The notes beneath the pieces were generated by a model. It did no database searches and had not been told where the DNA came from. It worked only from the letters and a program-made list of their open reading frames with translations. Shown here piece by piece: positions 1-64,000 of a stretch of 64,000 nt of DNA. Source of the DNA: an uncultured Roseateles sp. (GTDB taxonomy: Bacteria > Pseudomonadota > Gammaproteobacteria > Burkholderiales > Burkholderiaceae_C). The stretch lies in NCBI RefSeq assembly GCF_945956965.1, contig NZ_CAMFJS010000002.1, positions 62,001 through 126,000 on the forward strand, written 5' to 3'. Numbering within the stretch: position 1 is the stretch's first letter; each line of letters begins with the position of its first letter. A program made the position numbers and the translations under genes.

Positions 1-130
1 ACCAGCGCCCGGGCTGGGGGGAGCTGTGCAGGCCCGCATCGTCTGGGTCACAGGGTCGGCGCTTGAAATCGCCCCTCCCCAGCCCCAAGTGACCAGCCAC
101 ACGCCCCGCGCATGAAACCAGGACCCTGCC

Positions 131-544
131 ATGCTGATCACCTGCCCACATTGCCTGACCAAGAACCGCGTTCCGGACGAGCGCGCGACGCAAGACCCGG
201 TTTGCGGCCAATGCGGCCAAGCCCTGCTCAGCGGCGCTGTGCTGGCCTTGAACGAGGCCAACTTCGACCGCGTGGTGGCGGGCAGCGAGTTGCCGGTGTT
301 GGTGGACTTCTGGGCCCCTTGGTGCGGCCCTTGCCGCAGCATGGCGCCACAGTTTGAGCAGGCCGCGCGCCAGCTCAAGGGTCAGGCCTTGTTCGTCAAG
401 GTCAATAGCGACGAGGCGCAGCGGCTTTCGCAGCGCTACGCCATCCGCAGCATTCCAACCCTGATCCAGCTGCGCAGCGGGCAAGAGGTGCAGCGCATCT
501 CAGGCGCCCTGCAGGCCGCGCAAATCATTCAGTGGCTGCGCTGA
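131..544 (+). CDS. trxC: Thioredoxin 2 (TrxC)
   Basis: Cytosolic thiol-disulfide reductase of 137 residues. The N-terminal zinc-binding segment has two Cys pairs (CPHC near residues 5-8 and CGQCG near 26-30), which separates TrxC from TrxA. The thioredoxin fold follows with the redox motif WCGPC near residue 65 and the cis-proline motif SIPTL near 110. Length matches the E. coli protein (139 aa). The ATG at 131 has an AGGA about 8 nt upstream; a longer overlapping frame from 112 does not encode thioredoxin. The family is typically induced by oxidative stress (known of the family); no OxyR site was recognised here. It converges on ybdD/cstA. Confidence 0.96.
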   Translation: MLITCPHCLTKNRVPDERATQDPVCGQCGQALLSGAVLALNEANFDRVVAGSELPVLVDFWAPWCGPCRSMAPQFEQAARQLKGQALFVKVNSDEAQRLSQRYAIRSIPTLIQLRSGQEVQRISGALQAAQIIQWLR

Positions 545-586
545 GCTAACTCGTTAGCGATTAGTGCTGAGGCGAGCGATCGCCTC
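545..586. terminator. Two short hairpins between trxC and ybdD
   Basis: GCTAAC/GTTAGC (545-558) is followed by GAGGCGA/TCGCCTC (569-586) closed by a GCGA tetraloop. They lie between convergent genes and the second overlaps the ybdD stop codon. There is no T-run, so intrinsic termination is only suggested. Confidence 0.4.
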
Positions 587-815
587 AACAGCACATCTTG
601 CCGCGCCCGCCGCCGTAGCGGGCTTGCTGGCGTTCGCGGAAGAACTCCTCGAAGCTCATCACCGGGCCGTCCGGGTGAGTGGCCTGCATATGCTTGAGGT
701 AGCCGCCGTAGTCCGGCAGGCCCACCATCAAGCGCAGGCTTTGCGCCAGGCCGCGGCCGGCCTGGCCGATTTCGGCGCCCAGCTCGGCCCCCAGCTGAAC
801 CAGCTTCTTAGCCAA
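585..815 (-). CDS. YbdD/YjiX family small protein (DUF466), CstA partner
   Basis: Small protein of about 76 residues with the family signature LMVGLPDYGGYLKHM, then THPDGPVMSFEEFFRER and an RYGGG...CC tail, as in E. coli YbdD and YjiX. These are encoded directly after cstA-type transporters and their molecular role is unclear. Here the gene overlaps the 3' end of cstA. I chose the TTG at 815, just before cstA's stop, because it gives the family's usual N-terminus (LAKK...); an ATG at 881 in the same frame would add 22 residues that do not resemble the family. Translational coupling to cstA is likely. Confidence 0.85.
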   Translation of the reverse strand: MAKKLVQLGAELGAEIGQAGRGLAQSLRLMVGLPDYGGYLKHMQATHPDGPVMSFEEFFRERQQARYGGGRGKMCC

Positions 816-2883
816 GGCTGGCAGCCCCGGCCGGCAGGGGCTGGAAGGGTACTTCCTGCGCGGTGGGCTTGTCGGCCGCACGCGCCTTCAGCACGGCCTT
901 GACGGCGTACACCAGCACGCTCAGAACCACGAAGATGAACAGCAGGCACAGGGCCGCGTCCAGGCGGTCGTTGAAGACGATGCGACCCATCGAGTCCAGC
1001 GACTTGGCGGGAGCCAGCAGCTTGCCTTCGGCCAGCGCGCCGGCGTACTTGTCGGCATGGGCCAGGAAGCCCACCTTGGGGTCGGTGGAGAAGATCTTCA
1101 AGTAGCCCGCGGTCAGCGTGCACGCCAGCAACCAAGCGGCCGGCACCACGGTGGTCCAGGCGTAGCGGCCCTTCTTCATCTTGAACAGCACCACGGTGCC
1201 CAGCATCAGCGCCACGGCAGCCAGCATCTGGTTGGCGATGCCAAACAGCGGCCACAAGGTGTTGATGCCGCCCAGCGGATCCACCACGCCTTGGTACAGG
1301 AAGTAGCCCCAAGCGGCCACGCACAGGGCGGTGGCGATCAGGTTGGCGGGCAGGGAGTCTGTCTTCTTCAAGGCCGGCACAAAAGTACCCAGCAGGTCTT
1401 GCAGCATGAAGCGGCCAGCGCGGGTGCCGGCATCGACGGCGGTCAGGATGAACAGCGCTTCAAACAGAATCGCGAAGTGGTACCAGAAGGCCATCATGGC
1501 CTTGCCACCCACCACCTGGTGCAGGATGTGGGCCATGCCCACGGCCAGGGTCGGCGCGCCGCCGGTGCGGGCCAGGATGGTGCTTTCGCCCACGTCTTTG
1601 GCGGTTTGCGTCAGCATCTCGGGCGTGATGACAAAGCCCCAGGTCGACAGGGTCTGCGCCACCGCATTGACATCGCTGCCCACCAGGGCGGCGGGGCTGT
1701 TCATGGCGAAGTAGATGCCCGGCTCGATGCAGGAGGCCGCCACCAGCGCCATCACCGCCACAAAGGATTCGGCCAGCATGCCGCCGTAGCCGATGAAGCG
1801 GGCATGGGTTTCGTTCTCCAGCATCTTGGGCGTGGTGCCCGAAGAGATCAGTGCGTGGAAGCCCGACACCGCGCCGCAGGCGATGGTGATGAACAAGAAG
1901 GGGAACATATTGCCCGACCACACCGGGCCGCCGCCAGCTGCGAACTGGGTCAGGGCAGGCATCTTCAACTCGGGGCCGACTATGACGATGCCGATGGCCA
2001 GGGCGATGATGGTGCCGATCTTGAGGAAGGTGGACAGATAGTCACGCGGTGCCAGCAGCAACCACACCGGAATGGAGGCAGCCACAAAGCCGTAGCCGAT
2101 CAGCATCCAGGTCAGCGCCTTGCCGTCGAAGGTGAACATGGGGCCCAGGGTGGCGCTTTCGCTGACCCACTGGCCGCCGAAGATGGCCAGCATCAAGAGC
2201 GCGAAGCCGATGATGGACACCTCACCCACCCGACCCGGGCGGATGAAGCGGCTGTAAATGCCCATGAACAGGGCCACCGGAATCGTCGCAGCCACCGTGA
2301 AAGTGCCCCAGGGCGAATGCGCCAAGGCCTTGACCACGATCAGCGCCAGCACCGCCAGGATGATGATCATGATCATGAAGCAGCCGAACAGCGCGATCAC
2401 GCCAGGCACAGTGCCCATCTCTTGCTTGATCAGGTCACCCAGCGAGCGACCGTCGCGCCGCGTGCTGATGAACAGCACGATGAAGTCCTGCACCGCGCCG
2501 GCAAACACCACGCCGGCCAGAATCCAAAGCAGGCCGGGCAGATAGCCCATCTGCGCTGCCAGCACCGGGCCGACCAAGGGGCCAGCGCCCGCGATGGCTG
2601 CAAAGTGGTGACCGAAGAGCACGCCCTTGTGGGTCGGCACATAGTCCAGGCCGTCGTTATGGCGCCAGGCCGGCGTCATGCGCTTGGCATCCAGTTCCAG
2701 AACCGTGTTGGCCAGGAACAGGCTGTAGTAGCGGTAGGCGATCAGGTAGACGCACACGGCGGCAATCACCACCCACAAGGCGCTGACCGCCTCGCCTCGG
2801 CCCAGGGCCACGGTGGCGAGGGCAAAAGCCCCCAGAATGGCCAGCGCTGCCCACGGCAGGTGGCGACGAAGAATTTCGGGCAT
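808..2883 (-). CDS. cstA: Carbon starvation protein A (CstA), pyruvate/peptide transporter
   Basis: Polytopic inner-membrane protein of 691 residues, close to E. coli CstA (701). It starts with a hydrophobic helix and contains the conserved KRMTPAWRHNDGLDYVPT and HHFAAIAGAGPLVGPVLAAQ segments typical of the CstA N-terminal domain, followed by many transmembrane helices and a C-terminal CstA domain. The family imports peptides and/or pyruvate during carbon limitation. The start at 2883 has AGGAGAC 8 nt upstream. The adjacent cache-domain two-component system (5386-7478) and chemoreceptor suggest a locus for sensing and taking up small carboxylates (inference). Confidence 0.95.
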   Translation of the reverse strand: MPEILRRHLPWAALAILGAFALATVALGRGEAVSALWVVIAAVCVYLIAYRYYSLFLANTVLELDAKRMTPAWRHNDGLDYVPTHKGVLFGHHFAAIAGAGPLVGPVLAAQMGYLPGLLWILAGVVFAGAVQDFIVLFISTRRDGRSLGDLIKQEMGTVPGVIALFGCFMIMIIILAVLALIVVKALAHSPWGTFTVAATIPVALFMGIYSRFIRPGRVGEVSIIGFALLMLAIFGGQWVSESATLGPMFTFDGKALTWMLIGYGFVAASIPVWLLLAPRDYLSTFLKIGTIIALAIGIVIVGPELKMPALTQFAAGGGPVWSGNMFPFLFITIACGAVSGFHALISSGTTPKMLENETHARFIGYGGMLAESFVAVMALVAASCIEPGIYFAMNSPAALVGSDVNAVAQTLSTWGFVITPEMLTQTAKDVGESTILARTGGAPTLAVGMAHILHQVVGGKAMMAFWYHFAILFEALFILTAVDAGTRAGRFMLQDLLGTFVPALKKTDSLPANLIATALCVAAWGYFLYQGVVDPLGGINTLWPLFGIANQMLAAVALMLGTVVLFKMKKGRYAWTTVVPAAWLLACTLTAGYLKIFSTDPKVGFLAHADKYAGALAEGKLLAPAKSLDSMGRIVFNDRLDAALCLLFIFVVLSVLVYAVKAVLKARAADKPTAQEVPFQPLPAGAASLG

Positions 2884-3089
2884 GGTGTTTGTCTCCTGAA
2901 GGTGCCAGCGGTGAGCCGCGACGCAATGGCGCTCACGATGGCTTAGTGCTTCAGTGTCGAACTCTCATGCCCGGCGCGCATCCGTCAGGCTGCGCGCTGA
3001 CATTGCGCGGGAGTACTTAGGTATTAACCCGAAATTGCGGACATTCGGGCGGCCTGACTGGTGAGCCAGGCCGGCGCTGGGGTCGCCGT

Positions 3090-4640
3090 TCAGCGTTCCA
3101 GCTTGAAGGCTTGCACCACCTGCGCCAGGCGCTGCGCTTGCTCGCGCAGGCTCTCGGCCGCAGCGGCAGATTGCTCCACCAAGGCGGCGTTCTGCTGCGT
3201 CATTTTGTCGAGCTGAGCCACCGAGGCATTGACGAGGTTCAGGCCATCGGATTGCTGCGACGCGCTGGCGGTGATCTCGCCGATCACATCGGTGACCCGG
3301 CGCACCGAGCTGACGATTTCGGTCATGGTCGAGCCGGCGTCGGCCACCAGGCGTGCGCCCGATTCCACTTTGTCCACCGACGCGCCGATCAAGGCCTTGA
3401 TCTCGCGCGCGGCCCCAGCAGAGCGTTGGGCCAAGCTGCGCACCTCGCTGGCCACCACTGCAAAACCACGCCCTTGCTCGCCTGCGCGGGCCGCTTCCAC
3501 GGCGGCGTTAAGAGCCAGGATATTGGTCTGAAAAGCAATGCCATCGATGACGCCGATGATGTCGGCGATCTGTTTGCTGCTGGCGTTGATCTCCTGCATG
3601 GTGGCCACCACCTGCGCCACCACGCTGCCGCCGCGCGAGGCCACCTCGGCGGCCGAGCCGGCCAATTGATTGGCCTGCCGGGCCGAGTCGGCGCTATGCC
3701 GCACGGTACCGGTCAGCTCTTCCATCGAGCTGGCGGTTTCCTGCAAATTGCTGGCGGCCAACTCGGTACGCTGTGAAAGATCTTGATTGCCCGTGGCCAC
3801 CTCGGTAGACGCCACCTGAATGCTCTCGGCCGACTGGCGCACTTCACCCACCAGCACCGACAAGCGCTCCTGCATCGCAGCCAGCGCCGCGATCATGCTG
3901 CCCAGCTCGTCATGACGCGCGGCCGGCAGTGGTGCGCTCAAGTCGCCATCGGCGATCTGGCGCATCGAATGCTCCACCTCACGCAGTGGCCGCAGCAAAG
4001 AGCTCACCGTCAACCAGGCCACCACGCTCAGGCCCAGCAGGCACAAAACGGCACCCGTAACGCCCACACTCAACAGAACACGGGAACGCGCCGTCGCCGC
4101 TTCATACGTGGCAGCCGAAATCTTCTGCGTGATCGGAATCAAGGCCTGCATGGGCTTGACGGCGCCCTTGTGCAGCACAGCCCAATCCTCCTCGAGCACC
4201 GTAGTCATGACGTTCTTGTCTTTGGCGACGTAGGCCTTCTCCAGCTTGTCCAGCGTGCTGTCCACCAGGCCCCAGTTGTCCTGAACTTGCTTGAAAGCTT
4301 CTTGCGCCTCGCCCTCGGTGAACAACACACGCGCCGCAGGCAACGCACCCGCATATTGCTCTGCGATGGTCTTGCGGGCCTCACGCAAATGGTTCAGCGA
4401 ACCCGGAATAGGCAATTGATCGAGCAACACGCCGGCGGCGCGAAAGCGCACCTCGAGCAGACCGTTCTCGATGCGCTGCAGGCGCACCAGAGAGTCCATA
4501 TCGCGCTCGTAGAGCTCGGCCAGCGCCTCTTGGTTGACATGGTTGGATCCAACCGCCAGGGCGGCCAAGGCACTAATTCCAATCAGCGCCAGACTGACCA
4601 GGGCGATCAGTCGGCCCTTGAAGGAAAGGTTCAAATTCAT
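3090..4640 (-). CDS. Methyl-accepting chemotaxis protein
   Basis: Chemoreceptor of 516 residues. An N-terminal membrane helix is followed by a periplasmic four-helix-bundle ligand domain (4HB_MCP type) to about residue 185, a second membrane helix, HAMP (about 210-265) and the long signalling coiled coil. The conserved hairpin tip [19 protein letters not shown] is intact, so it should couple to CheA/CheW. The C terminus ends in AFKLER without a CheR-binding NWETF-type pentapeptide. The ATG at 4640 has CGGAG about 8 nt upstream; a TTG two codons earlier is less likely. The ligand cannot be read from the sequence. Confidence 0.95.
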
Positions 4641-4684
4641 CGCCAAACTCCGGGTACCGCTCGATTCAAAGGATGCCGTTCAAC

Positions 4685-5137
4685 TCACTGTGTCGGCAGA
4701 CCCTTGGCCGACCACTCCGGGAAGCCACCGCGGAACCAATTGATCTTGGTGTAGCCGGCCTTTTGCGCAACCACAGAGGCCTTGTAACTCTTCCAGCACT
4801 CGCCAGCATTGCAGAAGAAGACCAGCGGCGCGGCCTTGTCGCTGGGCAGCTTGCTGAGGTCGAACTGGTCCAGGCTGGCGTCGAACTTGACATCCTTGCT
4901 GCTCTTCTCACGGTAGGGCACGCTCTTGGCACCCTTGATGGTCTTCTCGGCGTATTCGGCGGCCACGCGGGTGTCAATCACCGGCACACCGGCATCGAGC
5001 ATCTTCTTCACCTCATCGGCGCTCACGACCTTGACGCCGGCCAGAGTGGTGGGCGTTTCGGTGGCCAAGGCCGGCAAAGAGGCACCGAGGGCCAGGGCGG
5101 CAGCAGCGGCCCACTTCATCCATGTGCTTTTCAACAT
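4685..5137 (-). CDS. Exported rhodanese-like sulfurtransferase
   Basis: Protein of about 150 residues: an N-terminal signal peptide (WMKWAAAAALALGASLPALA) followed by one rhodanese domain. The active-site loop is CNAGECWKSYKA, with Cys first in the loop as the presumed persulfide carrier; the CxxxxCWKSY form occurs in a periplasmic rhodanese subgroup. The longer frame starting at 5260 is rejected because AAAGGA lies 6 nt upstream of the ATG at 5137 and a signal peptide begins there. It sits 44 nt upstream of the chemoreceptor on the same strand. The physiological sulfur donor and acceptor are unknown. Confidence 0.9.
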   Translation of the reverse strand: MLKSTWMKWAAAAALALGASLPALATETPTTLAGVKVVSADEVKKMLDAGVPVIDTRVAAEYAEKTIKGAKSVPYREKSSKDVKFDASLDQFDLSKLPSDKAAPLVFFCNAGECWKSYKASVVAQKAGYTKINWFRGGFPEWSAKGLPTQ

Positions 5138-5385
5138 TTGATCAGTCCTTTCAAGGTTGGGTGTGACATTGCGTGGCGCAGCCAAAAGCCAAGCTCGACG
5201 CACAAGCACCTTCGTATATCGACGAGAGCGATAACTAACTTTATAGACGAAATATTTCAAGCCTTATGTTTGCTGGCGCTAACGGTCTGCATACACGGCA
5301 ATATGTCTCGGCAGCGCCGATTGCTTGTCCTGCGAAGGCCCTTCTGCAGCGGCACAAATATCAGGCCAAACCCTGCTTCACCTAA

Positions 5386-6054
5386 CTAGGCGGTACGCGC
5401 GTGTTCCACCGCGTACTTGATCAACTCCGCCTGCCCCTCCAGGCCCAGCTTGCGTTTGATGCTCTGACGGTGCGTTTCGACGGTGCGCACACTCAGATCC
5501 AGCGCGCGGGCGATTTGCTTGCTGGATTCGCCGCGCGCCAGGGCGGAGAGGATTTCGCTTTCGCGTGGCGACAGCATGGGCCGTGGCTGCTGGTTGCGGA
5601 ACAGGCGCTTGGACAAGGCCTCGCTCAAGAAGGTACCGCCCGCCGCCACCGCGTCGATGGCCGCCACGATCTCGCTGGCCGGCGCGTCTTTCAAGACATA
5701 GGCGCGTGCGCCGGCGGCCAGGGCGCGCTGCACGTACTCGGGGTTGTCGTACATGCTGAACATCAGCACCCGCAGGGCCGGCTGCTGGGCCAGCATGGCT
5801 TCGGTCAGGGCGATGCCATTGCTGATTTTCTCGTCTTGCGCCTCGGCCTTCAGGCCCACGTCCATCAAGACCACAGTGGGCGAGCAAGCCGCCAGTTGGG
5901 CCAGCGCCTCGCCGGCGTCGCCCGCCTCGCCCACCACGCTGAGGTGCGCCACGCCATTGAGCAAGGAGCGCAGGCCCTCGCGCACCATCGGGTGATCGTC
6001 CACCAAGAGGATGCGGATGGTGGCGGGCTGGGTATTGCTGTCTGTTGTTGTCAT
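5386..6054 (-). CDS. NarL/FixJ-type response regulator
   Basis: Two-domain transcription regulator of about 222 residues. The receiver has the acidic pair in LLVDDHPMVREG, the phospho-acceptor Asp in VVLMDVGLKA and the Lys in YVLKDA. The C-terminal LuxR helix-turn-helix has LSPRESEILSALARG and the recognition region SVRTVETHRQSIKRKLG. It is directly downstream of its histidine kinase; a GTG at 6069 overlaps the kinase stop (GTGA), while the ATG at 6054 has GAGAG 8 nt upstream and is preferred. An insertion (KAEAQDEKIS) follows the phosphorylation site. Targets are not visible; cstA is a reasonable guess. Confidence 0.93.
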   Translation of the reverse strand: MTTTDSNTQPATIRILLVDDHPMVREGLRSLLNGVAHLSVVGEAGDAGEALAQLAACSPTVVLMDVGLKAEAQDEKISNGIALTEAMLAQQPALRVLMFSMYDNPEYVQRALAAGARAYVLKDAPASEIVAAIDAVAAGGTFLSEALSKRLFRNQQPRPMLSPRESEILSALARGESSKQIARALDLSVRTVETHRQSIKRKLGLEGQAELIKYAVEHARTA

Positions 6055-6065
6055 CTGCGTGTCTC

Positions 6066-7478
6066 TCACACCTTGCGCAAGCCAGCCAGGGTGATGGCCG
6101 AGAGTTGCGCTTCGATTTGGGTGCCGTGGCCGGGCGCGGCGCTGATCAGCAGGCTGCCGCCCACCGAGTCCAAGCGCTCCCGCATATTGCGCAGGCCAAT
6201 GCCGCGCGCCGGATGCTGGTGCATGGCCTGGCTGTCGAAGCCCTGGCCATCGTCGGTGATGCTCATGCGCAGGCCGCCGTCGGGCTCAAAGCTCAGGGCC
6301 AGCTCAACTTGGGCCGCCTGGGCATGCTTGGCCATATTCGTCAGGCTTTCTTGCGCCACGCGGAAGAGCACGGTCTTGATCACCTCGGGCAGTTCCACCG
6401 GCTCGCCTTCGATGCGCAAGCCCACCCGCGCCGGGCCAGCCTCATCAAACTCTTCGGCCAGGCGTTGCAGGGCGGCCGGCAGGCCCAGGGTATCCAGCAG
6501 GGCTGGGCGCAGACGGTGCGAGATGTGGCGCACCTCGTTCAGCGCGGCATTGAGGCGTTGCAAGGCTTTGTCCAAGAGACCGGCCGGCTCGGCGGCCGCT
6601 TGCGCGTTCTTCTGCGCGGCCTCCACCATCAGCTTGGTTGACACCAGGGTTTGGCTGACACCGTCGTGCAGCTCACGCGCCAGGTGCGCACGCTCATCCT
6701 CTTGCGACTGCACCACCTGCCGGGCCAGCAGTCGCAGCTTGGTTTCGGCCAGACGGTGCTCGCTGAAATTGAGCACCATGCCGGTGGCGCTGATCAGGCC
6801 CACGCCGAACACCGCGATGCCGGCAATCCACAGCAAGGTGGTGGCGATATTGGCGCTGGCTTCACGCTCCAGCTGGCTCATGGTGGCCTCGATGCCGTCC
6901 AGGTAAAGCCCCGTGCCCAACATCCACTGCCAGCGCTGAAGGGCCACCACATAGCCCAGCTTGGGCGCCGCCTGGCCGCTGGAGGGTTTGCGCCAGAGAT
7001 AGTCCACATAGCCGCCGCCGGCACGCGCTTGCTGAATCAGCTCCTGGATGGTGAGTCGGCCGCGAGCATCGCGCAGCTCCCACAGATTCTTGCCCAGCAG
7101 CTCGGGCTGGCGTGAGTGCATCAAGACCTGACCCTGCAAGTCGTAGACGAAGAAATAGCCGTCCTCGCCATAGTCCAGCGAGGCCAGCAGCTTGAGCGCC
7201 TCGCGGCGGTTGGCCGCCTCATCACCGCCGCGCTCGTACAGGGGCTGCACGGTGCTGACGGCCAGGGCCACATAGTTGCGCAACTCGGCCCGGCGCGCTT
7301 CCATATAGGCGCGCTCCACCAAGGCATGCTCACGCCGCGCCAGGTCACCTTCTTGCTGGCGCACCGCCACGGCCAGCAAGGCCAGCGAGGCCACCAGAGG
7401 TAGCACGGCAAGCAGAATGATTTTGGTTCGCAGTCGCATGGGCGTATTGTCGACGGCGGCATGGCTATTCTTTGCCAT
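6066..7478 (-). CDS. Cache-domain sensor histidine kinase (HisKA_3)
   Basis: Membrane sensor of about 470 residues. An N-terminal TM helix, a periplasmic single-cache domain (YGEDGYFFVYD and GYVVALQRWQWMLGTG are typical sCache_2 segments), a second TM helix, then a HisKA_3 dimerisation domain with the phosphorylatable His in ARELHDGVSQ and a HATPase domain with NMAKHA (N box) and DDGQGF (G1). sCache_2 domains commonly bind small carboxylates (known of the family); the exact ligand is unknown. The ATG at 7439 (MRLRTK) is an alternative start. It overlaps the response regulator and diverges from the HiPIP gene. Confidence 0.93.
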   Translation of the reverse strand: MAKNSHAAVDNTPMRLRTKIILLAVLPLVASLALLAVAVRQQEGDLARREHALVERAYMEARRAELRNYVALAVSTVQPLYERGGDEAANRREALKLLASLDYGEDGYFFVYDLQGQVLMHSRQPELLGKNLWELRDARGRLTIQELIQQARAGGGYVDYLWRKPSSGQAAPKLGYVVALQRWQWMLGTGLYLDGIEATMSQLEREASANIATTLLWIAGIAVFGVGLISATGMVLNFSEHRLAETKLRLLARQVVQSQEDERAHLARELHDGVSQTLVSTKLMVEAAQKNAQAAAEPAGLLDKALQRLNAALNEVRHISHRLRPALLDTLGLPAALQRLAEEFDEAGPARVGLRIEGEPVELPEVIKTVLFRVAQESLTNMAKHAQAAQVELALSFEPDGGLRMSITDDGQGFDSQAMHQHPARGIGLRNMRERLDSVGGSLLISAAPGHGTQIEAQLSAITLAGLRKV

Positions 7479-7599
7479 CAACCGCGCCAGTCTGTACTAC
7501 AGTGAAGCGTCACGCCATGAGCCCGCCGGCCCTCAGAAGCGTTGTTTGACCCGTCTACGTCTGTTCCCCATGGGCCGGCTCAAATTTTTGGAGTTCTCC

Positions 7600-7908
7600 A
7601 TGAGTCAACAAGCACGTCGCGTTTTCCTGATGACCCTGGCCGCGGCTGGCGCCTCTGCCCTCGCCACCAGCGCCCGCGCCCAAGCCAAGGTTGAGGACAA
7701 AGACCCCCAAGCCATCGCCCTGGGCTATGTGTCCGACACCGCCAAGGCCGACACCAAAAAGTACCCCAAGCACGCGGCCACGCAAAGCTGTGCCAACTGC
7801 GCGCTTTACCAAGGCAAGGCCGGTGATGCCGGCGGCGCCTGCCCGCTGTTCCCTGCCAAGCAAGTGGCGGCCAAGGGCTGGTGCAGCGCCTGGGCCAAGA
7901 AGGCCTGA
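7600..7908 (+). CDS. High-potential iron-sulfur protein (HiPIP)
   Basis: Periplasmic [4Fe-4S] electron carrier of 102 residues. The N terminus QQARRVFLMTLAAAGASALA resembles a twin-arginine signal and ends at an ARAQA cleavage region, as expected for a cofactor loaded before export. Four cysteines in CANC...CPLF...GWCSAW match the HiPIP cluster ligands. A longer frame from 7417 is not used because the protein and signal peptide begin at 7600. HiPIPs carry electrons between the bc1 complex and reaction centres or oxidases in many Burkholderiales; no photosynthesis genes appear in this window, so a respiratory role is more likely (inference). Confidence 0.93.
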   Translation: MSQQARRVFLMTLAAAGASALATSARAQAKVEDKDPQAIALGYVSDTAKADTKKYPKHAATQSCANCALYQGKAGDAGGACPLFPAKQVAAKGWCSAWAKKA

Positions 7909-7997
7909 TCGCCGCTGAAGCGAGGCGCGCACTGACTTGATACCGCGCGCGCTGATGCTCACTAGTACTTAAGCCTCCAAACGCCGAGCACATCGCC

Positions 7998-8381
7998 ATG
8001 AATCCCTTCAAGCGATTGCCCGGCTATGGCCCCAAGACGGCGGCCGGCCTGGAGCGCCAGATCTGGCGCCGCCTGCCGGCCGTGTTCTTTTGGGGCACGC
8101 TGCTGCCCCTGCTGTTTGTGGGCCTGCGCCGCTGGCTGGCCGAACCGGCCCAGGCGGATGCCCACCACCTCTTGATGGGCGAATACATCGCCTATGGCCT
8201 GGTGGCCATGCACTGGACCTTGTTGCTGACTCTGGCCGTGGGCTGCCTGATCGTGATGGTCATGAAAGGCCCTGGCTTTGTGGCCGACGCCTATCCGCCC
8301 GCCGACCGCGACACGCCTTTTCTCGACCTGACCCCGCTGCCCGAAGAGGACGCGGATCCACAGGATTCGCGCAAAGATTGA
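7998..8381 (+). CDS. Small two-helix membrane protein, unknown function
   Basis: Protein of 127 residues with two hydrophobic segments (about residues 30-45 and 70-92). A basic N terminus (LPGYGPKTAAGLERQIWRR) precedes the first helix and an acidic, proline-rich tail (TPLPEEDADP) follows the second. I do not recognise a named family. It lies 89 nt downstream of the HiPIP gene on the same strand, so it may be co-expressed and could be a membrane partner in electron transfer, but there are no heme-binding His pairs in a clear arrangement to support that. Confidence 0.65.
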   Translation: MNPFKRLPGYGPKTAAGLERQIWRRLPAVFFWGTLLPLLFVGLRRWLAEPAQADAHHLLMGEYIAYGLVAMHWTLLLTLAVGCLIVMVMKGPGFVADAYPPADRDTPFLDLTPLPEEDADPQDSRKD

Positions 8382-8406
8382 ACAGCTCAGCCACCAGCGG
8401 CGGCAG

Positions 8407-9564
8407 CTACTTGTCCGAACTCAGGCCGATGTAGTGGGAGCCCTGATGGTCCTTGCTTCGGTAGGCCACCTGAAAGCCGCCTAAATCCACGCGCCCCAGC
8501 GTCTCCAAGCCCTGCGCCACAGACTCGCGGCTCAAGGGCTTCTGGGCATTGCGCAGCCCTTCCACCAACACACGGGCAGCGATATAGCCTTCCAGGCTGA
8601 TCGAGTCGAATTGCTTATGCCCGGCCTCCCGCATGGCTTTTTGATAAGCGGCCACCACGGCAACGCTCGCGTCATCCGGGTCGGGCACCACCTGGGCGAT
8701 GGTCACCTTGCGCATATCCTGATTCAGCGCCTGGCGCAGCGGCTCCAGGCCCGCGAATGACAAGCTGTAAAAGCGCCCCGCATACCCTTGCTGGCGCGCG
8801 GCCCGAATGAAGGCGGCGCAAGTCGCATAAGTGCTGACCATGAAGATGGCTTCTGGCTGCGGCCTGAGCAGCAGCGCAGCCAGTGCGGCCTGGACCTCGA
8901 CACTATTGCGCTGCACCGAGGCCACCGGGCCTATCACCAGCCCTTGCACTTCGGCCGCACTGCGCATTGCCTCCAAGCCTGCGCGACCGAACAAATCGGC
9001 TTGGTAAAGCACGCCCACATGCTTGACACCGCTGCTTACCATCGCAGCCACCAAGGCCTCAGCTTCGGCGCGGTAGCCGGCGCGCACATTGAAAACCATG
9101 GGATTGGGCTCGCGCAAGACCTCCGCGCCGGTGAATGCCCCCACAAAAGGGATCTGCCAGCGCCTCACATAAGGCAAGGCGGCCTTGCTGGTGGGCGTGC
9201 CCACATAGCCGAACAGGGCCAGCACCTTGGGGTCGTCCACCAGCAAGCGGGTGTTCCTGTCGGTACGAACGGGCTCGTAAGCATCATCCAGCGCCCGCAT
9301 CACCAGCTTGGCGCCACCCAGCCCGCCTTGGCCATTGATCTGCTTGAACAGGGCTTGAGCCCCCGCATGCAAGCCTTGACCCAACATGGCCGCCGGGCCG
9401 CTGAAGGCGGCGGAGCTGCCGACCACAATCTCCCCGGCAGCTGCTTTGCCCTGCGCCGCCCGGGCGGATCCCGCCAAGGCCCCCAGCAGCATGCCCAGCA
9501 AGCGCCGCCGCCCAAGGCGGAGAGCAAAACAAGCGTGCATGCTGGGCAGATGAGGCATCACCAT
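8407..9564 (-). CDS. ABC-type branched-chain amino acid substrate-binding protein
   Basis: Periplasmic binding protein of about 385 residues (Peripla_BP_6/LivJ type). The leader LGRRRLLGMLLGALAGSARA looks like a secretion signal and is Tat-like in its RRRLL. The mature part begins with EIVVGSSAAFSGPAAMLGQG, the family's usual first strand and helix, and continues with INGQGGLGGAKL. The start overlaps the stop of the upstream M13 peptidase by 7 nt; an ATG at 9540 (MHACF) is an alternative. No permease or ATPase genes are adjacent, so it may be an orphan component of a remote transporter or a sensor subunit. Substrate unknown. Confidence 0.88.
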   Translation of the reverse strand: MVMPHLPSMHACFALRLGRRRLLGMLLGALAGSARAAQGKAAAGEIVVGSSAAFSGPAAMLGQGLHAGAQALFKQINGQGGLGGAKLVMRALDDAYEPVRTDRNTRLLVDDPKVLALFGYVGTPTSKAALPYVRRWQIPFVGAFTGAEVLREPNPMVFNVRAGYRAEAEALVAAMVSSGVKHVGVLYQADLFGRAGLEAMRSAAEVQGLVIGPVASVQRNSVEVQAALAALLLRPQPEAIFMVSTYATCAAFIRAARQQGYAGRFYSLSFAGLEPLRQALNQDMRKVTIAQVVPDPDDASVAVVAAYQKAMREAGHKQFDSISLEGYIAARVLVEGLRNAQKPLSRESVAQGLETLGRVDLGGFQVAYRSKDHQGSHYIGLSSDK

Positions 9565-11663
9565 ATTCTGCAGCGTTGGCCCTCGGGTTTGACCATTTTT
9601 TGCCCAGGCTTGCAGGAAAAGGCCTGCTCAAACTCAGACATATTGACCACCACACCGTTGACGCGGTAGCGGCCCGGCGAATGCGGGTTGGTCAGCGCTT
9701 GCACCCGCAAGGCTTCGGGCCGGTCATTGCTGCATGCCCATTGCGCGAAGCCGACGAAGAAGCGCTGCTCCGGCGTGAGTCCATCCTGAGGCTGCAGCGT
9801 CAGAGTAGCGGTGTGCGCTTTCCAGGCGCTCATCGCCAGCAACATGCCACCCAGGTCGGCCAGGTCCTCGCCCAGCGTGAGTTTGCTATTGATCTTGATG
9901 TCGTCCACGATGGTGTAGCCGGCGTACTGCTTGGCCACACAGGCGGCGCGCTTGTCAAAGCTGCGGGCGTCTTTGGCGGTCCACCAATCCTTGAGATTGC
10001 CCTGGCCATCGAACTGCCGGCCTTCGTCATCAAAGCCGTGAATCAGCTCATGGCCGATGGTGCCGCCGGTATTGCCGTAGTTGGGCGCATCGTCCATCTT
10101 GGGGTCGAACAGCGGCGGCTGCAGCACGGCGGCCGGGAAGTTCATATCGTTCATCTGCGCGTCGTAATAGGCATTGACCGTGGTGGGCGTCATGCCCCAC
10201 TCCCCACGATCCAGCGGCTTGCCGATCTTGGCCCACTGACGCTGCGCCTCGAAACGATGACCCGCCGCCACATTGGCGTTGAAGTCCTGGCGCAGCACCG
10301 CCAGCGCGTTGTAATCGCGCCAGCGCTCGGGGTAGCCCACCTTGTTGACGATGCTGTGCAGCTTGGCCAGCGCGCGCGTCTTGGTGCCCTGGCTCATCCA
10401 GTCCAGCGCCTGGATGTGCTGGGCCATGGCGGCCTCGATCTGATCGGTCATCTGCTGGGTCTTGGCCTTGAGCTCAGGCGAGAAATTGCGGCTCACGAAT
10501 TCCTGGCCCAGGGCTTCGCCCAGCTGCATGTCCACCAATTCAACACAGCGCTTCCAGCGCGGCTTGAGCTGCGGCACGCCATTGAGCTTGTGGCCGAAGA
10601 AAGCAAAGTCCTGCTGCACCAGATCGCTGGACAGATGAGGCGCCTGACTGCTCAGCAATTGCCAGCGCAGCAGGGTCTTGAGTTCAGCCAAGCTCATGGC
10701 GCGCCACTGCGCATCCAGGGCCTTGAAGAACTTAGGCTCGGTGACGTTATAGGCCTGGGGCGCCTCTTGCACGCCCAGCGCCTGGCGATAAGCCGCCCAG
10801 TCAAAGCCGGGGGTCAGGTCTTGCAGGTCGCGCGCATCCATCTTGTGGGCGGTCTTGTAGGGGTCGCGCTTGTCGACCCGGCTGAGCATGGCGCGCGCCA
10901 GCTTCGTCTCGGCAGCCAGCACCAGGCGCGCGGCTTCACGCGCCTGGGCGGGGCGGTCACCCAAGCGCTCGAACATGGCGGTGATGTGGCTGGCGAACTG
11001 GGCGCGCAGTTCGCGCGATTTGGCGTCGTTCTTCAGGTAGTAGTCGCGGTCCGGCAGGCTGATGCCGCCCGCGAAGGCAAATGCAATCACCTGCGAGGAA
11101 TCCGCAAAGTCCTGGCCCGCGCCGATTTGAAAGAAGAAGCGCGCGTTGTTATTGGCCTGCTGCAGCTGCGCCAACAAGGCCGGCAACTGCTGGCGGCTGC
11201 TCAGGGCCTCGATGCGGGCCAGCCAGGGCTTCAGCGGGGCCAGGCCTTGCCGGTCGATGGCGGATTCGTCCATGCAGGCGGCAAAGTAGTCACCCAGTTT
11301 TTGCTGGTTGGCGCTGCGCGCCGGCTCATCGGCCGCCACAGGCGCAGCCAGCTTGTCCAGAATGCCCCAGAGATAGCGCTGGTTGTCGTCCATCATCTTG
11401 GCGTAGACCGACCAGTGCGCCTGATCGTCCGGCACCGGGTTGCGCTTGATCCAGCCACCGCAGGCGTATTGATAGAAATCCTCACAGGGCTGGGCCTGGG
11501 TATCCATCGCCGTGAGGTCCAGGCTGGGCGTGTAAGGCAGGCTGGCCAGCGGCTGCTGGCTTGGCGCCTGTGCCTGCGCATGGGCCGCCTGCGGGCCGCT
11601 CACGGCCAGCAGCAGGGCCAAGGTGGAGGAGAGCATCAGTGGACGAGGGCGCTTGAGCTTCAT
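9558..11663 (-). CDS. M13 family zinc metallopeptidase (PepO/neprilysin-like)
   Basis: Secreted zinc endopeptidase of about 700 residues. A signal peptide (LALLLAVSGPQAAHAQA) precedes the Peptidase_M13_N domain, which begins near MDTQAQPCEDFYQYACGGW, a family hallmark. The catalytic motif GHELIHGFDDEG supplies the HExxH zinc ligands and GEDLADLGG supplies the third ligand region. Length matches bacterial M13 enzymes. The ATG at 11663 (MKLKRP) is chosen because it places the signal sequence near the N terminus; in-frame TTG and ATG codons lie at 11699 and 11693. It is probably co-transcribed with the downstream substrate-binding protein. Likely role: oligopeptide hydrolysis in the periplasm. 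Confidence 0.94.
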   Translation of the reverse strand: MKLKRPRPLMLSSTLALLLAVSGPQAAHAQAQAPSQQPLASLPYTPSLDLTAMDTQAQPCEDFYQYACGGWIKRNPVPDDQAHWSVYAKMMDDNQRYLWGILDKLAAPVAADEPARSANQQKLGDYFAACMDESAIDRQGLAPLKPWLARIEALSSRQQLPALLAQLQQANNNARFFFQIGAGQDFADSSQVIAFAFAGGISLPDRDYYLKNDAKSRELRAQFASHITAMFERLGDRPAQAREAARLVLAAETKLARAMLSRVDKRDPYKTAHKMDARDLQDLTPGFDWAAYRQALGVQEAPQAYNVTEPKFFKALDAQWRAMSLAELKTLLRWQLLSSQAPHLSSDLVQQDFAFFGHKLNGVPQLKPRWKRCVELVDMQLGEALGQEFVSRNFSPELKAKTQQMTDQIEAAMAQHIQALDWMSQGTKTRALAKLHSIVNKVGYPERWRDYNALAVLRQDFNANVAAGHRFEAQRQWAKIGKPLDRGEWGMTPTTVNAYYDAQMNDMNFPAAVLQPPLFDPKMDDAPNYGNTGGTIGHELIHGFDDEGRQFDGQGNLKDWWTAKDARSFDKRAACVAKQYAGYTIVDDIKINSKLTLGEDLADLGGMLLAMSAWKAHTATLTLQPQDGLTPEQRFFVGFAQWACSNDRPEALRVQALTNPHSPGRYRVNGVVVNMSEFEQAFSCKPGQKMVKPEGQRCRIW

Positions 11664-11756
11664 GGCGGATTGGGTGGCAACAGAGCCGGCCATTCTCAAG
11701 CATTTACAAGCTCGCGAGATAATGCGCGCTCGCCCCTGCGGGGCCTCACCGGAGCC

Positions 11757-12353
11757 ATGCCAGAGCCAATGCCAAGCCCCCAGATGTCAACGCATCGAAT
11801 TTTCCGACTCACACTGTGCGCTTTGTGCGCCAGTGCAGCAGCCCTGTTGGCGGGCTGCGGCATCACCGGCGGCGCCGCGCCGCGCAAGGCCTCGGTTTAC
11901 CAGAGCGAACGCTTCCAGTCGGATGAAACCTTCTCGCGCTTGTTCGATGGTTCGGTGGACGAGATTTGCGAGGCCGCACGCCGCACCCTGCTGAGCCAGG
12001 GCTATGTGATCACCAGCGCGCCGGGCGGCAGCGTCACGGGGCGCAAACGCTTCCAGCCCGACGGCGAAGTGCATGTGGAAATCACCTTCAATGTGGTGTG
12101 CGTGCCCGATGGCCGCAATGACCAGATCACCACCGCCTATGTCTCGGCCCAGCAGGACCGCTACGCGCTGAAGAAGAATCCGAACTCGGCCAGCCTGGGC
12201 GTCAGCGCGGTGGGTTCAATCTCGGTGCCGCTGTCGTCCTCGGACGACTCGCTGGTCAAGGTCGCCTCGGAAACCATTCCCGCCGGCACCTTCTACGACC
12301 GCTTTTTCACGCTGATGCAAAAGCTGGCCTACGAGCGCGCCGCGGACAAATAG
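11757..12353 (+). CDS. DUF2242 lipoprotein
   Basis: Lipoprotein of about 190-198 residues: a hydrophobic segment ends in the lipobox ALLAGCG, with Cys as the lipidation site. The body (FDGSVDEICEAARRTLLSQGYVI, read as two segments, then VTGRKRFQP and an extended beta-rich region) matches the DUF2242 family. Function is unknown. Starts at 11757, 11769 or 11784 are all in frame; the last gives the most typical signal peptide, but no start has a well-placed ribosome site. It is divergent from the M13 peptidase and convergent with ccmI. Confidence 0.8.
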   Translation: MPEPMPSPQMSTHRIFRLTLCALCASAAALLAGCGITGGAAPRKASVYQSERFQSDETFSRLFDGSVDEICEAARRTLLSQGYVITSAPGGSVTGRKRFQPDGEVHVEITFNVVCVPDGRNDQITTAYVSAQQDRYALKKNPNSASLGVSAVGSISVPLSSSDDSLVKVASETIPAGTFYDRFFTLMQKLAYERAADK

Positions 12354-12473
12354 ACGCAAGACTGAGGTGCCAGGCCTTGCCAAAGGGTCTGGCCAGCAAG
12401 ACCCGGCTTTGAGGTTCGATCAGCCTGAGATCGGCGTTATGGCTGAGATTCGCGCGAATCGCGCGAATTGCAA

Positions 12474-13691
12474 TCAGGGCTTGATCTGCTCATTGATCTG
12501 CACCTGCACATCGTGCGCCCCCAGCGCCACCACCCCGCTCAGGCCCTGCAAATCGCCTGGCTTGGGCAGCGCCTCACCGCTCTTGCTGATGCGTGCGCCG
12601 ATCAGCACTTGCGGTGCCGAAGACAGGCGCGCCGCCGGGCTCATGGCCAAGCTGTCGTCCAGCGTGAAAGACAAGGGCAGCTCGCTGGCCTTCTTGCGCA
12701 GAATCGCCAGCGGCATGCGCGAGCCACCGGGCGCGCGGGCAAAAACAAACAAGGTGTCGTTCGGGCTCAGCTGCGCCTTCAAGGCCGGGGCGATATCGAC
12801 CCGGCCGCTGATGCTGACCCCCGCCATCGCGGCACCGGCCTTTGGCTGTGTAGGGGCTGCAGGCACTACCTCGGCCGGCGCCGCTGGCGCGCTTGTTGTC
12901 GCCGGCCCGGCCAGCGGCGGCAGGCCGGCACGCTGACGCGCCTCAGCCAAGGCCCCCTGCAATTGCCGCGCCGTATTGCCGGCGGGGTCACTGGCTTGTA
13001 GCGCTCGCTCCCAGTAGTCGGCGGCGGCTTTGAACTCATTGCGATCAAAAGCGATCGTGCCGGCCAGGGACAAGGCCTTGACGTTGCGGCCATCCAGGCG
13101 CAGCGCCTGTTGCACCAGCTGCTCGGGCTCACCGCTGAGCTGGCCTTGGCGGGCCGTGGCCAGGCCGTCGGCGTAATCGGCCAGGGCTTGTGCGTCCTTG
13201 GGCAGCAGCTCCACCACTTTCTTGTATGCCGGCACGGCCTCCTCATGCCGCCCGCGCACGGTGTAGGAGCGCGCCAACATGGCCCAGCCTTGCGCATCAT
13301 CGGGATTGGCCTGGAGCTTGTCGGCCAGGCGCTTGAGCATGGCCTCGATTTGCGCGTCCTCGACATGGCCGCTTGCGTCCTGCGCGGCGGCAGCAGACGG
13401 GGTTTCACCAGGGCCGGTACGCAGGCCTTCGAAATTGCCACGCCAGGCGTAGCCGGCAGCCCCAAAGACCAGCACAAAGGCGGTGATGCCCAGCAGCAAA
13501 CGCGCCGAAGGCAACGCAGCGTTGGCCGGGCCGGGCTTGGCGCGCAAGACGAGTTCGAGCAATTCATGTTCCAGCTGATCGCGCTTGGCGCGCGCGGCAT
13601 CGCCGCTCAGCACGCCTTGCTTGAACAGCTCATCCAGCTGCGCCAGCTGGCGCTTGAGCTCATCGATTCGCAGGGGGGCTGTGTTCGTCAT
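12474..13691 (-). CDS. ccmI: Cytochrome c biogenesis protein CcmI
   Basis: Last gene of the ccm operon, about 405 residues. The N-terminal part has the CcmI coiled-coil region (RIDELKRQLAQLDELFKQG) and a transmembrane helix, then TPR repeats (AQGWAMLARSYTVRG, HEEAVPAYKKVVELLP) that hold apocytochrome c for heme ligation, and a C-terminal beta-rich region (VSISGRVDIAPAL) of the kind found in beta-proteobacterial CcmI. The ATG at 13691 overlaps ccmH by 32 nt and gives the family N terminus; the 17 codons upstream in the same frame look unrelated. Confidence 0.93.
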   Translation of the reverse strand: MTNTAPLRIDELKRQLAQLDELFKQGVLSGDAARAKRDQLEHELLELVLRAKPGPANAALPSARLLLGITAFVLVFGAAGYAWRGNFEGLRTGPGETPSAAAAQDASGHVEDAQIEAMLKRLADKLQANPDDAQGWAMLARSYTVRGRHEEAVPAYKKVVELLPKDAQALADYADGLATARQGQLSGEPEQLVQQALRLDGRNVKALSLAGTIAFDRNEFKAAADYWERALQASDPAGNTARQLQGALAEARQRAGLPPLAGPATTSAPAAPAEVVPAAPTQPKAGAAMAGVSISGRVDIAPALKAQLSPNDTLFVFARAPGGSRMPLAILRKKASELPLSFTLDDSLAMSPAARLSSAPQVLIGARISKSGEALPKPGDLQGLSGVVALGAHDVQVQINEQIKP

Positions 13692-14145
13692 GGGCACCAT
13701 CCGCAGGGTCGGATTGATTGGGGTTGTCATCGTCCGGCTCAAAAGCGTCGGGGCTCATGCGTTGGCGTTGCCGCAGCACCGCGTACAAGCCCAGCAAGGC
13801 CAGCAGCAGCAGCAGCGGCGGGCCGGCCCACAGCAGGGCCGTGCTGGCCTTGAACGGCGGCTTGTAGAGCACGAAGTCGCCGTAGCGCTCGCTCATGAAG
13901 CTGCGCACCTGCTCATCCGTCATGCCGCGTTCCAGCATTTCGCGGATCTGCTGGCGCAAGTCTTCGGCCAGGCCGGAGTGCGAATCGGCAATGGTCTGGT
14001 TCTGGCACACCAGGCAACGCAACTCGGCCGCCAGCACCATCATGCGGGCCTCGATGGCGGGGTTCTGCGCCACCGGCTGGGCCTCTTTGGCTTGAGCCGG
14101 GCCAAAGCAAAGCAGGGCCAGTAAAAACACAATGGTCTTAAACAT
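13660..14145 (-). CDS. ccmH: Cytochrome c biogenesis protein CcmH
   Basis: Membrane-anchored periplasmic thiol oxidoreductase of 161 residues. A signal sequence is followed by the redox motif LRCLVCQNQ (LRCxxC), which reduces apocytochrome CXXCH cysteines, then LRQQIREMLERGMTDEQ and YGDFVLYKPPF, both typical of CcmH, and one C-terminal membrane helix. It overlaps ccmG by 8 nt and ccmI by about 32 nt, implying translational coupling. In this operon ccmH and ccmI are separate genes, unlike the fused E. coli CcmH. Confidence 0.96.
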   Translation of the reverse strand: MFKTIVFLLALLCFGPAQAKEAQPVAQNPAIEARMMVLAAELRCLVCQNQTIADSHSGLAEDLRQQIREMLERGMTDEQVRSFMSERYGDFVLYKPPFKASTALLWAGPPLLLLLALLGLYAVLRQRQRMSPDAFEPDDDNPNQSDPADGAHDEHSPPANR

Positions 14146-14662
14146 TGAGCTGCCTCAGCAAGGGGGCAATGGTGTCGCGCAGCAGCTCGGGCGTGAGCGG
14201 GCCGATGTGCTTGTAGCGGATGGTGCCGCTGCGGTCGATCACAAAGGTTTCGGGCACGCCGTAGACGCCGTAGTCAATGCCGATGCGGCCATCGGGGTCG
14301 TACAGCGAATCGGTGTAGGGGTTGCCCAGCTGACGCAGCCAGGCTTGGCCGGCGACTCGCTCATCCTTGTAATTGAGGCCGTAGATGGGCACCTGGGCCT
14401 GGCGCGCAAAGGCCAGCAAGGCGGGGTGCTCGTCTCGGCAGGCGGCGCACCAAGAGGCCCAGACATTGAGCATCCAGACCTGACCCAGCAAGTCTTGCTT
14501 GCTGATGCGCTGCTCGGGCTTGTGCAACGAGGGGGCGCTGAAGCCGGGTGCGGGCTTGTTGATCAGAGGCGAGGGCACCTCACGCGGATCCAGGCGCAGG
14601 CCCACGGCCAAAAAACCCGCCAGCACGAGGAACAAGGCCAGGGGCAGCAAATAGCGGTTCAT
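14138..14662 (-). CDS. ccmG: Thiol:disulfide interchange protein CcmG (DsbE)
   Basis: Membrane-tethered thioredoxin-like reductase of 174 residues. One N-terminal membrane anchor precedes a TlpA-like fold with the active site WASWCAACRDEHP. It keeps apocytochrome cysteines reduced together with CcmH. The characteristic GVYGVPETFVID segment, containing the cis-proline, is intact. The start overlaps the ccmF stop (ATGA type). Confidence 0.96.
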   Translation of the reverse strand: MNRYLLPLALFLVLAGFLAVGLRLDPREVPSPLINKPAPGFSAPSLHKPEQRISKQDLLGQVWMLNVWASWCAACRDEHPALLAFARQAQVPIYGLNYKDERVAGQAWLRQLGNPYTDSLYDPDGRIGIDYGVYGVPETFVIDRSGTIRYKHIGPLTPELLRDTIAPLLRQLNV

Positions 14663-16668
14663 GCCGGCTGCTCCGATTTAGCATCGACTTGGGCGCCGGG
14701 CTGGGCGACCGCCTCAGTCACTGGCAGCGGCTTGCGCTGCCGATAGCGCCGGTCGCTCAGGGCCAGCACGCCGCCCAACATCATGATCAGGCAGCCGGCC
14801 CAAATCCAGACGATGAAGGGCTTGTACTGAACCCGCAGCACCCACTCACCGCTCGGCAGGCGCTCGCCCATCGAGATGTAGATATCGCGCAGGGCATTGC
14901 TATCCACCGCCGCTTCGGTCATGGGGTTTTGCTGCACCCGGTAGATGCGCTTTTCGGGATGGAGCGTGGCGATCCATCGCCCCTCGCGGCTGACTTCCAG
15001 CGTGGCACGCGCAGCGATGTAATTAGGCCCCGCCACATCGCGCACATCGCGTAGACGAACCACATAACCCGCTAATTCAGTGGTGCCGCCGGGGCCCATC
15101 TTGACGTCGCGTTCGGTCTCGTAGGTTTTCACCATCGCCACACCAAACGCAAAAGCCGCCACGCCCAGATGCGCCACCAACATGCCCCACATGGCCAGGG
15201 GAATCTGGCGCCCACGCGCCGGCACTTGGGCCAGGCGAGCGCCGTTAGGCAGCAGGCGCTGGCGCAGGTCCACCCACTGCGTCGCCACGATCCAGAAAGC
15301 CATGGTGAGGCCGCCCGTGGTGGCCAGGCTGATGTGTCCGGCCAAAGCGCCAGTGGCCAGCGCCGCCGCCAGCGCGCCCACCAAAGGCCAGTGCAAGCGG
15401 CGCAGCAAGGCGGCGGGCTCGTCGTTCTTCCAGCGCGTCAGCGGGCCCATGCCCAGCACCAACACCAAGGGCGCCATCAAGAGGCCAAACACCGTATCGA
15501 AGTAGGGCGCACCCACGGAGATCTTGCCCAGGCCCATGGCATCCAGAAACAGCGGATACAGCGTGCCCAGCAGCACGGCCGCGCAGGCCACTGCCAACAT
15601 CATGTTGTTGACCAGCAGCAGGGACTCGCGCGAGAACATGCCAAAGCGCTGGCCCAGGCCCACCTTGGGCGCGCGCCAGGCAAACAGCAGCAACGAGCTG
15701 CCAATCACCAACACCAGGAATGAGAGGATGAACAGGCCACGGCGCGGGTCGGTGGCAAAAGCATGCACCGAAGACAGCACGCCCGAGCGAACAAGGAAAG
15801 TGCCCAGCAGCGAGAGCGAAAAAGCCAGCAGCGCCAGCAACACCGTCCACACCTTGAAGCCGCCGCGCTTCTCGGTCACCGCCAGCGAATGGATCAACGC
15901 CGTGCCGATCAACCAGGGCATGAAGGACGCGTTCTCGACCGGGTCCCAGAACCACCAGCCACCCCAGCCCAGCTCGTTATAGGCCCACCAACTGCCCAGA
16001 CCGATGCCGAAGGTGAGGAAGACCCAGGCCATGGTGGTCCAAGGCCGCGTCCAGCGCGCCCAGGCCGCATCAAGATTACCGCCCAGCAGGGCCGCCGTGG
16101 CAAAAGCGTAGGCCACGGAAAAGCCCACATAACCCATATAAAGCATGGGCGGGTGGATCACCATGCCGGGGTCTTGCAGCAAGGGGTTGAGGTCGCGCCC
16201 ATCCAGCGCCGCGGGCAGCAGGCGATCGAAGGGATTGGAGGTGGCCAGCATGAAGAGCAAAAAGCCCGCCGCCACCAGGCCCAGCACCGCCAGGATGCGG
16301 GCGATGAAGTCGGCCGGCAGGCGCTGGCTGAAGGCCGCCACGGCCACGCTCCAGACATTGAGCATCAGCACCCACAGCAGCAACGAGCCCTCATGCCCAC
16401 CCCACACCGCCGCGATGCGGTAGGGCAAGGGCAGGGCCGAATTGGAATTGGCCGCCACATACAGCACCGAGAAATCGTTGCGCACAAACGAGGCCGTCAG
16501 GCAGGCAAAGGCGCCCAGCACCAAGAGCGCTTGCAGCACGGTGGCGGGCCGCGCCAGCGCCATCCAGTCCGCCCGGCCGGTTTGCGCGCCGGCCAGGGGC
16601 AGTACGCCCTGAACCAGGGCCACGGCCAGGGCCAGCAGCAGCAAGAAATGGCCCAGTTCGGGGATCAT
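14659..16668 (-). CDS. ccmF: Heme lyase subunit CcmF
   Basis: Large polytopic membrane protein of 669 residues that ligates heme to apocytochrome c together with CcmH/CcmI. The tryptophan-rich WWD-type motif is clear: [20 protein letters not shown] followed by [12 protein letters not shown]. Conserved heme-coordinating histidines occur in [12 protein letters not shown] and [14 protein letters not shown]. The C-terminal periplasmic domain contains [19 protein letters not shown]. Length matches the family. It overlaps ccmE by 4 nt. Confidence 0.97.
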
Positions 16669-17135
16669 GGCCTGGCTCCTTCAGCCAGGGTGCCGGCGGC
16701 GTTCTTCTGTGCTTTGGCGGCGCGCTGCAAGGCGTCGGCCGCTTCGGGCGGCATATAGTTTTCATCGTGTTTGGCCAGCACCTCGCGGGCCACAAACACA
16801 CCCTCGGCATTGAGCTGGCCCTGCGCCACCACGCCCTTACCTTCCTTGAACAGATCGGGCAAGACGCCCTGGTAGCGCACCGGCATGGCCTTGACCGTGT
16901 CCGTGACCATGAAGTTCACCGTCACGCCGTCACGCACCACGCTGCCGGCCTGCACCAGGCCGCCGACGCGAAAAGTCCGTGCCTGCGGTGCCTCTTTGGC
17001 CGCCACCTGGGTGGGCGTGTAGAAGAAGACCAGATTGCTGTTGAAGGCATTCAGCACCAGGGCTGCGGCCAGGCCCAGCAAGGCCAGGCCGCCCACCACG
17101 ATGGCGGCGCGCTTGTGACGGGGCTTGAGCGTCAT
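16665..17135 (-). CDS. ccmE: Periplasmic heme chaperone CcmE
   Basis: Heme chaperone of 156 residues with an N-terminal membrane anchor and an OB-fold. The covalent heme-binding His lies in [13 protein letters not shown], matching the LAKHDE motif of E. coli CcmE. The fold has [18 protein letters not shown] and [20 protein letters not shown] segments typical of the family. Its start codon overlaps the ccmD stop (ATGA). Confidence 0.96.
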
Positions 17136-17299
17136 GCCAGATCCTCCAGCGGCTCAGCCTGCAGGGCGCGGGCATGGCGGCGGGCGCTCAGACGCGCTTC
17201 CAGCGCCATCAGCAGCAAGCAGGCGCCGTAAGCGCCCCAGACATAAAGGCCGTAACCGCCCATGTGCAGAAAGTCGTCAAACGAATTCCAGACCGTCAT
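17132..17299 (-). CDS. ccmD: Heme exporter protein CcmD
   Basis: Very small membrane protein of 55 residues, easy to miss. It reads [20 protein letters not shown] then [17 protein letters not shown] and a basic, Arg/Ala-rich tail: one TM helix, as in CcmD, which helps release holo-CcmE from the CcmABC complex. Two in-frame ATGs exist: 17305, overlapping the ccmC stop as ATGA, and 17299. A GGGGA ends immediately before the first but 6 nt before the second, so ribosome-site spacing favours 17299. The stop overlaps the ccmE start. Confidence 0.92.
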
Positions 17300-17301
17300 C
17301 G

Positions 17302-18090
17302 TCATTCCCCGCTCTTCTTGGCCGCTTTGAGTTCACGCACCCACTCGGCCTCGCATTCTTGTTCCAGCACGATGGCGCGGGCGCGCATCCACACCACGGC
17401 AAAGCTGTAGGCCCAGAAGCACAGCGTCATCAGCAGCATGGCCAGCAGCATGGTGTGGGCCATCTTGGGCGCGGCCGTCATGCTGATGGTGGCGCCCTGG
17501 TGCAAGGTGTTCCACCAACGCACCGAGAAGTAAATGATCGGGATATTCACTGCCCCCACCAGGGCCAGCAGCGCGCCGGCATTGGCGGCGCGGCGCTCAT
17601 CATCAATCGCCTCGGTCAGGGCGATATAGCCGAGGTAGAGCAGCAAGAGGATGAACTCCGAGCTGAGCCGCGCATCCCACACCCACCAGGCCCCCCAGGT
17701 GGGCTTGCCCCACAGCGCGCCGGTCCACAGCGCCAGCACGGTGAATAACGCGCCGGTGGGCGCCAAGGCGCGGGCGTACATCGAGGCCATGCGGGCGTTC
17801 AGCATCCAGCCCCAGGCGGCCGATGCCGCCAGCACCAGGTAGATCAGCATGGACATCCAGGCCGCAGGCACATGGACAAAGATGATGCGGTAGGCCTCGC
17901 CCTGCTGAAAATCAGTGGGTGCGATGGCAAAGCCCACCCACAGGCCGGCCAGACCCAGCAACAAGGCCAGAGCCCAGAACCAGGGGATGCAGCGGCCCGC
18001 CAGCGGATAAAAGCGCGAGGGCGCGGCCAAAGTGCTCCAGCGCCAGCGCGCTTGTGGCGCCGCACGCAAGGGGGCGGTGGGTGAATTCAT
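17302..18090 (-). CDS. ccmC: Heme handling protein CcmC
   Basis: Six-TM membrane protein of 262 residues that transfers heme to CcmE. The WWD motif reads WGKPTWGAWWVWDARLSSEF, and the flanking conserved His lies in IIFVHVPAAWMSM. The start chosen is the ATG at 18090 (MNSPTA), four nucleotides after the ccmB stop; the frame is open further upstream but would lie inside ccmB without family resemblance. It overlaps ccmD. Confidence 0.95.
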   Translation of the reverse strand: MNSPTAPLRAAPQARWRWSTLAAPSRFYPLAGRCIPWFWALALLLGLAGLWVGFAIAPTDFQQGEAYRIIFVHVPAAWMSMLIYLVLAASAAWGWMLNARMASMYARALAPTGALFTVLALWTGALWGKPTWGAWWVWDARLSSEFILLLLYLGYIALTEAIDDERRAANAGALLALVGAVNIPIIYFSVRWWNTLHQGATISMTAAPKMAHTMLLAMLLMTLCFWAYSFAVVWMRARAIVLEQECEAEWVRELKAAKKSGE

Positions 18091-18094
18091 GGCA

Positions 18095-18772
18095 TCAGTC
18101 CAGTGCGATTCGCAAGGCCGCGGCGGTGGCCGGCGGCGCGCCCAACAAGGTGAGGATAAGCAGGGCGCCCAGCAGCGAGAGATGTGCTTGTGCCTGTTCC
18201 GGCATGCCGGCTTCCACCGCGCCGACGGCACCGATGCCGAAGATCAGCGCCGGAATCGTCAGCGGCAGCACCAACAAAAACACCAGCGCGGCGCCGCTGC
18301 GCAGCCCCAGCGTCAAGGCCGAGCCCAGCGCACCCAGCAGGCTGAGGATGGGCGTGCCCAGCAAGAGGCTCAGGCTCAGCATGGCTATTTCGGCGCCCCC
18401 CATGCCGAAGAGCAAACCCAGCACGGGCGCGGCCAGCACCAAGCTCAGTCCAGAAGACAGCCAATGCGCCAACACCTTGCCCCACACCACGCCCAGCAAG
18501 CTGCGTGGTGACAACAACATCTGCTCCAAAGAGCCGTCTTGCAAATCGCTGTTGAACATCTGCGTCACCGACAGCATCGCCGACAAGAGCGCGCACACCC
18601 ACACCACGCCAGGCCCGATCTGTCGCAAGGTTTGCGGCTCTGGCCCAACGCCAAAGGGGAATAGGCCGGCCGCCACGATGAAGAAACCCAAGGGCAGCAA
18701 GGCCTCGACCCGGCGCCGCTGCACCAGCTTCAAATCGCGGCGCAGCAGCGCCAGCAGCAAGCGCCCGCTCAT
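18095..18772 (-). CDS. ccmB: Heme exporter permease CcmB
   Basis: Inner-membrane permease of about 225 residues, partner of CcmA in the ABC complex that drives heme release from CcmE. The start ATG at 18772 overlaps the ccmA stop (ATGA). Conserved CcmB segments are visible: LLRRDLKLVQRR, FPFGVGPEP, LGVVWGKVLAHWLSSGL and a chain of hydrophobic helices. Length matches E. coli CcmB (220). Confidence 0.95.
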   Translation of the reverse strand: MSGRLLLALLRRDLKLVQRRRVEALLPLGFFIVAAGLFPFGVGPEPQTLRQIGPGVVWVCALLSAMLSVTQMFNSDLQDGSLEQMLLSPRSLLGVVWGKVLAHWLSSGLSLVLAAPVLGLLFGMGGAEIAMLSLSLLLGTPILSLLGALGSALTLGLRSGAALVFLLVLPLTIPALIFGIGAVGAVEAGMPEQAQAHLSLLGALLILTLLGAPPATAAALRIALD

Positions 18773-19437
18773 GCGGCGCGCCACGCTTCGAGATCAAGCT
18801 CATGGGCGTCTTTCAGATCAATCGCCTGGTGGCTGGTCAGCAGGGCCGCACCACCACGGGCGGCGTGCTCGCTAATCAGTTGCTGCAACAAGGCCATGCT
18901 GTCGGCATCCAAGGCATCAAAAGGTTCGTCCAGCAGCCAGACGCGCACGTCATCATCCAGCGCCAGACGCGCCAGCGCACCGCGCCGCCGCTGGCCTTGC
19001 GACAAGGTGCGCACGGGTGCAGCGGCACGGGTGGCCAGGCCCAGGCGCTGCAGGGCTTGGCCGGCACGGGACTCGGGGCGATCCAGACCGGCCAACTCGG
19101 CCAGAAAGGCCAGCGCTTCCAATAAGGTCAGGTCGTCTTTCAGGCCATTGCTGTGGCCGATGTAAATCAGCGGGCTGCTCGCCTGCTTTGACTCGCTTTG
19201 TGAAGCTGCGGCTGGCCTCATCACCCGCCCTTCGGTGGCCGCAGACAGGCCGGCCAAGATGCGCAGCAAGCTGGTCTTGCCACTGCCATTGCGGCCGCGC
19301 AGCCAGGTCACGCTGCCGGCCTGCAATTGCAAATCCAAGCCGCTGAACAGCAGTCGGCGCCCGCGTCGGCAGGCCAGACCTTCGGCTTGGAGCAAGTTGA
19401 CCGGTGGCGGCATGGGGCAGTCCATGGGCGGGGTCAT
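18769..19437 (-). CDS. ccmA: Heme exporter ATPase CcmA
   Basis: ABC ATPase of about 222 residues, first gene of the ccm operon. Walker A is GRNGSGKTS, the signature is LSQGQRRR and Walker B is VWLLDEPFDAL; YIGHSNGLKDDLT is a CcmA-typical Q-loop region. It powers chemistry in the CcmABCDE complex rather than heme export as such (known of the system). Alternative in-frame ATGs are at 19425 and 19413 and none has a good ribosome site. The promoter for the nine-gene operon should lie in 19438-19785. Confidence 0.94.
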   Translation of the reverse strand: MTPPMDCPMPPPVNLLQAEGLACRRGRRLLFSGLDLQLQAGSVTWLRGRNGSGKTSLLRILAGLSAATEGRVMRPAAASQSESKQASSPLIYIGHSNGLKDDLTLLEALAFLAELAGLDRPESRAGQALQRLGLATRAAAPVRTLSQGQRRRGALARLALDDDVRVWLLDEPFDALDADSMALLQQLISEHAARGGAALLTSHQAIDLKDAHELDLEAWRAA

Positions 19438-19785
19438 GGCAGCGCGTCAGCAAGGCTGGGCGGCATGGCGCTAGGCTGGCCGCCTCTCATTGCGCGGCAG
19501 TCCACATTAAGGCCGCGTTAGCGCCGCGTTGAACAATTTTCTGTGACACGTTGACCTTGGATGACACCGGTGAAACAAGCTGTAGACATGGAGGACCGGC
19601 CGCTTTTATACGTCAATTCAGTGCCTGGGCTTGGGGCAGGTATTTAGGGGGGCTGAGGCTCTTCGACTGGCCGGCCTTGCCAGTCGAACAAGACCGGCCC
19701 AAGCCGCCGCAGGCAAGCGCGAAGACGGTGGGCAAGCTGCAAGTACGGCGGCGCCCGAACTTGCATTTTTGGCCCCCTGATTGCC
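19438..19785. promoter_or_regulatory. Divergent intergenic region ccmA / helicase
   Basis: About 350 bp without a credible gene, holding the promoters of the ccm operon (leftward) and of the RNA helicase (rightward). I cannot assign -35/-10 boxes with confidence. A perfect 10-bp inverted repeat, TTCGACTGGC (19662-19671) and its complement (19679-19688) around a 7-nt loop, lies in what would be the 5' leader of the helicase. Confidence 0.5.
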
Positions 19786-19803
19786 TTGCAGCACCCCCGT
19801 CAA

Positions 19804-22134
19804 ATGCGCAAGTCCCGCCCACTGTGGTCCACTCCTAGGGTGCAAGACATCAAAGACTCCCCTTCTCACGGCGCCGCAGCCCCCACGCCAGCGCCAGTTT
19901 CCCCCTCCTTCAATCTGCCCCACGCGCGCCACGCCAAGCGGCTGCCGCCCGAGCTCACACCCGAAGGCTTGCTGCGCATCCGCCAAGCGGCCTACCAGCT
20001 GCCGCAGGTGCTCACGCCGGCCGACTTCCTTAGCCACAGCGATCACACCGAAGCGGCGCGCGACGATCTGCCCGAGCAGCGCGGCCTGATCCTGCTGCAA
20101 AAAGCGGTGGCCGGCGCCCGCCCCAGCCGTTGGATCGCACCCGAGCTGATGGCCGTGGCCCTGCGCCACCTCGATGTGGTGGGCACCGCGCCGACCGTGC
20201 GCGCGCTGATGCAACAGCGCACCCTGGCGCTGGACAAACTGGGCCTGAGCCGCGACCCCAGCCAAAGCAGCGGCTGGAGCCGCCTGTGCCACACCACGCT
20301 GAGCCTGAGCGCGCCCGGCTGGCGCATCCCCGTGACCTACCGTCTGGAACTACCGGACGCCACTGCCGTGTGGGACTTCTACCGCGATGGCGACCTGAAC
20401 GCGCTGACGCAAGCCATCGGCCCGGCCCCCGCTTTCGTGGGCGAGGCAGAGTTGCTAGCCCATCTGGAAACACTGCTGGCGCGCAGCGTGGCCGGCCATG
20501 AGGAACACCTCGATTCGCTGCTGCCACGCTTGCAGGCCGAATGCGCCACGCCGCAAACCCTGCCTCTACTCAAAGCCGCCTGCACCCGCGCCCAAGACCG
20601 CTGGGAGCGCCTGGTGGCCGAGCTCAACACCCTCGCCCACCTGAACAGCGAATTGGCCTTCCAAGGCTACCCCGACACTTTTGACGCCGCACGCCGCCTG
20701 CAACGCAGCGTCACGCTCTACGTCGGCCCACCGAACAGTGGCAAGACCCATGCGGCTTTCGAGCGCCTGGCGCAAGCGCATGACGGCGCCTACCTGGCAC
20801 CGCTGCGCCTGCTGGCCCTGGAAGGGCGCGACCGCCTGGTGGGCCGGGGCGTGCCTTGCTCGCTGCTGACCGGTGAAGAGAATGTGCCAGCCGATGCGGC
20901 GCGGGTGGTGTCCAGCACCATCGAGATGGTCAACACCACCAAGGCCATCGATGTAGCGGTGATCGACGAAGCGCAGATGTTGTTCGACAACTACCGTGGC
21001 TGGGCCTGGACCCAGGCCATCGTGGCGGTGCCGGCAAATGAGTTGATCATCATCTGCTCGGCCTATGCCGTGCCAGCGATTGAAAGCCTGCTGGGCTTGT
21101 GCGGCGAGCGCTGCACCGTGCGCCATTTCGAGCGCAAGCAAGAAGTGCAATTGCTGCCCACAGCCGTGCCCATTGCCAGTTTGAAAAAGGGCGATGCCGT
21201 GGTGGCCTTCAGCCGCCGCGAGGTGCTGATGCTGCGCGACCAGATCGCCGCCAGCGGCCACCCGGTTTCCGTCATCTACGGCGCCCTGCCACCCGAGGTG
21301 CGGCGCCGTGAGGCCGAGCGCTTTGCACAAGGCGCCTCACACATCTTGGTGGCCACCGATGCGATCGGCATGGGCTTGAACCTGCCGATCCGCCGCGTGC
21401 TGTTCAGCACCATGACCAAATTCGACGGTCAGATGGACCGCGCCTTGACCGTCTCTGAAGTGCACCAGATCGCTGGCCGCGCCGGCCGCTACGGCATGCA
21501 TGACGAAGGCTTTTGCGGCGTCTTGCGCGAGGCCGAACCCAGTGCGGCGCGCACACTGAAAGAGCTCTTGCCCAAGCAGCCGCGCGCGCCGCGCGACTTC
21601 AAGTGCGCGGTGGCGCCGAACTGGTGGCATATCAACACCATCGCCCAGCGCCTGGGCCTGAGCAAGCTGCGCGCCGTGCTGGGCGTGTTCATGGAACAGC
21701 TGCGTCTGGACGATGCGCATTTCCAGGTGGCCGAGCTGGAGCAGATGCTAGAGCTGGCCGATCAGCTGGACCGCAGTGCAGGCTCGCTGCCGCTCAAGAC
21801 CCGCTTCATCTATGCCCAGGCGCCGGTAGACACCCGCACCGAGGCGCAGGTGCAAGAGTTCCTGGATTGGACGCACCGACATGCCGTGACCGGCACGGCC
21901 GGTTCGCCCTGGTTCTTGAACGATGTGGACGAACACAGCCGGCTCGACCGCATGGAGCAGGCCCTGCGTTCTTGCACCTTGTGGCTGTGGCTGGATCTGC
22001 GATTCCCCGGCGTGTTCGGCCAAGTGGAGGCGGTCGTTGATTTGCGCGGCCGCCTGAACGACGGCATCGAGCGCCATCTCAAGGGCAAGAAGCCGCTGTG
22101 GCAAACACGCGGTGGCCGGCCCGGCAAACGCTAA
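19804..22134 (+). CDS. Suv3-like ATP-dependent RNA helicase
   Basis: SF2 helicase of about 776 residues. Walker A is YVGPPNSGKTHAAF and the DExH-type box is VIDEAQMLFD; VSSTIEMVNTT is motif Ia/Ib-like, AFSRREVLMLRDQI starts the second RecA domain, and DAIGMGLNLPIRRV with HQIAGRAGRYG forms motifs V and VI. This DEAQ form and layout match mitochondrial Suv3 and its proteobacterial relatives, which act on RNA turnover with exoribonucleases. The N-terminal roughly 280 residues are specific to this subgroup. The ATG at 19804 and a TTG at 19786 are possible starts; neither has a ribosome site. Confidence 0.88.
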   Translation: MRKSRPLWSTPRVQDIKDSPSHGAAAPTPAPVSPSFNLPHARHAKRLPPELTPEGLLRIRQAAYQLPQVLTPADFLSHSDHTEAARDDLPEQRGLILLQKAVAGARPSRWIAPELMAVALRHLDVVGTAPTVRALMQQRTLALDKLGLSRDPSQSSGWSRLCHTTLSLSAPGWRIPVTYRLELPDATAVWDFYRDGDLNALTQAIGPAPAFVGEAELLAHLETLLARSVAGHEEHLDSLLPRLQAECATPQTLPLLKAACTRAQDRWERLVAELNTLAHLNSELAFQGYPDTFDAARRLQRSVTLYVGPPNSGKTHAAFERLAQAHDGAYLAPLRLLALEGRDRLVGRGVPCSLLTGEENVPADAARVVSSTIEMVNTTKAIDVAVIDEAQMLFDNYRGWAWTQAIVAVPANELIIICSAYAVPAIESLLGLCGERCTVRHFERKQEVQLLPTAVPIASLKKGDAVVAFSRREVLMLRDQIAASGHPVSVIYGALPPEVRRREAERFAQGASHILVATDAIGMGLNLPIRRVLFSTMTKFDGQMDRALTVSEVHQIAGRAGRYGMHDEGFCGVLREAEPSAARTLKELLPKQPRAPRDFKCAVAPNWWHINTIAQRLGLSKLRAVLGVFMEQLRLDDAHFQVAELEQMLELADQLDRSAGSLPLKTRFIYAQAPVDTRTEAQVQEFLDWTHRHAVTGTAGSPWFLNDVDEHSRLDRMEQALRSCTLWLWLDLRFPGVFGQVEAVVDLRGRLNDGIERHLKGKKPLWQTRGGRPGKR

Positions 22135-22154
22135 GAGGCGCACACGCGAGCACC

Positions 22155-22841
22155 ATGCCAGGCTATCTCTTCAAGTTCGAATCCATCGCGATCAAGGGCG
22201 CTGCGCCTTTGCAGATTCGCTCGCTGCTGGACAACCAGCAGTTCTTCGATCTTCACGGCGAGGCCGAGGCATTGGGTATTTCATCGGCCTTCTGGCCCTT
22301 GTTCGGCTTGCTCTGGCCCTCGGGCCAGCACTTGGCCGAGGCCATGGCCTTGCGGCCCTTGCGCGAGGACGAGAGCATTCTCGAAATCGGCTGTGGCTTA
22401 GGTCTGGCCAGCTTGGTGGCGCACCGCAAGGGCGCCCTGGTCACCGCCAGCGACTGCCATCCACTGGCGGCCGCCTTCATGCTGGAGAACCTGCGCCTGA
22501 ACGATTTGCCACCGCTGCGCTACTGCCATGGCAACTGGGCCACACCCAATCTGGCCATACCGCCCAGCTTGCGCGTGCCCAAGGTGCAGGGCTTGTTTGA
22601 GCTGATCATGGGCAGCGATGTGCTGTACGAACGCGATGACGAAGGTGCCTTGCCACGCTTCATCGAACGTCATGCGGCGCCGGTCAGCGAGGTGATGATC
22701 ATCGACCCCAACCGCGGTAACCGCTCCGCCTTCAGCAAGCGCATGAGCAATCTGGGCTACCGGCTGGAAGAAACCCCGCTGAAGTCGCTGCCCCTGGCCT
22801 TGCCCTATAGCGGGCGGCTGCTGCATTACCGGCGCGACTGA
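22155..22841 (+). CDS. Class I SAM-dependent methyltransferase (METTL21-like)
   Basis: Methyltransferase of 228 residues. The SAM-binding motif I is ILEIGCGLGLASLVAHRKG, followed by an acidic motif II loop in VTASDCHPLAAAFML and a motif IV-like LIMGSDVLYERDDE, the arrangement found in Methyltransf_16/METTL21-type protein methyltransferases. The substrate cannot be deduced. It begins 20 nt after the helicase stop on the same strand and is probably co-transcribed with it. Confidence 0.85.
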   Translation: MPGYLFKFESIAIKGAAPLQIRSLLDNQQFFDLHGEAEALGISSAFWPLFGLLWPSGQHLAEAMALRPLREDESILEIGCGLGLASLVAHRKGALVTASDCHPLAAAFMLENLRLNDLPPLRYCHGNWATPNLAIPPSLRVPKVQGLFELIMGSDVLYERDDEGALPRFIERHAAPVSEVMIIDPNRGNRSAFSKRMSNLGYRLEETPLKSLPLALPYSGRLLHYRRD

Positions 22842-22868
22842 TTCGGCCGCGCTTGGCCTCCATCGGGC

Positions 22869-24059
22869 TCAAGCCGGCAGGGAGCGCGCCAGCCTGATGC
22901 CGCTGAACTGCCAGCGCGTGTGGGCGGGAAAGAAGTTGCGGTAGCTGTCACGGGCATGGCCGGCCGGTGTGGCCAGCGACGAGCCGCGCAAGACATATTG
23001 GTTGACCATGAACTTGCCGTTGTACTCGCCCACGGCACCGGCGGCCGGCGCAAAGCCAGGGTAGGGCGCATAGCTGCTGCTGGTCCATTGCCAAACCAGG
23101 CCGTGCATTTGCTGCAAGCCGTGCATCTGGGCTGCGGCGCGGGCCGCGGTTTCCCATTCAAACTCGGTCGGCAGTCGGGCACCGGCCCAGCGCGCAAACG
23201 CATCGGCCTCGAATAGGGAGAGATGGCAGGCCGGCGCATGCGGGTCCAAAGGCTGCAGGCCGTGCAGGCCAAAGGCCAGCCAGGCGCCAATCTCGTCTTG
23301 GCGCCAATACAGCGGCTTGTGCAGCCCTTGGCTGCGCAGCCAATCCCAAGCTTCGGCCAGCCACAGCGCCGGCTGTTGATAACCGCCAGCCTCAACAAAA
23401 GCCAAGAACTCGGTATTGCTGACCAAGCGCGAGGCCAGCTCGAATGGCTGCAGGAATTGCTGATGCGTGGGCAGTTCGTTATCAAAACAAAAGCCGCCGC
23501 CGAGGTGACCCACGTTCTGCAGGCCGCCAGCAAAACGCAGCCAAGCCAACGCTGGCAAGGGCGGGGTCAGGTCTTGCGCTTCGCTGCGGTAGGGTGGCTG
23601 CAAGGGGTTTTGTGCCAGCAGATGCAGCAGGTCGGTGAGCATCAGCTCTTGATGCTGCTGCTCATGTTGCAGGCCCAGTTCCATCAACTCGGCCACGCGA
23701 CCATCGCCCGGACGGGCTTGCAGCAGCGCCAGGATGCGCTGATCCACCGCGGCGCGGTAGGCCAGCACCTCTTGCAAAGCAGGACGCGTCAGCAAGCCGC
23801 GTTGAGCGCGCGGGTGCTTGTCGCCCACGCCGTTGTAATAGGAATTGAACAGCACCCGAAAAGCCGGGTGGAAAGGCTGGAAGCCGGCTTCAAAGGGCTC
23901 CAGCAAAAAAGTTTCAAAAAACCAGCTGGTGTGGGCCAGATGCCATTTGGTGGGGCTGGCCTCCGGCATGGACTGCACGCAGCAGTCTTCCGGCGACAGC
24001 GGCGCCGCCAGGCGCAAAGACTGCTGGCGCACGGCCTCAAAGCGGCTAGATAGATCCAT
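22869..24059 (-). CDS. egtB: Ergothioneine biosynthesis sulfoxide synthase EgtB
   Basis: Non-heme iron enzyme of 396 residues that joins a thiol (gamma-Glu-Cys or Cys) to hercynine with oxygen. The N-terminal DinB-like domain has WHLAHTSWFFE and the iron-binding motif HEQQHQE (HX3HXE). The C-terminal FGE/SUMF1 domain has ARLPTEFEWETAARA, GLVWQWTSSSYAPYPGF and VLRGSSLATP, ending with RNFFPAHTRWQFSGIRLAR. The gene follows egtD by 6 nt on the same strand. No egtA, egtC or egtE lies nearby, so a cysteine-using or otherwise shortened pathway, or unlinked genes, must be assumed. Confidence 0.95.
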   Translation of the reverse strand: MDLSSRFEAVRQQSLRLAAPLSPEDCCVQSMPEASPTKWHLAHTSWFFETFLLEPFEAGFQPFHPAFRVLFNSYYNGVGDKHPRAQRGLLTRPALQEVLAYRAAVDQRILALLQARPGDGRVAELMELGLQHEQQHQELMLTDLLHLLAQNPLQPPYRSEAQDLTPPLPALAWLRFAGGLQNVGHLGGGFCFDNELPTHQQFLQPFELASRLVSNTEFLAFVEAGGYQQPALWLAEAWDWLRSQGLHKPLYWRQDEIGAWLAFGLHGLQPLDPHAPACHLSLFEADAFARWAGARLPTEFEWETAARAAAQMHGLQQMHGLVWQWTSSSYAPYPGFAPAAGAVGEYNGKFMVNQYVLRGSSLATPAGHARDSYRNFFPAHTRWQFSGIRLARSLPA

Positions 24060-24065
24060 CGCCGC

Positions 24066-25022
24066 TCAGCCTGCGCTGGCGCGGGCATAGATCAAGGCGA
24101 AGCCCTGGTCGGCGTCCGTCCACCGGCCCTGCGCGTCAAAACCAGCCCGCTGCAGCAAGTCGGTGAAGCCCTCGATGCTGTATTTGTAGCTGTTCTCGGT
24201 GTGAATGCTCTCGCCCGACATGAAGAAGCGTTGCTGGCCCGGCCAGCTGAGCCGCACATCCTCAGCCGCCAGCAAATGCATTTCCACCCGGCCCAACTTG
24301 GCATTGAAATGAGCGCGGTGCAACCATTGCTTGACGTCAAAGTCTGTGCCCGCCAAGCGATTGACATGGCGCAGCAAATTGAGATTGAAGGCGCCCGTCA
24401 GCCCCAAGGCGTCGTCATAAGCGGCTTCCAGCACGGCCTTGTCTTTGAGCAAATCAATGCCAATCAGTACCCCGCCATCACTGCCCTGGCACAAAACCCG
24501 CATGCGACGCAGCAAGGCCAGCGCCTGCGAGGGGCTGAAATTGCCAATGGAAGAGCCGGGGTAGAAGAACAACCGATGCTCCGCGCGCACCGTGGCAGGC
24601 AGCTGCAAATGCTCTGAAAAGTCCTGCGCCAGCGGCGTCATCTCGATATGCGCAAAGCGTGGCTGCAAGCGGGCCACGGACTCCAGTAAAAAGTCCTGCG
24701 AGATGTCGATGGGCACATATTGGCTGGGATGCAGCAGCGGGAACAAGGCGGCTGCCTTGGCGCAATTACCGGCCCCTAGATCGATCAAGGTCGAGCCGGG
24801 GCCAATGGCTTGCGCCATGGCCGCACCATGCTCGGCAAAGATGGCGGCTTCATTGCGGGTCAGCGCGTACTCGGGCAGCTGACAGATGGCTTCGAACAGC
24901 TTGCAACCCAGCGCGTCGTAGAAATACTTGGAAGCGATGTGTGCCGGCTCGGCCAGCAAGCCCTCCAGCAGTTCGGCTCGAATGGCCGCTTGCGGGTCAA
25001 AAGTCTCAACACTCTGCGGCAT
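24066..25022 (-). CDS. egtD: L-histidine N-alpha-methyltransferase EgtD
   Basis: Trimethylates histidine to hercynine, the first step to ergothioneine. Protein of 318 residues with the EgtD hallmarks: KYFYDALGCKLFEAICQLPE and YALTRNEAAIF near the N terminus, the SAM site TLIDLGAGNCAKAAALFPLL, and LFFYPGSSIGNFSP. The C-terminal substrate region has SGESIHTENSYKYSIEGF, containing the conserved substrate-contacting residues. It is the first gene of the egtDB pair, and its promoter lies in the DnaA-box-rich intergenic region to its right. Confidence 0.96.
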   Translation of the reverse strand: MPQSVETFDPQAAIRAELLEGLLAEPAHIASKYFYDALGCKLFEAICQLPEYALTRNEAAIFAEHGAAMAQAIGPGSTLIDLGAGNCAKAAALFPLLHPSQYVPIDISQDFLLESVARLQPRFAHIEMTPLAQDFSEHLQLPATVRAEHRLFFYPGSSIGNFSPSQALALLRRMRVLCQGSDGGVLIGIDLLKDKAVLEAAYDDALGLTGAFNLNLLRHVNRLAGTDFDVKQWLHRAHFNAKLGRVEMHLLAAEDVRLSWPGQQRFFMSGESIHTENSYKYSIEGFTDLLQRAGFDAQGRWTDADQGFALIYARASAG

Positions 25023-25069
25023 GACACTCCCTTTCGGCGGCGAAATGAGCGATCAGTAGAACATTTTCA

Positions 25070-25284
25070 TGTGCACAAATATGTGCATAACTTTCGAACA
25101 ACTAGGGGCTTATCCACAGGCGCGGCGAAAGCAGCAAAGTTGTTATCTCTTAGGCTCAAAGTTCAAGGGCATCCGCCCACATGCTTTGTCAGCAGCTAAG
25201 TGATTGCCAGAAAAGGCAAAATAGCGCTTATCCACAGCAAGAGCCAACACCTACTAAGACTACCAACAAAGTATTTAAAGATAC
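25070..25284. other. oriC-like element A (DnaA boxes plus DnaA-trio-like tract)
   Basis: Intergenic between egtD and queD. Perfect DnaA boxes TTATCCACA lie at 25110-25118 and 25228-25236, with TTATGCACA on the minus strand at 25082-25090 and a weaker TTGTGCACA at 25070-25078 (minus). After the last box come a 14-nt spacer (25237-25250), the triplet tract CTACTAAGACTACCAAC (25251-25267) and an AT-rich near-dyad (25271-25284). A DnaA box, spacer and DnaA-trio is the known layout of the bacterial origin unwinding module. Internal blocks TTGTTATC (25140) and CCCACATGCTTTG (25176) recur at the same relative offsets in element B. Whether it fires replication or only binds DnaA to regulate queD cannot be told from sequence. 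Confidence 0.7.
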
Positions 25285-25359
25285 TGTTAAAGACAAGGCG
25301 AAGCTCAAAACTGCTTTTGTTGGCATTGCGTTGCACGCCTGCCCCAAGGAGGGCCAGCC

Positions 25360-25383
25360 ATGTCACACTTGCGTCCCCGATGA
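25360..25383 (+). CDS. Possible 7-residue leader ORF coupled to queD
   Basis: An ATG at 25360 follows a strong AAGGAGGG ribosome site by about 6 nt and reads MSHLRPR before a TGA that overlaps the queD start (ATGA at 25380). QueD itself has no ribosome site at normal spacing, so translation may reach it by reinitiation. The same stretch in element B (GTG at 30948) reads MPHLQP in frame with the MazG-like gene. Confidence 0.45.
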   Translation: MSHLRPR

Positions 25384-26486
25384 AAACCCTGACTATTTTT
25401 TCCGCCTCCTGCGGCTTCGAATCCGCCTGCCAGATCACGGCCTTGCCCGTCGGGCATCGCAGCCATGGTCTGCATGGCCACAGCTATTTCGCTACCGTGC
25501 GTGCCGAATTGCCAGCCGACTGGGCGCCTTTCCCGGGCGGAGAGGTCGAAGAATTGCGCAAGCGTCTGGAGGCCTGCGTTGAACCGCTGGACCACGCGCT
25601 GCTGAATCGCTGCGTGGAAGAGCCTACCGACGAGAACATCGCCCGCTGGATTCGCCAACGCCTGGAAACCGAGTTCGGTGTGCCCGGCATCCAGCAGATC
25701 GGGATTCAAAGCACCCAGCATTCGGGTGTGGATCTGGATGCCAATGGCTCGGCCCATGTCTGGCGCCGTTACCGCTTTCAAGCCGCGCACCAATTGCCCA
25801 ATGTGCCCATGGGCCACAAATGCGGCCGCATGCATGGCCATGGTTTTGAGGTCATCATCCACGCCAACCAAGACCTCGGTGAACGCGCGCTGAGCATCGA
25901 TTACGACCACCTGGACGAGGTCTGGGCGCCCTGGCATATGCTGCTCAACTACCAATGCCTGAACAGCATTGAGGGTTTGCACAATCCAACCAGCGAGGTG
26001 ATCTCGGCCTGGCTGTGGGCGGGTTTGAAGCCGGTGCTGCCCGAGTTGTCCTGGATCACGGTGTACGAAACCGGTTCCTGTGGCGCGAATTTCGACGGCA
26101 CGAACTACCGCATCTGGAAAGAATTGACGCTAGACAGCGCGATTCAGCTCAAGCGAGCGCCCACTGACAGCCCGCTGCGCGGCATCCACGGTCACACCTA
26201 CACCCTGCGCCTGCACCTGAGTGCCCCATTGGACGAGGTGCAAGGCTGGACGGTGGACTTCGGCGATGTGAAGACCTTGTTCGATCCCATCTTCAAGGCC
26301 ATTGATCACCGCCCCCTGTACGAGATTGCCGATCTGCCCGATGGCGACACGGCCAGCCTGGCCGCCTGGGTGCTGGCCAAGGGGGCGGCGGTATTGCCGC
26401 AGATTGACCGGGTCGATATGTACGAAACACGAGGCTGCGGCTCTATCGTCAGCAGCAGCGGTGATGAGGCTTTGATTCCGGTATGA
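25380..26486 (+). CDS. queD: QueD-like 6-carboxytetrahydropterin synthase with three tandem domains
   Basis: Protein of 368 residues containing three PTPS/QueD folds instead of one (about 120 aa). Domain 1 (about 1-115) has HGLHGHSY and LDHALLN but lacks the first zinc His and the catalytic Cys. Domain 2 (about 128-240) has the complete AAHQLPNVPMGHKCGRMHGH (His137, Cys148, His152, His154) and Glu230, but the usual LDH is PWH, losing the Asp. Domain 3 (about 245-358) has IHGHTY, IDHRPLY and MYETRGCG but no Cys. QueD converts dihydroneopterin triphosphate to 6-carboxytetrahydropterin for queuosine. It overlaps queE by 4 nt. The frame stays open upstream to 25200 but resemblance begins at 25380. 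Confidence 0.9.
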   Translation: MKTLTIFSASCGFESACQITALPVGHRSHGLHGHSYFATVRAELPADWAPFPGGEVEELRKRLEACVEPLDHALLNRCVEEPTDENIARWIRQRLETEFGVPGIQQIGIQSTQHSGVDLDANGSAHVWRRYRFQAAHQLPNVPMGHKCGRMHGHGFEVIIHANQDLGERALSIDYDHLDEVWAPWHMLLNYQCLNSIEGLHNPTSEVISAWLWAGLKPVLPELSWITVYETGSCGANFDGTNYRIWKELTLDSAIQLKRAPTDSPLRGIHGHTYTLRLHLSAPLDEVQGWTVDFGDVKTLFDPIFKAIDHRPLYEIADLPDGDTASLAAWVLAKGAAVLPQIDRVDMYETRGCGSIVSSSGDEALIPV

Positions 26487-27118
26487 CTTACGCCGTCAAA
26501 GAAATCTTCTACACCTTGCAAGGCGAGGGCGCGCAGGCCGGCCGGGCTTCGGTGTTCTGCCGCTTTGCCGGCTGCAATCTGTGGAGCGGCCGCGAGCAAG
26601 ACCGCGCCGAGGCGGTTTGCAGCTTCTGCGACACCGATTTTGTGGGCGTGGATGGCCAAGGCGGCGGCAAATTCGCCAGCGCGGCGGATCTTGCCGAGGC
26701 TGTGGCGGCGCAGTGGCCGATCGGCATGCCGGGCAAGCCCTATGTGGTGTGTACCGGCGGCGAGCCGCTGTTGCAACTGGATGCCGAGCTGATCGCTGCC
26801 CTGCATGCCAAAGGCTTCGAGATCGCGGTGGAAACCAATGGCACCCAGCCCGCGCCCGAGGGCCTGGACTGGATTTGTGTCAGCCCTAAAGCTGACGCCG
26901 AAATCGTGCTGACCAAGGGTCACGAGCTCAAGCTGGTTTATCCACAGCCCCTGGCCAAACCGGAACGCTTCGAGTCACTGGACTTCGAGCACTTCTTTTT
27001 GCAGCCGCTGGATTCCATCCTGAAAACCCAGCACACCCGCGAAGCGGTGGCCTATTGCATGAGCCATCCGCAGTGGCGGCTGTCGGTGCAGATGCACAAG
27101 GTCATCGGCATCGAATAA
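26483..27118 (+). CDS. queE: 7-carboxy-7-deazaguanine synthase QueE
   Basis: Radical SAM enzyme of 211 residues that ring-contracts 6-carboxytetrahydropterin to 7-carboxy-7-deazaguanine. The N terminus VKEIFYTLQGEGAQAGRASV is family-typical, and the cluster motif is CX14CX2C (GCNLW ... CSFCDTDFVG), the variant characteristic of QueE. PYVVCTGGEPLLQLD binds SAM. Its start overlaps the queD stop, so the product of QueD is made by the gene next to it. queC and queF are not in the window. A perfect DnaA box (26938-26946) lies inside the gene. Confidence 0.96.
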   Translation: MTYAVKEIFYTLQGEGAQAGRASVFCRFAGCNLWSGREQDRAEAVCSFCDTDFVGVDGQGGGKFASAADLAEAVAAQWPIGMPGKPYVVCTGGEPLLQLDAELIAALHAKGFEIAVETNGTQPAPEGLDWICVSPKADAEIVLTKGHELKLVYPQPLAKPERFESLDFEHFFLQPLDSILKTQHTREAVAYCMSHPQWRLSVQMHKVIGIE

Positions 27119-27120
27119 AT

Positions 27121-27164
27121 CTGACCAATAAGCGCCCCTGATCAGCTCCGGGGCGCTTGGTCAG
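27121..27164. terminator. Strong hairpin between queE and dctA
   Basis: CTGACCA (27121-27127) pairs with TGGTCAG (27158-27164), and AGCGCCCC (27131-27138) with GGGGCGCT (27150-27157), giving one long stem between convergent genes. There is no T-run, but the placement fits a bidirectional terminator. Confidence 0.6.
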
Positions 27165-27171
27165 TCTGGCT

Positions 27172-28497
27172 TCAGTGCGTTTTGGGCAAGTGTGCGTCGA
27201 CCCGGTCGAGCACCACTTCCGGTGCATCGGCTTCCAGCGGGCCTTCGTTATTCAGCTGGCTGTGAAGCCGCGTCATATCCAGGTCACCGGTCCACTTGGC
27301 GACCACCAGGGTGGCCACACCATTGCCAATCAGATTGGTCAGGGCGCGCGCTTCGCTCATGAAGCGGTCAATGCCCAGAATCAGCGCCAGGCCTGCCACT
27401 GGCACACCACCCACGGCGCTGAGCGTGGCCGCCAGCACGATGAAACCACTGCCGGTTACGCCCGCGGCGCCCTTGGAGGTCAGCAACAAGACCGCCAAGA
27501 GGGTCAGTTGTTGCGTCAGCGTCATCGGCGTGTTGGTGGCCTGGGCGATGAAGACGGCGGCCATGGTCAGGTAGATCGACGTGCCATCCAGATTGAAGGA
27601 ATAGCCGGTCGGAATCACCAGGCCCACGGTGGACTTCTTAGCGCCCAGGTTTTCCATCTTGGCCATCATGCGCGGCAACACCGATTCAGACGATGAGGTA
27701 CCCAGCACGATCAACAGCTCTTCCTTGATGTACTTGATGAACTTCCAGATCGAGAAGCCGTGGAAACGCGCGATGGCGCCCAGCACAATGAAAATGAACA
27801 ACAAGCAGGTCAGATAGAAGCTGCCCATCAGCTTGCCCAGCTGCACCAGCGAGCCCAGGCCGTATTTGCCGATGGTGAAGGCCATGGCACCAAAAGCGCC
27901 GATAGGGGCTACCTTCATGATCATGCCGACGATGGCGAAGAGCACATGCGAGGTCTTCTCGATCATGTCGAACACCAGGGTGCCGCGGCCGCCGAACTGG
28001 TGCAGGGCAAAGCCGAACATCACGGCAATCAAGAGCACTTGCAGCATCTCACCCTTGGCAAAAGCATCTACCAGGGTGGTGGGGATGATGGCCAGCAAAA
28101 AGTCTGTGGTGCTGGCCAGTTTTCCGGGGCCGGTGTAGGCGGCGATGCCCTTGGTGTCGAGCGCGGCGGGGTCCACATTCATGCCGGCACCGGGTTGCAG
28201 CACATTGACCACCACCAGGCCAATGACCAGGGCAACGGTGGACACGATCTCGAAGTAAAGCAGGGCCAGGCCACCGGTTTTGCCGACCTTTTTCATGTCC
28301 TCCATGCCGGCAATGCCAACCACCACGGTGCAGAAGATGATGGGGGCGATGATCATCTTGATCAGCTTGATGAAGCCGTCTCCCAAGGGCTTCATGGCAG
28401 CGCCACTCTCGGGGTAGAAGTGACCGAGCAGCACGCCCAAGACGATGGCGGTGATGACTTGGAAATAAAGGGATTTGTATAGCGGTTTGGCGCTCAA
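27172..28497 (-). CDS. dctA: C4-dicarboxylate transporter DctA
   Basis: Sodium- or proton-driven uptake carrier for succinate, fumarate and malate, 441 residues, DAACS family. Conserved parts include [32 protein letters not shown] (the serine-rich hairpin) and [20 protein letters not shown]. The start is a TTG at 28497 with AGGAGA 7 nt upstream, which gives the usual DctA N terminus ([16 protein letters not shown]); an in-frame start at 28578 would add 27 unrelated residues. No dctBD two-component genes are adjacent. Confidence 0.95.
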
Positions 28498-28576
28498 GGC
28501 GGTCTCCTGGCGAATTTGCCCCGATCTTGCTCCCGCTAGGAAGTGGTGCCTATAAGGGGTTTTGCAGACAAGCGGC

Positions 28577-28602
28577 AAAAAAAAGGGAGCCCGCAGGCTC
28601 CC
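28577..28602 (-). terminator. Rho-independent terminator of ompW
   Basis: On the minus strand GGGAGCC and GGCTCCC form a 7-bp stem around a 4-nt loop (28585-28602), followed by eight T residues (28577-28584). It lies 22 nt after the ompW stop. Confidence 0.9.
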
Positions 28603-28623
28603 TAGTCATGCAAGCTGAGCGAA

Positions 28624-29298
28624 TCAGAAGCTATAGACCAGACCCAAGGTGTAAGCCAGGGGATTGAGTTCCACATCGATCTGTTGGCCGGTGGACAAAT
28701 GCCCGCGCGTCTTGACCAGCACCTTGGTCACCGTGGCATCCATGGACAAGCGTTCGCTGAACTTGGCGGTGAAGCCCAGCTGCCCGGTCGGGCCGAAGCG
28801 GTTTTCCATGGTCATGATGGTGGGATTGCTGGGCGAGCCACCGGTCAAGGCCGACAAGGCCGCCGTGCTCTTAGGCTTCATGAAGGCCGCATAGGTAATG
28901 CCGGCGCCCACATAAGGCCGCAAGGTGCTGCTGGGCGAGCCGAAACGGTATTGCGCAGTCAAGGTGACCGGCAAGGCCTGCACATCGGCCAGCTTGCCCG
29001 TGCCCGCAATCGCGCCAGCGCCGCTCACCTCATGCTTGAAGGGTGTGGACAGCGGCAGGTCGATGGCGATGTTGTCGGTCCACATCCAGGTAATGCCGCC
29101 GGCAAGCTGGGTGGTGTTGTTGATGGCAATTTTGGTGCCGGCCAAGCTAGGGGCACTCAGGTCACCGCTGTTCACATCCGGGCGGATAGAGGTCGCGCCG
29201 ATACGCGCCATCCAGGTTCCGGCCGATTGGGCTTGGGCGAATCCGGCCCAGGTGGACAGTGCAGCGGCGGCGATGCAGAGAAGGTTTTTGGTTTTCAT
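28624..29298 (-). CDS. OmpW family outer-membrane protein
   Basis: Small beta-barrel of 224 residues. A signal peptide (LCIAAAALSTWAGFAQAQ) is followed by WMARIGATSIRPD and amphipathic strands ending in the outer-membrane signature LAYTLGLVYSF with terminal Phe. LRPYVGAGITYAAF and IAIDLPLSTPFKHE match OmpW. The ribosome site GGAGAC lies upstream of the start at 29298. OmpW forms an 8-strand channel for small hydrophobic molecules. It has its own terminator, so it is likely monocistronic. Confidence 0.9.
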   Translation of the reverse strand: MKTKNLLCIAAAALSTWAGFAQAQSAGTWMARIGATSIRPDVNSGDLSAPSLAGTKIAINNTTQLAGGITWMWTDNIAIDLPLSTPFKHEVSGAGAIAGTGKLADVQALPVTLTAQYRFGSPSSTLRPYVGAGITYAAFMKPKSTAALSALTGGSPSNPTIMTMENRFGPTGQLGFTAKFSERLSMDATVTKVLVKTRGHLSTGQQIDVELNPLAYTLGLVYSF

Positions 29299-29325
29299 GT
29301 GTGTGTCTCCTGATGCTTGCCGCGT

Positions 29326-30474
29326 TTACAGCCAACCCTTGAGGGCCAAGGTTTTGGAGATCAGCTGACCGGTCAGCTGATGCCCGTAAGGCGTGGGATG
29401 GAAGCCGTCTGAGAAACCATAGCTTTTCCACCAGTCAGCCCCACCGCTGACACCGGCAGGCGGGGCGGCCGACAAGGCCGTGGCGGTGCAGGTGGGGAAG
29501 CTGTAGGTCGGCAAGCCGTCGCTGCCAAGACCGGTGATCGGGCAGGCGGGTGTCTTCACATTGCTCAGGCCAAACTGAGCGGGGGTAGCGACCTGGTCGT
29601 TGAAGGCGGTGTAGAAGTCCACCACGGCGACCTTGGCTTCACCGGCAAACTTGGCTGCGAGTTCCTTGTTGAAAGCTTCAATCCAGCTTTTGAACAAGGC
29701 TTCGGACTGCGCTCTCGCGGTGGCACCGGCCGTGCCGCCGCCATAAGCGGCCGAAATGCCATCCAGCACCATCTGGAAGCGCGGCGTGTTGGTGATGCCG
29801 GGCATATTCAGCACGATGACTTGCTGAGCCCCCTTGTCGAGCACACTGGTCTTGATGGCGGCATAGAAGTTGTCGGCCAGCGCGGTCATATAGACCCCAC
29901 CAATCGTGGCCATGCCAGAGGCACCGCCAGCCAAGGCTGCGCCAACTTGTGCAGGCGTCAAAACCGTCGTCAAGAGGCCGGCAAAGGCCGCTGCCTTATC
30001 GCTAGGCGCCTTCAAATAGGCCCCCACCAGATCGGCTGCGTCATTGCCGCCGCCGTCAATCACAGCCAGATCGCCGGCCGCATAAGTGCCCGCAGCGGCC
30101 ATGGCTGCCATCTGCACTGGGATATTGCGGGGATCTGCCGGGTTGCTGTAGTAATTGATGCGCCCGCCACCGATGGCGGCATTGGTGCAGCCTGCCTTGG
30201 GGTTGGGCACAAAGGAATCGGGGCCGGTTGCTTTGTAGAAGCTGCACAGGGTTTGGCCATAGCTGGCGGCTACGCGCTCGGGAAAGATCCAGTTGTCCGC
30301 GCTTTGCACGGTGAACTTGTAGCCGTAGGTGCCAGAGTCAGCAATGCTGTCCCCGAATACTTTGACGGCTGTGATCTTGAGCTTGGGCGAGGTGTCGGCG
30401 GTGCCGCCACCACCGCAGGCCGACAAAGCCAGGGCGGCCGCCATGGCCAGTGATTTGATTTGGAACCGGTTCAT
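29326..30474 (-). CDS. SGNH/GDSL hydrolase lipoprotein
   Basis: Secreted esterase-like protein of 382 residues with a lipobox (ALALSACGG). Block I is VFGDSIADSGTYG with the nucleophilic Ser, block III is IDGGGNDAADL and block V is SDGFHPTPYGH with the catalytic Asp and His, so the full SGNH set is present. It resembles the phospholipase/lecithinase-type GDSL enzymes. The C terminus has no autotransporter barrel. A GGAGAC ribosome site precedes the ATG at 30474. Substrate unknown. The promoter lies in the AT-rich stretch next to oriC-like element B. Confidence 0.88.
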   Translation of the reverse strand: MNRFQIKSLAMAAALALSACGGGGTADTSPKLKITAVKVFGDSIADSGTYGYKFTVQSADNWIFPERVAASYGQTLCSFYKATGPDSFVPNPKAGCTNAAIGGGRINYYSNPADPRNIPVQMAAMAAAGTYAAGDLAVIDGGGNDAADLVGAYLKAPSDKAAAFAGLLTTVLTPAQVGAALAGGASGMATIGGVYMTALADNFYAAIKTSVLDKGAQQVIVLNMPGITNTPRFQMVLDGISAAYGGGTAGATARAQSEALFKSWIEAFNKELAAKFAGEAKVAVVDFYTAFNDQVATPAQFGLSNVKTPACPITGLGSDGLPTYSFPTCTATALSAAPPAGVSGGADWWKSYGFSDGFHPTPYGHQLTGQLISKTLALKGWL

Positions 30475-30679
30475 TGTTTGTCTCCGTCATGTACGTCAGG
30501 CTGATGCCCGTGAGGAACTCTAGGCAATAGTGCAAGCGCAGGCGCTGCGTGTTTGCCCCCTCCTGTGGCGCAAAAAGGCCTGAATTGCACTGATTTGGGG
30601 ATAAATCCGTAAAAAAAGTCACGCTTACGACGGCGTTTTTTCAAACCTAGCCCAATGGACGGCTGTCAAGGCACAAGTT

Positions 30680-30880
30680 TGTGGATAAAAAAAGGATAGA
30701 GACCCACTTGTCCACAGGCTGTGAGCAAAGTTCAGACTTGTTATCACTTCGCGTGCAAGTTCACCCGACCTCCACCCACATGCTTTGAGGCAAGCTAACT
30801 TCTTGTCAGCAAAGTGGAAATTGCACTTGTCCACAGAAAAGTGGGCCCTCTACTAAGACTACTAATTTCAAATATGAAAT
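30680..30880. other. oriC-like element B (DnaA boxes plus DnaA-trio-like tract)
   Basis: Intergenic between the SGNH hydrolase and the MazG-like gene. It has a perfect DnaA box on the minus strand (30680-30688), TTGTCCACA boxes at 30708-30716 and 30827-30835, a 14-nt spacer (30836-30849), the tract CTACTAAGACTACTAA (30850-30865) and an AT-rich dyad ATTTCAAATATGAAAT (30865-30880). Internal blocks TTGTTATC (30738) and CCCACATGCTTTG (30775) sit 30 and 67 bp after the first plus-strand box, against 30 and 66 bp in element A; the two plus boxes are 119 bp apart against 118 bp. Similarity weakens after the tract but returns as CACACTTGC just before both genes. Confidence 0.7.
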
Positions 30881-30965
30881 CAGAATGAATACAGAGGCTG
30901 AACAAGAATTTTGAGAATGCACACTTTGCTTTTCTGTCCCGCAAGCCGTGCCACACTTGCAACCC

Positions 30966-31280
30966 ATGGACATCGAAGGACTGCAAAAGCGGCTTCGCCA
31001 ATTCGCGCTGGAGCGGCATTGGCAGCCTTATCAAACCCCCAAGAACCTGGCGATGGCCATGGTGGTGGAAGCGGCTGAGCTGGTCGAAATTTTTCAGTGG
31101 ATGACGCCGGAAGAGTCGGCGCAGATCGCGCAAAAGCCTGAGCAACACCAGCATCTGGGTGAAGAGATCGCCGATGTGATGCTTTACCTGCTGCAAATTG
31201 CCGATCACAGCGGCGTTGACGTCGCTGCCGCGGTGGAGCGCAAGCTGGCGCTCAATGCGATCAAGTACCCGGTGGCCTGA
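30966..31280 (+). CDS. MazG-like nucleotide pyrophosphohydrolase
   Basis: All-alpha NTP pyrophosphatase of 104 residues. The metal-binding motifs are EAAELVEIFQWM and EEIADVMLYLLQIAD, and the N terminus MDIEGLQKRLRQFALERHW with PKNLAMAM is typical of the RS21-C6/MazG-like dCTPase group that cleans the nucleotide pool. A GTG at 30948 (MPHLQP) is in frame, but family similarity starts at MDIEGL. It is the first gene right of oriC-like element B and is followed after 31 nt by a DnaQ-like exonuclease. Confidence 0.88.
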   Translation: MDIEGLQKRLRQFALERHWQPYQTPKNLAMAMVVEAAELVEIFQWMTPEESAQIAQKPEQHQHLGEEIADVMLYLLQIADHSGVDVAAAVERKLALNAIKYPVA

Positions 31281-31311
31281 TCCGCCCGCGTTTGTTTTGA
31301 CTTGCTTGCCG

Positions 31312-32001
31312 ATGCAGACGATTGCCGTCATTGACTTTGAGACTTCCGGCTTGGCGCCCAATGGGGGTGGCCGGGCAACCGAAATTGCGGCCGTGTTGGT
31401 GCGCGATGGTAAGGTGATTGACTCTTTCGCCAGCTTGATGAAAACCGGGGTCTGGGTGCCGCCCTTCATCGAGCAGCTGACCGGCATCAGCAACGCCATG
31501 CTGGACGATGCGCCACCGGCCAGCCAGGTGATGCAAGAAGTGGCTGAATTCACCCGGGATTGCCCGATCGTGGCGCATAACGCGCCTTTTGACCGAGGGT
31601 TTTGGCAGGCTGAGCTAGCGCTGGCAGGCTGTGACGCGGATCCCGCGCATGAATTTGCCTGCACGGTGCTGTTGGCGCGACGGCTCTACCCTGAGGCACC
31701 CAGTTGCAAGCTTGGCAGCTTGGCGGAGTTTCACTGCCTACCCAACTCCGGCCGGGCCCACCGCGCCTTGGCCGATGCCATGACCACCGCGCATTTACTG
31801 CTGCGGATTCAGCAGGACGTGCAGACTCGCTTCGCCGAGGACTTGGAAGGCTCGCCCGTCGATCACGCTTTGCTGTCCTGTTTGCAGCGCGCCAATAAGG
31901 CGGCTTTGAAGCGTGCGGTGCAGGATTTCGTCAGAAGAAATCAGGGAAAAGCGTCGGCAAGAAGCACGCCGGCGACGCTGCAAACGGATCCGAGGTGCTA
32001 A
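31312..32001 (+). CDS. DnaQ-like 3'-5' exonuclease
   Basis: DEDDh exonuclease of 229 residues. Exo I is VIDFETSGL, Exo II is IVAHNAPFDRGF and Exo III is GRAHRALADAMTT, so all four acidic residues and the His are present. It resembles the epsilon/PolC-type exonuclease domain; the C-terminal roughly 50 residues are basic and have no recognised polymerase-binding motif. It probably acts in repair or nucleic-acid trimming. It shares a strand and short spacing with the MazG-like gene, suggesting an operon for nucleotide/nucleic-acid quality control. Confidence 0.87.
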   Translation: MQTIAVIDFETSGLAPNGGGRATEIAAVLVRDGKVIDSFASLMKTGVWVPPFIEQLTGISNAMLDDAPPASQVMQEVAEFTRDCPIVAHNAPFDRGFWQAELALAGCDADPAHEFACTVLLARRLYPEAPSCKLGSLAEFHCLPNSGRAHRALADAMTTAHLLLRIQQDVQTRFAEDLEGSPVDHALLSCLQRANKAALKRAVQDFVRRNQGKASARSTPATLQTDPRC

Positions 32002-32164
32002 AAAATTGTGCTGTCAAGAGCCAGCTTGACGCCGATTGACGCGCAGAATCTCGCCCTTCCGTTTCATTTATCGATAGCTTGCGGCCTTTTCCGGCCGCTC
32101 GCCGCCAGTTGCGGCGAGTGAACAATGTTTCGAGCTGCTTGATTGTTTCCCAGAGCTTTTTCGT

Positions 32165-32683
32165 ATGTCGAGTATTCAGGTTCGCCCCGCCACCTTGCGT
32201 GATGCCAAGGGCATTGCAGAGATCCATGTTGCGGCTTGGCAAGACGCCTACAAGGGCTTGTTGCCCGATGCTGTGTTGGATGCCATGTCGGTGCAAAAGC
32301 GCCAGGCTTTCTGGCGCGAAGCCATCGACTTGTGTGAGCCCCAAGTGGTGGTGGCCCATATCGACAACGAACTGATGGGTTTTGTGGGTTTCGACCGCTC
32401 GCGCGATAAGGGCACCCCGTCCAGCACCGGCGAGATCTGGGCCTTGTACGTCAACCCCGTGCACTGGGACAAGGGCGTTGGCCTGGCCCTATGGGACGCT
32501 GCTCGTGACGGCCTGCAGGAAGAGGGTTGCACCAAGGTCACCCTGTGGACCTATCTGCGCAATGAACGCGCGCTGCGCTTCTTTGAACTGGCCGGTTTCA
32601 AGCGTGAACTGGGCAGCGCCAAGACCACTGAAGTGGGCGGCACCCGCCTCGAAGAGCTGCGCTTGCATCGCTCCCTGGTCTAA
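32165..32683 (+). CDS. GNAT family N-acetyltransferase
   Basis: Acetyltransferase of 172 residues. The acetyl-CoA loop reads PVHWDKGVGLALWD, preceded by the beta-4 strand EIWALYVN; the C-terminal strand FFELAGFKRELG is also typical. Substrate unknown. The N terminus IQVRPATLRDAKGIAEIHV is the usual GNAT start. It lies 163 nt after the exonuclease and is closed by its own terminator, so it ends this transcription unit. Confidence 0.88.
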   Translation: MSSIQVRPATLRDAKGIAEIHVAAWQDAYKGLLPDAVLDAMSVQKRQAFWREAIDLCEPQVVVAHIDNELMGFVGFDRSRDKGTPSSTGEIWALYVNPVHWDKGVGLALWDAARDGLQEEGCTKVTLWTYLRNERALRFFELAGFKRELGSAKTTEVGGTRLEELRLHRSLV

Positions 32684-32699
32684 GACCTGAACTGAACGG

Positions 32700-32731
32700 C
32701 CGGGCCGGGAGGCCCGGTGCTCGTTTTTTTT
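32700..32731 (+). terminator. Rho-independent terminator after the GNAT gene
   Basis: CCGGGCC (32700-32706) and GGCCCGG (32711-32717) form a 7-bp GC stem with a GGGA loop, followed after 6 nt by eight T residues. Confidence 0.92.
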
Positions 32732-33438
32732 GCCCGCGCCTTGCTGCACTGCTTTGCGGCAAGGGCCGCCGCATCAGGGCCGCCACATATCGGTTGTGGA
32801 TGAGCCGGCGCTGTTTTGCGCCCTGGCTGCCGTTTTTTCCCCGAAATCTGTGTTTCGCCTGGCCTCTTGGCTGAGGTCTTGATCGCCTGCCATGGCCGCA
32901 GGGATCAATCCAAGCTGCCCCTTGGCGACTGAGGCGCGCGATGCAAACACCTGGCCTGCTGCGTTGCGCCATGCCGTTTCCCAGTCTGAGCCAATCATGG
33001 CTGTCCAGGCTGCAGGTTTTCTACCAGGTCTTTGGCCGGCATCGGCTTTTCTGCTGGTTGCTGTTTGAGCGCCTGATGGTGTGTCGTGGGCGTGTCATGG
33101 GCGCGCAGCCTGATCGCAAAACGGGCGTCTTCAGTCCCATTTCCGTGCCGACATTTGCCTTTAAAAATGTCCTCGATTTGCTGCGCGAAATGCCCCTCCA
33201 AGGGCTTAGTATTTGTCGGCGACAGCGATTCCCGAGCGCTTTTTCACGCTGCAGATTCGAGGAAAAATGGCGCCGCTCAGAATGCGCGTTATGCCAAATT
33301 CAGACAATGGCGCGAGTCCTTTCTTTCTTCATGCCTTACTGCTCGTTTCGCAGCATTTCTTTTCTTCCGCCAATCGCGCAATCGCGAAGCAATGTGAGGG
33401 TAAAGTAATGGCCCCTTACTTTCAGAAATTCACTTCTC
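32732..33438. other. 700-bp region without a credible gene
   Basis: No frame here resembles a protein: an open frame from 32941 to 33408 lacks a ribosome site, and its product is rich in Arg, Ser, Phe and Cys without conserved motifs. The right half (from about 33130) is visibly lower in GC than the neighbouring genes and has many AAAAA/TTTTT runs. It could hold the promoter of the following AbrB/PIN pair, a decayed gene, or a small RNA; I see no clear structure. Confidence 0.5.
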
Positions 33439-33912
33439 GTGCTGGCCAAGCTTACCGTTAAGAATCAACTGACCCTGCCAAAAAGCGTGACCCAAGCCCT
33501 GGGCCCCGTGCAGTACTTTGAAGTACAAGAAAAAGCCGGCCAAATCATCCTCACCCCCGTGCGAATTCAACGAGGGGACGCCTTGCGGGCCAAACTGGCC
33601 GAGTTGGACATCGACGCCAAAACCATTGAGTCCGCACTGGACTGGGCTGGTGGCGAAAAAAAGGCGGTGAAAAAAACGCTGAGTAAAAAAAGGCGAGCTG
33701 CTGAAACGATTGAACCAGCGCCTGCCGCAAAAAAAGTGGGGGCAAAATCATCGAGTCCATCCAACGAGGCCGATCCGGCGCCTGCAAGCGCTGCGCTGAA
33801 AAAAACGTCCAGCAAAACCGGTGCAAAGATCGCCACTCAAGCCAGTGTTAAAACCATTGGCAAGCCTTCCGCCAAGCTTGCGCGCGCAAGCCTTGGCGCG
33901 GCCAAACCATGA
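33439..33912 (+). CDS. AbrB/MazE-like antitoxin with Lys/Ala-rich tail
   Basis: Protein of about 157 residues. The first 45 residues are a SpoVT-AbrB swapped-hairpin DNA-binding domain (LTVKNQLTLPKSVTQALG). The remaining roughly 90 residues are low-complexity Lys/Ala/Ser sequence (EKKAVKKTLSKKRR, PAAKKVG), resembling a histone H1-like tail. The start is a GTG at 33439 without a clear ribosome site, so the N terminus is uncertain by a few codons. It overlaps the downstream PIN gene by 4 nt, the arrangement of an antitoxin-toxin operon. Poly-A codon runs distinguish it from its GC-rich neighbours. Confidence 0.8.
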   Translation: MLAKLTVKNQLTLPKSVTQALGPVQYFEVQEKAGQIILTPVRIQRGDALRAKLAELDIDAKTIESALDWAGGEKKAVKKTLSKKRRAAETIEPAPAAKKVGAKSSSPSNEADPAPASAALKKTSSKTGAKIATQASVKTIGKPSAKLARASLGAAKP

Positions 33913-34415
33913 AGGCGGCGCTCAAGAAAAAGCCGGCATCAGCAAACAAGCCCAAAGCGTCGGTATTGCGGGTGGCTTTTGATACGCCGGTGCTCTTGGC
34001 GGCCTTGCTGCGCAACGATGCTTCGGCCAAAGCCATGCGTGCGAGTTGGCAGGCCGGCAACTGCCAGCCGGTGATTGCCAAGGCTTCGGCCCAAGCCTTG
34101 ATGATGGCCTTGGCCTACCCAGGCTTTGCGCTCGATGCGGCACAACAGCAGGAATTGCTGGCGGACTTTTTACCTTACGCCGAAGTATTGCCGACATCTG
34201 CCTGCGCAAACAGCCAAGACCGTGGTGATCGTCAAGGCAAGCTTGGCTTTCTCAGCCCAGCGATGCAGGACTTGCTGAACGCGGCAGCTGGCAGTTTGGA
34301 TGTGTTGGTCAGTGACAGCAAGCCGCCTGTGCCTGCGGCAACGCGCCGCGGCAAGACGTCAACAGTGCTCAATTGCCGAATCTTGGCAAGCGATGAATTT
34401 CTGGCTGCGCTTTGA
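33909..34415 (+). CDS. PIN-domain protein, VapC-like toxin with altered active site
   Basis: Protein of 168 residues with a basic N-terminal extension (about 20 residues) and a PIN fold beginning VAFDTPVLLAALLRND. In active PIN RNases the first Asp is followed by T/S-N and further acidic residues are needed. Here Asp25 remains, but the Asn is Pro, the usual helix Glu is replaced (KASAQALMMAL) and the DPDD-type cluster is SQDRGD, while LVSDSK keeps a late Asp. It may be a weak or inactive RNase, or a repressor partner. The start overlaps the AbrB-like gene (ATGA). Confidence 0.75.
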   Translation: MKAALKKKPASANKPKASVLRVAFDTPVLLAALLRNDASAKAMRASWQAGNCQPVIAKASAQALMMALAYPGFALDAAQQQELLADFLPYAEVLPTSACANSQDRGDRQGKLGFLSPAMQDLLNAAAGSLDVLVSDSKPPVPAATRRGKTSTVLNCRILASDEFLAAL

Positions 34416-34485
34416 GGGTTTGCACCGTCGAAGTTTCTAGTTACTTTGTTACATTGCCCGCAAATATAAGAGGTAGCGCAGCGTG

Positions 34486-34683
34486 ATGACGTCGGATATG
34501 TGGAGGGTGATTTTTTATGAGCGCGTGGGTGGGCGGCTGCACACGGATCGCACCGGGCCTTGGTTGCCCAGCAAGCAAATGGCCCAGAACTGGGCCAATT
34601 GGTTTGGTGCACTCGGCTACCACGTCGCTTTGCAGAACCAAGGTGGCGAATTGCATCGCATCAGCCTTGGTCTGCCGAACTGA
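34486..34683 (+). CDS. Hypothetical small protein (65 aa)
   Basis: Small acid-base-balanced protein, rich in Trp (WRVIFYERVGG, WLPSKQ, NWANWFGALGYHVALQNQGG). I recognise no family. Its composition looks like a folded small domain rather than a chance frame. A GTG immediately precedes the ATG at 34486, and an AGAGG lies about 13 nt upstream. It is separated from the PIN gene by 70 nt and convergent with the PEP-CTERM gene. Confidence 0.5.
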   Translation: MTSDMWRVIFYERVGGRLHTDRTGPWLPSKQMAQNWANWFGALGYHVALQNQGGELHRISLGLPN

Positions 34684-34689
34684 GGTGGT

Positions 34690-35475
34690 TTAGAACTCGC
34701 TACCGCGACGGCGGCGCACGACCAGGCCCATGGCCGCCAGGCCAGCGAACATCAGGGCGTAGCTGGAGGGCTCGGGCACGGCGGTGATGGCGATGGCGCC
34801 GGTCGGCAGGGCGCCTGCTTCCCAGTTGGCCTTGTTGGCGAAAGTGGCCAGCCATTGTTCTTTGCTCTGGGCCGGGCCGTTCAAGATGCTGGTCTTGACA
34901 TGGGCGCTCAGCGTCGAGGCCAAGCTCAGGCTGACGGCGGTGCTGCCGGCAGTCAGGCCTGGAGCCACATTGCCGGAGCCGGAGTCGCTGGCGTTTTCAA
35001 AGGCACCGGTATCGTCAAAAACGTAGAGGTGGTTTTGTGTGGCCTTGTTGAACAAGGGATTGCTGCTGACGCTGTTCTGGAAGGCGTAGATCTGGTCACC
35101 GGATTGACCCAAGGCCAGGCTGGCGTAGCTGCCGCTGGTGCTGCCGGCGATGGCGCCGCTGGTGGCAAAGCCTGCTGAAGTGCTGCTGATGATGCTGCCG
35201 GCGCTGATGGCGCTGGTGACGGTCCAGCGGGTCAGGTTTTCATTGCCATCACCGTCAGTTGCCGTGGCGCCGCGAAAGCCCGAACCGGTCCAGCCGTTGT
35301 CGGTGAAATAGATCACTTCGCCGGCGGCGATATTACTCAGTGCGACGACAGCGAAGGAGTCGGGCGCGCCGTTGTTGATTCGGCCGATGATGGCGATGTC
35401 GCCGGCGGTCAAGGCGGCTTGGGCGGGAAGAATGGCGCTGGCCATCAGGGCCAGGGCGATCAGGTTCTTTTTCAT
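34690..35475 (-). CDS. PEP-CTERM sorting domain protein
   Basis: Exported protein of 261 residues. An N-terminal signal peptide (LIALALMASAILPAQAA) is followed by a beta-rich domain (GDIAIIGRINNGAPDSFAVV, VIYFTDNGW) that resembles lamin-tail-like extracellular domains, and a C-terminal PEP-CTERM signal: VPEPSSYALMFAGLAAMG then VVRRRRG. Such proteins are anchored or released by an exosortase/EpsH system tied to exopolysaccharide export; no exosortase is in this window. Function of the body is unknown. Confidence 0.88.
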   Translation of the reverse strand: MKKNLIALALMASAILPAQAALTAGDIAIIGRINNGAPDSFAVVALSNIAAGEVIYFTDNGWTGSGFRGATATDGDGNENLTRWTVTSAISAGSIISSTSAGFATSGAIAGSTSGSYASLALGQSGDQIYAFQNSVSSNPLFNKATQNHLYVFDDTGAFENASDSGSGNVAPGLTAGSTAVSLSLASTLSAHVKTSILNGPAQSKEQWLATFANKANWEAGALPTGAIAITAVPEPSSYALMFAGLAAMGLVVRRRRGSEF

Positions 35476-35552
35476 GATGTTTCAGCTCAGGTTGGCAGTG
35501 CAGATGGGTCAGATTGCGCAAGAAGTCTTGCGTCCGTCTGCACTGTGAGGAG

Positions 35553-36704
35553 CTAGCGTGACAGTGCCGTGATGCCTGCATGACCGGCCACTTGAATGGG
35601 GGGGAGTGCTGTGGGACCTGCTGCCGCCCGGTAGCCCTTGCATTCCAAGGCCCAGCCTTCAGTGGCGCAGGCTTGGCTGTGTTGCTGCACATGCAGGGTG
35701 CTCAAGCCCTTGGCGGCGGCGCGTTGCACCAGGCTTTCGGCCTGGGCCGGGGTCAGTTGCAGAGCGAATCGTGCCCAGCGTTTTTGCAGCAGAGGCTGGG
35801 CCCAGGCGTCTTCCAGTGCCCAGCGGATTTCGGCTTCGCTATTCAAGGCCTGCACCGCCAGCACGCGCGGCGCCAAGGCCATGATGAAGCGATTGAAATC
35901 GCCGCGCAGGGTCGCGCTGGGCAGCAGGCTTTCGATGCGGCTCAGGCGTTGGCTCCAGCCGGGCTTGGCCAGTTGGCGGGTGACCAAGGCTTGCAGGGCC
36001 TGGATCGGGTTGAACAGGCGCAAGCGGTTGGGCGGCAGCACGTTCATGGGAATTTGCGCGGCTTCTTCATGGCTCAACTCGGTGACAAAGCTGCACAGCA
36101 CGGCAATGCGCTGCCACTCGGCGGGGCCGAGGCCGGCGATGCGTTGGATCGGGCCCTCCGCCACGCTTTGCGCCACCGCGCTGGCACTGTGCCAATCATG
36201 CTGTGCCTTGGCCTTGTTGGCGGCGCGGCTCATCAGGGCCAGGTTGCCTGCGGCATAGCCGGCGTCGTCGCGCACACGGTCTACCGAGGCTTGATTGCGC
36301 GCGCTGCCTTGTTGGCTGAGAGCCTGGCGGGTGATGGGGCAATGCGCGACCTGCAGCTGTTGCAGATAGTTGGGTGTGAGCAGCACATCTTCGAAGCTGC
36401 GCCCGCGGGCCCAGGCATGAGTGCGCAGATGCAACCAGAGCTGGGTCTGGCTGTTGGCGCGCAGGGTGCGGCGGCCGAAGGTGGCGCAGCCGGCTTGCCA
36501 GCCATGGCGCAGGGCGGAGGTGGCGAACAGGTGCTCCACCGGCGGCGTCAGGCCATGATGGGCGAAATCCCAACCCAGGCGCAGGCCCAGACTTTGGTGG
36601 GCCGGCAAGGCAACAGCATGGGCTTTGCTGCTGTTGTGGTCAAAGCTCAGGACTTGTTGCTGCTGCTGAGCGGCGGGGGCTGCGGTCAGTGTCATTTTTT
36701 CCAT
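35553..36704 (-). CDS. HNH-nuclease-like protein of unknown function
   Basis: Protein of about 383 residues. The middle (about residues 120-165) has HCPITRQALS, ASVDRVRDDAGYAAGNLALM and SRAANKAK. This is the pattern of HNH endonucleases, in which a CPxT-like turn is followed by DR-x-x-GY-x-x-GN and an N-x-x-K helix. The N-terminal part (LGWDFAHHGLTPPVEHLF) and the C-terminal half match nothing I know. The ATG at 36704 is preferred over 36737 because of a GGAG nearby, but the start is unsure. It is divergent from a WYL-domain regulator 100 bp away; such pairing is common for defence or stress genes (inference). Confidence 0.65.
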   Translation of the reverse strand: MEKMTLTAAPAAQQQQQVLSFDHNSSKAHAVALPAHQSLGLRLGWDFAHHGLTPPVEHLFATSALRHGWQAGCATFGRRTLRANSQTQLWLHLRTHAWARGRSFEDVLLTPNYLQQLQVAHCPITRQALSQQGSARNQASVDRVRDDAGYAAGNLALMSRAANKAKAQHDWHSASAVAQSVAEGPIQRIAGLGPAEWQRIAVLCSFVTELSHEEAAQIPMNVLPPNRLRLFNPIQALQALVTRQLAKPGWSQRLSRIESLLPSATLRGDFNRFIMALAPRVLAVQALNSEAEIRWALEDAWAQPLLQKRWARFALQLTPAQAESLVQRAAAKGLSTLHVQQHSQACATEGWALECKGYRAAAGPTALPPIQVAGHAGITALSR

Positions 36705-36804
36705 GCTCCAGGTTGCCGGCCCGCGCATCCTTTGCACCGACCTTGTGGCACAGTGTCTGGCGCTGCTGGCTCATAGCGTGAGCCAGTGAAAATCAGGAGG
36801 AAAA

Positions 36805-37788
36805 GTGGACCGAACCGAACGTTTCTACAAAATCGAACTGATGATCCGTAACCGGGAATGCGTCAGCTTCGCCCAGTTGCTGGAGGCACTGGAGGTGTCG
36901 CCGGCCACGCTCAAGCGCGATTTGCAATACCTGCGTGAGCGCATGGACGCCCCGATTGAGTACGACGCCGCTGCTAACGGCTATCGGTTTGGCCAGCAAT
37001 ACCGCGGCCAGCAGCATGAGTTGCCGGGCGTCTGGTTCAGTGAGAAAGAGCTGCATGCCTTGCTGACCATGCACCAGATGCTTTCCGGCCTGGATGAAGA
37101 CGGCATCCTCAGCCGCCACTTGCAACCCATGTTCGACAAGCTCAGCGGCATGCTGGGCGCCGACGAGGCGGAAGCCAAGGCCCTGAGCCAGCGCATCAAG
37201 CTGATCAGCACGGCCAAGCGGCGGGTGCCCTCGGAGTTCTTCGAGACCGTGGGCAGTGCGGTGGTGAAGCGCTTGCGGCTCAAGCTGCGCTATCGCAGCC
37301 GAGGCAAGGGCGGGCAAGGCAATGCAGTGAGCGAGCGCACGGTGTCACCGCAGCGCTTGGTGCACTATCGCAATACCTGGTACCTGGATGCTTGGTGCCA
37401 TCAAAGCGAAGGCTTCCGGCGCTTCGCCTTGGATGCGGTGGAGGCGGCCGAGATGCTGGCTGAGAAAGCCAAGGCGGTGGCCATCAAACAGCTGGAAGCC
37501 GAGCTGGATCAGGGCTACGGCATCTTTGCCGGGGCGCAGACGCGCGAGGCGAATCTGATCTTCAGCGCCGATGCGGCGCAGTGGGTGTCCAAAGAAGAAT
37601 GGCACCCGGCACAAAGCAGCGCCTGGCTGGCCGATGGGCGCTGGCAGCTGCGGGTGCCTTTTGTGGACGCCACCGAGTTGCTGATGGACCTTTTGCGCCA
37701 TGCAGGCCAGGTGGAAGTGGTGGCGCCGGCAGAGCTGCGCCATGCCTTTGCCAAGCGGCTGCGGCAGGCCGTCGAGATGTTGAACTAG
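36805..37788 (+). CDS. WYL-domain transcriptional regulator (YafY type)
   Basis: Regulator of 327 residues. The N-terminal HTH (FAQLLEALEVSPATLKRDL) leads to the winged helix ending YDAAANGYRFG, and the WYL domain contains RLVHYRNTWYLDAWCH and SEGFRRFALDAVE. The C-terminal WCX region ends with ELRHAFAKRLRQAVEML. WYL domains bind small effectors or nucleic acid. The start is a GTG at 36805 with a perfect AGGAGG 4 nt upstream, which decides it. Divergent from the HNH-like gene, whose expression it may control. Confidence 0.93.
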   Translation: MDRTERFYKIELMIRNRECVSFAQLLEALEVSPATLKRDLQYLRERMDAPIEYDAAANGYRFGQQYRGQQHELPGVWFSEKELHALLTMHQMLSGLDEDGILSRHLQPMFDKLSGMLGADEAEAKALSQRIKLISTAKRRVPSEFFETVGSAVVKRLRLKLRYRSRGKGGQGNAVSERTVSPQRLVHYRNTWYLDAWCHQSEGFRRFALDAVEAAEMLAEKAKAVAIKQLEAELDQGYGIFAGAQTREANLIFSADAAQWVSKEEWHPAQSSAWLADGRWQLRVPFVDATELLMDLLRHAGQVEVVAPAELRHAFAKRLRQAVEMLN

Positions 37789-37848
37789 GAAGATGGAGCG
37801 CCCCCCGCCCGTCCAACTGGGGGGGCGGGCGCTGCTCAGCCTCTTGGC

Positions 37849-38262
37849 TCAGAGCAAATCGGCCGGCACATTGCCGCCGTTATCGGCCAGCTTTTGCAGC
37901 ACGGTCTTGTGCAGCCACATATTCATTTGCGCTGAGTCGCTCATTTTTTCGCTCGGGCAGCCCAACTCGGTGGCCAGTTCCTTGCGGGCGGCCAGGCTGC
38001 TGTCCAGATCGAGCAGCTTGAGCAGGTCCACGATGGAGACTTTCCAGTTCAGCTTCTCGGCATGTTTGGCCGCCAGAGCTTCCAGCTGAGCGACAACGTC
38101 GACGACTGAGATGGCTTGCACAGCGAGTGCTGCGGCTTGTGTCTGCAGCGGAGCCTGCGCTGCGGCATCCGCCACGGCCCCTGTGGTCGCGGCTGCCGGC
38201 TCTGCCGTGGCCGTTTTGGATCCGAAACCCAGCTTGTCAAGAATCTTGCCGAAAAAGCTCAT
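37849..38262 (-). CDS. DUF3597 domain protein
   Basis: Protein of 137 residues. A short amphipathic N terminus (SFFGKILDKLGFG) and an Ala/Thr-rich linker precede the DUF3597 domain: SVVDVVAQLEALAAKHAEKL, NWKVSIVDLLKLLDLDSS, LAARKELATELGCP. The family is widespread in proteobacteria and its function is unknown. A GGGAG ribosome site lies 7 nt before the ATG. It converges with the WYL regulator across a GC-rich stretch. Confidence 0.9.
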   Translation of the reverse strand: MSFFGKILDKLGFGSKTATAEPAAATTGAVADAAAQAPLQTQAAALAVQAISVVDVVAQLEALAAKHAEKLNWKVSIVDLLKLLDLDSSLAARKELATELGCPSEKMSDSAQMNMWLHKTVLQKLADNGGNVPADLL

Positions 38263-38337
38263 GGGGCGCTCCCTTGCTTAGATGTTTGGAAGCGCCAAGT
38301 TTGGCCGAGGTCGGCGTGATTCTTGTGACCGAAACGG

Positions 38338-38937
38338 TCAGCTGGCGGCCTCGTCACTGGAATCGGCTTCAGCCCGCTGCAGGCGCTCGCTGTGCCAATA
38401 CACATCGTCGCCGCCCAGGCCGTCGAGGTTGGCGCGGTTGAGCACGCGGGCCAGCACGAAGAGCAGGTCGGAAAGGCGGTTCAGATACTGGCGCGGCGCG
38501 GCATTGATGGCCTCGCTGGCGGCCAGGGTGACCACTGCGCGCTCAGCCCGGCGTGCCACGGTGCGGCAGACATGGGCAATGGCGGCGCTGCGGGTGCCGG
38601 CCGGCAATATGAATTCCTTCAAGCGCGGCAGGGCAGCGTTGTAGTGGGCCAGCGCTTCGTCCAGGCGCAGCACGGCGTCGAGCTTGAGCAGCTCATAGCC
38701 GGGCATGCAAAGCTCGCCGCCGAGGTTGAAGAGTTCGTGCTGAATCGTGATCAGCAGCTCGCGCACATCGGCGGGCAGGGGCTCGGCCAGGAGCACGCCG
38801 ATTTGCGAGTTCAGCTCATCTACATCGCCCATGGCCTGCACGCGCAGATGGTCTTTGGGCACGCGGCTGCCATCGCCGAGGCCGGTGGTGCCGTCGTCGC
38901 CGGTACGGGTGGCAATGCTGGAAAGTCGGTTGGCCAT
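38338..38937 (-). CDS. Cob(I)yrinic acid a,c-diamide adenosyltransferase, PduO/MMAB type
   Basis: Converts cob(I)alamin or its precursor and ATP to the adenosyl form. Protein of 199 residues with the ATP-binding N terminus SIATRTGDDGTTGLGDGSR and the conserved FILPAGTRSAAIAHVCRTVA-type segment containing the RR pair (ARRAER), both diagnostic of the PduO family. The longer open frame from 39051 is rejected because the family N terminus begins at the ATG at 38937. No cobalamin biosynthesis genes or B12 riboswitch are near, so it may act in corrinoid salvage. Confidence 0.93.
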   Translation of the reverse strand: MANRLSSIATRTGDDGTTGLGDGSRVPKDHLRVQAMGDVDELNSQIGVLLAEPLPADVRELLITIQHELFNLGGELCMPGYELLKLDAVLRLDEALAHYNAALPRLKEFILPAGTRSAAIAHVCRTVARRAERAVVTLAASEAINAAPRQYLNRLSDLLFVLARVLNRANLDGLGGDDVYWHSERLQRAEADSSDEAAS

Positions 38938-39085
38938 GGTCGGGGGATTCGTCAAGAGTGGCTGGATTGGTGAACCCGCCATCTTGCCCCAACTTGGCGC
39001 AGCCTTGTGCTGCGCAGGCTTTTGAAGCCTTGGCCCTTGTGCGTCAATCAAGACGCTTGGCCGCCTGAGTCAGGCGGCGGAGGGC

Positions 39086-39319
39086 TCAGTGCTTGCGTCC
39101 GCCGCTGCGGTGGATGGGCGGCTTGTTGGCGTGACTGTGATCGCCGTGGAGTCCCTCGGGGTGGGGTGGCGGCACGCGCTGAACTTGTTCGGGCGCTTGG
39201 GCGTCGAGCGGTGTGCGGCGGAACTCTTGCAAGATCAGGCCGAACAGATCAAAGCGGATTGCGCCCAACACGGCCAGCACCAGGGCCAGCACGATCAGAA
39301 TCAGGGTCAGGTCAGACAT
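39086..39319 (-). CDS. Small single-pass membrane protein, unknown function
   Basis: Protein of 77 residues: one N-terminal hydrophobic helix (LTLILIVLALVLAVLGAI), then RFDLFGLILQEFRRTPLD and a His/Pro-rich hydrophilic tail (HPEGLHGDHSHANKPP). GGAGGT sits 5 nt before the ATG, a strong sign that it is expressed. I know no named family. The His-rich tail could bind a metal, but this is only a composition argument. Confidence 0.65.
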   Translation of the reverse strand: MSDLTLILIVLALVLAVLGAIRFDLFGLILQEFRRTPLDAQAPEQVQRVPPPHPEGLHGDHSHANKPPIHRSGGRKH

Positions 39320-39409
39320 CGGGCACCTCCATTGAAGTTTTATCTTGCATCAATGGTGGCACCCGAACCAGTGCGGAGCAAGTGGCATTTGACGGCCACT
39401 TGCCCAAGG

Positions 39410-40903
39410 TCAAAACTGGTGGTTGTACTGCAGGCCCAGCAAGGCCGAGCTCAGCGTGTAACGACCACGCAGAGTGGCGCAGCTGGAGGTGTTCTTCGAG
39501 GCATCGCAGACTGCCGAACCCGCTGCGTTGACCACGCCACCGTTGTCGTAGTTATTGACCTGCGAGGCGGCGATATTGATGTAGCTCAGCGCCACGTCGA
39601 TCGAGCTCTTGTTGTTGAACTTCCAGTTGAAGCCGCCAGAGACCCAGACGCGATCATTGTCGGGAATGGATGGTGTGCGGGTCGACAGCTTGACGGGCGA
39701 CTGGTCAAACGCCAGGCCGCCGCGCAGCTTGAGCTGGTCGTTCCACTGGTAGTTCACGCCGAAGGAAGCGCGGATGGTGTTGATCCAGTTCTCAGGCGTG
39801 ACCGAGTCGGGCAGGTTGTTGGAGAAGTCCACACGCAGCTCGGAGAAGCGCGAGTGGCGGGTCACCGTCACGTCGCCCATCACCGCCAGCTTGTCTTGCT
39901 GCTTGAAGAAGTTGAAGGACAGCGATTCGGGCGTGTCGACAGACAGGTTGACGTCGCTATCGGTGTAAGCAGCCAGCAGGCGTTGCTGCACGGCGGTGCC
40001 GGCACCGGGCAGGGCGCCGTTGAGCAGGGTGGCCAGGTTGCCAGCCGGCGTCTGCACTTGCCACTTCGATGTGCCGCTGAGCTTATGGCTGATGGCCGAG
40101 CGGTAGGCAACGCCGAAACGGGTGTTTTCGTCGTAGTTGTACATCAGGCCCAGGTTGTAGCCAAAGCCCCAGTCGGTGCCTTCGATGTCAACACGGCCGG
40201 AGTACAGCGGGTTGCCGGAAACGGTCTTGATCAGGCCGCCCAGCTTGTTCATCACAGCGGCTTGGATTACTTCTGTCGGCACGCCCGGCACTGCATTGGC
40301 GGCAACTTGCTGCGCCACCACCAGGGCCATGGCGCCGGAGCCGAAGTCAGCACCCTTGCTCAGCTTGCCTTCGATGTACTGGGCGGTCAGGCCACCACCG
40401 ACGGTCAGCTTTTCATTGACCTTGAAGGCCAGCGAAGGGTTCAGGGCAACGGTCTTCAGCTCGGTGCCGATGGTGTTGTAGCGGCCGGTCCAGTCTTCCT
40501 TGTACTCGCTCTTGGAGCCAAAGGGCACGAACATGCCGAAGCCCAGGCTCAGGCTGTCAGACAGCTGATGGCTCAGGTAAGCGTGTGGCACAGCTGTGGT
40601 GGCAACGAACTTGCCGCCATCGCTGCCCTTGATGGGCAGGCCGAAGGAGGTGGTGGAGCCTTGGTCTTCAAACTTGCCGGTCGGGATCACGATGTTCAAA
40701 ACACCCGAAGCTTGTGTGCCACCCAAGCGTGCCGAAGCTGCCGGGTTGTAGAACAGGCCCGAGGCGTCAGACGCTTCGGCGGCATTGGCGTTGGCCGTGC
40801 CTTGGGCCGACGCGGATTGCGAACCGAAGTGGTAGCCCGACGCTTGGGCGCCGCCGATGAGGGCCAGCAGGGCCAAGCCGAGGGTGGATTGAGCGAAACG
40901 CAT
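39410..40903 (-). CDS. FadL/TodX family outer-membrane transporter
   Basis: Outer-membrane barrel of 497 residues for uptake of long-chain fatty acids or other hydrophobic compounds. After the signal peptide (LALLALIGGAQASG) comes SASAQGTANANAAEASDASG and LFYNPAASARLGGTQ, the FadL N-terminal hatch with its NPA motif. The C terminus ends LLGLQYNHQF with terminal Phe for barrel assembly. A cysteine pair near the C terminus (CDASKNTSSC) may form a loop disulfide. GGAGA precedes the start. It diverges from the acylase gene, so the two may serve linked roles on acylated substrates (inference). Confidence 0.93.
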   Translation of the reverse strand: MRFAQSTLGLALLALIGGAQASGYHFGSQSASAQGTANANAAEASDASGLFYNPAASARLGGTQASGVLNIVIPTGKFEDQGSTTSFGLPIKGSDGGKFVATTAVPHAYLSHQLSDSLSLGFGMFVPFGSKSEYKEDWTGRYNTIGTELKTVALNPSLAFKVNEKLTVGGGLTAQYIEGKLSKGADFGSGAMALVVAQQVAANAVPGVPTEVIQAAVMNKLGGLIKTVSGNPLYSGRVDIEGTDWGFGYNLGLMYNYDENTRFGVAYRSAISHKLSGTSKWQVQTPAGNLATLLNGALPGAGTAVQQRLLAAYTDSDVNLSVDTPESLSFNFFKQQDKLAVMGDVTVTRHSRFSELRVDFSNNLPDSVTPENWINTIRASFGVNYQWNDQLKLRGGLAFDQSPVKLSTRTPSIPDNDRVWVSGGFNWKFNNKSSIDVALSYINIAASQVNNYDNGGVVNAAGSAVCDASKNTSSCATLRGRYTLSSALLGLQYNHQF

Positions 40904-41054
40904 GTGAGTCTCCGAATGTTGTTGGGGGCGCCATCTATAGCGGCATCTATGTTTTTAATGATAGCCTGCGCTGGCCTTGACACATGTTCAAAAAACAACG
41001 AGCAGGTTGGCCATGCGCGCCATGCGAACCTGACTCTGACCCTCAGGAGACATC

Positions 41055-43547
41055 ATGTTCAAACCCCATAAGCCCGCGGCCAAATTAGAGTCGCCACTCT
41101 TTTTTAAACCGCTGGTTGCCGCGATGGCGAGCGCCTTGCTGCTGAGCGCCTGCGGTGGCGACAGCGACAGCAACCCCACGGTTCCAGAGGCGCCGGCCAG
41201 CCCCACCTTCTCCGCCGAGATTCGCAGCACCAGCTATGGCGTGCCGCACATCAAGGCCGACAACTTCAAGGGCGCGGGCTATGGCTATGGCTATGCCTTC
41301 GCCAAAGACCATATTTGCTTGTTTGCGCAGGAGTTGGTGACCCTGCACGGTGAGCGCTCGCGCTATTTCGGCGATGTGGATGCCAAGGGCAACCCCATCA
41401 CCTATCTGGGCCAGTTTGGTGACTTCACGCCCAATCTGTCCTCAGACTTTTTCTACAAGACCTTGATGACGCCGGCACTGGCGCAAAACATGAAGGCGGC
41501 GGCGGGCGTGGAGATCCGCGACATGGTCAGCGGCTTTGTGGCCGGCTACAACCGCTATCTGCGTGACCAGGGCGTCAACGGCCTGCCCAGCGAATGCAAG
41601 GGCGCGGCCTGGGTCAAGCCGATGACCGAGGACGATGCCTACTTCCGCTTCAACCAAGCGAGCATGGCGGGCAGTTCCATGCAGTTCATCAACGCCATTG
41701 GCTCGGCCCAGCCACCGCTCGTCAAGCCCAGCGGTGCCGCACCGGTCTTGAGCGCCAAGGCTTTGAGCAAGAAGTCCACCCAGATGGCGGTGCTGAGCTC
41801 GCCGCTGATTGAGAACACCCGCTGGTTGCAAGAGCATGTGATCGGCTCCAACGGCTACGGCCTGGGCAAGGGCGTGACCCAAAGCGGCGCCGGCATGGTG
41901 CTGGGCAACCCGCACTTCCCGTGGTGGGGGGCTCTGCGCCTGCATCAGCTGCACATCACCATTCCCGGCAAGTTCGATGTGATGGGCGCCACGCTGCTGG
42001 GCGCCGTGGTGCCGCTGATCGGCTTCAACAAGGATGTGGCCTGGACCCACACCTTCTCCACCGACAACCGCTTCACCCTGTTCCAGCTCAAGCTCGACCC
42101 AGCAGACCCCACGCGTTATCAGGTGGATGGCACGTTCAAGGCGATGACGCAGACGCCGGTGACGGTGCAGGCCTTGCAGGCCGATGGCAGCCTCAAGGCC
42201 ATCACCCGCACCATGTACGGCACCGACTACGGTCCCCTGCTCAGCGATGGCGCTACTTTTGCCTGGGGCAGTGCGGCCGCCTTTGCGATCCGTGACGCCA
42301 ATTACAGCAACTACAAGCTGCTGGATCAGGCGCTGCTGAACGGTAAGGCCACCAGCGCGGCCAGCTTGCGTGAGTCGCTGGCCACCTATAACGCCATGCC
42401 CTGGGTCAACACCATGGCGGCGGACAAGGACGGCAAGGCGCTGTATGCCAATTACTCGGTGGCCGCCAATGTCAGCGATGCGCAGCTGGGTGCTTGCGTC
42501 AACAGCCCGACCGGCCAGTTCCTGCTGGCCAGCCGGGGCTTGGTGCTGATGGACGGCAGCAAGTCGACCTGCCAGTGGACGGGTGCCATCCCGGCAGCGC
42601 AGCGGCCTTATGTGCTGCGTGATGACTACATCGTCAATGCCAACGACAGCCATTGGTTCCCCAACCAGAACACGCGCCTGAGCGGCTATCCCAAGATCAT
42701 CGCCACCGGCCCGGATGCCGAAGGCAAGGTCCAGGGCGAGCGCACCCGTACCGGCCATGTGCAGGTGCTGGACCGCATGAGCGGCGCCGACGGCCTGGCC
42801 GGCAAGGGCTTCACTCTGAGCAATTTGCAGCAGGTCTATCAGAAGAGCCGCTTCTTCAAGGCGGAAATGTGGCTGGACGAGTTCCTGGCTGCAACCTGCA
42901 GCGGCGGCTCACTCACTGCCCTGGACAGCAAGGGCGTGAGCACCGACCTCACCAAGGCCTGCGGCGTGCTGAGCATCTGGAAGAAGACCGAAGGCCTGGT
43001 GGACCCGGGCTCACTCTTGTTCCGCAAGCTTTACGAGCTGACGGGTGAGTTGAAGGACGCCAGCTACTGGCGCATTCCTTACGACGCTGCCGATCCGGTC
43101 TACACGCCCAAGGGCTTCAACACCGCCAATACCAAGGCGGCCACTTTGCTGGCCGACGCGGTGAACTGGTTTGCAGCCCAAGGCATGCCGCTGGAAGAGG
43201 TCAATGCACGCCGCCAGGTCATCGTGCGCGACAGCGCGCCGATCTCGGTGCCCGGCGGCCGCTACACCTTCAACAATGTGCGCGGCAATCTGAGCAGCGG
43301 CTTGTACGGCGACCCGGTTTACGGCAATAGCTATATGCAGTTCGTCACCTTCGATGCCAATGGCCCGGTGGCTGAGGGCATGCTGACTTACTCGCAGTCC
43401 AGCCATATCCTGTCGCCCAACTTTGCTGACCAGACCAAGGCCTATTCGGACATCTACCTGAAAGGCGGCAAGTGGATCAAGCTGCCCTTCAGCGAAGCCG
43501 ATATCAAGGCGGACCCGGCCTACAAGAGCATCACCATCAGTGAATGA
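41055..43547 (+). CDS. Penicillin acylase family lipoprotein (Ntn hydrolase)
   Basis: Exported Ntn acylase of 830 residues. The N terminus has a lipobox (LLLSACGGD). The alpha chain shows IRSTSYGVPHIKADNF and YGYGYAFAKDHICLFAQELV. The self-cleavage site is G|S in HVIGSNGYGLG, making Ser265 the new N-terminal nucleophile of the beta chain, followed by GMVLGNPHFPWWGALRLHQL. Related enzymes hydrolyse acyl-homoserine lactones, aculeacin-type lipopeptides or penicillins; the substrate here is undetermined. An AGGAGA ribosome site precedes 41055. The following flavoprotein gene overlaps by 8 nt. Confidence 0.92.
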   Translation: MFKPHKPAAKLESPLFFKPLVAAMASALLLSACGGDSDSNPTVPEAPASPTFSAEIRSTSYGVPHIKADNFKGAGYGYGYAFAKDHICLFAQELVTLHGERSRYFGDVDAKGNPITYLGQFGDFTPNLSSDFFYKTLMTPALAQNMKAAAGVEIRDMVSGFVAGYNRYLRDQGVNGLPSECKGAAWVKPMTEDDAYFRFNQASMAGSSMQFINAIGSAQPPLVKPSGAAPVLSAKALSKKSTQMAVLSSPLIENTRWLQEHVIGSNGYGLGKGVTQSGAGMVLGNPHFPWWGALRLHQLHITIPGKFDVMGATLLGAVVPLIGFNKDVAWTHTFSTDNRFTLFQLKLDPADPTRYQVDGTFKAMTQTPVTVQALQADGSLKAITRTMYGTDYGPLLSDGATFAWGSAAAFAIRDANYSNYKLLDQALLNGKATSAASLRESLATYNAMPWVNTMAADKDGKALYANYSVAANVSDAQLGACVNSPTGQFLLASRGLVLMDGSKSTCQWTGAIPAAQRPYVLRDDYIVNANDSHWFPNQNTRLSGYPKIIATGPDAEGKVQGERTRTGHVQVLDRMSGADGLAGKGFTLSNLQQVYQKSRFFKAEMWLDEFLAATCSGGSLTALDSKGVSTDLTKACGVLSIWKKTEGLVDPGSLLFRKLYELTGELKDASYWRIPYDAADPVYTPKGFNTANTKAATLLADAVNWFAAQGMPLEEVNARRQVIVRDSAPISVPGGRYTFNNVRGNLSSGLYGDPVYGNSYMQFVTFDANGPVAEGMLTYSQSSHILSPNFADQTKAYSDIYLKGGKWIKLPFSEADIKADPAYKSITISE

Positions 43548-44943
43548 GCATCCTCCTGCCGTGAAAGTCGCGCTGCCCGAGACGATGCTGCAGGCTTTGC
43601 AGCAGCGTTTTGGGTCGCGCTGCAACACCAGCCTGGCCATGCGTGAACAGCATGGCCGGGATGAGTCGCCGATCGACATGCCGCCGCCCGATGTGGTGGT
43701 GTTTGCCGAGTCGGTGGAGGAGATCGCCTTTGTGCTGGGCCTGGCCCATGCGCATGCGGTGCCGGTGATCCCCTACGGCACCGGCACCTCACTGGAAGGC
43801 CATGTGCTGGCGGTGCAGGGCGGCATCAGCCTGGATGTCTCGCGCATGAACAAGATCTTGGCCGTGCATGCCGAGGATCTGACCGTGACCGTGCAGGCAG
43901 GCGTGACCCGCAAGCAGCTCAATGAGGAATTGCGCCACGCCGGCCTGTTCTTCCCCATCGACCCGGGGGCTGATGCTTCGCTGGGTGGCATGGCTGCCAC
44001 TCGCGCCAGCGGCACCAACGCCGTGCGCTACGGCACCATGCGTGAAAACGTCTTGGGGCTGACCGTGGTGTCGGGCCAGGGCCAGGTTTTGCCCACCGGC
44101 ACGCGGGCGCGCAAAAGCAGCGCCGGCTATGACCTGACCCGCTTATTCGTGGGCAGCGAAGGCACGCTGGGGGTGATTGCGGAGGTGACGCTGCGCGTCT
44201 ACCCGCTGCCGGAAGCGGTGTCGGCCGCGGTTTGTTTTTTTGCCACGGTGGACGCCGCGGTGCAGACCGCCATCCAGATCATCCAGCTGGGCGTGCCGAT
44301 TGCGCGCTGTGAGTTGCTGGACGCCAATGCCGTGCGGGCCGTCAATGCGCACGACAAGCTGGGCCTGCGCGAAGCGCCCATGCTTTTGATGGAATTCCAC
44401 GGCTCACCCGCCAGCGTGGCCGAGCAAGCGCAGACGGTGCAAGCCATCGCCGGCGAGTTCGGCGGCAAAGACTTTGAATGGGCCACCACGCCCGAGGCGC
44501 GCACCAAGCTCTGGACGGCACGCCACCATGCCTATCTGTCCGCCCTGCAAACCAGGCCGGGTTGCCGCTGCGTGACGACGGACAGCTGCGTGCCGATCTC
44601 GCGCCTGGCCGAGATCATCAATGCCTCGGTGGAAGAAGTGGAGGCCGCTGGTCTGCCCTATTACATCGTCGGACATGTGGGAGACGGCAATTTTCATATG
44701 GCTTATTTGATCGACCCAGCCATTGCGCAGGAGCGCGAAACGGCCGAGCGCTTGAGTCACCAAATGGTGCGGCGCGCGATTCAGCTGAACGGCACTTGCA
44801 GCGGCGAGCATGGCATTGGCCTGCACAAGCAGGGCTTTTTGCTGGAAGAAGCGGGTGAGCTGGCGGTGGACATGATGCGCAGCATCAAAAAGGCGCTGGA
44901 CCCGCGCGGCATCATGAACCCCGGCAAGATCTTCCGCGCCTGA
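43540..44943 (+). CDS. FAD-linked oxidase, D-lactate dehydrogenase (cytochrome)-like
   Basis: Flavoprotein of 467 residues of the GlcD/Dld class. The FAD-binding region has PYGTGTSLEGHVLA and DPGADASLGGMAATRASG, and the substrate domain has YIVGHVGDGNFHMAYL and NGTCSGEHGIGLHKQGFL, matching D-lactate dehydrogenase (cytochrome) more closely than glycolate oxidase. It oxidises D-lactate or a related 2-hydroxyacid and passes electrons to a cytochrome. The GTG start at 43540 overlaps the acylase stop by 8 nt, which implies coupled translation; no ribosome site is obvious. Confidence 0.9.
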   Translation: MNEHPPAVKVALPETMLQALQQRFGSRCNTSLAMREQHGRDESPIDMPPPDVVVFAESVEEIAFVLGLAHAHAVPVIPYGTGTSLEGHVLAVQGGISLDVSRMNKILAVHAEDLTVTVQAGVTRKQLNEELRHAGLFFPIDPGADASLGGMAATRASGTNAVRYGTMRENVLGLTVVSGQGQVLPTGTRARKSSAGYDLTRLFVGSEGTLGVIAEVTLRVYPLPEAVSAAVCFFATVDAAVQTAIQIIQLGVPIARCELLDANAVRAVNAHDKLGLREAPMLLMEFHGSPASVAEQAQTVQAIAGEFGGKDFEWATTPEARTKLWTARHHAYLSALQTRPGCRCVTTDSCVPISRLAEIINASVEEVEAAGLPYYIVGHVGDGNFHMAYLIDPAIAQERETAERLSHQMVRRAIQLNGTCSGEHGIGLHKQGFLLEEAGELAVDMMRSIKKALDPRGIMNPGKIFRA

Positions 44944-44967
44944 GTCGGCGCTAAAAATTAGGTCAGA

Positions 44968-44985
44968 CGGGCCATCAAGGGCCCG
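44968..44985 (+). terminator. Hairpin after the D-lactate dehydrogenase gene
   Basis: CGGGCC and GGCCCG form a 6-bp stem 25 nt after the stop. There is no T-run, so it is only a candidate. Confidence 0.35.
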
Positions 44986-45153
44986 GTGCCGCCGGCGACC
45001 ACCCCCTTGAGTGCGGGGTTTGGGGGTGTAAATGTCACGCCCTGCGCCCATACCAATCAGCTACCAGCCGCAAGGCATATCCATCAGGGTTTGTGCTCAG
45101 TAGACTCTCCCTGTTGCCCGATTTTTGGGCGTAAAAAGCGTTAAAGGCAGGAT

Positions 45154-46191
45154 ATGAACAAGCGTTTGCGTGCATTGGGTGGACTTCGACTGGTCTCTAT
45201 GGCCGCTCTGGCGATGGCGGCTGCCACGGCTCAGGCGCTGCCGACGATCGACTTCGGCGTGGCCTCGTCTTACAGCGGCTTCTTCTTCGGCGATGTGGGT
45301 CGAGCCGCCGATGTGGAAGGGCGCTTGGCCGTCGGCGGCAACCTGACCCACGGCTTTGACATCGGTTACCGCAACCCCTACGGCGCCACCACGCCTTCGC
45401 TGGTGGTGGGCGGCAATGTCAGCTGGAAAGCCGGCACGGTTTACAACGGCCCGGACTACAAGACCGACACCAATGCCGCCATCGGCCCCTGGGTGCCATC
45501 GACCGGCCAGAAGGCCACGGCGGTGTATGGCGGCAGCTTTGACAACAGCACCCAATGGGGCACATGGTGGACGCCGGAAGGCCAGTTCAATAAGCAGCCC
45601 GGTTTCCTGGACTTCGCGGCCGCCAAGACGCAGCTCAATAGCTTGTCCAGCAGCCTGTTCGGTTTGGCGGCCAACGGCACTGTTATGCAAGAGAACTCGG
45701 GCTTCACCTTGATCGGTGACGGTGTCTCCGACCTGGTGGTGTTCAATATGGGCAATACCAGCAATATCGCCAATCTGACCTTCAGTGGCATCAAGGCCGG
45801 CGCTCATGTGGTGATCAATAGCAGCGCGTCGCAAGTGAACTTCAGCGGCGGCCTGGGCGGCGATAAGGCGGATTCGAGCGATGTTCAGGCCAAGCTGCGT
45901 GACCGCCTGGTGTTCAATTTGCCCAATGCCAAGGGCGTCGACGTGGCCACCTTCCTGAACGGTAGCGTGCTGGCTACGCAGGCCACGCTGTCCGGCAGCG
46001 GCCACCTGGAAGGCACGGTCATTGCCAACAGCTTGTACGGCACCGAGCAACGCAAGCTGGAACTCGGCTATGAGCCCTTCCAGCCCTTCACCAGTGCCGT
46101 GCCTGAGCCCGAGACCTACGCCATGATGCTGGCCGGTATCGCCGCCATCGGCCTGCTGAAGCGTCGCCGCGCGCAAGCCAACAAGGCTTGA
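45154..46191 (+). CDS. Choice-of-anchor A family PEP-CTERM protein
   Basis: Exported protein of 345 residues. The signal peptide (LVSMAALAMAAATAQA) precedes FGVASSYSGFFFGDVGRAAD and VEGRLAVGGNLTH, the start of the choice-of-anchor A domain, which continues to SGHLEGTVIANSLYG. The C terminus is a PEP-CTERM tail: VPEPETYAMMLAGIAAIG then LLKRRRAQ. This domain is found in secreted adhesin-like proteins with different anchors. It is the second PEP-CTERM protein in the window. Confidence 0.9.
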   Translation: MNKRLRALGGLRLVSMAALAMAAATAQALPTIDFGVASSYSGFFFGDVGRAADVEGRLAVGGNLTHGFDIGYRNPYGATTPSLVVGGNVSWKAGTVYNGPDYKTDTNAAIGPWVPSTGQKATAVYGGSFDNSTQWGTWWTPEGQFNKQPGFLDFAAAKTQLNSLSSSLFGLAANGTVMQENSGFTLIGDGVSDLVVFNMGNTSNIANLTFSGIKAGAHVVINSSASQVNFSGGLGGDKADSSDVQAKLRDRLVFNLPNAKGVDVATFLNGSVLATQATLSGSGHLEGTVIANSLYGTEQRKLELGYEPFQPFTSAVPEPETYAMMLAGIAAIGLLKRRRAQANKA

Positions 46192-46227
46192 TAGGCCGTG
46201 AGGCTCTAAGTCCGGTGCTTGCCTCGT

Positions 46228-47838
46228 TCAATGAGGCGGCGCCGGCACCTGCCAACGCTGGGTGATATCGCCCTTGTCGTTGGCGCTTTCCAGCTGCACG
46301 CCAAAGCCCCAGAGTCGGGCCACATGCTTGAGCACTTCTTGCGCACTTTCGTGCAGGGGCCGGTTGTTGTGCTGGGTGTGGCGCAGGGTGAGTGAGCGGT
46401 TGCCGCGCAGATTCACATCCCAGACTTGAATATTGGGCTCGCGGGTGCTGAGGTCGTACTGGCGCGCCAGCGCCTCGCGCACATGCTGGTAGCCGGCGTC
46501 ATCGTGGATGGCGGAGATCTCGTACTCCTTCTCGGCCTCGTCATCGACGATGGCAAACAGGCGGAACTCGCGCATCAGGTGCGGGCTGAGGTACTGGCCG
46601 ATGAAGCTCTCATCCTTGAAATTGCGCATCGCGTGGTCGATGGTGGGCAGCCAGTCTTGGCCGGCAATGTCAGGGAACCAGCGCCGGTCTTCCTCGGTCG
46701 GCTTTTCGCAGATGCGCTTGATGTCGGTGTACATCGCAAAGCCCAGCGCATACGGATTCAGATTGGCCATGGGCTGCTGCGCCACCACATTGGTGTGTGA
46801 CTTGAGCCACTCAATCATCATGCCGTCGCTCAAATAGCCATCGTCATACATTTGGTTGAGCAGGCGGTGGTGCCAGAAGGTGGCCCAGCCCTCGTTCATC
46901 ACCTGGGTCTGGCGCTGGGGGTAGAAGTACTGGGCGATCTTGCGCACGATGCGCACGATCTCGCGCTCCCAGGGTTCCAGCAGCGGGGCGTTCTTTTCGA
47001 TGAAGTAGAGGATGTTCTCCTGCGGCTCATCCGGGAAGCGACGCGCTGCGGCCGCCTCATCGGCCTTGTCGGCCCGCCGGGGCAGGGTGCGCCACAAGTC
47101 GTTGACCTGCTGCTGGGCATGGGCTTCGCGTTCGATCAGGCGGCTGCGCTCCTGCGCCAGCGAGAGCTTGGCGGGCCGGCGGTAGCGATCGACACCGTAA
47201 GACATCAGCGAGTGGCAGGAATCCAGCAGCGCCTCCACCCGAGCCAGGCCATGGCGCTCCTCGCATTCGGCGACGAAGTTCTTTGCATAGACCAGGTAGT
47301 CAATGATGCTGGACGCGTCGGTCCACATGCGGAAGAGATAGTTGCCCTTGAAAAAGCTGTTGTGCCCATAGCTGGCGTGCGCAATCACCAGGGCTTGCAT
47401 GGCCATGGTGTTCTCTTCCATCAGGTAGGCAATGCAGGGGTCGGAGTTGATGACGATCTCGTAGGCCAGGCCCATCTGCCCGCGCTTGTAATTGCGCTCG
47501 GTAGCGATGAATTCCTTGCCATAGCTCCAGTGCCGGTAGTTCACCGGCATGCCAACTGAGGCGTAGGCATCCATCATTTGCTCGGCGGTGATGATCTCCA
47601 ACTGATTCGGATAAGTGTCCAGGCCATAGCGCTTGGCGGTGGCACGGATCACATCGTGGTACTGCTCAATCAGCTCAAAAGTCCAGTCACTGGGCGAGGG
47701 CAGGGGCTGCTCGGGCCGGCGCTCCAGCGGCAGCATCTGGCGCAGGGGCGGCTTGGTGCGGTGCTCGCCAAAGTCCTCCCCTTGATGCAGCGGGGCAGGG
47801 CTGGCGCTGGTCGTGTTGCTGCTACTGCTGCTGCTCAT
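46228..47838 (-). CDS. SpoVR family protein
   Basis: Protein of 536 residues, the E. coli YcgB relative. Conserved stretches are PVNYRHWSYGKEFI, GLAYEIVINSDPCIAYLMEE, YGHNSFFKGNYLFRMWTDAS and NEGWATFWHHRLLNQMYDDG, which are diagnostic. A Ser-rich N terminus precedes the domain. Function is not established; it is regularly co-encoded with prkA and yeaH and co-expressed in stationary phase or nitrogen stress. The start overlaps the yeaH stop (ATGA). Confidence 0.95.
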   Translation of the reverse strand: MSSSSSSNTTSASPAPLHQGEDFGEHRTKPPLRQMLPLERRPEQPLPSPSDWTFELIEQYHDVIRATAKRYGLDTYPNQLEIITAEQMMDAYASVGMPVNYRHWSYGKEFIATERNYKRGQMGLAYEIVINSDPCIAYLMEENTMAMQALVIAHASYGHNSFFKGNYLFRMWTDASSIIDYLVYAKNFVAECEERHGLARVEALLDSCHSLMSYGVDRYRRPAKLSLAQERSRLIEREAHAQQQVNDLWRTLPRRADKADEAAAARRFPDEPQENILYFIEKNAPLLEPWEREIVRIVRKIAQYFYPQRQTQVMNEGWATFWHHRLLNQMYDDGYLSDGMMIEWLKSHTNVVAQQPMANLNPYALGFAMYTDIKRICEKPTEEDRRWFPDIAGQDWLPTIDHAMRNFKDESFIGQYLSPHLMREFRLFAIVDDEAEKEYEISAIHDDAGYQHVREALARQYDLSTREPNIQVWDVNLRGNRSLTLRHTQHNNRPLHESAQEVLKHVARLWGFGVQLESANDKGDITQRWQVPAPPH

Positions 47839-49115
47839 TTGTTCGCCCCTTCCTTCTTGAACAGTTCCCGGAACACCGGGTAGATCTGCGCGGCCTCGGT
47901 GGCTTTGCGCATGGCGAAGTGGCTGACTTCTTCACTCAGCTTGACGTATTCCTCCCAGAGGTTTTGCTCTTGCTCGGCCACCTGCACATAGGCGAAGTAA
48001 CGGCATTGCGGCAGGATCTTCTGGGCCAGCAACTCGCGGCATTTGCCGCTGTCGTGGTGCCAGTTGTCGCCGTCGCTGGCTTGGGCGCCGTAGATATTCC
48101 ATTCGCTGCGCGGGTAGCGCGCGCGAATGATCTCTTCCATCAGCACCAACGCACTGGAAACCACCGTGCCGCCGGTCTCGGTGGCATGGAAGAAGTTCTG
48201 CTCGTCCACCTCCTGCGCCTGGGTGTGGTGGCGGATGAAGACCACATCGATTTTTTCGTAATGCCGGGTCAGGAAGAGATAGAGCAGGATGAAAAAGCGC
48301 TTGGCCAAGTCCTTGCGGCTCTCGTCCATGGAGCCCGACACATCCATCAGGCAAAACATCACCGCGCGGCTGCTGGGCACCGGCGTGCGCACGCGGTTGC
48401 GAAAGCGCAGGTCGATGGGGTCCAAAAATGGGATGGCATCGATGCGGCCGCGCAGATGCTGGATGCGCTCTTCGGTTTCGGCCCGCAGGTGCAGCACCTC
48501 GGGGTCGCGGCTGTCTTCGCGCTTGATGAGGGCCAGGCGCTCTTCCAGCTCATGCAGCTCGCGGCGCTTGTCGGTACCCAGGGCGATGCGGCGGCCCAGT
48601 GCCCCGCGCATGCTGCGGATCACATGCAGATTGGTGGGTGTGCCATCGCTGGTGAAGCCGGCGCGGTGGCTTTTCCATTCCGGCGTTTCGGCCAGCTGCG
48701 TGCGTTCCAGATTGGGCAGCGCAAGGTCCTCGAAAAAGACCTGCATGAACTCCTCTTTGCTGAGATGGAAGACGAAGTCGTCATCACCCTCGCCAGAATC
48801 GCTGGCCTGCCCGCTGCCCTGGCCTTGGCCGCCACCCTTAGGCTTGGGCAGGCGGTCGCCTTTGACGTGCTCGGTATTGCCAGGGCGCACCACCTCGCGG
48901 CGCCCACCTTCGCCATGGCCGAAGACGGGTTCGTTCAAATCCTTTTTGGGGATGTGAACATCCTCGCCTTGGTTCATGTCTCGGATGCCACGCCCGTCAA
49001 CGGCTCGCCGCACGGCCTCGCGGATCTGTGCCTTGTGGCGTTGCAGAAAGCGCTCGCGGTTGCCGATCGACTTGTTCTTGCCCGACAGCCGTCTATCGAT
49101 GATTTGCTGCAGCAT
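47835..49115 (-). CDS. YeaH/YhbH family protein (DUF444)
   Basis: Protein of 426 residues with a C-terminal von Willebrand-like region. The MIDAS-like motif is MFCLMDVSGSMDE, preceded by LRFRNRVRTPVPSSRAVM, and the N terminus has the family signature RRLSGKNKSIGNRERFLQRH. The middle is a Gly/Gln linker (GGGQGQGSGQASDSGEGDD). Known partner of the PrkA (YeaG) kinase in stress adaptation. It lies 105 nt downstream of prkA and overlaps spoVR. Confidence 0.95.
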   Translation of the reverse strand: MLQQIIDRRLSGKNKSIGNRERFLQRHKAQIREAVRRAVDGRGIRDMNQGEDVHIPKKDLNEPVFGHGEGGRREVVRPGNTEHVKGDRLPKPKGGGQGQGSGQASDSGEGDDDFVFHLSKEEFMQVFFEDLALPNLERTQLAETPEWKSHRAGFTSDGTPTNLHVIRSMRGALGRRIALGTDKRRELHELEERLALIKREDSRDPEVLHLRAETEERIQHLRGRIDAIPFLDPIDLRFRNRVRTPVPSSRAVMFCLMDVSGSMDESRKDLAKRFFILLYLFLTRHYEKIDVVFIRHHTQAQEVDEQNFFHATETGGTVVSSALVLMEEIIRARYPRSEWNIYGAQASDGDNWHHDSGKCRELLAQKILPQCRYFAYVQVAEQEQNLWEEYVKLSEEVSHFAMRKATEAAQIYPVFRELFKKEGANK

Positions 49116-49220
49116 AGGATGTCTTTCTTCACGCCCTTGGCGGGCCGAGCGCCGGGCCGCCCCAAGCCGGCCCGCGTCCCCTTGGGGGACCGGCCGATGT
49201 ACCCATCGTGCGAGGGCTCG

Positions 49221-51143
49221 TCATGAGCTCTTGCGCACGCGCAGGTACCACTCGCACAAGAGCCTGACCTGTTTGGCCGTGTAGCCTTTGCCGACCATGC
49301 GGTTGACGAAGTCCTCGTGCTTCTTGGCCTCGTCCGCACTGGCCTTGGCGTTGAAGCTGATCACCGGCAGCAACTCCTCGGTGTTGGAGAACATCTTCTT
49401 CTCAATCACCGTGCGCAGCTTCTCGTAGCTGGTCCAGGCCGGGTTCTTGCCGGCGTTATTGGCGCGCGCACGCAGCACGAAGTTGACGATCTCGTTGCGG
49501 AAGTCTTTCGGGTTGCTGATGCCAGCGGGCTTCTCGATCTTCTCCAGCTCGGCATTCAGCGCCACACGGTCGAACACCTCGCCGGTATCGGTGTCGCGGT
49601 ATTCCTGGTCTTGAATCCAGTAGTCGGCATAGGTGACGTAACGGTCAAAAATATTCTGGCCGTACTCGGAGTAACTCTCCAGATAAGCGGTCTGGATCTC
49701 TTTGCCGATGAACTCGGCATAGCGCGGCGAGATCGATTCCTTGATGAAGCCGATGTACTTCTGCTCAATGTCGGCGGGGAACTGCTCGCGCTCGATCTGT
49801 TGCTCCAGCACATACATCAGGTGCACCGGATTGGCCGCCACCTCGGCGCTGTCGAAGTTGAAGACCTTGGACAGAATCTTGTAGGCGAAGCGGGTCGAGA
49901 TGCCGCTCATGCCCTCGTCCACGCCGGCGTAGTCGCGGTACTCCTGATAGCTCTTGGCGCGAGGGTCGGTGTCCTTCAGGTTCTCGCCGTCATAGACCTG
50001 CATCTTGGAATACAGCGAGGAATTCTCCGGCTCCTTCAGCCGGGTCAGGATGGCGAACTGGCTCATGATCTTGAGCGTGCCCGGGGCGCATTTGGCCTCG
50101 GCCAGCGAGCTGCCGCGGATCAGCTTTTCATAGATCTTCACCTCTTCGCTAACGCGCAGGCAGTACGGCACCTTGACGATGTAGATGCGATCCAGGAAGG
50201 CCTCGTTGTTCTTGTTATTGCGGAAGGTCTTCCACTCGCTCTCATTGCTGTGGGCCAGCACGATGCCGTCGAAGGGGATCGCGCCAAAGCCTTCCGTGCC
50301 CTTGTAATTGCCTTCCTGCGTGGCGGTCAGCAAGGGGTGCAGCACCTTGATCGGCGCCTTGAACATTTCCACGAATTCCAGCAAGCCCTGGTTGGCCAGG
50401 CACAGGCCGCCGGAGTAGCTGTAGGCATCGGGGTCGTCTTGCGAGAAGGTCTCGAGCTTGCGGATATCCACCTTGCCCACCAGGGAGGAGATGTCCTGGT
50501 TGTTTTCATCACCCGGCTCGGTCTTGGCCACGCCCACTTGCTTGAGCACGCTGGGGTAGCGTTTGACCACTTTGAAGCGGCGGATGTCGCCACCAAACTC
50601 TTCCAGGCGCTTGACCGCCCAGGGGCTGAGGATGCGGTTCAGGTAGCGGCGCGGGATGCCGTATTCCTGCTCCAGCAGGGGGCCGTCCTCGGCCGGGTCG
50701 AACAGGCCCAGCGGGCTTTCGTTCACCGGCGATCCGGCCAGGGCGTAGAAGGGCACATGCTCCATCAGCTGCTTGAGCCGCTCGGCGATAGAGCTTTTGC
50801 CACCACCCACTGGGCCCAGCAAATAGAGGATTTGCTTCTTTTCTTCCAGCCCTTGAGCGGCATGGCGGAAGTAGCTGACGACCTGCTCGATGGCTTCTTC
50901 GAGGCCGTAGAACTCCGCGAAAGCGGGGTAGATCTTGATGGTCTTGTTGGCGAACAGGCGCGACAGGCGGGTGTCGTTGCGCGTGTCTATCATCTGCGGC
51001 TCACCGATGGCCTGCAGCATGCGCTCGGCGGCGGTGGCGTAGGCCAGAGGGCTGCGCTTGCACTCGGCAAGGTAGTCTTCCAGCGAGAGTTCCTCAACCC
51101 GGGTGCGCTCGTAGCGCGCGGCAAAACTGCTGATCACGTCCAT
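49221..51143 (-). CDS. PrkA family AAA+ serine protein kinase
   Basis: Protein of 640 residues, the YeaG/PrkA type. The AAA part has Walker A LGPVGGGKSSIAERLK and GILVLAHSN-like GIVLAHSNESEWKTF; the C-terminal kinase-like domain has NPKDFRNEIVNFVLRARANN. The family is now regarded as including AAA+ proteases/kinases involved in stress and sporulation. The ATG at 51143 is fixed by AGGAGGT 5 nt upstream; the frame is open 15 codons further. It heads the prkA-yeaH-spoVR operon, whose leader contains a 17-bp hairpin. Confidence 0.95.
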   Translation of the reverse strand: MDVISSFAARYERTRVEELSLEDYLAECKRSPLAYATAAERMLQAIGEPQMIDTRNDTRLSRLFANKTIKIYPAFAEFYGLEEAIEQVVSYFRHAAQGLEEKKQILYLLGPVGGGKSSIAERLKQLMEHVPFYALAGSPVNESPLGLFDPAEDGPLLEQEYGIPRRYLNRILSPWAVKRLEEFGGDIRRFKVVKRYPSVLKQVGVAKTEPGDENNQDISSLVGKVDIRKLETFSQDDPDAYSYSGGLCLANQGLLEFVEMFKAPIKVLHPLLTATQEGNYKGTEGFGAIPFDGIVLAHSNESEWKTFRNNKNNEAFLDRIYIVKVPYCLRVSEEVKIYEKLIRGSSLAEAKCAPGTLKIMSQFAILTRLKEPENSSLYSKMQVYDGENLKDTDPRAKSYQEYRDYAGVDEGMSGISTRFAYKILSKVFNFDSAEVAANPVHLMYVLEQQIEREQFPADIEQKYIGFIKESISPRYAEFIGKEIQTAYLESYSEYGQNIFDRYVTYADYWIQDQEYRDTDTGEVFDRVALNAELEKIEKPAGISNPKDFRNEIVNFVLRARANNAGKNPAWTSYEKLRTVIEKKMFSNTEELLPVISFNAKASADEAKKHEDFVNRMVGKGYTAKQVRLLCEWYLRVRKSS

Positions 51144-51562
51144 GCTGACCTCCTGTAAGGTCCCTGGCGCTACACAGATACAGGGCACGCATCTGGCATC
51201 GTCTGGGAAGATCTGATGGCGTCCTCTGGCTCTTCGCAGAGGGCGTCATCAGAGCTTTCCTGGTTTCAGCTTAGCTGAATCCGAAGCCGCTGACGGGCAC
51301 TTGAATAGGTGTCTGAGCAACAGTTTGTTTTGTTTCGTCCTGGTTGAAAGCTTGAACTTTGTACCCGCTGCCAAAGGCCTGAAAAACCGGGTCTTCCTGA
51401 GGCATTAACTGCTCAACAGGACTTGCCGTTGACAGGGCATATGGGCTGCTTTGAAGTGATTGTGCTCCTGTGCAAAGCCGCTTGCTTGCTGTGGTTTTGC
51501 ATGAACTTAATTTATTCTTGATCAGAGCAGCGCGGCCTGCCGATGCGGCCCGCCCCACAAAT
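51144..51562. promoter_or_regulatory. prkA upstream region with long hairpin
   Basis: About 420 bp before prkA with no firm gene. Positions 51212-51228 and 51237-51253 pair over 17 bp around an 8-nt loop; read as plus-strand RNA the only non-Watson-Crick pairs are two G-U wobbles, while minus-strand RNA (the prkA leader) would have two mismatches. A minus-strand open frame ending at 51271 encodes a tail (PVSGFGFS) but has no acceptable start outside the par terminator. Confidence 0.5.
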
Positions 51563-51563
51563 A

Positions 51564-51593
51564 AAAAAGCCGTGCAATGTGTCACGGCTTTTT
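51564..51593. terminator. Terminator of the parB transcript (bidirectional)
   Basis: AAAAAGCCGTG (51564-51574) and CACGGCTTTTT (51583-51593) form an 11-bp stem with an 8-nt loop. Minus-strand reading gives a GC stem followed by a T-run 24 nt after the parB stop. Confidence 0.92.
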
Positions 51594-51616
51594 GGCGTTA
51601 GGGCGGGGCAAATGCC

Positions 51617-52525
51617 TCAGCGGTTTTGCTGTGTGCCGCGCAGCTTGTCGATCAAGCCGTTCAACTCGTCGAGGGAGGCGAACTGAATTGACAGCTCACC
51701 TTGTTCGCCGCGCTTGGTGCGCTTTTTCACCCGCACTTCAACGACCGCGGCGAGCAGGTCCGACAACTCTTCTTCCAGGCGCAAGACATCGCGGCTCTTG
51801 TCGTTCTTGACGCGCAGCAGTGGTGCTTGGCGGCCGGCGCCCTGGCGCGAGACCAGCTTTTCGGCTTCGCGCACGCTGAGCTTTTTGGCGGCAATTTCGG
51901 TGGCACAGGTGATCTGGTGCGCGCCGTCCAGCGGCAGCAGGGCACGTGCATGGCCCATGTCGATGTCGCCGGCCATCAGCATGTTCTGCACCGGCTCCAC
52001 CAACTGCAGCAGACGCAAGAGATTGCTGGCGGCGCTGCGCGAGCGGCCCACGGCTTGGGCGGCGAGTTCATGGGTGAGCCCAAACTCTTCGGTCAGACGC
52101 TTCAGGCCTTGCGCTTCTTCCAGCGGGTTGAGGTCTTCGCGCTGGATGTTTTCGATCAAGGCCATGGCCGCCGCGGCTTCGTCGGGCACGGCTTTGACCA
52201 GCACCGGCACTTCGCGCAGACCGGCCAGCTTGGCGGCGCGGAAGCGGCGCTCACCGGCGATGATCTCGAAGCGGATCGCGCCGTCCGGCGTGATCGGGCG
52301 CACCAAGATCGGCTGCATGATGCCTTGCGCCTTGATGCTCTCGGCCAGCTCGTACAGCGAGCCTTCGTCCATGCGGGTGCGAGGCTGGTATTTGCCGGCC
52401 TGCATTTGTTCCAGCCTCAAGGTGCTGGGTTCACCGTCGCGGGTGGTGGCGGGAGTTTCGCTGACTTTGGGGCCGAGCAAGGCTTCCAGGCCCATGCCAA
52501 GGCCTTTGGGTTTTTTTGTGACCAT
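51617..52525 (-). CDS. parB: Chromosome partitioning protein ParB
   Basis: parS-binding CTPase clamp of 302 residues. The N terminus KKPKGLGMGLEALLG is typical of chromosomal ParB; the CTP-binding motif is IIAGERRFRAAKLAG, ENIQREDLNPLEEAQGLKRL lies in the N domain, and the HTH region has GLTHELAAQAVGRSRSAASN. The C-terminal dimer domain follows. The ATG at 52525 gives this N terminus; the frame is open far upstream inside the hydrolase gene. The three parS sites at 56.3-57.5 kb are its targets. It lies 16 nt after the hydrolase stop. Confidence 0.96.
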   Translation of the reverse strand: MVTKKPKGLGMGLEALLGPKVSETPATTRDGEPSTLRLEQMQAGKYQPRTRMDEGSLYELAESIKAQGIMQPILVRPITPDGAIRFEIIAGERRFRAAKLAGLREVPVLVKAVPDEAAAAMALIENIQREDLNPLEEAQGLKRLTEEFGLTHELAAQAVGRSRSAASNLLRLLQLVEPVQNMLMAGDIDMGHARALLPLDGAHQITCATEIAAKKLSVREAEKLVSRQGAGRQAPLLRVKNDKSRDVLRLEEELSDLLAAVVEVRVKKRTKRGEQGELSIQFASLDELNGLIDKLRGTQQNR

Positions 52526-52541
52526 AGCGGTGGATTGTCTC

Positions 52542-53108
52542 TTACTCGCTGCGCAGGCGCGCCAACAGGTCTTGCAGCAAGACCTGACCCTCTGGCCAGT
52601 CGCCAAGGTTTGAGGCGGTGTTGAGGTGGCCACGTGGGCCGGCCAGCACCAGCTCGGCACCCCAGTCGGCCGCCATTTGTGCGGCGCGCTCCGGGGCGCA
52701 AAAGGGGTCGTCACTGCTGACCACGGCGATGCTGGGGAAGGGCAGGCGCGTGCGCCGTATCGGGCGCCAGTTGTGCAGCTGCGGCGGCATGTCGGCGCGC
52801 TCGGTGTCGGGCGGTGCCACCAACAGGGCGGCGCCCACCAGGGCGCGGTGTTGCGAATGCTCGGCCCAGCTGGCCACCAGCTGGCAACCCAGGCTGTGCG
52901 CCACCAGCACGGCCGGGGTTTGTTGCAGGCGGGCGTCGTTAAGCAGCACTTCGTCCAGGCGGGCCATCCAGTCGCCGCGGCGCGGCCAGTCCCAGTCGCT
53001 TTGCTCGACGCGGACATGGCCTTCAAGCTCGCGTTCCCAGCGGCTTTGCCAATGCGCGGGGTCGGAGTTGAGCCAGCCGGGAAGGAGGTAAACAGGCGTG
53101 GGTTTCAT
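52542..53108 (-). CDS. RBBP9/YdeN-type alpha/beta hydrolase
   Basis: Serine hydrolase of 188 residues. The oxyanion region is YLLPGWLNSDPAHWQSRWE, the nucleophile is in VLVAHSLGCQLVASW, the Asp in VVSSDDPFCAPE and the His in GPRGHLNTAS, so the triad is complete. Substrate unknown. It is directly upstream of parB on the same strand, and 60 bp from the divergent argC. Confidence 0.92.
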   Translation of the reverse strand: MKPTPVYLLPGWLNSDPAHWQSRWERELEGHVRVEQSDWDWPRRGDWMARLDEVLLNDARLQQTPAVLVAHSLGCQLVASWAEHSQHRALVGAALLVAPPDTERADMPPQLHNWRPIRRTRLPFPSIAVVSSDDPFCAPERAAQMAADWGAELVLAGPRGHLNTASNLGDWPEGQVLLQDLLARLRSE

Positions 53109-53168
53109 GGCTAGGCTTTATGCTTCGGGTTGGATTCAATTGGCGCCGATTGTGCGGGAGAAGTAGCA

Positions 53169-54110
53169 ATGACTTTCAAGGTGTTTGTGGACGGGCAAGA
53201 GGGCACGACGGGCCTGCGTATCAACGAGTATTTGGCGGCCCGCAGCGATGTGGAAGTGCTGCGCATCGATGCCGATAAGCGCAAGGACGCGGCCGAGCGC
53301 GCGCGTCTCTTGAACGCCTCGGATGTGTCTTTCCTGTGCCTGCCCGACGCGGCTTCACGTGAAGCCGCTGCCATGATCACCAACCCCAAGACCTGCTTGA
53401 TCGACGCCAGCACCGCACACCGCACGGTGGCGGGCTGGGCTTTTGGCCTGCCCGAGCTGGCAGCCGGCCAGCGCGACAAAATTCGCCAGGCCAAGCGCAT
53501 TGCCAACCCTGGTTGCCATGCCAGCGCCTTCATCCTGGCCTTGCGCCCGCTGGTGGATGCTGGTTTGCTGAGCGCCGACGCGCTGGTGTCGGCCACCTCC
53601 ATCACTGGCTACTCGGGCGGCGGCAAGTCCATGATTGCCGAGTACGAGGCAGGCGGCAATGCCAAGCTGCAGTCGCCGCGCCCCTATGCCCTGGGCCTGG
53701 CGCACAAGCATCTGCCCGAGATGATGGCGCACACAGGGCTGCGCACGGCGCCGGTGTTCATGCCCATCGTCGGCAACTTCTACAAGGGCCTGGCCGTGAC
53801 CGTGCCCCTGCACATGAGCCAGCTGCGTGCCGGCACCACGCCCGAGCAGGTGCGCGAGGCCTTGGCTGCGCATTACGAAGGCGAGCGTTTCATCCGCGTG
53901 CTGCCGCTGCGTGATGCAGACACCTTGGCCGAAGGCTTCTTCGATGTGCAGGCCTGCAACGACAGCAACCGGGTTGATCTCTGCGTGTTCGGCAGCGACA
54001 CGCAAATCCTGGTGATGGCCCGCCTGGACAATCTGGGCAAGGGTGCCAGCGGCGCTGCCGTGCAGGCCATGAATGTGCACCTGGGCTTGGACGAAGGCCT
54101 GGGTCTTTGA
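53169..54110 (+). CDS. argC: N-acetyl-gamma-glutamyl-phosphate reductase, short type (ArgC)
   Basis: Arginine biosynthesis step 3: NADPH-dependent reduction of N-acetylglutamyl phosphate to the semialdehyde. Protein of 313 residues (type 2, shorter form). [17 protein letters not shown] is the nucleotide-binding start, the catalytic Cys lies in [13 protein letters not shown], and [13 protein letters not shown] and [15 protein letters not shown] are conserved. GGGAGAAG precedes the ATG at 53169; the frame is open from 53130. It is oriented against the surrounding par genes, and its stop overlaps the next gene's start by one base. Confidence 0.95.
53349..53368. promoter_or_regulatory. 20-bp perfect palindrome with parS core inside argC
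   Basis: GCGGCTTCACGTGAAGCCGC is a perfect palindrome whose central TTCACGTGAA equals the parS core. The outer parS bases (TGT/ACA) are replaced, giving 12 of 16 matches to the consensus. Confidence 0.35.
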
Positions 54111-54547
54111 TGATGATGAGCGAGCGGGCCTGGCTGCGTGACGCAGCGGTGCCCGACGCGGATCGGGCGGCCATCCGTGATGCCGTGATCATGCACGGCC
54201 GCCAGCAAGCCCAGGGCAGCGATGAGCAAGACATCGCCTGCGCCTTGTACGAGGGTGGTGTCTTGCTGGCCGGTGCCTACGGCCGCACCGAGTTCCAGCG
54301 CCTTTATGTGAGCTATCTGTGGGTGCGCCCGGAGGCCCGCGGCCAGGGCCTAGGCAGCGAGCTGCTGCGCCAGATCGAGGCTCAGGCCTTGAAGCGGGGC
54401 TGTGTCGATGCGCTGATCGAAACCCTGCTGGACGATGTGGCCGAGCTGTACGAGCGCAGGGGCTATGCCTGCATCGCCCATTTGCATGATTTTGTGCCGG
54501 GCTTTACCCGCCACACTTTGCTGAAGTGCTGGGCGCCGCGTGCCTGA
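54110..54547 (+). CDS. GNAT family N-acetyltransferase
   Basis: Acetyltransferase of 145 residues. The acetyl-CoA motif A reads YLWVRPEARGQGLGSELLRQ, and the C-terminal ELYERRGYACIAHLHDF matches motif B. The substrate is unknown. The start overlaps the argC stop by one base (TGATG), so it is co-translated with argC. It faces another GNAT gene across the 8-bp tandem repeat. Confidence 0.88.
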   Translation: MMMSERAWLRDAAVPDADRAAIRDAVIMHGRQQAQGSDEQDIACALYEGGVLLAGAYGRTEFQRLYVSYLWVRPEARGQGLGSELLRQIEAQALKRGCVDALIETLLDDVAELYERRGYACIAHLHDFVPGFTRHTLLKCWAPRA

Positions 54548-54550
54548 AGT

Positions 54551-54605
54551 GCTGAGCTGCTGAGCTGCTGAGCTGCTGAGCTGCTGAGCTGCTGAGCTGC
54601 TGAGT
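54551..54605. repeat. Tandem array of an 8-bp unit
   Basis: Six perfect copies of GCTGAGCT and a seventh ending in TT, filling the gap between two convergent GNAT genes. The unit contains AGCT, so the array can pair with itself in many registers. The array ends are 3 nt from one stop codon and 9 nt from the other. Confidence 0.95.
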
Positions 54606-54613
54606 TTGCTCGC

Positions 54614-55387
54614 TCAATCCACCACGCCATGTGGGCTGCGGTAGTGGTAGCGGTAAGCGAATTCAAAACCAAGCCGGGCGTAGAGGCGCTGGGCCACCGC
54701 GTTGTCTGAGCCGACCTGCAGATAGGCCTCCCGCGCACCCTGGCCTTGGGCTTGCGCCAGCAGGGCAGCGCAGAGCGTTTGGCCATGACCCTGGCCACGG
54801 TATTCCTCAGGCGTGAAAACGTCGTAAATCCCCGTTATCTGCCCTTCCTGCGCCAGTTGGCCGCAGGCCAGCAATTGGCCGGCTGCACTTTGCAGCACAA
54901 AGCCTTGATAGGGCACGTTGGAGGCCGCCATGCGTTCCGCATGGGCGGCGATCGCGCGCTCTGAAGAGCCGCGCAGGGCGCCGACGATCTCGGCATAGCG
55001 GCTGCTTTCAACAGCGAGCAAGACCTGACCCTGGGGCAGGGCCGGCGGGCTGGCAAAGGCCTGCAGATCGGCAAGCACCATCACATCGGCCGCGTCGAAT
55101 GCGGGCCAGCCTTTGGCGGCCAGTTGTGCGTCCAGATCGGCCGGTTGGCTGAATGGGGTGAGGCGCACGATTAGGGGCAGGCCGGCTTTGTCAAAGCTGC
55201 TTTGGCAGCGGGCCAGCAAATCATCCAGCGGCAGCTGGCCGACGGCTAGTGCATTGATGCAGCGGGAGCGCTTGGCCTTGCCGGGGGAAAGCCGGATCAG
55301 CCAGCCTTCGACCTCACCTTGTTGCGGGGGCGCGCTGGCGTTCAGGCCAGCGGCTTCGGCGCGGTGGGCGAGGGCCGGGTCCACCAT
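54614..55387 (-). CDS. GNAT family N-acetyltransferase (257 aa)
   Basis: Longer GNAT protein. The C-terminal half carries motif A, YDVFTPEEYRGQGHGQTLCA, and NAVAQRLYARLGFEFAYRYH. The N-terminal half (LIRLSPGKAKRSRCINAL) is typical of two-domain GNATs in which the first copy is degenerate. Substrate unknown. The start directly abuts the parA stop (55388), suggesting co-translation with parA. Confidence 0.88.
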   Translation of the reverse strand: MVDPALAHRAEAAGLNASAPPQQGEVEGWLIRLSPGKAKRSRCINALAVGQLPLDDLLARCQSSFDKAGLPLIVRLTPFSQPADLDAQLAAKGWPAFDAADVMVLADLQAFASPPALPQGQVLLAVESSRYAEIVGALRGSSERAIAAHAERMAASNVPYQGFVLQSAAGQLLACGQLAQEGQITGIYDVFTPEEYRGQGHGQTLCAALLAQAQGQGAREAYLQVGSDNAVAQRLYARLGFEFAYRYHYRSPHGVVD

Positions 55388-56158
55388 TCACATGGTCTCG
55401 ATGCGGCGCACCATTTCGCGCGCGAACTCGACAAAGGCTTGCGCACCCTTGGAGCTGGGGTCGAACACCACGCCGGGCAGGCCGTAGCTGGGGGCTTCGG
55501 CCAGGCGCACATTGCGCGGGATCACGGTGTCGAACACCTTGTCGCCGAAGTGGCCCTTGAGCTGGTCGCTGACTTGGTTCTGCAGGGTGATGCGCGGGTC
55601 GAACATGACGCGCAGCAAGCCGATGATTTGCAGGTCGGCGTTCAGGTTGGCGTGCACCTGCTTGATGGTGTTGACCAGATCGGACAAGCCTTCCAGCGCA
55701 AAGTACTCGCACTGCATGGGCACGATCACGCCGTTGGCGCAGCACAGGCCGTTGAGCGTGAGCATGGACAGCGAGGGCGGGCAGTCGATCAGGATGAAGT
55801 CGTAGTCCTTGTCGGCGGCGGCCAGCGCGGCTTTCAGGCGGCGCTCGCGGCGCTCCAAGGTCACCAGTTCGACCTCGGCACCGGCCAGCTCACGGTTGGC
55901 GCCCAGCACGTGGTAGCCGGCTTTTTCGCTGACTTGCTTGGCCTCGGCCACGGTGGAGGATTCCAGCAGCACGTCGTAGACGCTCAGCTCCATGGCGCGC
56001 TTGTCGATGCCCGAACCCATGGTGGCATTGCCTTGCGGGTCCAAGTCGACCACCAAGACGCGCTGGCCGACCTTGGCCAAGCCGGCGGCCAGATTCACGG
56101 TCGTGGTGGTTTTGCCGACTCCGCCTTTTTGATTGGCAACGCAGAAAATTTTGGCCAT
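55388..56158 (-). CDS. parA: Chromosome partitioning ATPase ParA
   Basis: Walker-type partition ATPase of 256 residues. The deviant Walker A is [16 protein letters not shown], with the signature Lys, and Walker B-like [32 protein letters not shown] is the switch region. The length and the chromosomal ParA/Soj features match. It follows rsmG by 93 nt. Works with ParB on parS to move origins; here the two genes are separated by 2.9 kb (see the argC cassette). Confidence 0.97.
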
Positions 56159-56251
56159 GGATTCTATTTTTGGGTGGTGCGGAATATTAGCGGCTGTTTG
56201 ATCGATTGCTAAAGGCTTGGCTGTTTCGCGTGCCTCTGGCGCATCAAAAAA

Positions 56252-56932
56252 TCAGGCTTTGGGGCGAATCCAGATCAGGCAGCGCTGGGCATCCAGACCC
56301 GGCACCAGCAGTTGTTCCACGTGAAACACATCCAGATCGGCGCTCAGCTCGGCCAGTTCCTCGGTCGGATGCTGGCCCTTCATCGCCAGCCAGATCGCGC
56401 CGGGCTTGAGGTGTTGGCGGGTGAGGGTGGTGAAGTCCAGCAGCGAAGCAAAGGCGCGAGAGGTGATCAGGTCGAAGGCGGGGGTCTTCAATTGCTCCAC
56501 GCGGGAATGCTCGCCGTGCAGATTGGGTAGGCGCAACTCCGCGGCCACCTGCTTGATGAAGCTGGCTTTCTTGGCCACCGCATCCACGCAAGTCACATCG
56601 ATGCAGGGCTCGCAAATGGCCACCACCACGCCAGGCAAGCCGCCGCCGCTGCCCACATCCATCAAGCGCAAAGGCTGGCCGGCGGCATGACCGCGCAGCG
56701 CCGAATCATTGGAATACCGGCGCAGGGCCGGTAAGAGGCTCAGGCTATCCACCAAATGCTGGGTCAGCATGGCCTGGGGGTCGCGCACGGCGGTCAGGTT
56801 GTAGACCTTGTTCCACTTGGCAATCATGTCCAGATAGGCCAGCAGCTGGTCAAGCTGACACTCGCTGAGATTGAGTTGCAGCGTTTCAGCGGCAGCGGCC
56901 AGTGGGGCGCGCAGGGGATTGGATGTCGTCAT
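56252..56932 (-). CDS. rsmG: 16S rRNA m7G527 methyltransferase RsmG (GidB)
   Basis: SAM-dependent methyltransferase of 226 residues that modifies G527 of 16S rRNA. The SAM site is LMDVGSGGGLPGVVVAI, with NLTAVRDPQAMLTQHLVDSL and LITSRAFASLLDF as other family blocks. The ATG at 56932 (MTTSNP) is preferred; an in-frame start at 56968 would overlap mnmG by 29 nt. The 3' part contains parS site 1. It lies between mnmG and parA in the standard order. Confidence 0.95.
   Translation of the reverse strand: MTTSNPLRAPLAAAAETLQLNLSECQLDQLLAYLDMIAKWNKVYNLTAVRDPQAMLTQHLVDSLSLLPALRRYSNDSALRGHAAGQPLRLMDVGSGGGLPGVVVAICEPCIDVTCVDAVAKKASFIKQVAAELRLPNLHGEHSRVEQLKTPAFDLITSRAFASLLDFTTLTRQHLKPGAIWLAMKGQHPTEELAELSADLDVFHVEQLLVPGLDAQRCLIWIRPKA
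56313..56328. promoter_or_regulatory. parS: parS site 1 (one mismatch), inside rsmG
   Basis: TGTTCCACGTGAAACA differs at one base from the consensus TGTTTCACGTGAAACA. It lies near the 3' end of rsmG. Confidence 0.9.
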
Positions 56933-56939
56933 ATGGATG

Positions 56940-58898
56940 TCAGGCGGCTGTTTCGGTAAAGCCTGCAAAGCGCTTTTTCTTCAGATAGACCAGCAGCAGG
57001 GAAATGGTGGCCGGCGTGACGCCGGAGATGCGCGAGGCCTGGCCCAAGGTCTCGGGCTGATGCTTGCCCAGCTTCTGGCGCGCCTCGAAGGAGAGTGCGG
57101 TGACCTGGGAATAGTCCAGCTCAGGCGGCAGGCGCAGGTTCTCGTAGTGCGAGGCACGGGCCACGTCTTCGGTCTGCTTGTTGATGTAACCGGCGTATTT
57201 GACGGTGGTTTCGATCTGCTCGATCACCGCGTCGGCCATGGTCTTGCCCAAGTCGGCGTTGAGTGTTTCACGTGAAACAGCGGACTCCGGGCGGGCAATT
57301 GCCGCCACTTCTGCCACCGTGTCGTAGACCACGCCGGGACGGCGCAGCAGATCGATCAGGTTGTATTCGCGCTCCAGCGCTTTGCCGACCAGCCGCTCCG
57401 CATCGGCGGCGAGCAGGATGTTGGGGTGCACCCAGGTGGATTTGAGCTTTTCTGTTTCACGTGAAACAGCGTCGCGCTTGCGGTTGAAGGACGTCCAGCG
57501 GGCGTCGTCCACCAAGCCCAGTTCGCGGCCCATTTCGGTCAGGCGCATATCGGCGTTGTCTTCACGCAGCTGCAGGCGGAACTCGGCCCGGCTGGTGAAC
57601 ATGCGATAGGGCTCGGTCACGCCCTTGGTGATCAGGTCGTCTACCAAGACGCCCAGATAGGCTTGGTCGCGGCCGGGCAACCAGCTGTCGCGGCCCTGGA
57701 CTTGCAAGGCTGCATTCAGGCCAGCGAACAAGCCTTGGGCGGCGGCTTCTTCGTAGCCGGTCGTGCCATTGATCTGGCCAGCGAAGAACAGGCAGCGGAT
57801 GGCACGGGTTTCAAAGGAAGACTTCAGCTCGCGCGGGTCGAAGTAGTCGTACTCGATGGCATAGCCGGGGCGCAGGATGTGGGCATTCTCCAGGCCGGGG
57901 ATGGAGCGCACGGCGGCCAGCTGAATGTCGAAGGGCAGGGAGGTGGAGATGCCGTTGGGGTAGTACTCGTGGGTTGTCAGGCCCTCGGGCTCCAGAAAGA
58001 TCTGGTGGCTGTCCTTGTCGGCAAAGCGGTTCACCTTGTCTTCGATGCTGGGGCAATAGCGCGGGCCCACGCCTTCGATGACGCCGGTGAACATGGGGCT
58101 GCGGTCAAAGCCGGAGCGAATGATTTCGTGGGTGCGGGCCGAGGTGTGGGTGATCCAGCACGGCACTTGGCGCGGGTGCTGATCGGCCGAGCCCATGAAG
58201 CTGAACACCGGCAGCGGGTTCAGGTCGCCACCTTGCTCTTCGCACTTGGAGAAGTCGATGCTGCGGCCATCGATGCGAGGCGGTGTGCCGGTCTTCAGGC
58301 GGCCTTGCGGCAGCTTCAATTCCTTCAGCCGAGCCGAAAGGCTGATGGCTGGCGGATCACCGGCGCGGCCAGCTTGGTAGTTTTCCAGGCCGACGTGGAT
58401 GCGGCCGTCGAGAAAGGTGCCGGCGGTCAGCACCACCGCGCGGGCGCGGAACTGCAAACCCATCTGCGTGACGGCGCCAACGACGCGTTCGCTCACGCCG
58501 TCCGACTCCACCATCAAATCATCCACCGCTTGCTGGAACAGCCACAAATTGGGCTGGTTCTCCAGGCGGTGGCGGATGGCGGCCTTGTACAAGACGCGGT
58601 CGGCTTGGGCGCGGGTGGCGCGCACGGCCGGACCCTTGGAGCCGTTGAGGATGCGGAACTGGATGCCGCTCTCGTCGGTGGCCGCGGCCATCGCGCCGCC
58701 CAGGGCATCCACCTCTTTGACCAGATGGCCCTTGCCGATGCCACCGATCGAGGGGTTGCAGCTCATCTGCCCCAGGGTCTCGATGTTGTGGGTCAACAGC
58801 AGCGTGGCGCAGCCCATGCGGGCGGCAGCCAGGGCAGCCTCGGTGCCGGCATGTCCGCCGCCGACGACGATGACGTCGAATTCCTTGGGGTAAAGCAT
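56940..58898 (-). CDS. mnmG: tRNA uridine-5-carboxymethylaminomethyl modification enzyme MnmG (GidA)
   Basis: FAD enzyme of 652 residues that, with MnmE, builds the 5-carboxymethylaminomethyl group on U34 of tRNAs. The FAD site is [19 protein letters not shown] and the [18 protein letters not shown] block is diagnostic; the C terminus has the family coiled-coil region ending [20 protein letters not shown]. Two perfect parS sites lie in its coding sequence. It is the first gene of the mnmG-rsmG-parA run. Confidence 0.97.
57264..57279. promoter_or_regulatory. parS: parS site 2 (perfect), inside mnmG
   Basis: TGTTTCACGTGAAACA, exact consensus. In the mnmG frame it encodes V-S-R-E-T. Confidence 0.95.
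57453..57468. promoter_or_regulatory. parS: parS site 3 (perfect), inside mnmG
   Basis: A second exact TGTTTCACGTGAAACA, 189 bp from site 2 and in the same frame, again coding V-S-R-E-T. Confidence 0.95.
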
Positions 58899-59111
58899 GG
58901 GAGTGGTGTGTGCAGCTTCGGTTGAGGCCCAGATGCGATGATCCCGGTGATGTGCTCGGTGGCGAGTGGCAGATGCCAGAAACCAGACCGAATCAGCGGC
59001 GCAAGAAATGCTGCGCGGGCAAACCTCGAATTTTACGGGGAGGGTGTGGATAAGTCACCGTCTGCAGGCCGGGCCGCACGGGCATTTCGGGCTTGCGTCG
59101 ACAATATCGCC

Positions 59112-59426
59112 ATGAAATGTCGAGAACACTGCGCCGCTTGCTGCATCGCCCCGTCGATCAGCTCCCCCATCCCGGGCATGCCTGTGATCAATGGGGTGTC
59201 TAAACCCGCCGGCGTGCGCTGCATTCAGCTGGACGAACACGACCGCTGCAAGATCTTCGGCCAGCCCGAGCGGCCTGCTGTGTGCGGCTCTTTGCAGCCT
59301 GAGGAAATGATGTGCGGGGAGAACCGCGAACAAGCCATGCGCTGGCTGGGTTGGATGGAGCAGCAAACAGCACCCACCAGCTTGCCGCCGGCCGACAGCA
59401 GCAATCAAGCCAGCCTCAAGCGCTGA
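59112..59426 (+). CDS. YkgJ family cysteine cluster protein
   Basis: Protein of 104 residues with the clustered cysteines of the YkgJ/CxxCxxCC zinc- or iron-sulfur-binding family: [19 protein letters not shown], then [25 protein letters not shown] and EEMMCG. The start is the ATG at 59112. An upstream frame from 58938 does not add conserved sequence. Function unknown. It is divergent from mnmG; a perfect DnaA box (59045-59053) lies in the 213-bp gap. Confidence 0.88.
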
Positions 59427-59664
59427 TTGCTGGCACCGCGGCGCTTGCGCTTGTTGCTGCCGGGTTGCGGCGACTCATGGCTTGGCGCAGGGCGCGCAGG
59501 CGAGGGTGCTCCCAGTACTTGTCGAAAAAGTGGTGCATCACGGTGTTAACCAGCGGCTCGACAAAAGTCACGGCACCGGCGACGGCCACATTGCCCGTCA
59601 GGGCAAAAGTGACGCCGAAAGAGGTGCCGAGGTGCAGCACACCAAAGGTCGCGGTCTTAGCCAT
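59416..59664 (-). CDS. DUF2061 membrane protein
   Basis: Small membrane protein of 82 residues. [20 protein letters not shown] and [19 protein letters not shown] (short conserved stretch) define DUF2061, which has two hydrophobic segments. Function unknown. The ATG at 59664 has AGGAG 8 nt upstream; a TTG two codons earlier is less likely. The 3' end overlaps the YkgJ-family gene by 11 nt on the other strand. Confidence 0.87.
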
Positions 59665-59821
59665 GGTCAAAACTCCTGACGCTATTGCATTTGATCTATG
59701 AATAGCTAAATGCTAATGACCGGAGGGCGCTGCGTCCATTTGACTCTGCTGATGGCGGCGATAGTCGCCGCGCCATTTCACCATTTCAGCTTACCGGACT
59801 TGAGGGCTCAGCCGCCGCTGC

Positions 59822-62800
59822 TCAAATGCCGTGGTGTTGAGGATCCTCCTGATGCGTCGGGTCCGGCACCTCCACCAGAACGGCATCGTGCAGGCTTTGA
59901 TCGTGCTCCGATGGGATGCTGGTGTGGCTCTCATCAGCGGGATGCAAGGCGTCGATGAGCAGCTCCGTCGGCGGCAAGTGGGTGGCCTCGTGGGACAGCA
60001 CACTCGGGTCTAGGCCGGCCGCGGCCAGATAGTCGTGCAGCGGCGAGTGCTCGAAATTCTGCACAGGCTCGTGCATGGCAAGGCTGTCGGCGCCGCCTGA
60101 CAACTGCGCCGCGAAATGCAGATAGTCATCCACAGGCGAGGGCGCAGCCGCCATGCCATGCGCAGCGAGGCTGCCGTCTGCATGGACCGCCTCTTGCGTG
60201 GGTGCCTGCGCGAGCTCATGCGCCGGCGCGACACCGCCGCTCGCCAGGTGGTCGGCGGACAGGGCTGGGTTGAGGTCGATGCCATGGGCATGTCCGGCGT
60301 CAGCGGTCGTCCAGGGCGCGGCCGGTGGCGGCAACAGGGCCTCGGGTGGGGCGGGCGGTGCCGGTGGCGGCGTGTCGTGCAGAGGCAGCTCGCCAAAAGT
60401 CCATTGGTCGGCCCAGGCATTGAAGCCCGTCCCGCCAGGGAGGATCACCTGGATGTTGTGCATGTCCCCGGTGTTGTGCAGCCACATGCGCGCGCTGTCC
60501 AGACCGCTTTCGCTGCTGGCCAGGATGCTGTAGCCCTGGGCATGCCAGTTCAGCACATCGCTCATGTGCAGGGTGGCGGCGTTCTCTGCCGTGGGCGTGA
60601 CGCTCTGCACCAGATGGCCCGCCGCATCGAGCACCTGCACCCGTGCGCCGGCGATGCTGATGTCCAGGTGGGCGAAGGTGGAGGCATGGCCTTTGTCCAA
60701 CTCGTCAGCCAAGCCCTGGAACTGGTAGCCAGCGGCGCGCACGGCGGCCTGGATGCCGGCGAACACCTCATGCCCGCCTTGGTTGGCGCCATTCTGCGCC
60801 TGGAGGGCATTCCAGACCTGCGGCAGCGCCACATGCTGGACATTGGCGCTGTCCACCGGCGCACTGAGCTGGCCGCCGCCCGGCGCGCCGCTGACTTCAA
60901 TCTCTATGTCATGGGCCGTGCCATCCACGCTGTGCACCGTCAGCTGTTCGGTGATGTGGGAGTTGGGCAGCAGGTGCTGGACGAAGCTGTCGTGCCCATC
61001 CACTTGATAGGTCCAATGGCCCTGGGCATCGATGCTCAGACTGCCAAAGCTGCCCTTGACCGTGCCGGTCTGGAAGCCGCTTTGCCCCGCATCGTCATCG
61101 CTGGCGTGCAGATCGCCCGAGGTCTGGGGATGCACGCCGGCCTGCACCTGGCCGCTGTCCACGCCGTAGATGAAGGTGCTGTCGTTGCGGCCGGTGATGT
61201 GGATGCTCAGCAGCTGTGTGGCCGTGGCCCCGGCGCTGTCGGTGACGGTGATGGGAATGTCGATGTCCCGCACCTGGCCGGCAGTCAGACTTTGGTAGTC
61301 ATGGTGGCTGGGATCGAAGCTGTAGCTGCCGTCGGCGTTGAGCGTGAAGCCGCCCACTGCGTTGGGCGTGCTGAAGTGCAGCGCATCGCCGTGGTCCACG
61401 TCCTGCGCCGCCATTTGGCCGCGCAGCAGGCTGCCGTCTTCGGTGACCGACTGGCTCTGCGCTTGCAGCACCGGCGCATCGTTGCTGCCTTGCACGGTGA
61501 CCGTCAGCACATGGGTGCTGCCGTCGACGCTGCAGACGGTCAGATGCTCGGTGAAGCTCTCGCCCGCCTTGAGCGCTTGTACTGCGGCGCTCTTGTTGTC
61601 CAGGGTGTAGGTCCAGGCACCGTTGTCTTGCAGGCTGAAGTGGCCGTGCTGGGTCGGCACGTCGGCCTGGGCGATGAAATGCGCCTCGCCCGCATCGGGG
61701 TCCACGACGCTCAGCTGACCGCTGGCCACCGCTTGGGCGGCATCCTCGACCACGCTGCCACTGTCCAGGCCGCTGATCACCGCCGCGGTGGCCACGCGGC
61801 TGCCGAAGAGCTGCACCGTGACGGTGTGGCTGCTGCCATCGGCGCTGGTGACGCTGAAGCTCTCTCTCAAGGCCTGCCCTGCCGCCAGTTGTTGCAAGAC
61901 GCTTTGATGGCCGTCGGCCTGATAGTGCCAGCTGCCCTGCGCGTCGATGCTGAACTGGCCGTAGTGGCCGTGCACGCCCTGTTGGGCGGAGAAATGTGCC
62001 TGGCCGCCGTCGGCATCGAGCACGGTCATATGGCCCTGGGTCTGCAGCTGCGCATCGCCGTCGGCCAGCACGCTGCCGGTATCGGCGCCGCCGAGCTGGG
62101 CGGCGGCATTGCCGTGCGCTGCGCCGCCCGTATTCGCCTGCGGCAGGCCCTTGATGGGCACGCTGCCGAGCAGGTGATTGGCCGGCTGGTTCATGTAGGC
62201 ACCCTCGAACCTGAGCATGCCCTCGTCGCCCGCATTGTGGAAGAAGTAGCCGGCGCTACCGCCCACACTGCCTTGCATCACCAGCATGGCGCCGGGGTGA
62301 GCCTTGAGTTGGTCGCACAGCTCGTTCATCGGCACGCGGTAGCCGAAGAACTTGGTCCCCTGGTCGAAGGTGTGCAGCACATGGCCGGCGGCATCCACCA
62401 CGGTGGGCTTGCCGTCGAACACATTCATGACCACATCGCGCAGGCCGGCCGCGTCACCCGCAGCCATGCGTTGGGCGATCACCTGGTAGCCCCGCGTGTC
62501 CCAGCCGCCCTGCGCCATCAGAGTGCGGGCGATCTCGGGCCAGAGATCGGGCTTCTCGTCCGCGCCGTTGACCGTCACATTGATGGTGTGCGCCGTGCCG
62601 TCCACGCTCTTGACCACAAAGGTCTCGACGGCGGACTGGCCCTTGTTCAGGGCGTTCAGCGCGGCGCTGTTGTTGTCGGCAGAGTAGCTCCAGCGCCCAT
62701 CCGTTTCCAGGGACAGATGGCCGTATTGGCCGGCCACATCGAGCAGCGGCGCGAAGGCCGCCTGGCCGCTTTCGGGGTCCTGGATGGCGAGCTGGCCATG

Positions 62801-64000
62801 GGCCTCGATCAAGCCTGCGCCGGTGACCTGGGCATCTTCGGTGACGCTGCCGGTGTCCACGCCGGTAATCACGGCGTTTTCGGCCGTGCCCTGGATGCTC
62901 AGCGTGATCTGGTGCGTCGTGCCGTCCGCGCTGGCCACGGTGACCACCTCACTCAACTCGCCCGGCAGCGGCGCCGAGTGCCATTGCAAGGCCAGGTGCT
63001 GGGCCGCGTTGGCCGGGTCGCTCAACTCGGCCACGCCGCTGAGCGGGAGGCCGTGCAAGCTGGCGGCATCCCCGCGGTCGTGCACAAAGGCCTGCACATC
63101 GGTCTGCGTGCCCTGCAGATGCACTTCGTAGCCTTTGCCCTGGTGCAGCCAGCTCAGTAGCTCGTCCACGCCGACGGTGGATCGGCCCTGCGCATCCATG
63201 GCATAGACCACCGGCGTACTGCCGGCCGGGCCTGTGAGCACGATGGCCGCACCCTGGATGCTCAGATCCAGCGCACCGGCCACCGCGCCCGCCTGGCCTT
63301 GCGCCAGCGCTTCACCTACAGCATGGAAGCCCGCCTCGCTGGATTGCGACAAGACCTGGGCCAGGCTTTGCGCCACATTGCCCGTCTCGCCCGGCGTGCC
63401 GCCAGGCTTCAGCGCCTGCACCTCAGCCTTGCTGTTGTCGACTTCATAACGCCAGGCACCGCTGGCGTCGATGCTGAAGTGGCCGAACTGCGTGGCCACG
63501 GCGTTCTGCGCCACGAAGGCGGCTTCGCCGGCATCCACATCGCTGACAGTGAGCTGACCGTGGGCCTCGAGGGTGCCGGCGGCTCTGACGTTCTGATCTT
63601 CCACCAGCTGGCCGGTGTCGGCCCCGGTGATGACCGCGCCGTCGTTCTGACCGTGGATGGTGATGTTGACCTCATGCGGCGTGCCGTCTGCACTGTGCAC
63701 GGTGATGGTGTCGATCAGCGTTTCGCCGTCTTTCAGCGCCTGCACATCGGGGCGGCTGCTGTCGAGCTGGTAGGTCCAGTTGCCGTTGACGTCGATATTG
63801 AAGCTGCCGTGGGCCGCCTGATGGTTCGTCATCGGCTGCATGGACGACTGGCCCTCATCGGGGTCCTGAACCTGGATCAGACCCATGATCTGCTGGTCGT
63901 TATCTTCCTGCACATGCGCGGTATCAAAGGGCAAGGCGACATGGGTGGCCGACAGGCTGCCGGCCGTCGGGGCGATGGGGGCCACGTGCATTTGCGGCGT
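59822..64000 (-). CDS. VCBS-repeat surface protein, N-terminus beyond window
   Basis: At least 1,392 residues; the frame is open at the window edge, so the N terminus is missing. It holds about seven VCBS/cadherin-like repeats of roughly 95 residues, each with a D-x-x-G-x-V-x-E-D start, a GxFSIDxxGxWxYxxDN-type centre and a VxSxDGTxHxxxVTVxG end. Between or inside repeats are three similar extra domains (about residues 198-344, 478-621 and 1048-1198). The C terminus is Pro/His-rich, ending DPTHQEDPQHHGI, without RTX nonapeptides. Such giants are usually type I or other secreted adhesins. The low-complexity tail may be a linker; the export signal is not identified. Confidence 0.85.
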   Translation of the reverse strand, partial: TPQMHVAPIAPTAGSLSATHVALPFDTAHVQEDNDQQIMGLIQVQDPDEGQSSMQPMTNHQAAHGSFNIDVNGNWTYQLDSSRPDVQALKDGETLIDTITVHSADGTPHEVNITIHGQNDGAVITGADTGQLVEDQNVRAAGTLEAHGQLTVSDVDAGEAAFVAQNAVATQFGHFSIDASGAWRYEVDNSKAEVQALKPGGTPGETGNVAQSLAQVLSQSSEAGFHAVGEALAQGQAGAVAGALDLSIQGAAIVLTGPAGSTPVVYAMDAQGRSTVGVDELLSWLHQGKGYEVHLQGTQTDVQAFVHDRGDAASLHGLPLSGVAELSDPANAAQHLALQWHSAPLPGELSEVVTVASADGTTHQITLSIQGTAENAVITGVDTGSVTEDAQVTGAGLIEAHGQLAIQDPESGQAAFAPLLDVAGQYGHLSLETDGRWSYSADNNSAALNALNKGQSAVETFVVKSVDGTAHTINVTVNGADEKPDLWPEIARTLMAQGGWDTRGYQVIAQRMAAGDAAGLRDVVMNVFDGKPTVVDAAGHVLHTFDQGTKFFGYRVPMNELCDQLKAHPGAMLVMQGSVGGSAGYFFHNAGDEGMLRFEGAYMNQPANHLLGSVPIKGLPQANTGGAAHGNAAAQLGGADTGSVLADGDAQLQTQGHMTVLDADGGQAHFSAQQGVHGHYGQFSIDAQGSWHYQADGHQSVLQQLAAGQALRESFSVTSADGSSHTVTVQLFGSRVATAAVISGLDSGSVVEDAAQAVASGQLSVVDPDAGEAHFIAQADVPTQHGHFSLQDNGAWTYTLDNKSAAVQALKAGESFTEHLTVCSVDGSTHVLTVTVQGSNDAPVLQAQSQSVTEDGSLLRGQMAAQDVDHGDALHFSTPNAVGGFTLNADGSYSFDPSHHDYQSLTAGQVRDIDIPITVTDSAGATATQLLSIHITGRNDSTFIYGVDSGQVQAGVHPQTSGDLHASDDDAGQSGFQTGTVKGSFGSLSIDAQGHWTYQVDGHDSFVQHLLPNSHITEQLTVHSVDGTAHDIEIEVSGAPGGGQLSAPVDSANVQHVALPQVWNALQAQNGANQGGHEVFAGIQAAVRAAGYQFQGLADELDKGHASTFAHLDISIAGARVQVLDAAGHLVQSVTPTAENAATLHMSDVLNWHAQGYSILASSESGLDSARMWLHNTGDMHNIQVILPGGTGFNAWADQWTFGELPLHDTPPPAPPAPPEALLPPPAAPWTTADAGHAHGIDLNPALSADHLASGGVAPAHELAQAPTQEAVHADGSLAAHGMAAAPSPVDDYLHFAAQLSGGADSLAMHEPVQNFEHSPLHDYLAAAGLDPSVLSHEATHLPPTELLIDALHPADESHTSIPSEHDQSLHDAVLVEVPDPTHQEDPQHHGI

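Follow-up and report, generated by a model that had tools for sequence, protein, structure and literature searches.

The window, a stretch of 64,000 nucleotides from an uncultured Roseateles sp., carries two regions, A and B, which on their sequence are probably two complete paralogous copies of the origin module of the family, with the origin of this chromosome here, 67 kb from dnaA. The arrangement would be a split twin oriC, in which B is likely to be the primary copy and A a complete but weaker one. Bacterial chromosomes normally have a single origin, and by 2015 there was no evidence for two functional ones being used on the same chromosome (Gao 2015, PMC4403523). A complete origin module that has been duplicated, lies away from dnaA and has been kept over long evolutionary times bears on the use of several origins by one bacterial chromosome, and cultured relatives (Roseateles, Paucibacter, Mitsuaria) make the firing of a second origin and the coordination of two directly testable.

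Anatomy of the two copies

A and B point in the same direction, lie 5.6 kb apart and follow one order: a DnaA box, 118 or 119 bp to a second box, 14 nt, a DnaA-trio and AT-rich DNA. Copy A (25082 to 25283, plus strand) is the best match of the module model R1 in a whole-genome search (118.4 bits, E 4.3e-34). It begins with a degenerate inverted DnaA box, TTATGCACA, on the minus strand (25082 to 25090), followed on the plus strand by box 1, TTATCCACA (25110 to 25118), the TTGTTATC element (25140 to 25147; family consensus AAGTTGTT), which is possibly a weak DnaA site, the central CCACA element CCCACATGCTTTG (25176 to 25188) and box 2, again TTATCCACA (25228 to 25236), which adjoins the unwinding part. 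The latter comprises the 14-nt spacer (25237 to 25250), the DnaA-trio CTA CTA AGA CTA CCA (25251 to 25265) and a candidate DNA unwinding element of 66% AT (25266 to 25315). Copy B (30679 to 30884, plus strand; best R1 match 116.8 bits, E 1.4e-33) has a perfect inverted box on the minus strand (30680 to 30688), 28 bp ahead of box 1, TTGTCCACA (30708 to 30716); on the plus strand there follow the TTGTTATC element (30738 to 30745), the central CCACA element CCCACATGCTTTG (30775 to 30787), box 2, also TTGTCCACA (30827 to 30835), the 14-nt spacer (30836 to 30849), the trio CTA CTA AGA CTA CTA (30850 to 30864) and a candidate unwinding element of 72% AT (30865 to 30914).

The spacings given in the earlier note were all reproduced on a recount of the window sequence. 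The plus-strand boxes are 118 bp apart in A (25110 and 25228) and 119 bp apart in B (30708 and 30827); TTGTTATC lies 30 bp past the first box in both, CCCACATGCTTTG 66 bp (A) or 67 bp (B) past it, and exactly 14 nt separate the last box from CTACTAAGACTA, which starts at 25251 and 30850. Both copies therefore contain the box, the spacer and the trio steps of a basal unwinding system (BUS), three of the five steps ending in TA in A and four of five in B. The AT content quoted above is that of the 50 nt past the trio; across the window 0.19% of 50-nt windows reach 66% and 0.03% reach 70%. When DnaA boxes with at most one mismatch are counted, the densest 300-bp clusters of the 352-kb contig are B (four boxes) and A (three), in keeping with the box cluster of a chromosomal oriC.

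The layout is restricted to these places. The box-trio arrangement occurs at two sites in the 352-kb contig, in none of 40 first-order Markov copies and nowhere in the reversed contig; CCCACATGCTTTG is found in the whole genome (4.96 Mb) only at A and B, and model R1, whose training set included both sequences, returns only these two matches from the 4.96 Mb at E up to 0.001. The recurrence ahead of many unrelated genes that the earlier note had named as telling against its reading is thus absent, with two sites genome-wide.

Genomic context and location of the origin

Five genes lie between the copies: a PTPS-family gene (queD-like; 25380 to 26486, plus strand, Pfam PF01242), which adjoins A, a radical SAM gene that the earlier note called queE (26483 to 27118, plus, PF04055), a dicarboxylate symporter (dctA-like; 27172 to 28500, minus, PF00375), an OmpW-family gene (28624 to 29298, minus, PF03922) and a GDSL/SGNH hydrolase (29326 to 30474, minus, PF00657). 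A MazG-like gene (30966 to 31280, plus, PF12643) adjoins B. The identity of queD is 75-99% in 18 loci besides the window, and the dctA-like, OmpW-family and GDSL/SGNH genes have no match at E 1e-8 in several congener loci. The single dnaA match of the genome is at about 20 kb on the same contig (C2) and A at 87 kb, 67 kb away; two loci of this dnaA region (L004, L005) hold no module at E up to 0.01. The parS sites that had been placed 26-32 kb away are there, as perfect parS-like palindromes, TGTTTCACGTGAAACA, at 57264 to 57279 and 57453 to 57468, some 26 kb past B and 32 kb past A, an origin-proximal context; they are named after the parS consensus.

Strand asymmetry points to an origin at the two copies in the window's genome and in a complete congener. 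On the 352-kb contig the cumulative GC-skew minimum, the check proposed earlier, is at 88365, between A (87110) and B (92827). In the congener (G008), the sign of the skew in 20 sampled windows goes from minus to plus between 4.17 and 4.43 Mb, and on a finer scale the minimum is at 4,324,873, within the A-B interval. The minimum sits 0.6-1.1 kb to the right of A, closer to A than to B; B being the stronger copy, this position counts against the explanation that we prefer. KOPS octamers to the right of B are forward in 14 of 14 cases over 87 kb in the window's genome and in 18 of 20 in the congener; those to the left of A, over 87-144 kb, are mixed and mostly forward rather than reversed (8 of 12 and 15 of 23, respectively).

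Other genomes give a more varied picture. In a related genome (G024) the cumulative skew minimum over 160 kb lies 61 kb to the left of A and hence away from the pair; its KOPS octamers speak for an origin at the pair, with eight consecutive ones in the '<' direction (the last at 1609 kb) and then sixteen consecutive ones in the '>' direction (from 1611 kb), B ending at 1608.3 kb. To the right of the pair G229 has a weak, mixed skew and 5 forward KOPS out of 12, and one of three right-hand skew windows is negative in G265, which shows the skew change in part. In the distant G300 all six sampled windows are positive, without a skew change at the pair, and KOPS are forward in 12 of 14 cases to its left and 8 of 13 to its right, without a switch. 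Skew at the fourfold sites of the intervening genes, considered as a gauge of which copy is used more, was dropped: gene strand dominates the signal, and no conclusion follows from it.

Conservation in the genus and the family

Model searches find both copies in 13 of 18 genomes of the genus. The other five have one module, and A may therefore be dispensable; two of these five genomes are less than 80% complete, the module of another (G016) is at a contig end, and G014 has kept B, with no A found in its locus. The internal spacing of 118 (A) or 119 (B) and the 14-nt gap are unchanged in all 13 pairs, and A-A identity averages 62% (12 genomes). B scores higher than A in 11 of the 13 pairs; its inverted box is perfect in 13 of 13, whereas that of A is imperfect in 12 of 13. 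Sixteen B copies, 14 of them from genus genomes and two from MAG records that are unplaced, group together in the tree (SH-aLRT 95), by which the duplication predates the genus.

A and B are paralogous copies of a module of about 205 bp that the model search detects in 197 of 200 sampled genomes of this large family, yielding a candidate origin in each where origins can be hard to place; a passage of PMC4948915 calls the exact origin of B. cenocepacia chromosome 1 unclear. Counted by hand from the model-search table, 68 of the 200 genomes have two or three modules. A regular-expression finder misses second copies that the model finds and was not used for these counts. The module adjoins dnaA in four complete family genomes (G120, G161, G169, G292); in G161 and G292 the adjacency runs across the two ends of a single-contig record, which is assumed to be circular. 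Around queE, one MAG locus (L189) has one module, and no module lies within 10 kb of queE in nine loci (L193, L198, L199, L201, L210, L211, L252, L255, L257) from Pelomonas aquatica, Ideonella, Sphaerotilus, Azohydromonas, Cupriavidus and a MAG. Across the order the exact pattern is found in 6 of the 7 genomes that belong to the same family and in 3 of the 243 that do not; in the latter the reversed control matched more often. In 37 of 116 genomes from other families the model has weak matches, of 20-55 bits, and in seven of these genomes two or three matches lie within about 1.6 kb. Related modules, perhaps in tandem, may thus exist outside the family.

Interpretation and alternatives

Three readings stood in the earlier note: a split origin, a duplicated origin, and DnaA-titrating or regulatory decoys. 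A duplicated, now split origin is favoured by the 13 genus genomes with both copies and by the four in which the module adjoins dnaA; pure decoys are unlikely in view of the retained trio and AT-rich parts. We infer that DnaA binds and unwinds each copy, with a division of labour between a strong B and a weak A. In each, DnaA would bind the inverted box, the first strong box, the weaker internal sites and the second box, and a DnaA filament would then extend over the 14 nt onto the strand of the DnaA-trio, so that the AT-rich DNA to the right would be opened and the helicase loaded there. Initiation probably takes place primarily at B, whose boxes and trio are near consensus in the genus. The geometry of A is identical, but in most congeners its boxes are weaker, a good inverted box is lacking and its trio varies more; A therefore probably needs more DnaA-ATP to open, or opens more rarely. 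Should both open, the converging forks would merge within 5.6 kb and the pair would act as one initiation zone. A search of 20 genomes, among them that of the window, gave no SeqA match, and a strong and a weak copy may together set initiation timing without SeqA. We tentatively put forward, at somewhat less than even chances, that this bacterial chromosome naturally has two full origins, each able to fire, and that they go back to the duplication of an oriC module, with genes inserted between the copies at a later stage and the twin state retained in many genera of one family.

The most serious alternative, though an unlikely one, is a bipartite origin of the H. pylori or B. subtilis kind, in which one copy, probably B, is unwound and the other is a DnaA-loaded looping partner that tunes initiation. 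Origins with one unwinding half are described in the parts of PMC8235120 and PMC6669920 consulted, A is the weaker and more variable copy in the genus, and 36 of 39 module pairs among the matches listed are co-oriented. Against it, both copies keep the trio, the 14-nt gap and the AT-rich stretch, whereas the known systems, as described there, have the unwinding element in one half only. The copies of 38 of the 39 pairs (among the 150 matches listed, where weaker second copies are missing) are 0.29 to 10.2 kb apart, and thus no fixed loop length is needed. Moreover, the A-side copy outscores B in six of 13 loci with two modules from outside the genus, which resemble A/B without a check of the flanking genes in every case; either copy can thus be the weaker one.

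Less probable again is that one copy is the origin and the other a relic or a site that titrates or reactivates DnaA. A datA- or DARS-type control site has DnaA boxes without an unwinding part, whereas A and B, by sequence, both have one that titration would not require; the imperfect inverted box and weaker boxes of A, and the G014 locus, in which no A was found, would suit this reading, but not the constancy of its spacing and gap in 13 of 13 genomes at so low a mean identity, nor the recurrence of two or three modules in a third of the family sample. That the copies are DnaA-regulated promoters of queD and mazG that merely resemble origins is very improbable: each does lie directly upstream of a gene, but neither queD nor mazG is detected in 17 module loci of other lineages, the module adjoins dnaA in four genomes, and the skew minimum falls at A/B.

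Comparison with known origins

A duplicated, now split origin shares elements with several known systems. The BUS (DnaA box, spacer, DnaA-trio; PMC6669920, survey in PMC8287927) has the same order, followed by AT-rich DNA, and the commonest spacer in the portion of the survey consulted is 13, close to the 14 seen here; the survey program is described there as giving one candidate per genome in almost all cases, whereas here the whole unit is present twice. The bipartite origins of H. pylori and B. subtilis likewise have two DnaA-box clusters near each other at the chromosome origin, but in the accounts consulted these flank dnaA and only one half has an unwinding element, whereas here the only dnaA lies 67 kb off and each unit has, by its sequence, a trio and AT-rich DNA.

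Two candidate origins on one chromosome are also known from the putative double origins in DoriC, including Ralstonia pickettii 12D (Gao 2015, PMC4403523), and from Pseudomonas aeruginosa, where only one of the two is essential under laboratory conditions. Most DoriC pairs lie at different genes, 150 to 882 kb apart, or are copies of the whole dnaA gene cluster, as in A. fermentans and M. bovis BCG Pasteur, where double origins accompany duplicated dnaA regions (PMC4403523); unlike A and B, none is presented there as a pair of small modules that lack dnaA. Literature searches of open-licence papers turned up no twin or duplicated oriC described for Burkholderiales. A likeness is also seen in chromosome 1 of Cupriavidus metallidurans CH34, whose GC-skew transition, according to the section of PMC2864759 consulted, lies about 90 kb from dnaA and is preceded by 213 nt with three perfect DnaA boxes: judged by its description, this cluster fits one copy of the A/B module, one being described there and two being present here.

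Anatomy of the two modules

Copies A (window 25082-25283) and B (30679-30884) each comprise an inverted DnaA box, box 1, inner elements, box 2, a 14-nt spacer, a DnaA-trio and AT-rich DNA of a kind rare in this 63% GC sequence, and the internal spacings claimed in the earlier note were all reproduced when the sequence was checked. The layout of box, 109-111 nt, box, 14 nt and CTACTA occurs at two sites on the 352-kb contig, at none in 40 Markov copies of it and at none in the reversed contig, and the long common word CCCACATGCTTTG is found at A and B only across the 4.96 Mb genome. By its sequence, the anatomy of A and B is that of a basal unwinding system, present twice. A perfect DnaA box also lies within queE (window 26938-26946), at the same place in G004 and in the complete congener G008; it probably arises from conservation of the coding sequence.

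Conservation and divergence of the pair

Module matches were found in all 18 genus genomes, the window's own counted: two in 13 and one in five, of which two are less than 80% complete and one has its match at a contig end. At the locus of G014, a genus member, B is present and the model search did not find A. In the genus loci examined, A precedes the PTPS (queD-like) gene and B the mazG-like gene, the genes between them (dctA, ompW, SGNH) vary, and the two copies are 2 to 7.3 kb apart where both are on one contig; the box spacing is 118 in A and 119 in B in 13 genus pairs. Named genomes in which a pair is present include Roseateles subflavus APW6, R. aquatilis, R. noduli HZ7, Mitsuaria sp. 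WAJ17 and PDC51, and Pelomonas sp. KK5. Among 39 listed neighbouring pairs, 36 share one orientation and 38 are separated by 0.29-10.2 kb, the other by 46 kb. Modules of opposite orientation were seen in three of the listed genomes, 46 kb apart (G201:C1:48947 and 95371), convergent at 4 kb (G084:C55:68804 and 72875) and divergent at 0.3 kb (G198:C1:2591195 and 2591485).

B outscores A in 11 of 13 genus genomes (mean 121.5 versus 112.6 bits; Wilcoxon p 0.002, for related genomes and a model trained on the same sequences), with two exceptions, the window's genome and the one most closely related to it. The inverted box is perfect in 13/13 B copies and 1/13 A copies, and TTG or TTACC box variants are commoner in A. 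In 13 similar loci with two modules each from outside the genus, taken without checking the flanking genes in each and after dropping two duplicate records, the A-side copy scores higher in six.

In the module tree, 16 B copies form one group with an SH-aLRT of 95, 14 of them being from the genus and two from unplaced MAG records; the genus A copies fall within a 20-row group (support 89) that also holds A copies of other genera, a single B row and a row without a label, and other lineages carry paralogous sets of their own. By these groupings, the duplication probably predates the genus, and there may have been more than one such event.

The module across the family

The consensus of 102 modules reads inverted box CTGTGGATAA, box CTTATCCACAG, AAGTTGTT, CCACAnGCTTT, CAAGTnCTTG, box CTTGTCCACAG, then CTACTACTACTACTA and AT-rich DNA. 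A sequence-only model, run on 200 genomes of the family that are at least 95% complete, matched 197 of them: 129 once, 60 twice, as in the window, and eight three times; the other three had no match. G020, G021 and G160 carry three modules each; in G160 two are 0.27 kb apart and the third is 3.3 kb away. Weak matches were also seen in 37 genomes of other families, seven of which have pairs or triplets of matches spanning up to about 1.6 kb (in order-level genomes, G366:C1:1853643-1855247, G041:C1:5138115-5138673, G403:C77:3834-4246 and G338:C9:74940-75316), as if the split twin state came after tandem modules.

The place next to dnaA is the classic one for oriC, and the module adjoins dnaA in four complete genomes (G120, G161, G169 and G292; for G161 and G292 the adjacency spans the ends of records taken as circular). 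By coordinate subtraction in 33 genomes with both on one contig, the module is adjacent to dnaA in these four, 8 kb away in one and 27 to 597 kb away in 28. Such distances fit the case of C. metallidurans, for which PMC2864759 describes a skew transition beside three perfect DnaA boxes about 90 kb from dnaA. Because of this fit and the dnaA-adjacent cases, the single module is very probably the oriC of the family.

Chromosomal location

The window covers positions 62001-126000 of contig C2 in a 64-contig genome. The cumulative GC-skew minimum of this contig, which the earlier note had proposed as a check on an origin here, falls between A and B, at contig position 88365. In 20 sampled windows of G008 the skew has a single minimum region, 4.17-4.43 Mb, and a single maximum region, 1.8-2.1 Mb; the fine minimum, at 4,324,873, lies 0.6 kb right of A. 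The sole dnaA of the window's genome lies at 20.1 kb of the contig, and the model search found no module in the first 40 kb of the contig, where this dnaA lies (loci L004 and L005); in G008, A is 96 kb from dnaA. In the related genome G024, cumulative skew over 160 kb is lowest 61 kb to the left of A. In sampled windows of distant genomes, G265 shows a sign change of the skew at the pair, although one of its six windows runs counter to it; G229 shows only a weak change and G300 none.

KOPS, using the octamer given in PMC4948915, give partial backing to this location. To the right of B, 14/14 are forward over 87 kb of the window's genome and 18/20 in G008, and in G024 a run of eight '<' passes to sixteen '>' at 1609-1611 kb, adjoining B. 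Left of A they are mixed, mostly forward over 87-144 kb (8/12 in the window's genome, 15/23 in G008), and become reversed only farther left (in G008, the left arm as sampled has 24 reversed and 2 forward); in G300 no orientation switch was seen at the pair. From around dnaA up to A, weak skew and mixed KOPS mark contig positions 1-87000 in the window's genome and G008:C1:4180000-4324000; an old inversion or a shift of the origin could explain this.

The case for a replication origin at the A/B location is strong in the window's genus. Family-wide, the pair as an origin marker is supported by the dnaA-adjacent cases, but not by skew and KOPS in G300.

Proposed mechanism and comparison with known systems

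In each copy, DnaA would fill the box array from the left, cross the 14-nt spacer to reach the trio, and open the AT-rich stretch to the right. From their retention and anatomy we infer that both copies would act, B probably being the main site and A complete but weaker. A fixed loop between the copies is disfavoured because their distance varies; the common orientation and constant internal geometry favour each unit being functional. A search of 20 genomes (the window's own, 11 congeners and eight others of the order) gave no SeqA, with a positive E. coli control; re-initiation is therefore probably controlled in another way than in E. coli. A lead is the G that follows box 1 in 95 of 100 modules (in copy A, box and G together occupy window 25110-25119), giving CACAG, which PMC7364216 describes in Burkholderia cenocepacia as a methylated motif at DnaA box ends.

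No description of twin complete modules was found in searches of open-licence literature. In known bipartite origins (PMC8235120, PMC6669920), which flank dnaA, only one half unwinds; the A/B pair, as far as its sequence tells, has neither a single unwinding half nor dnaA between its copies. The putative double origins of Gao 2015 (PMC4403523) are different loci, mostly far apart, or duplications of the whole dnaA region, whereas A and B are two complete modules near each other.
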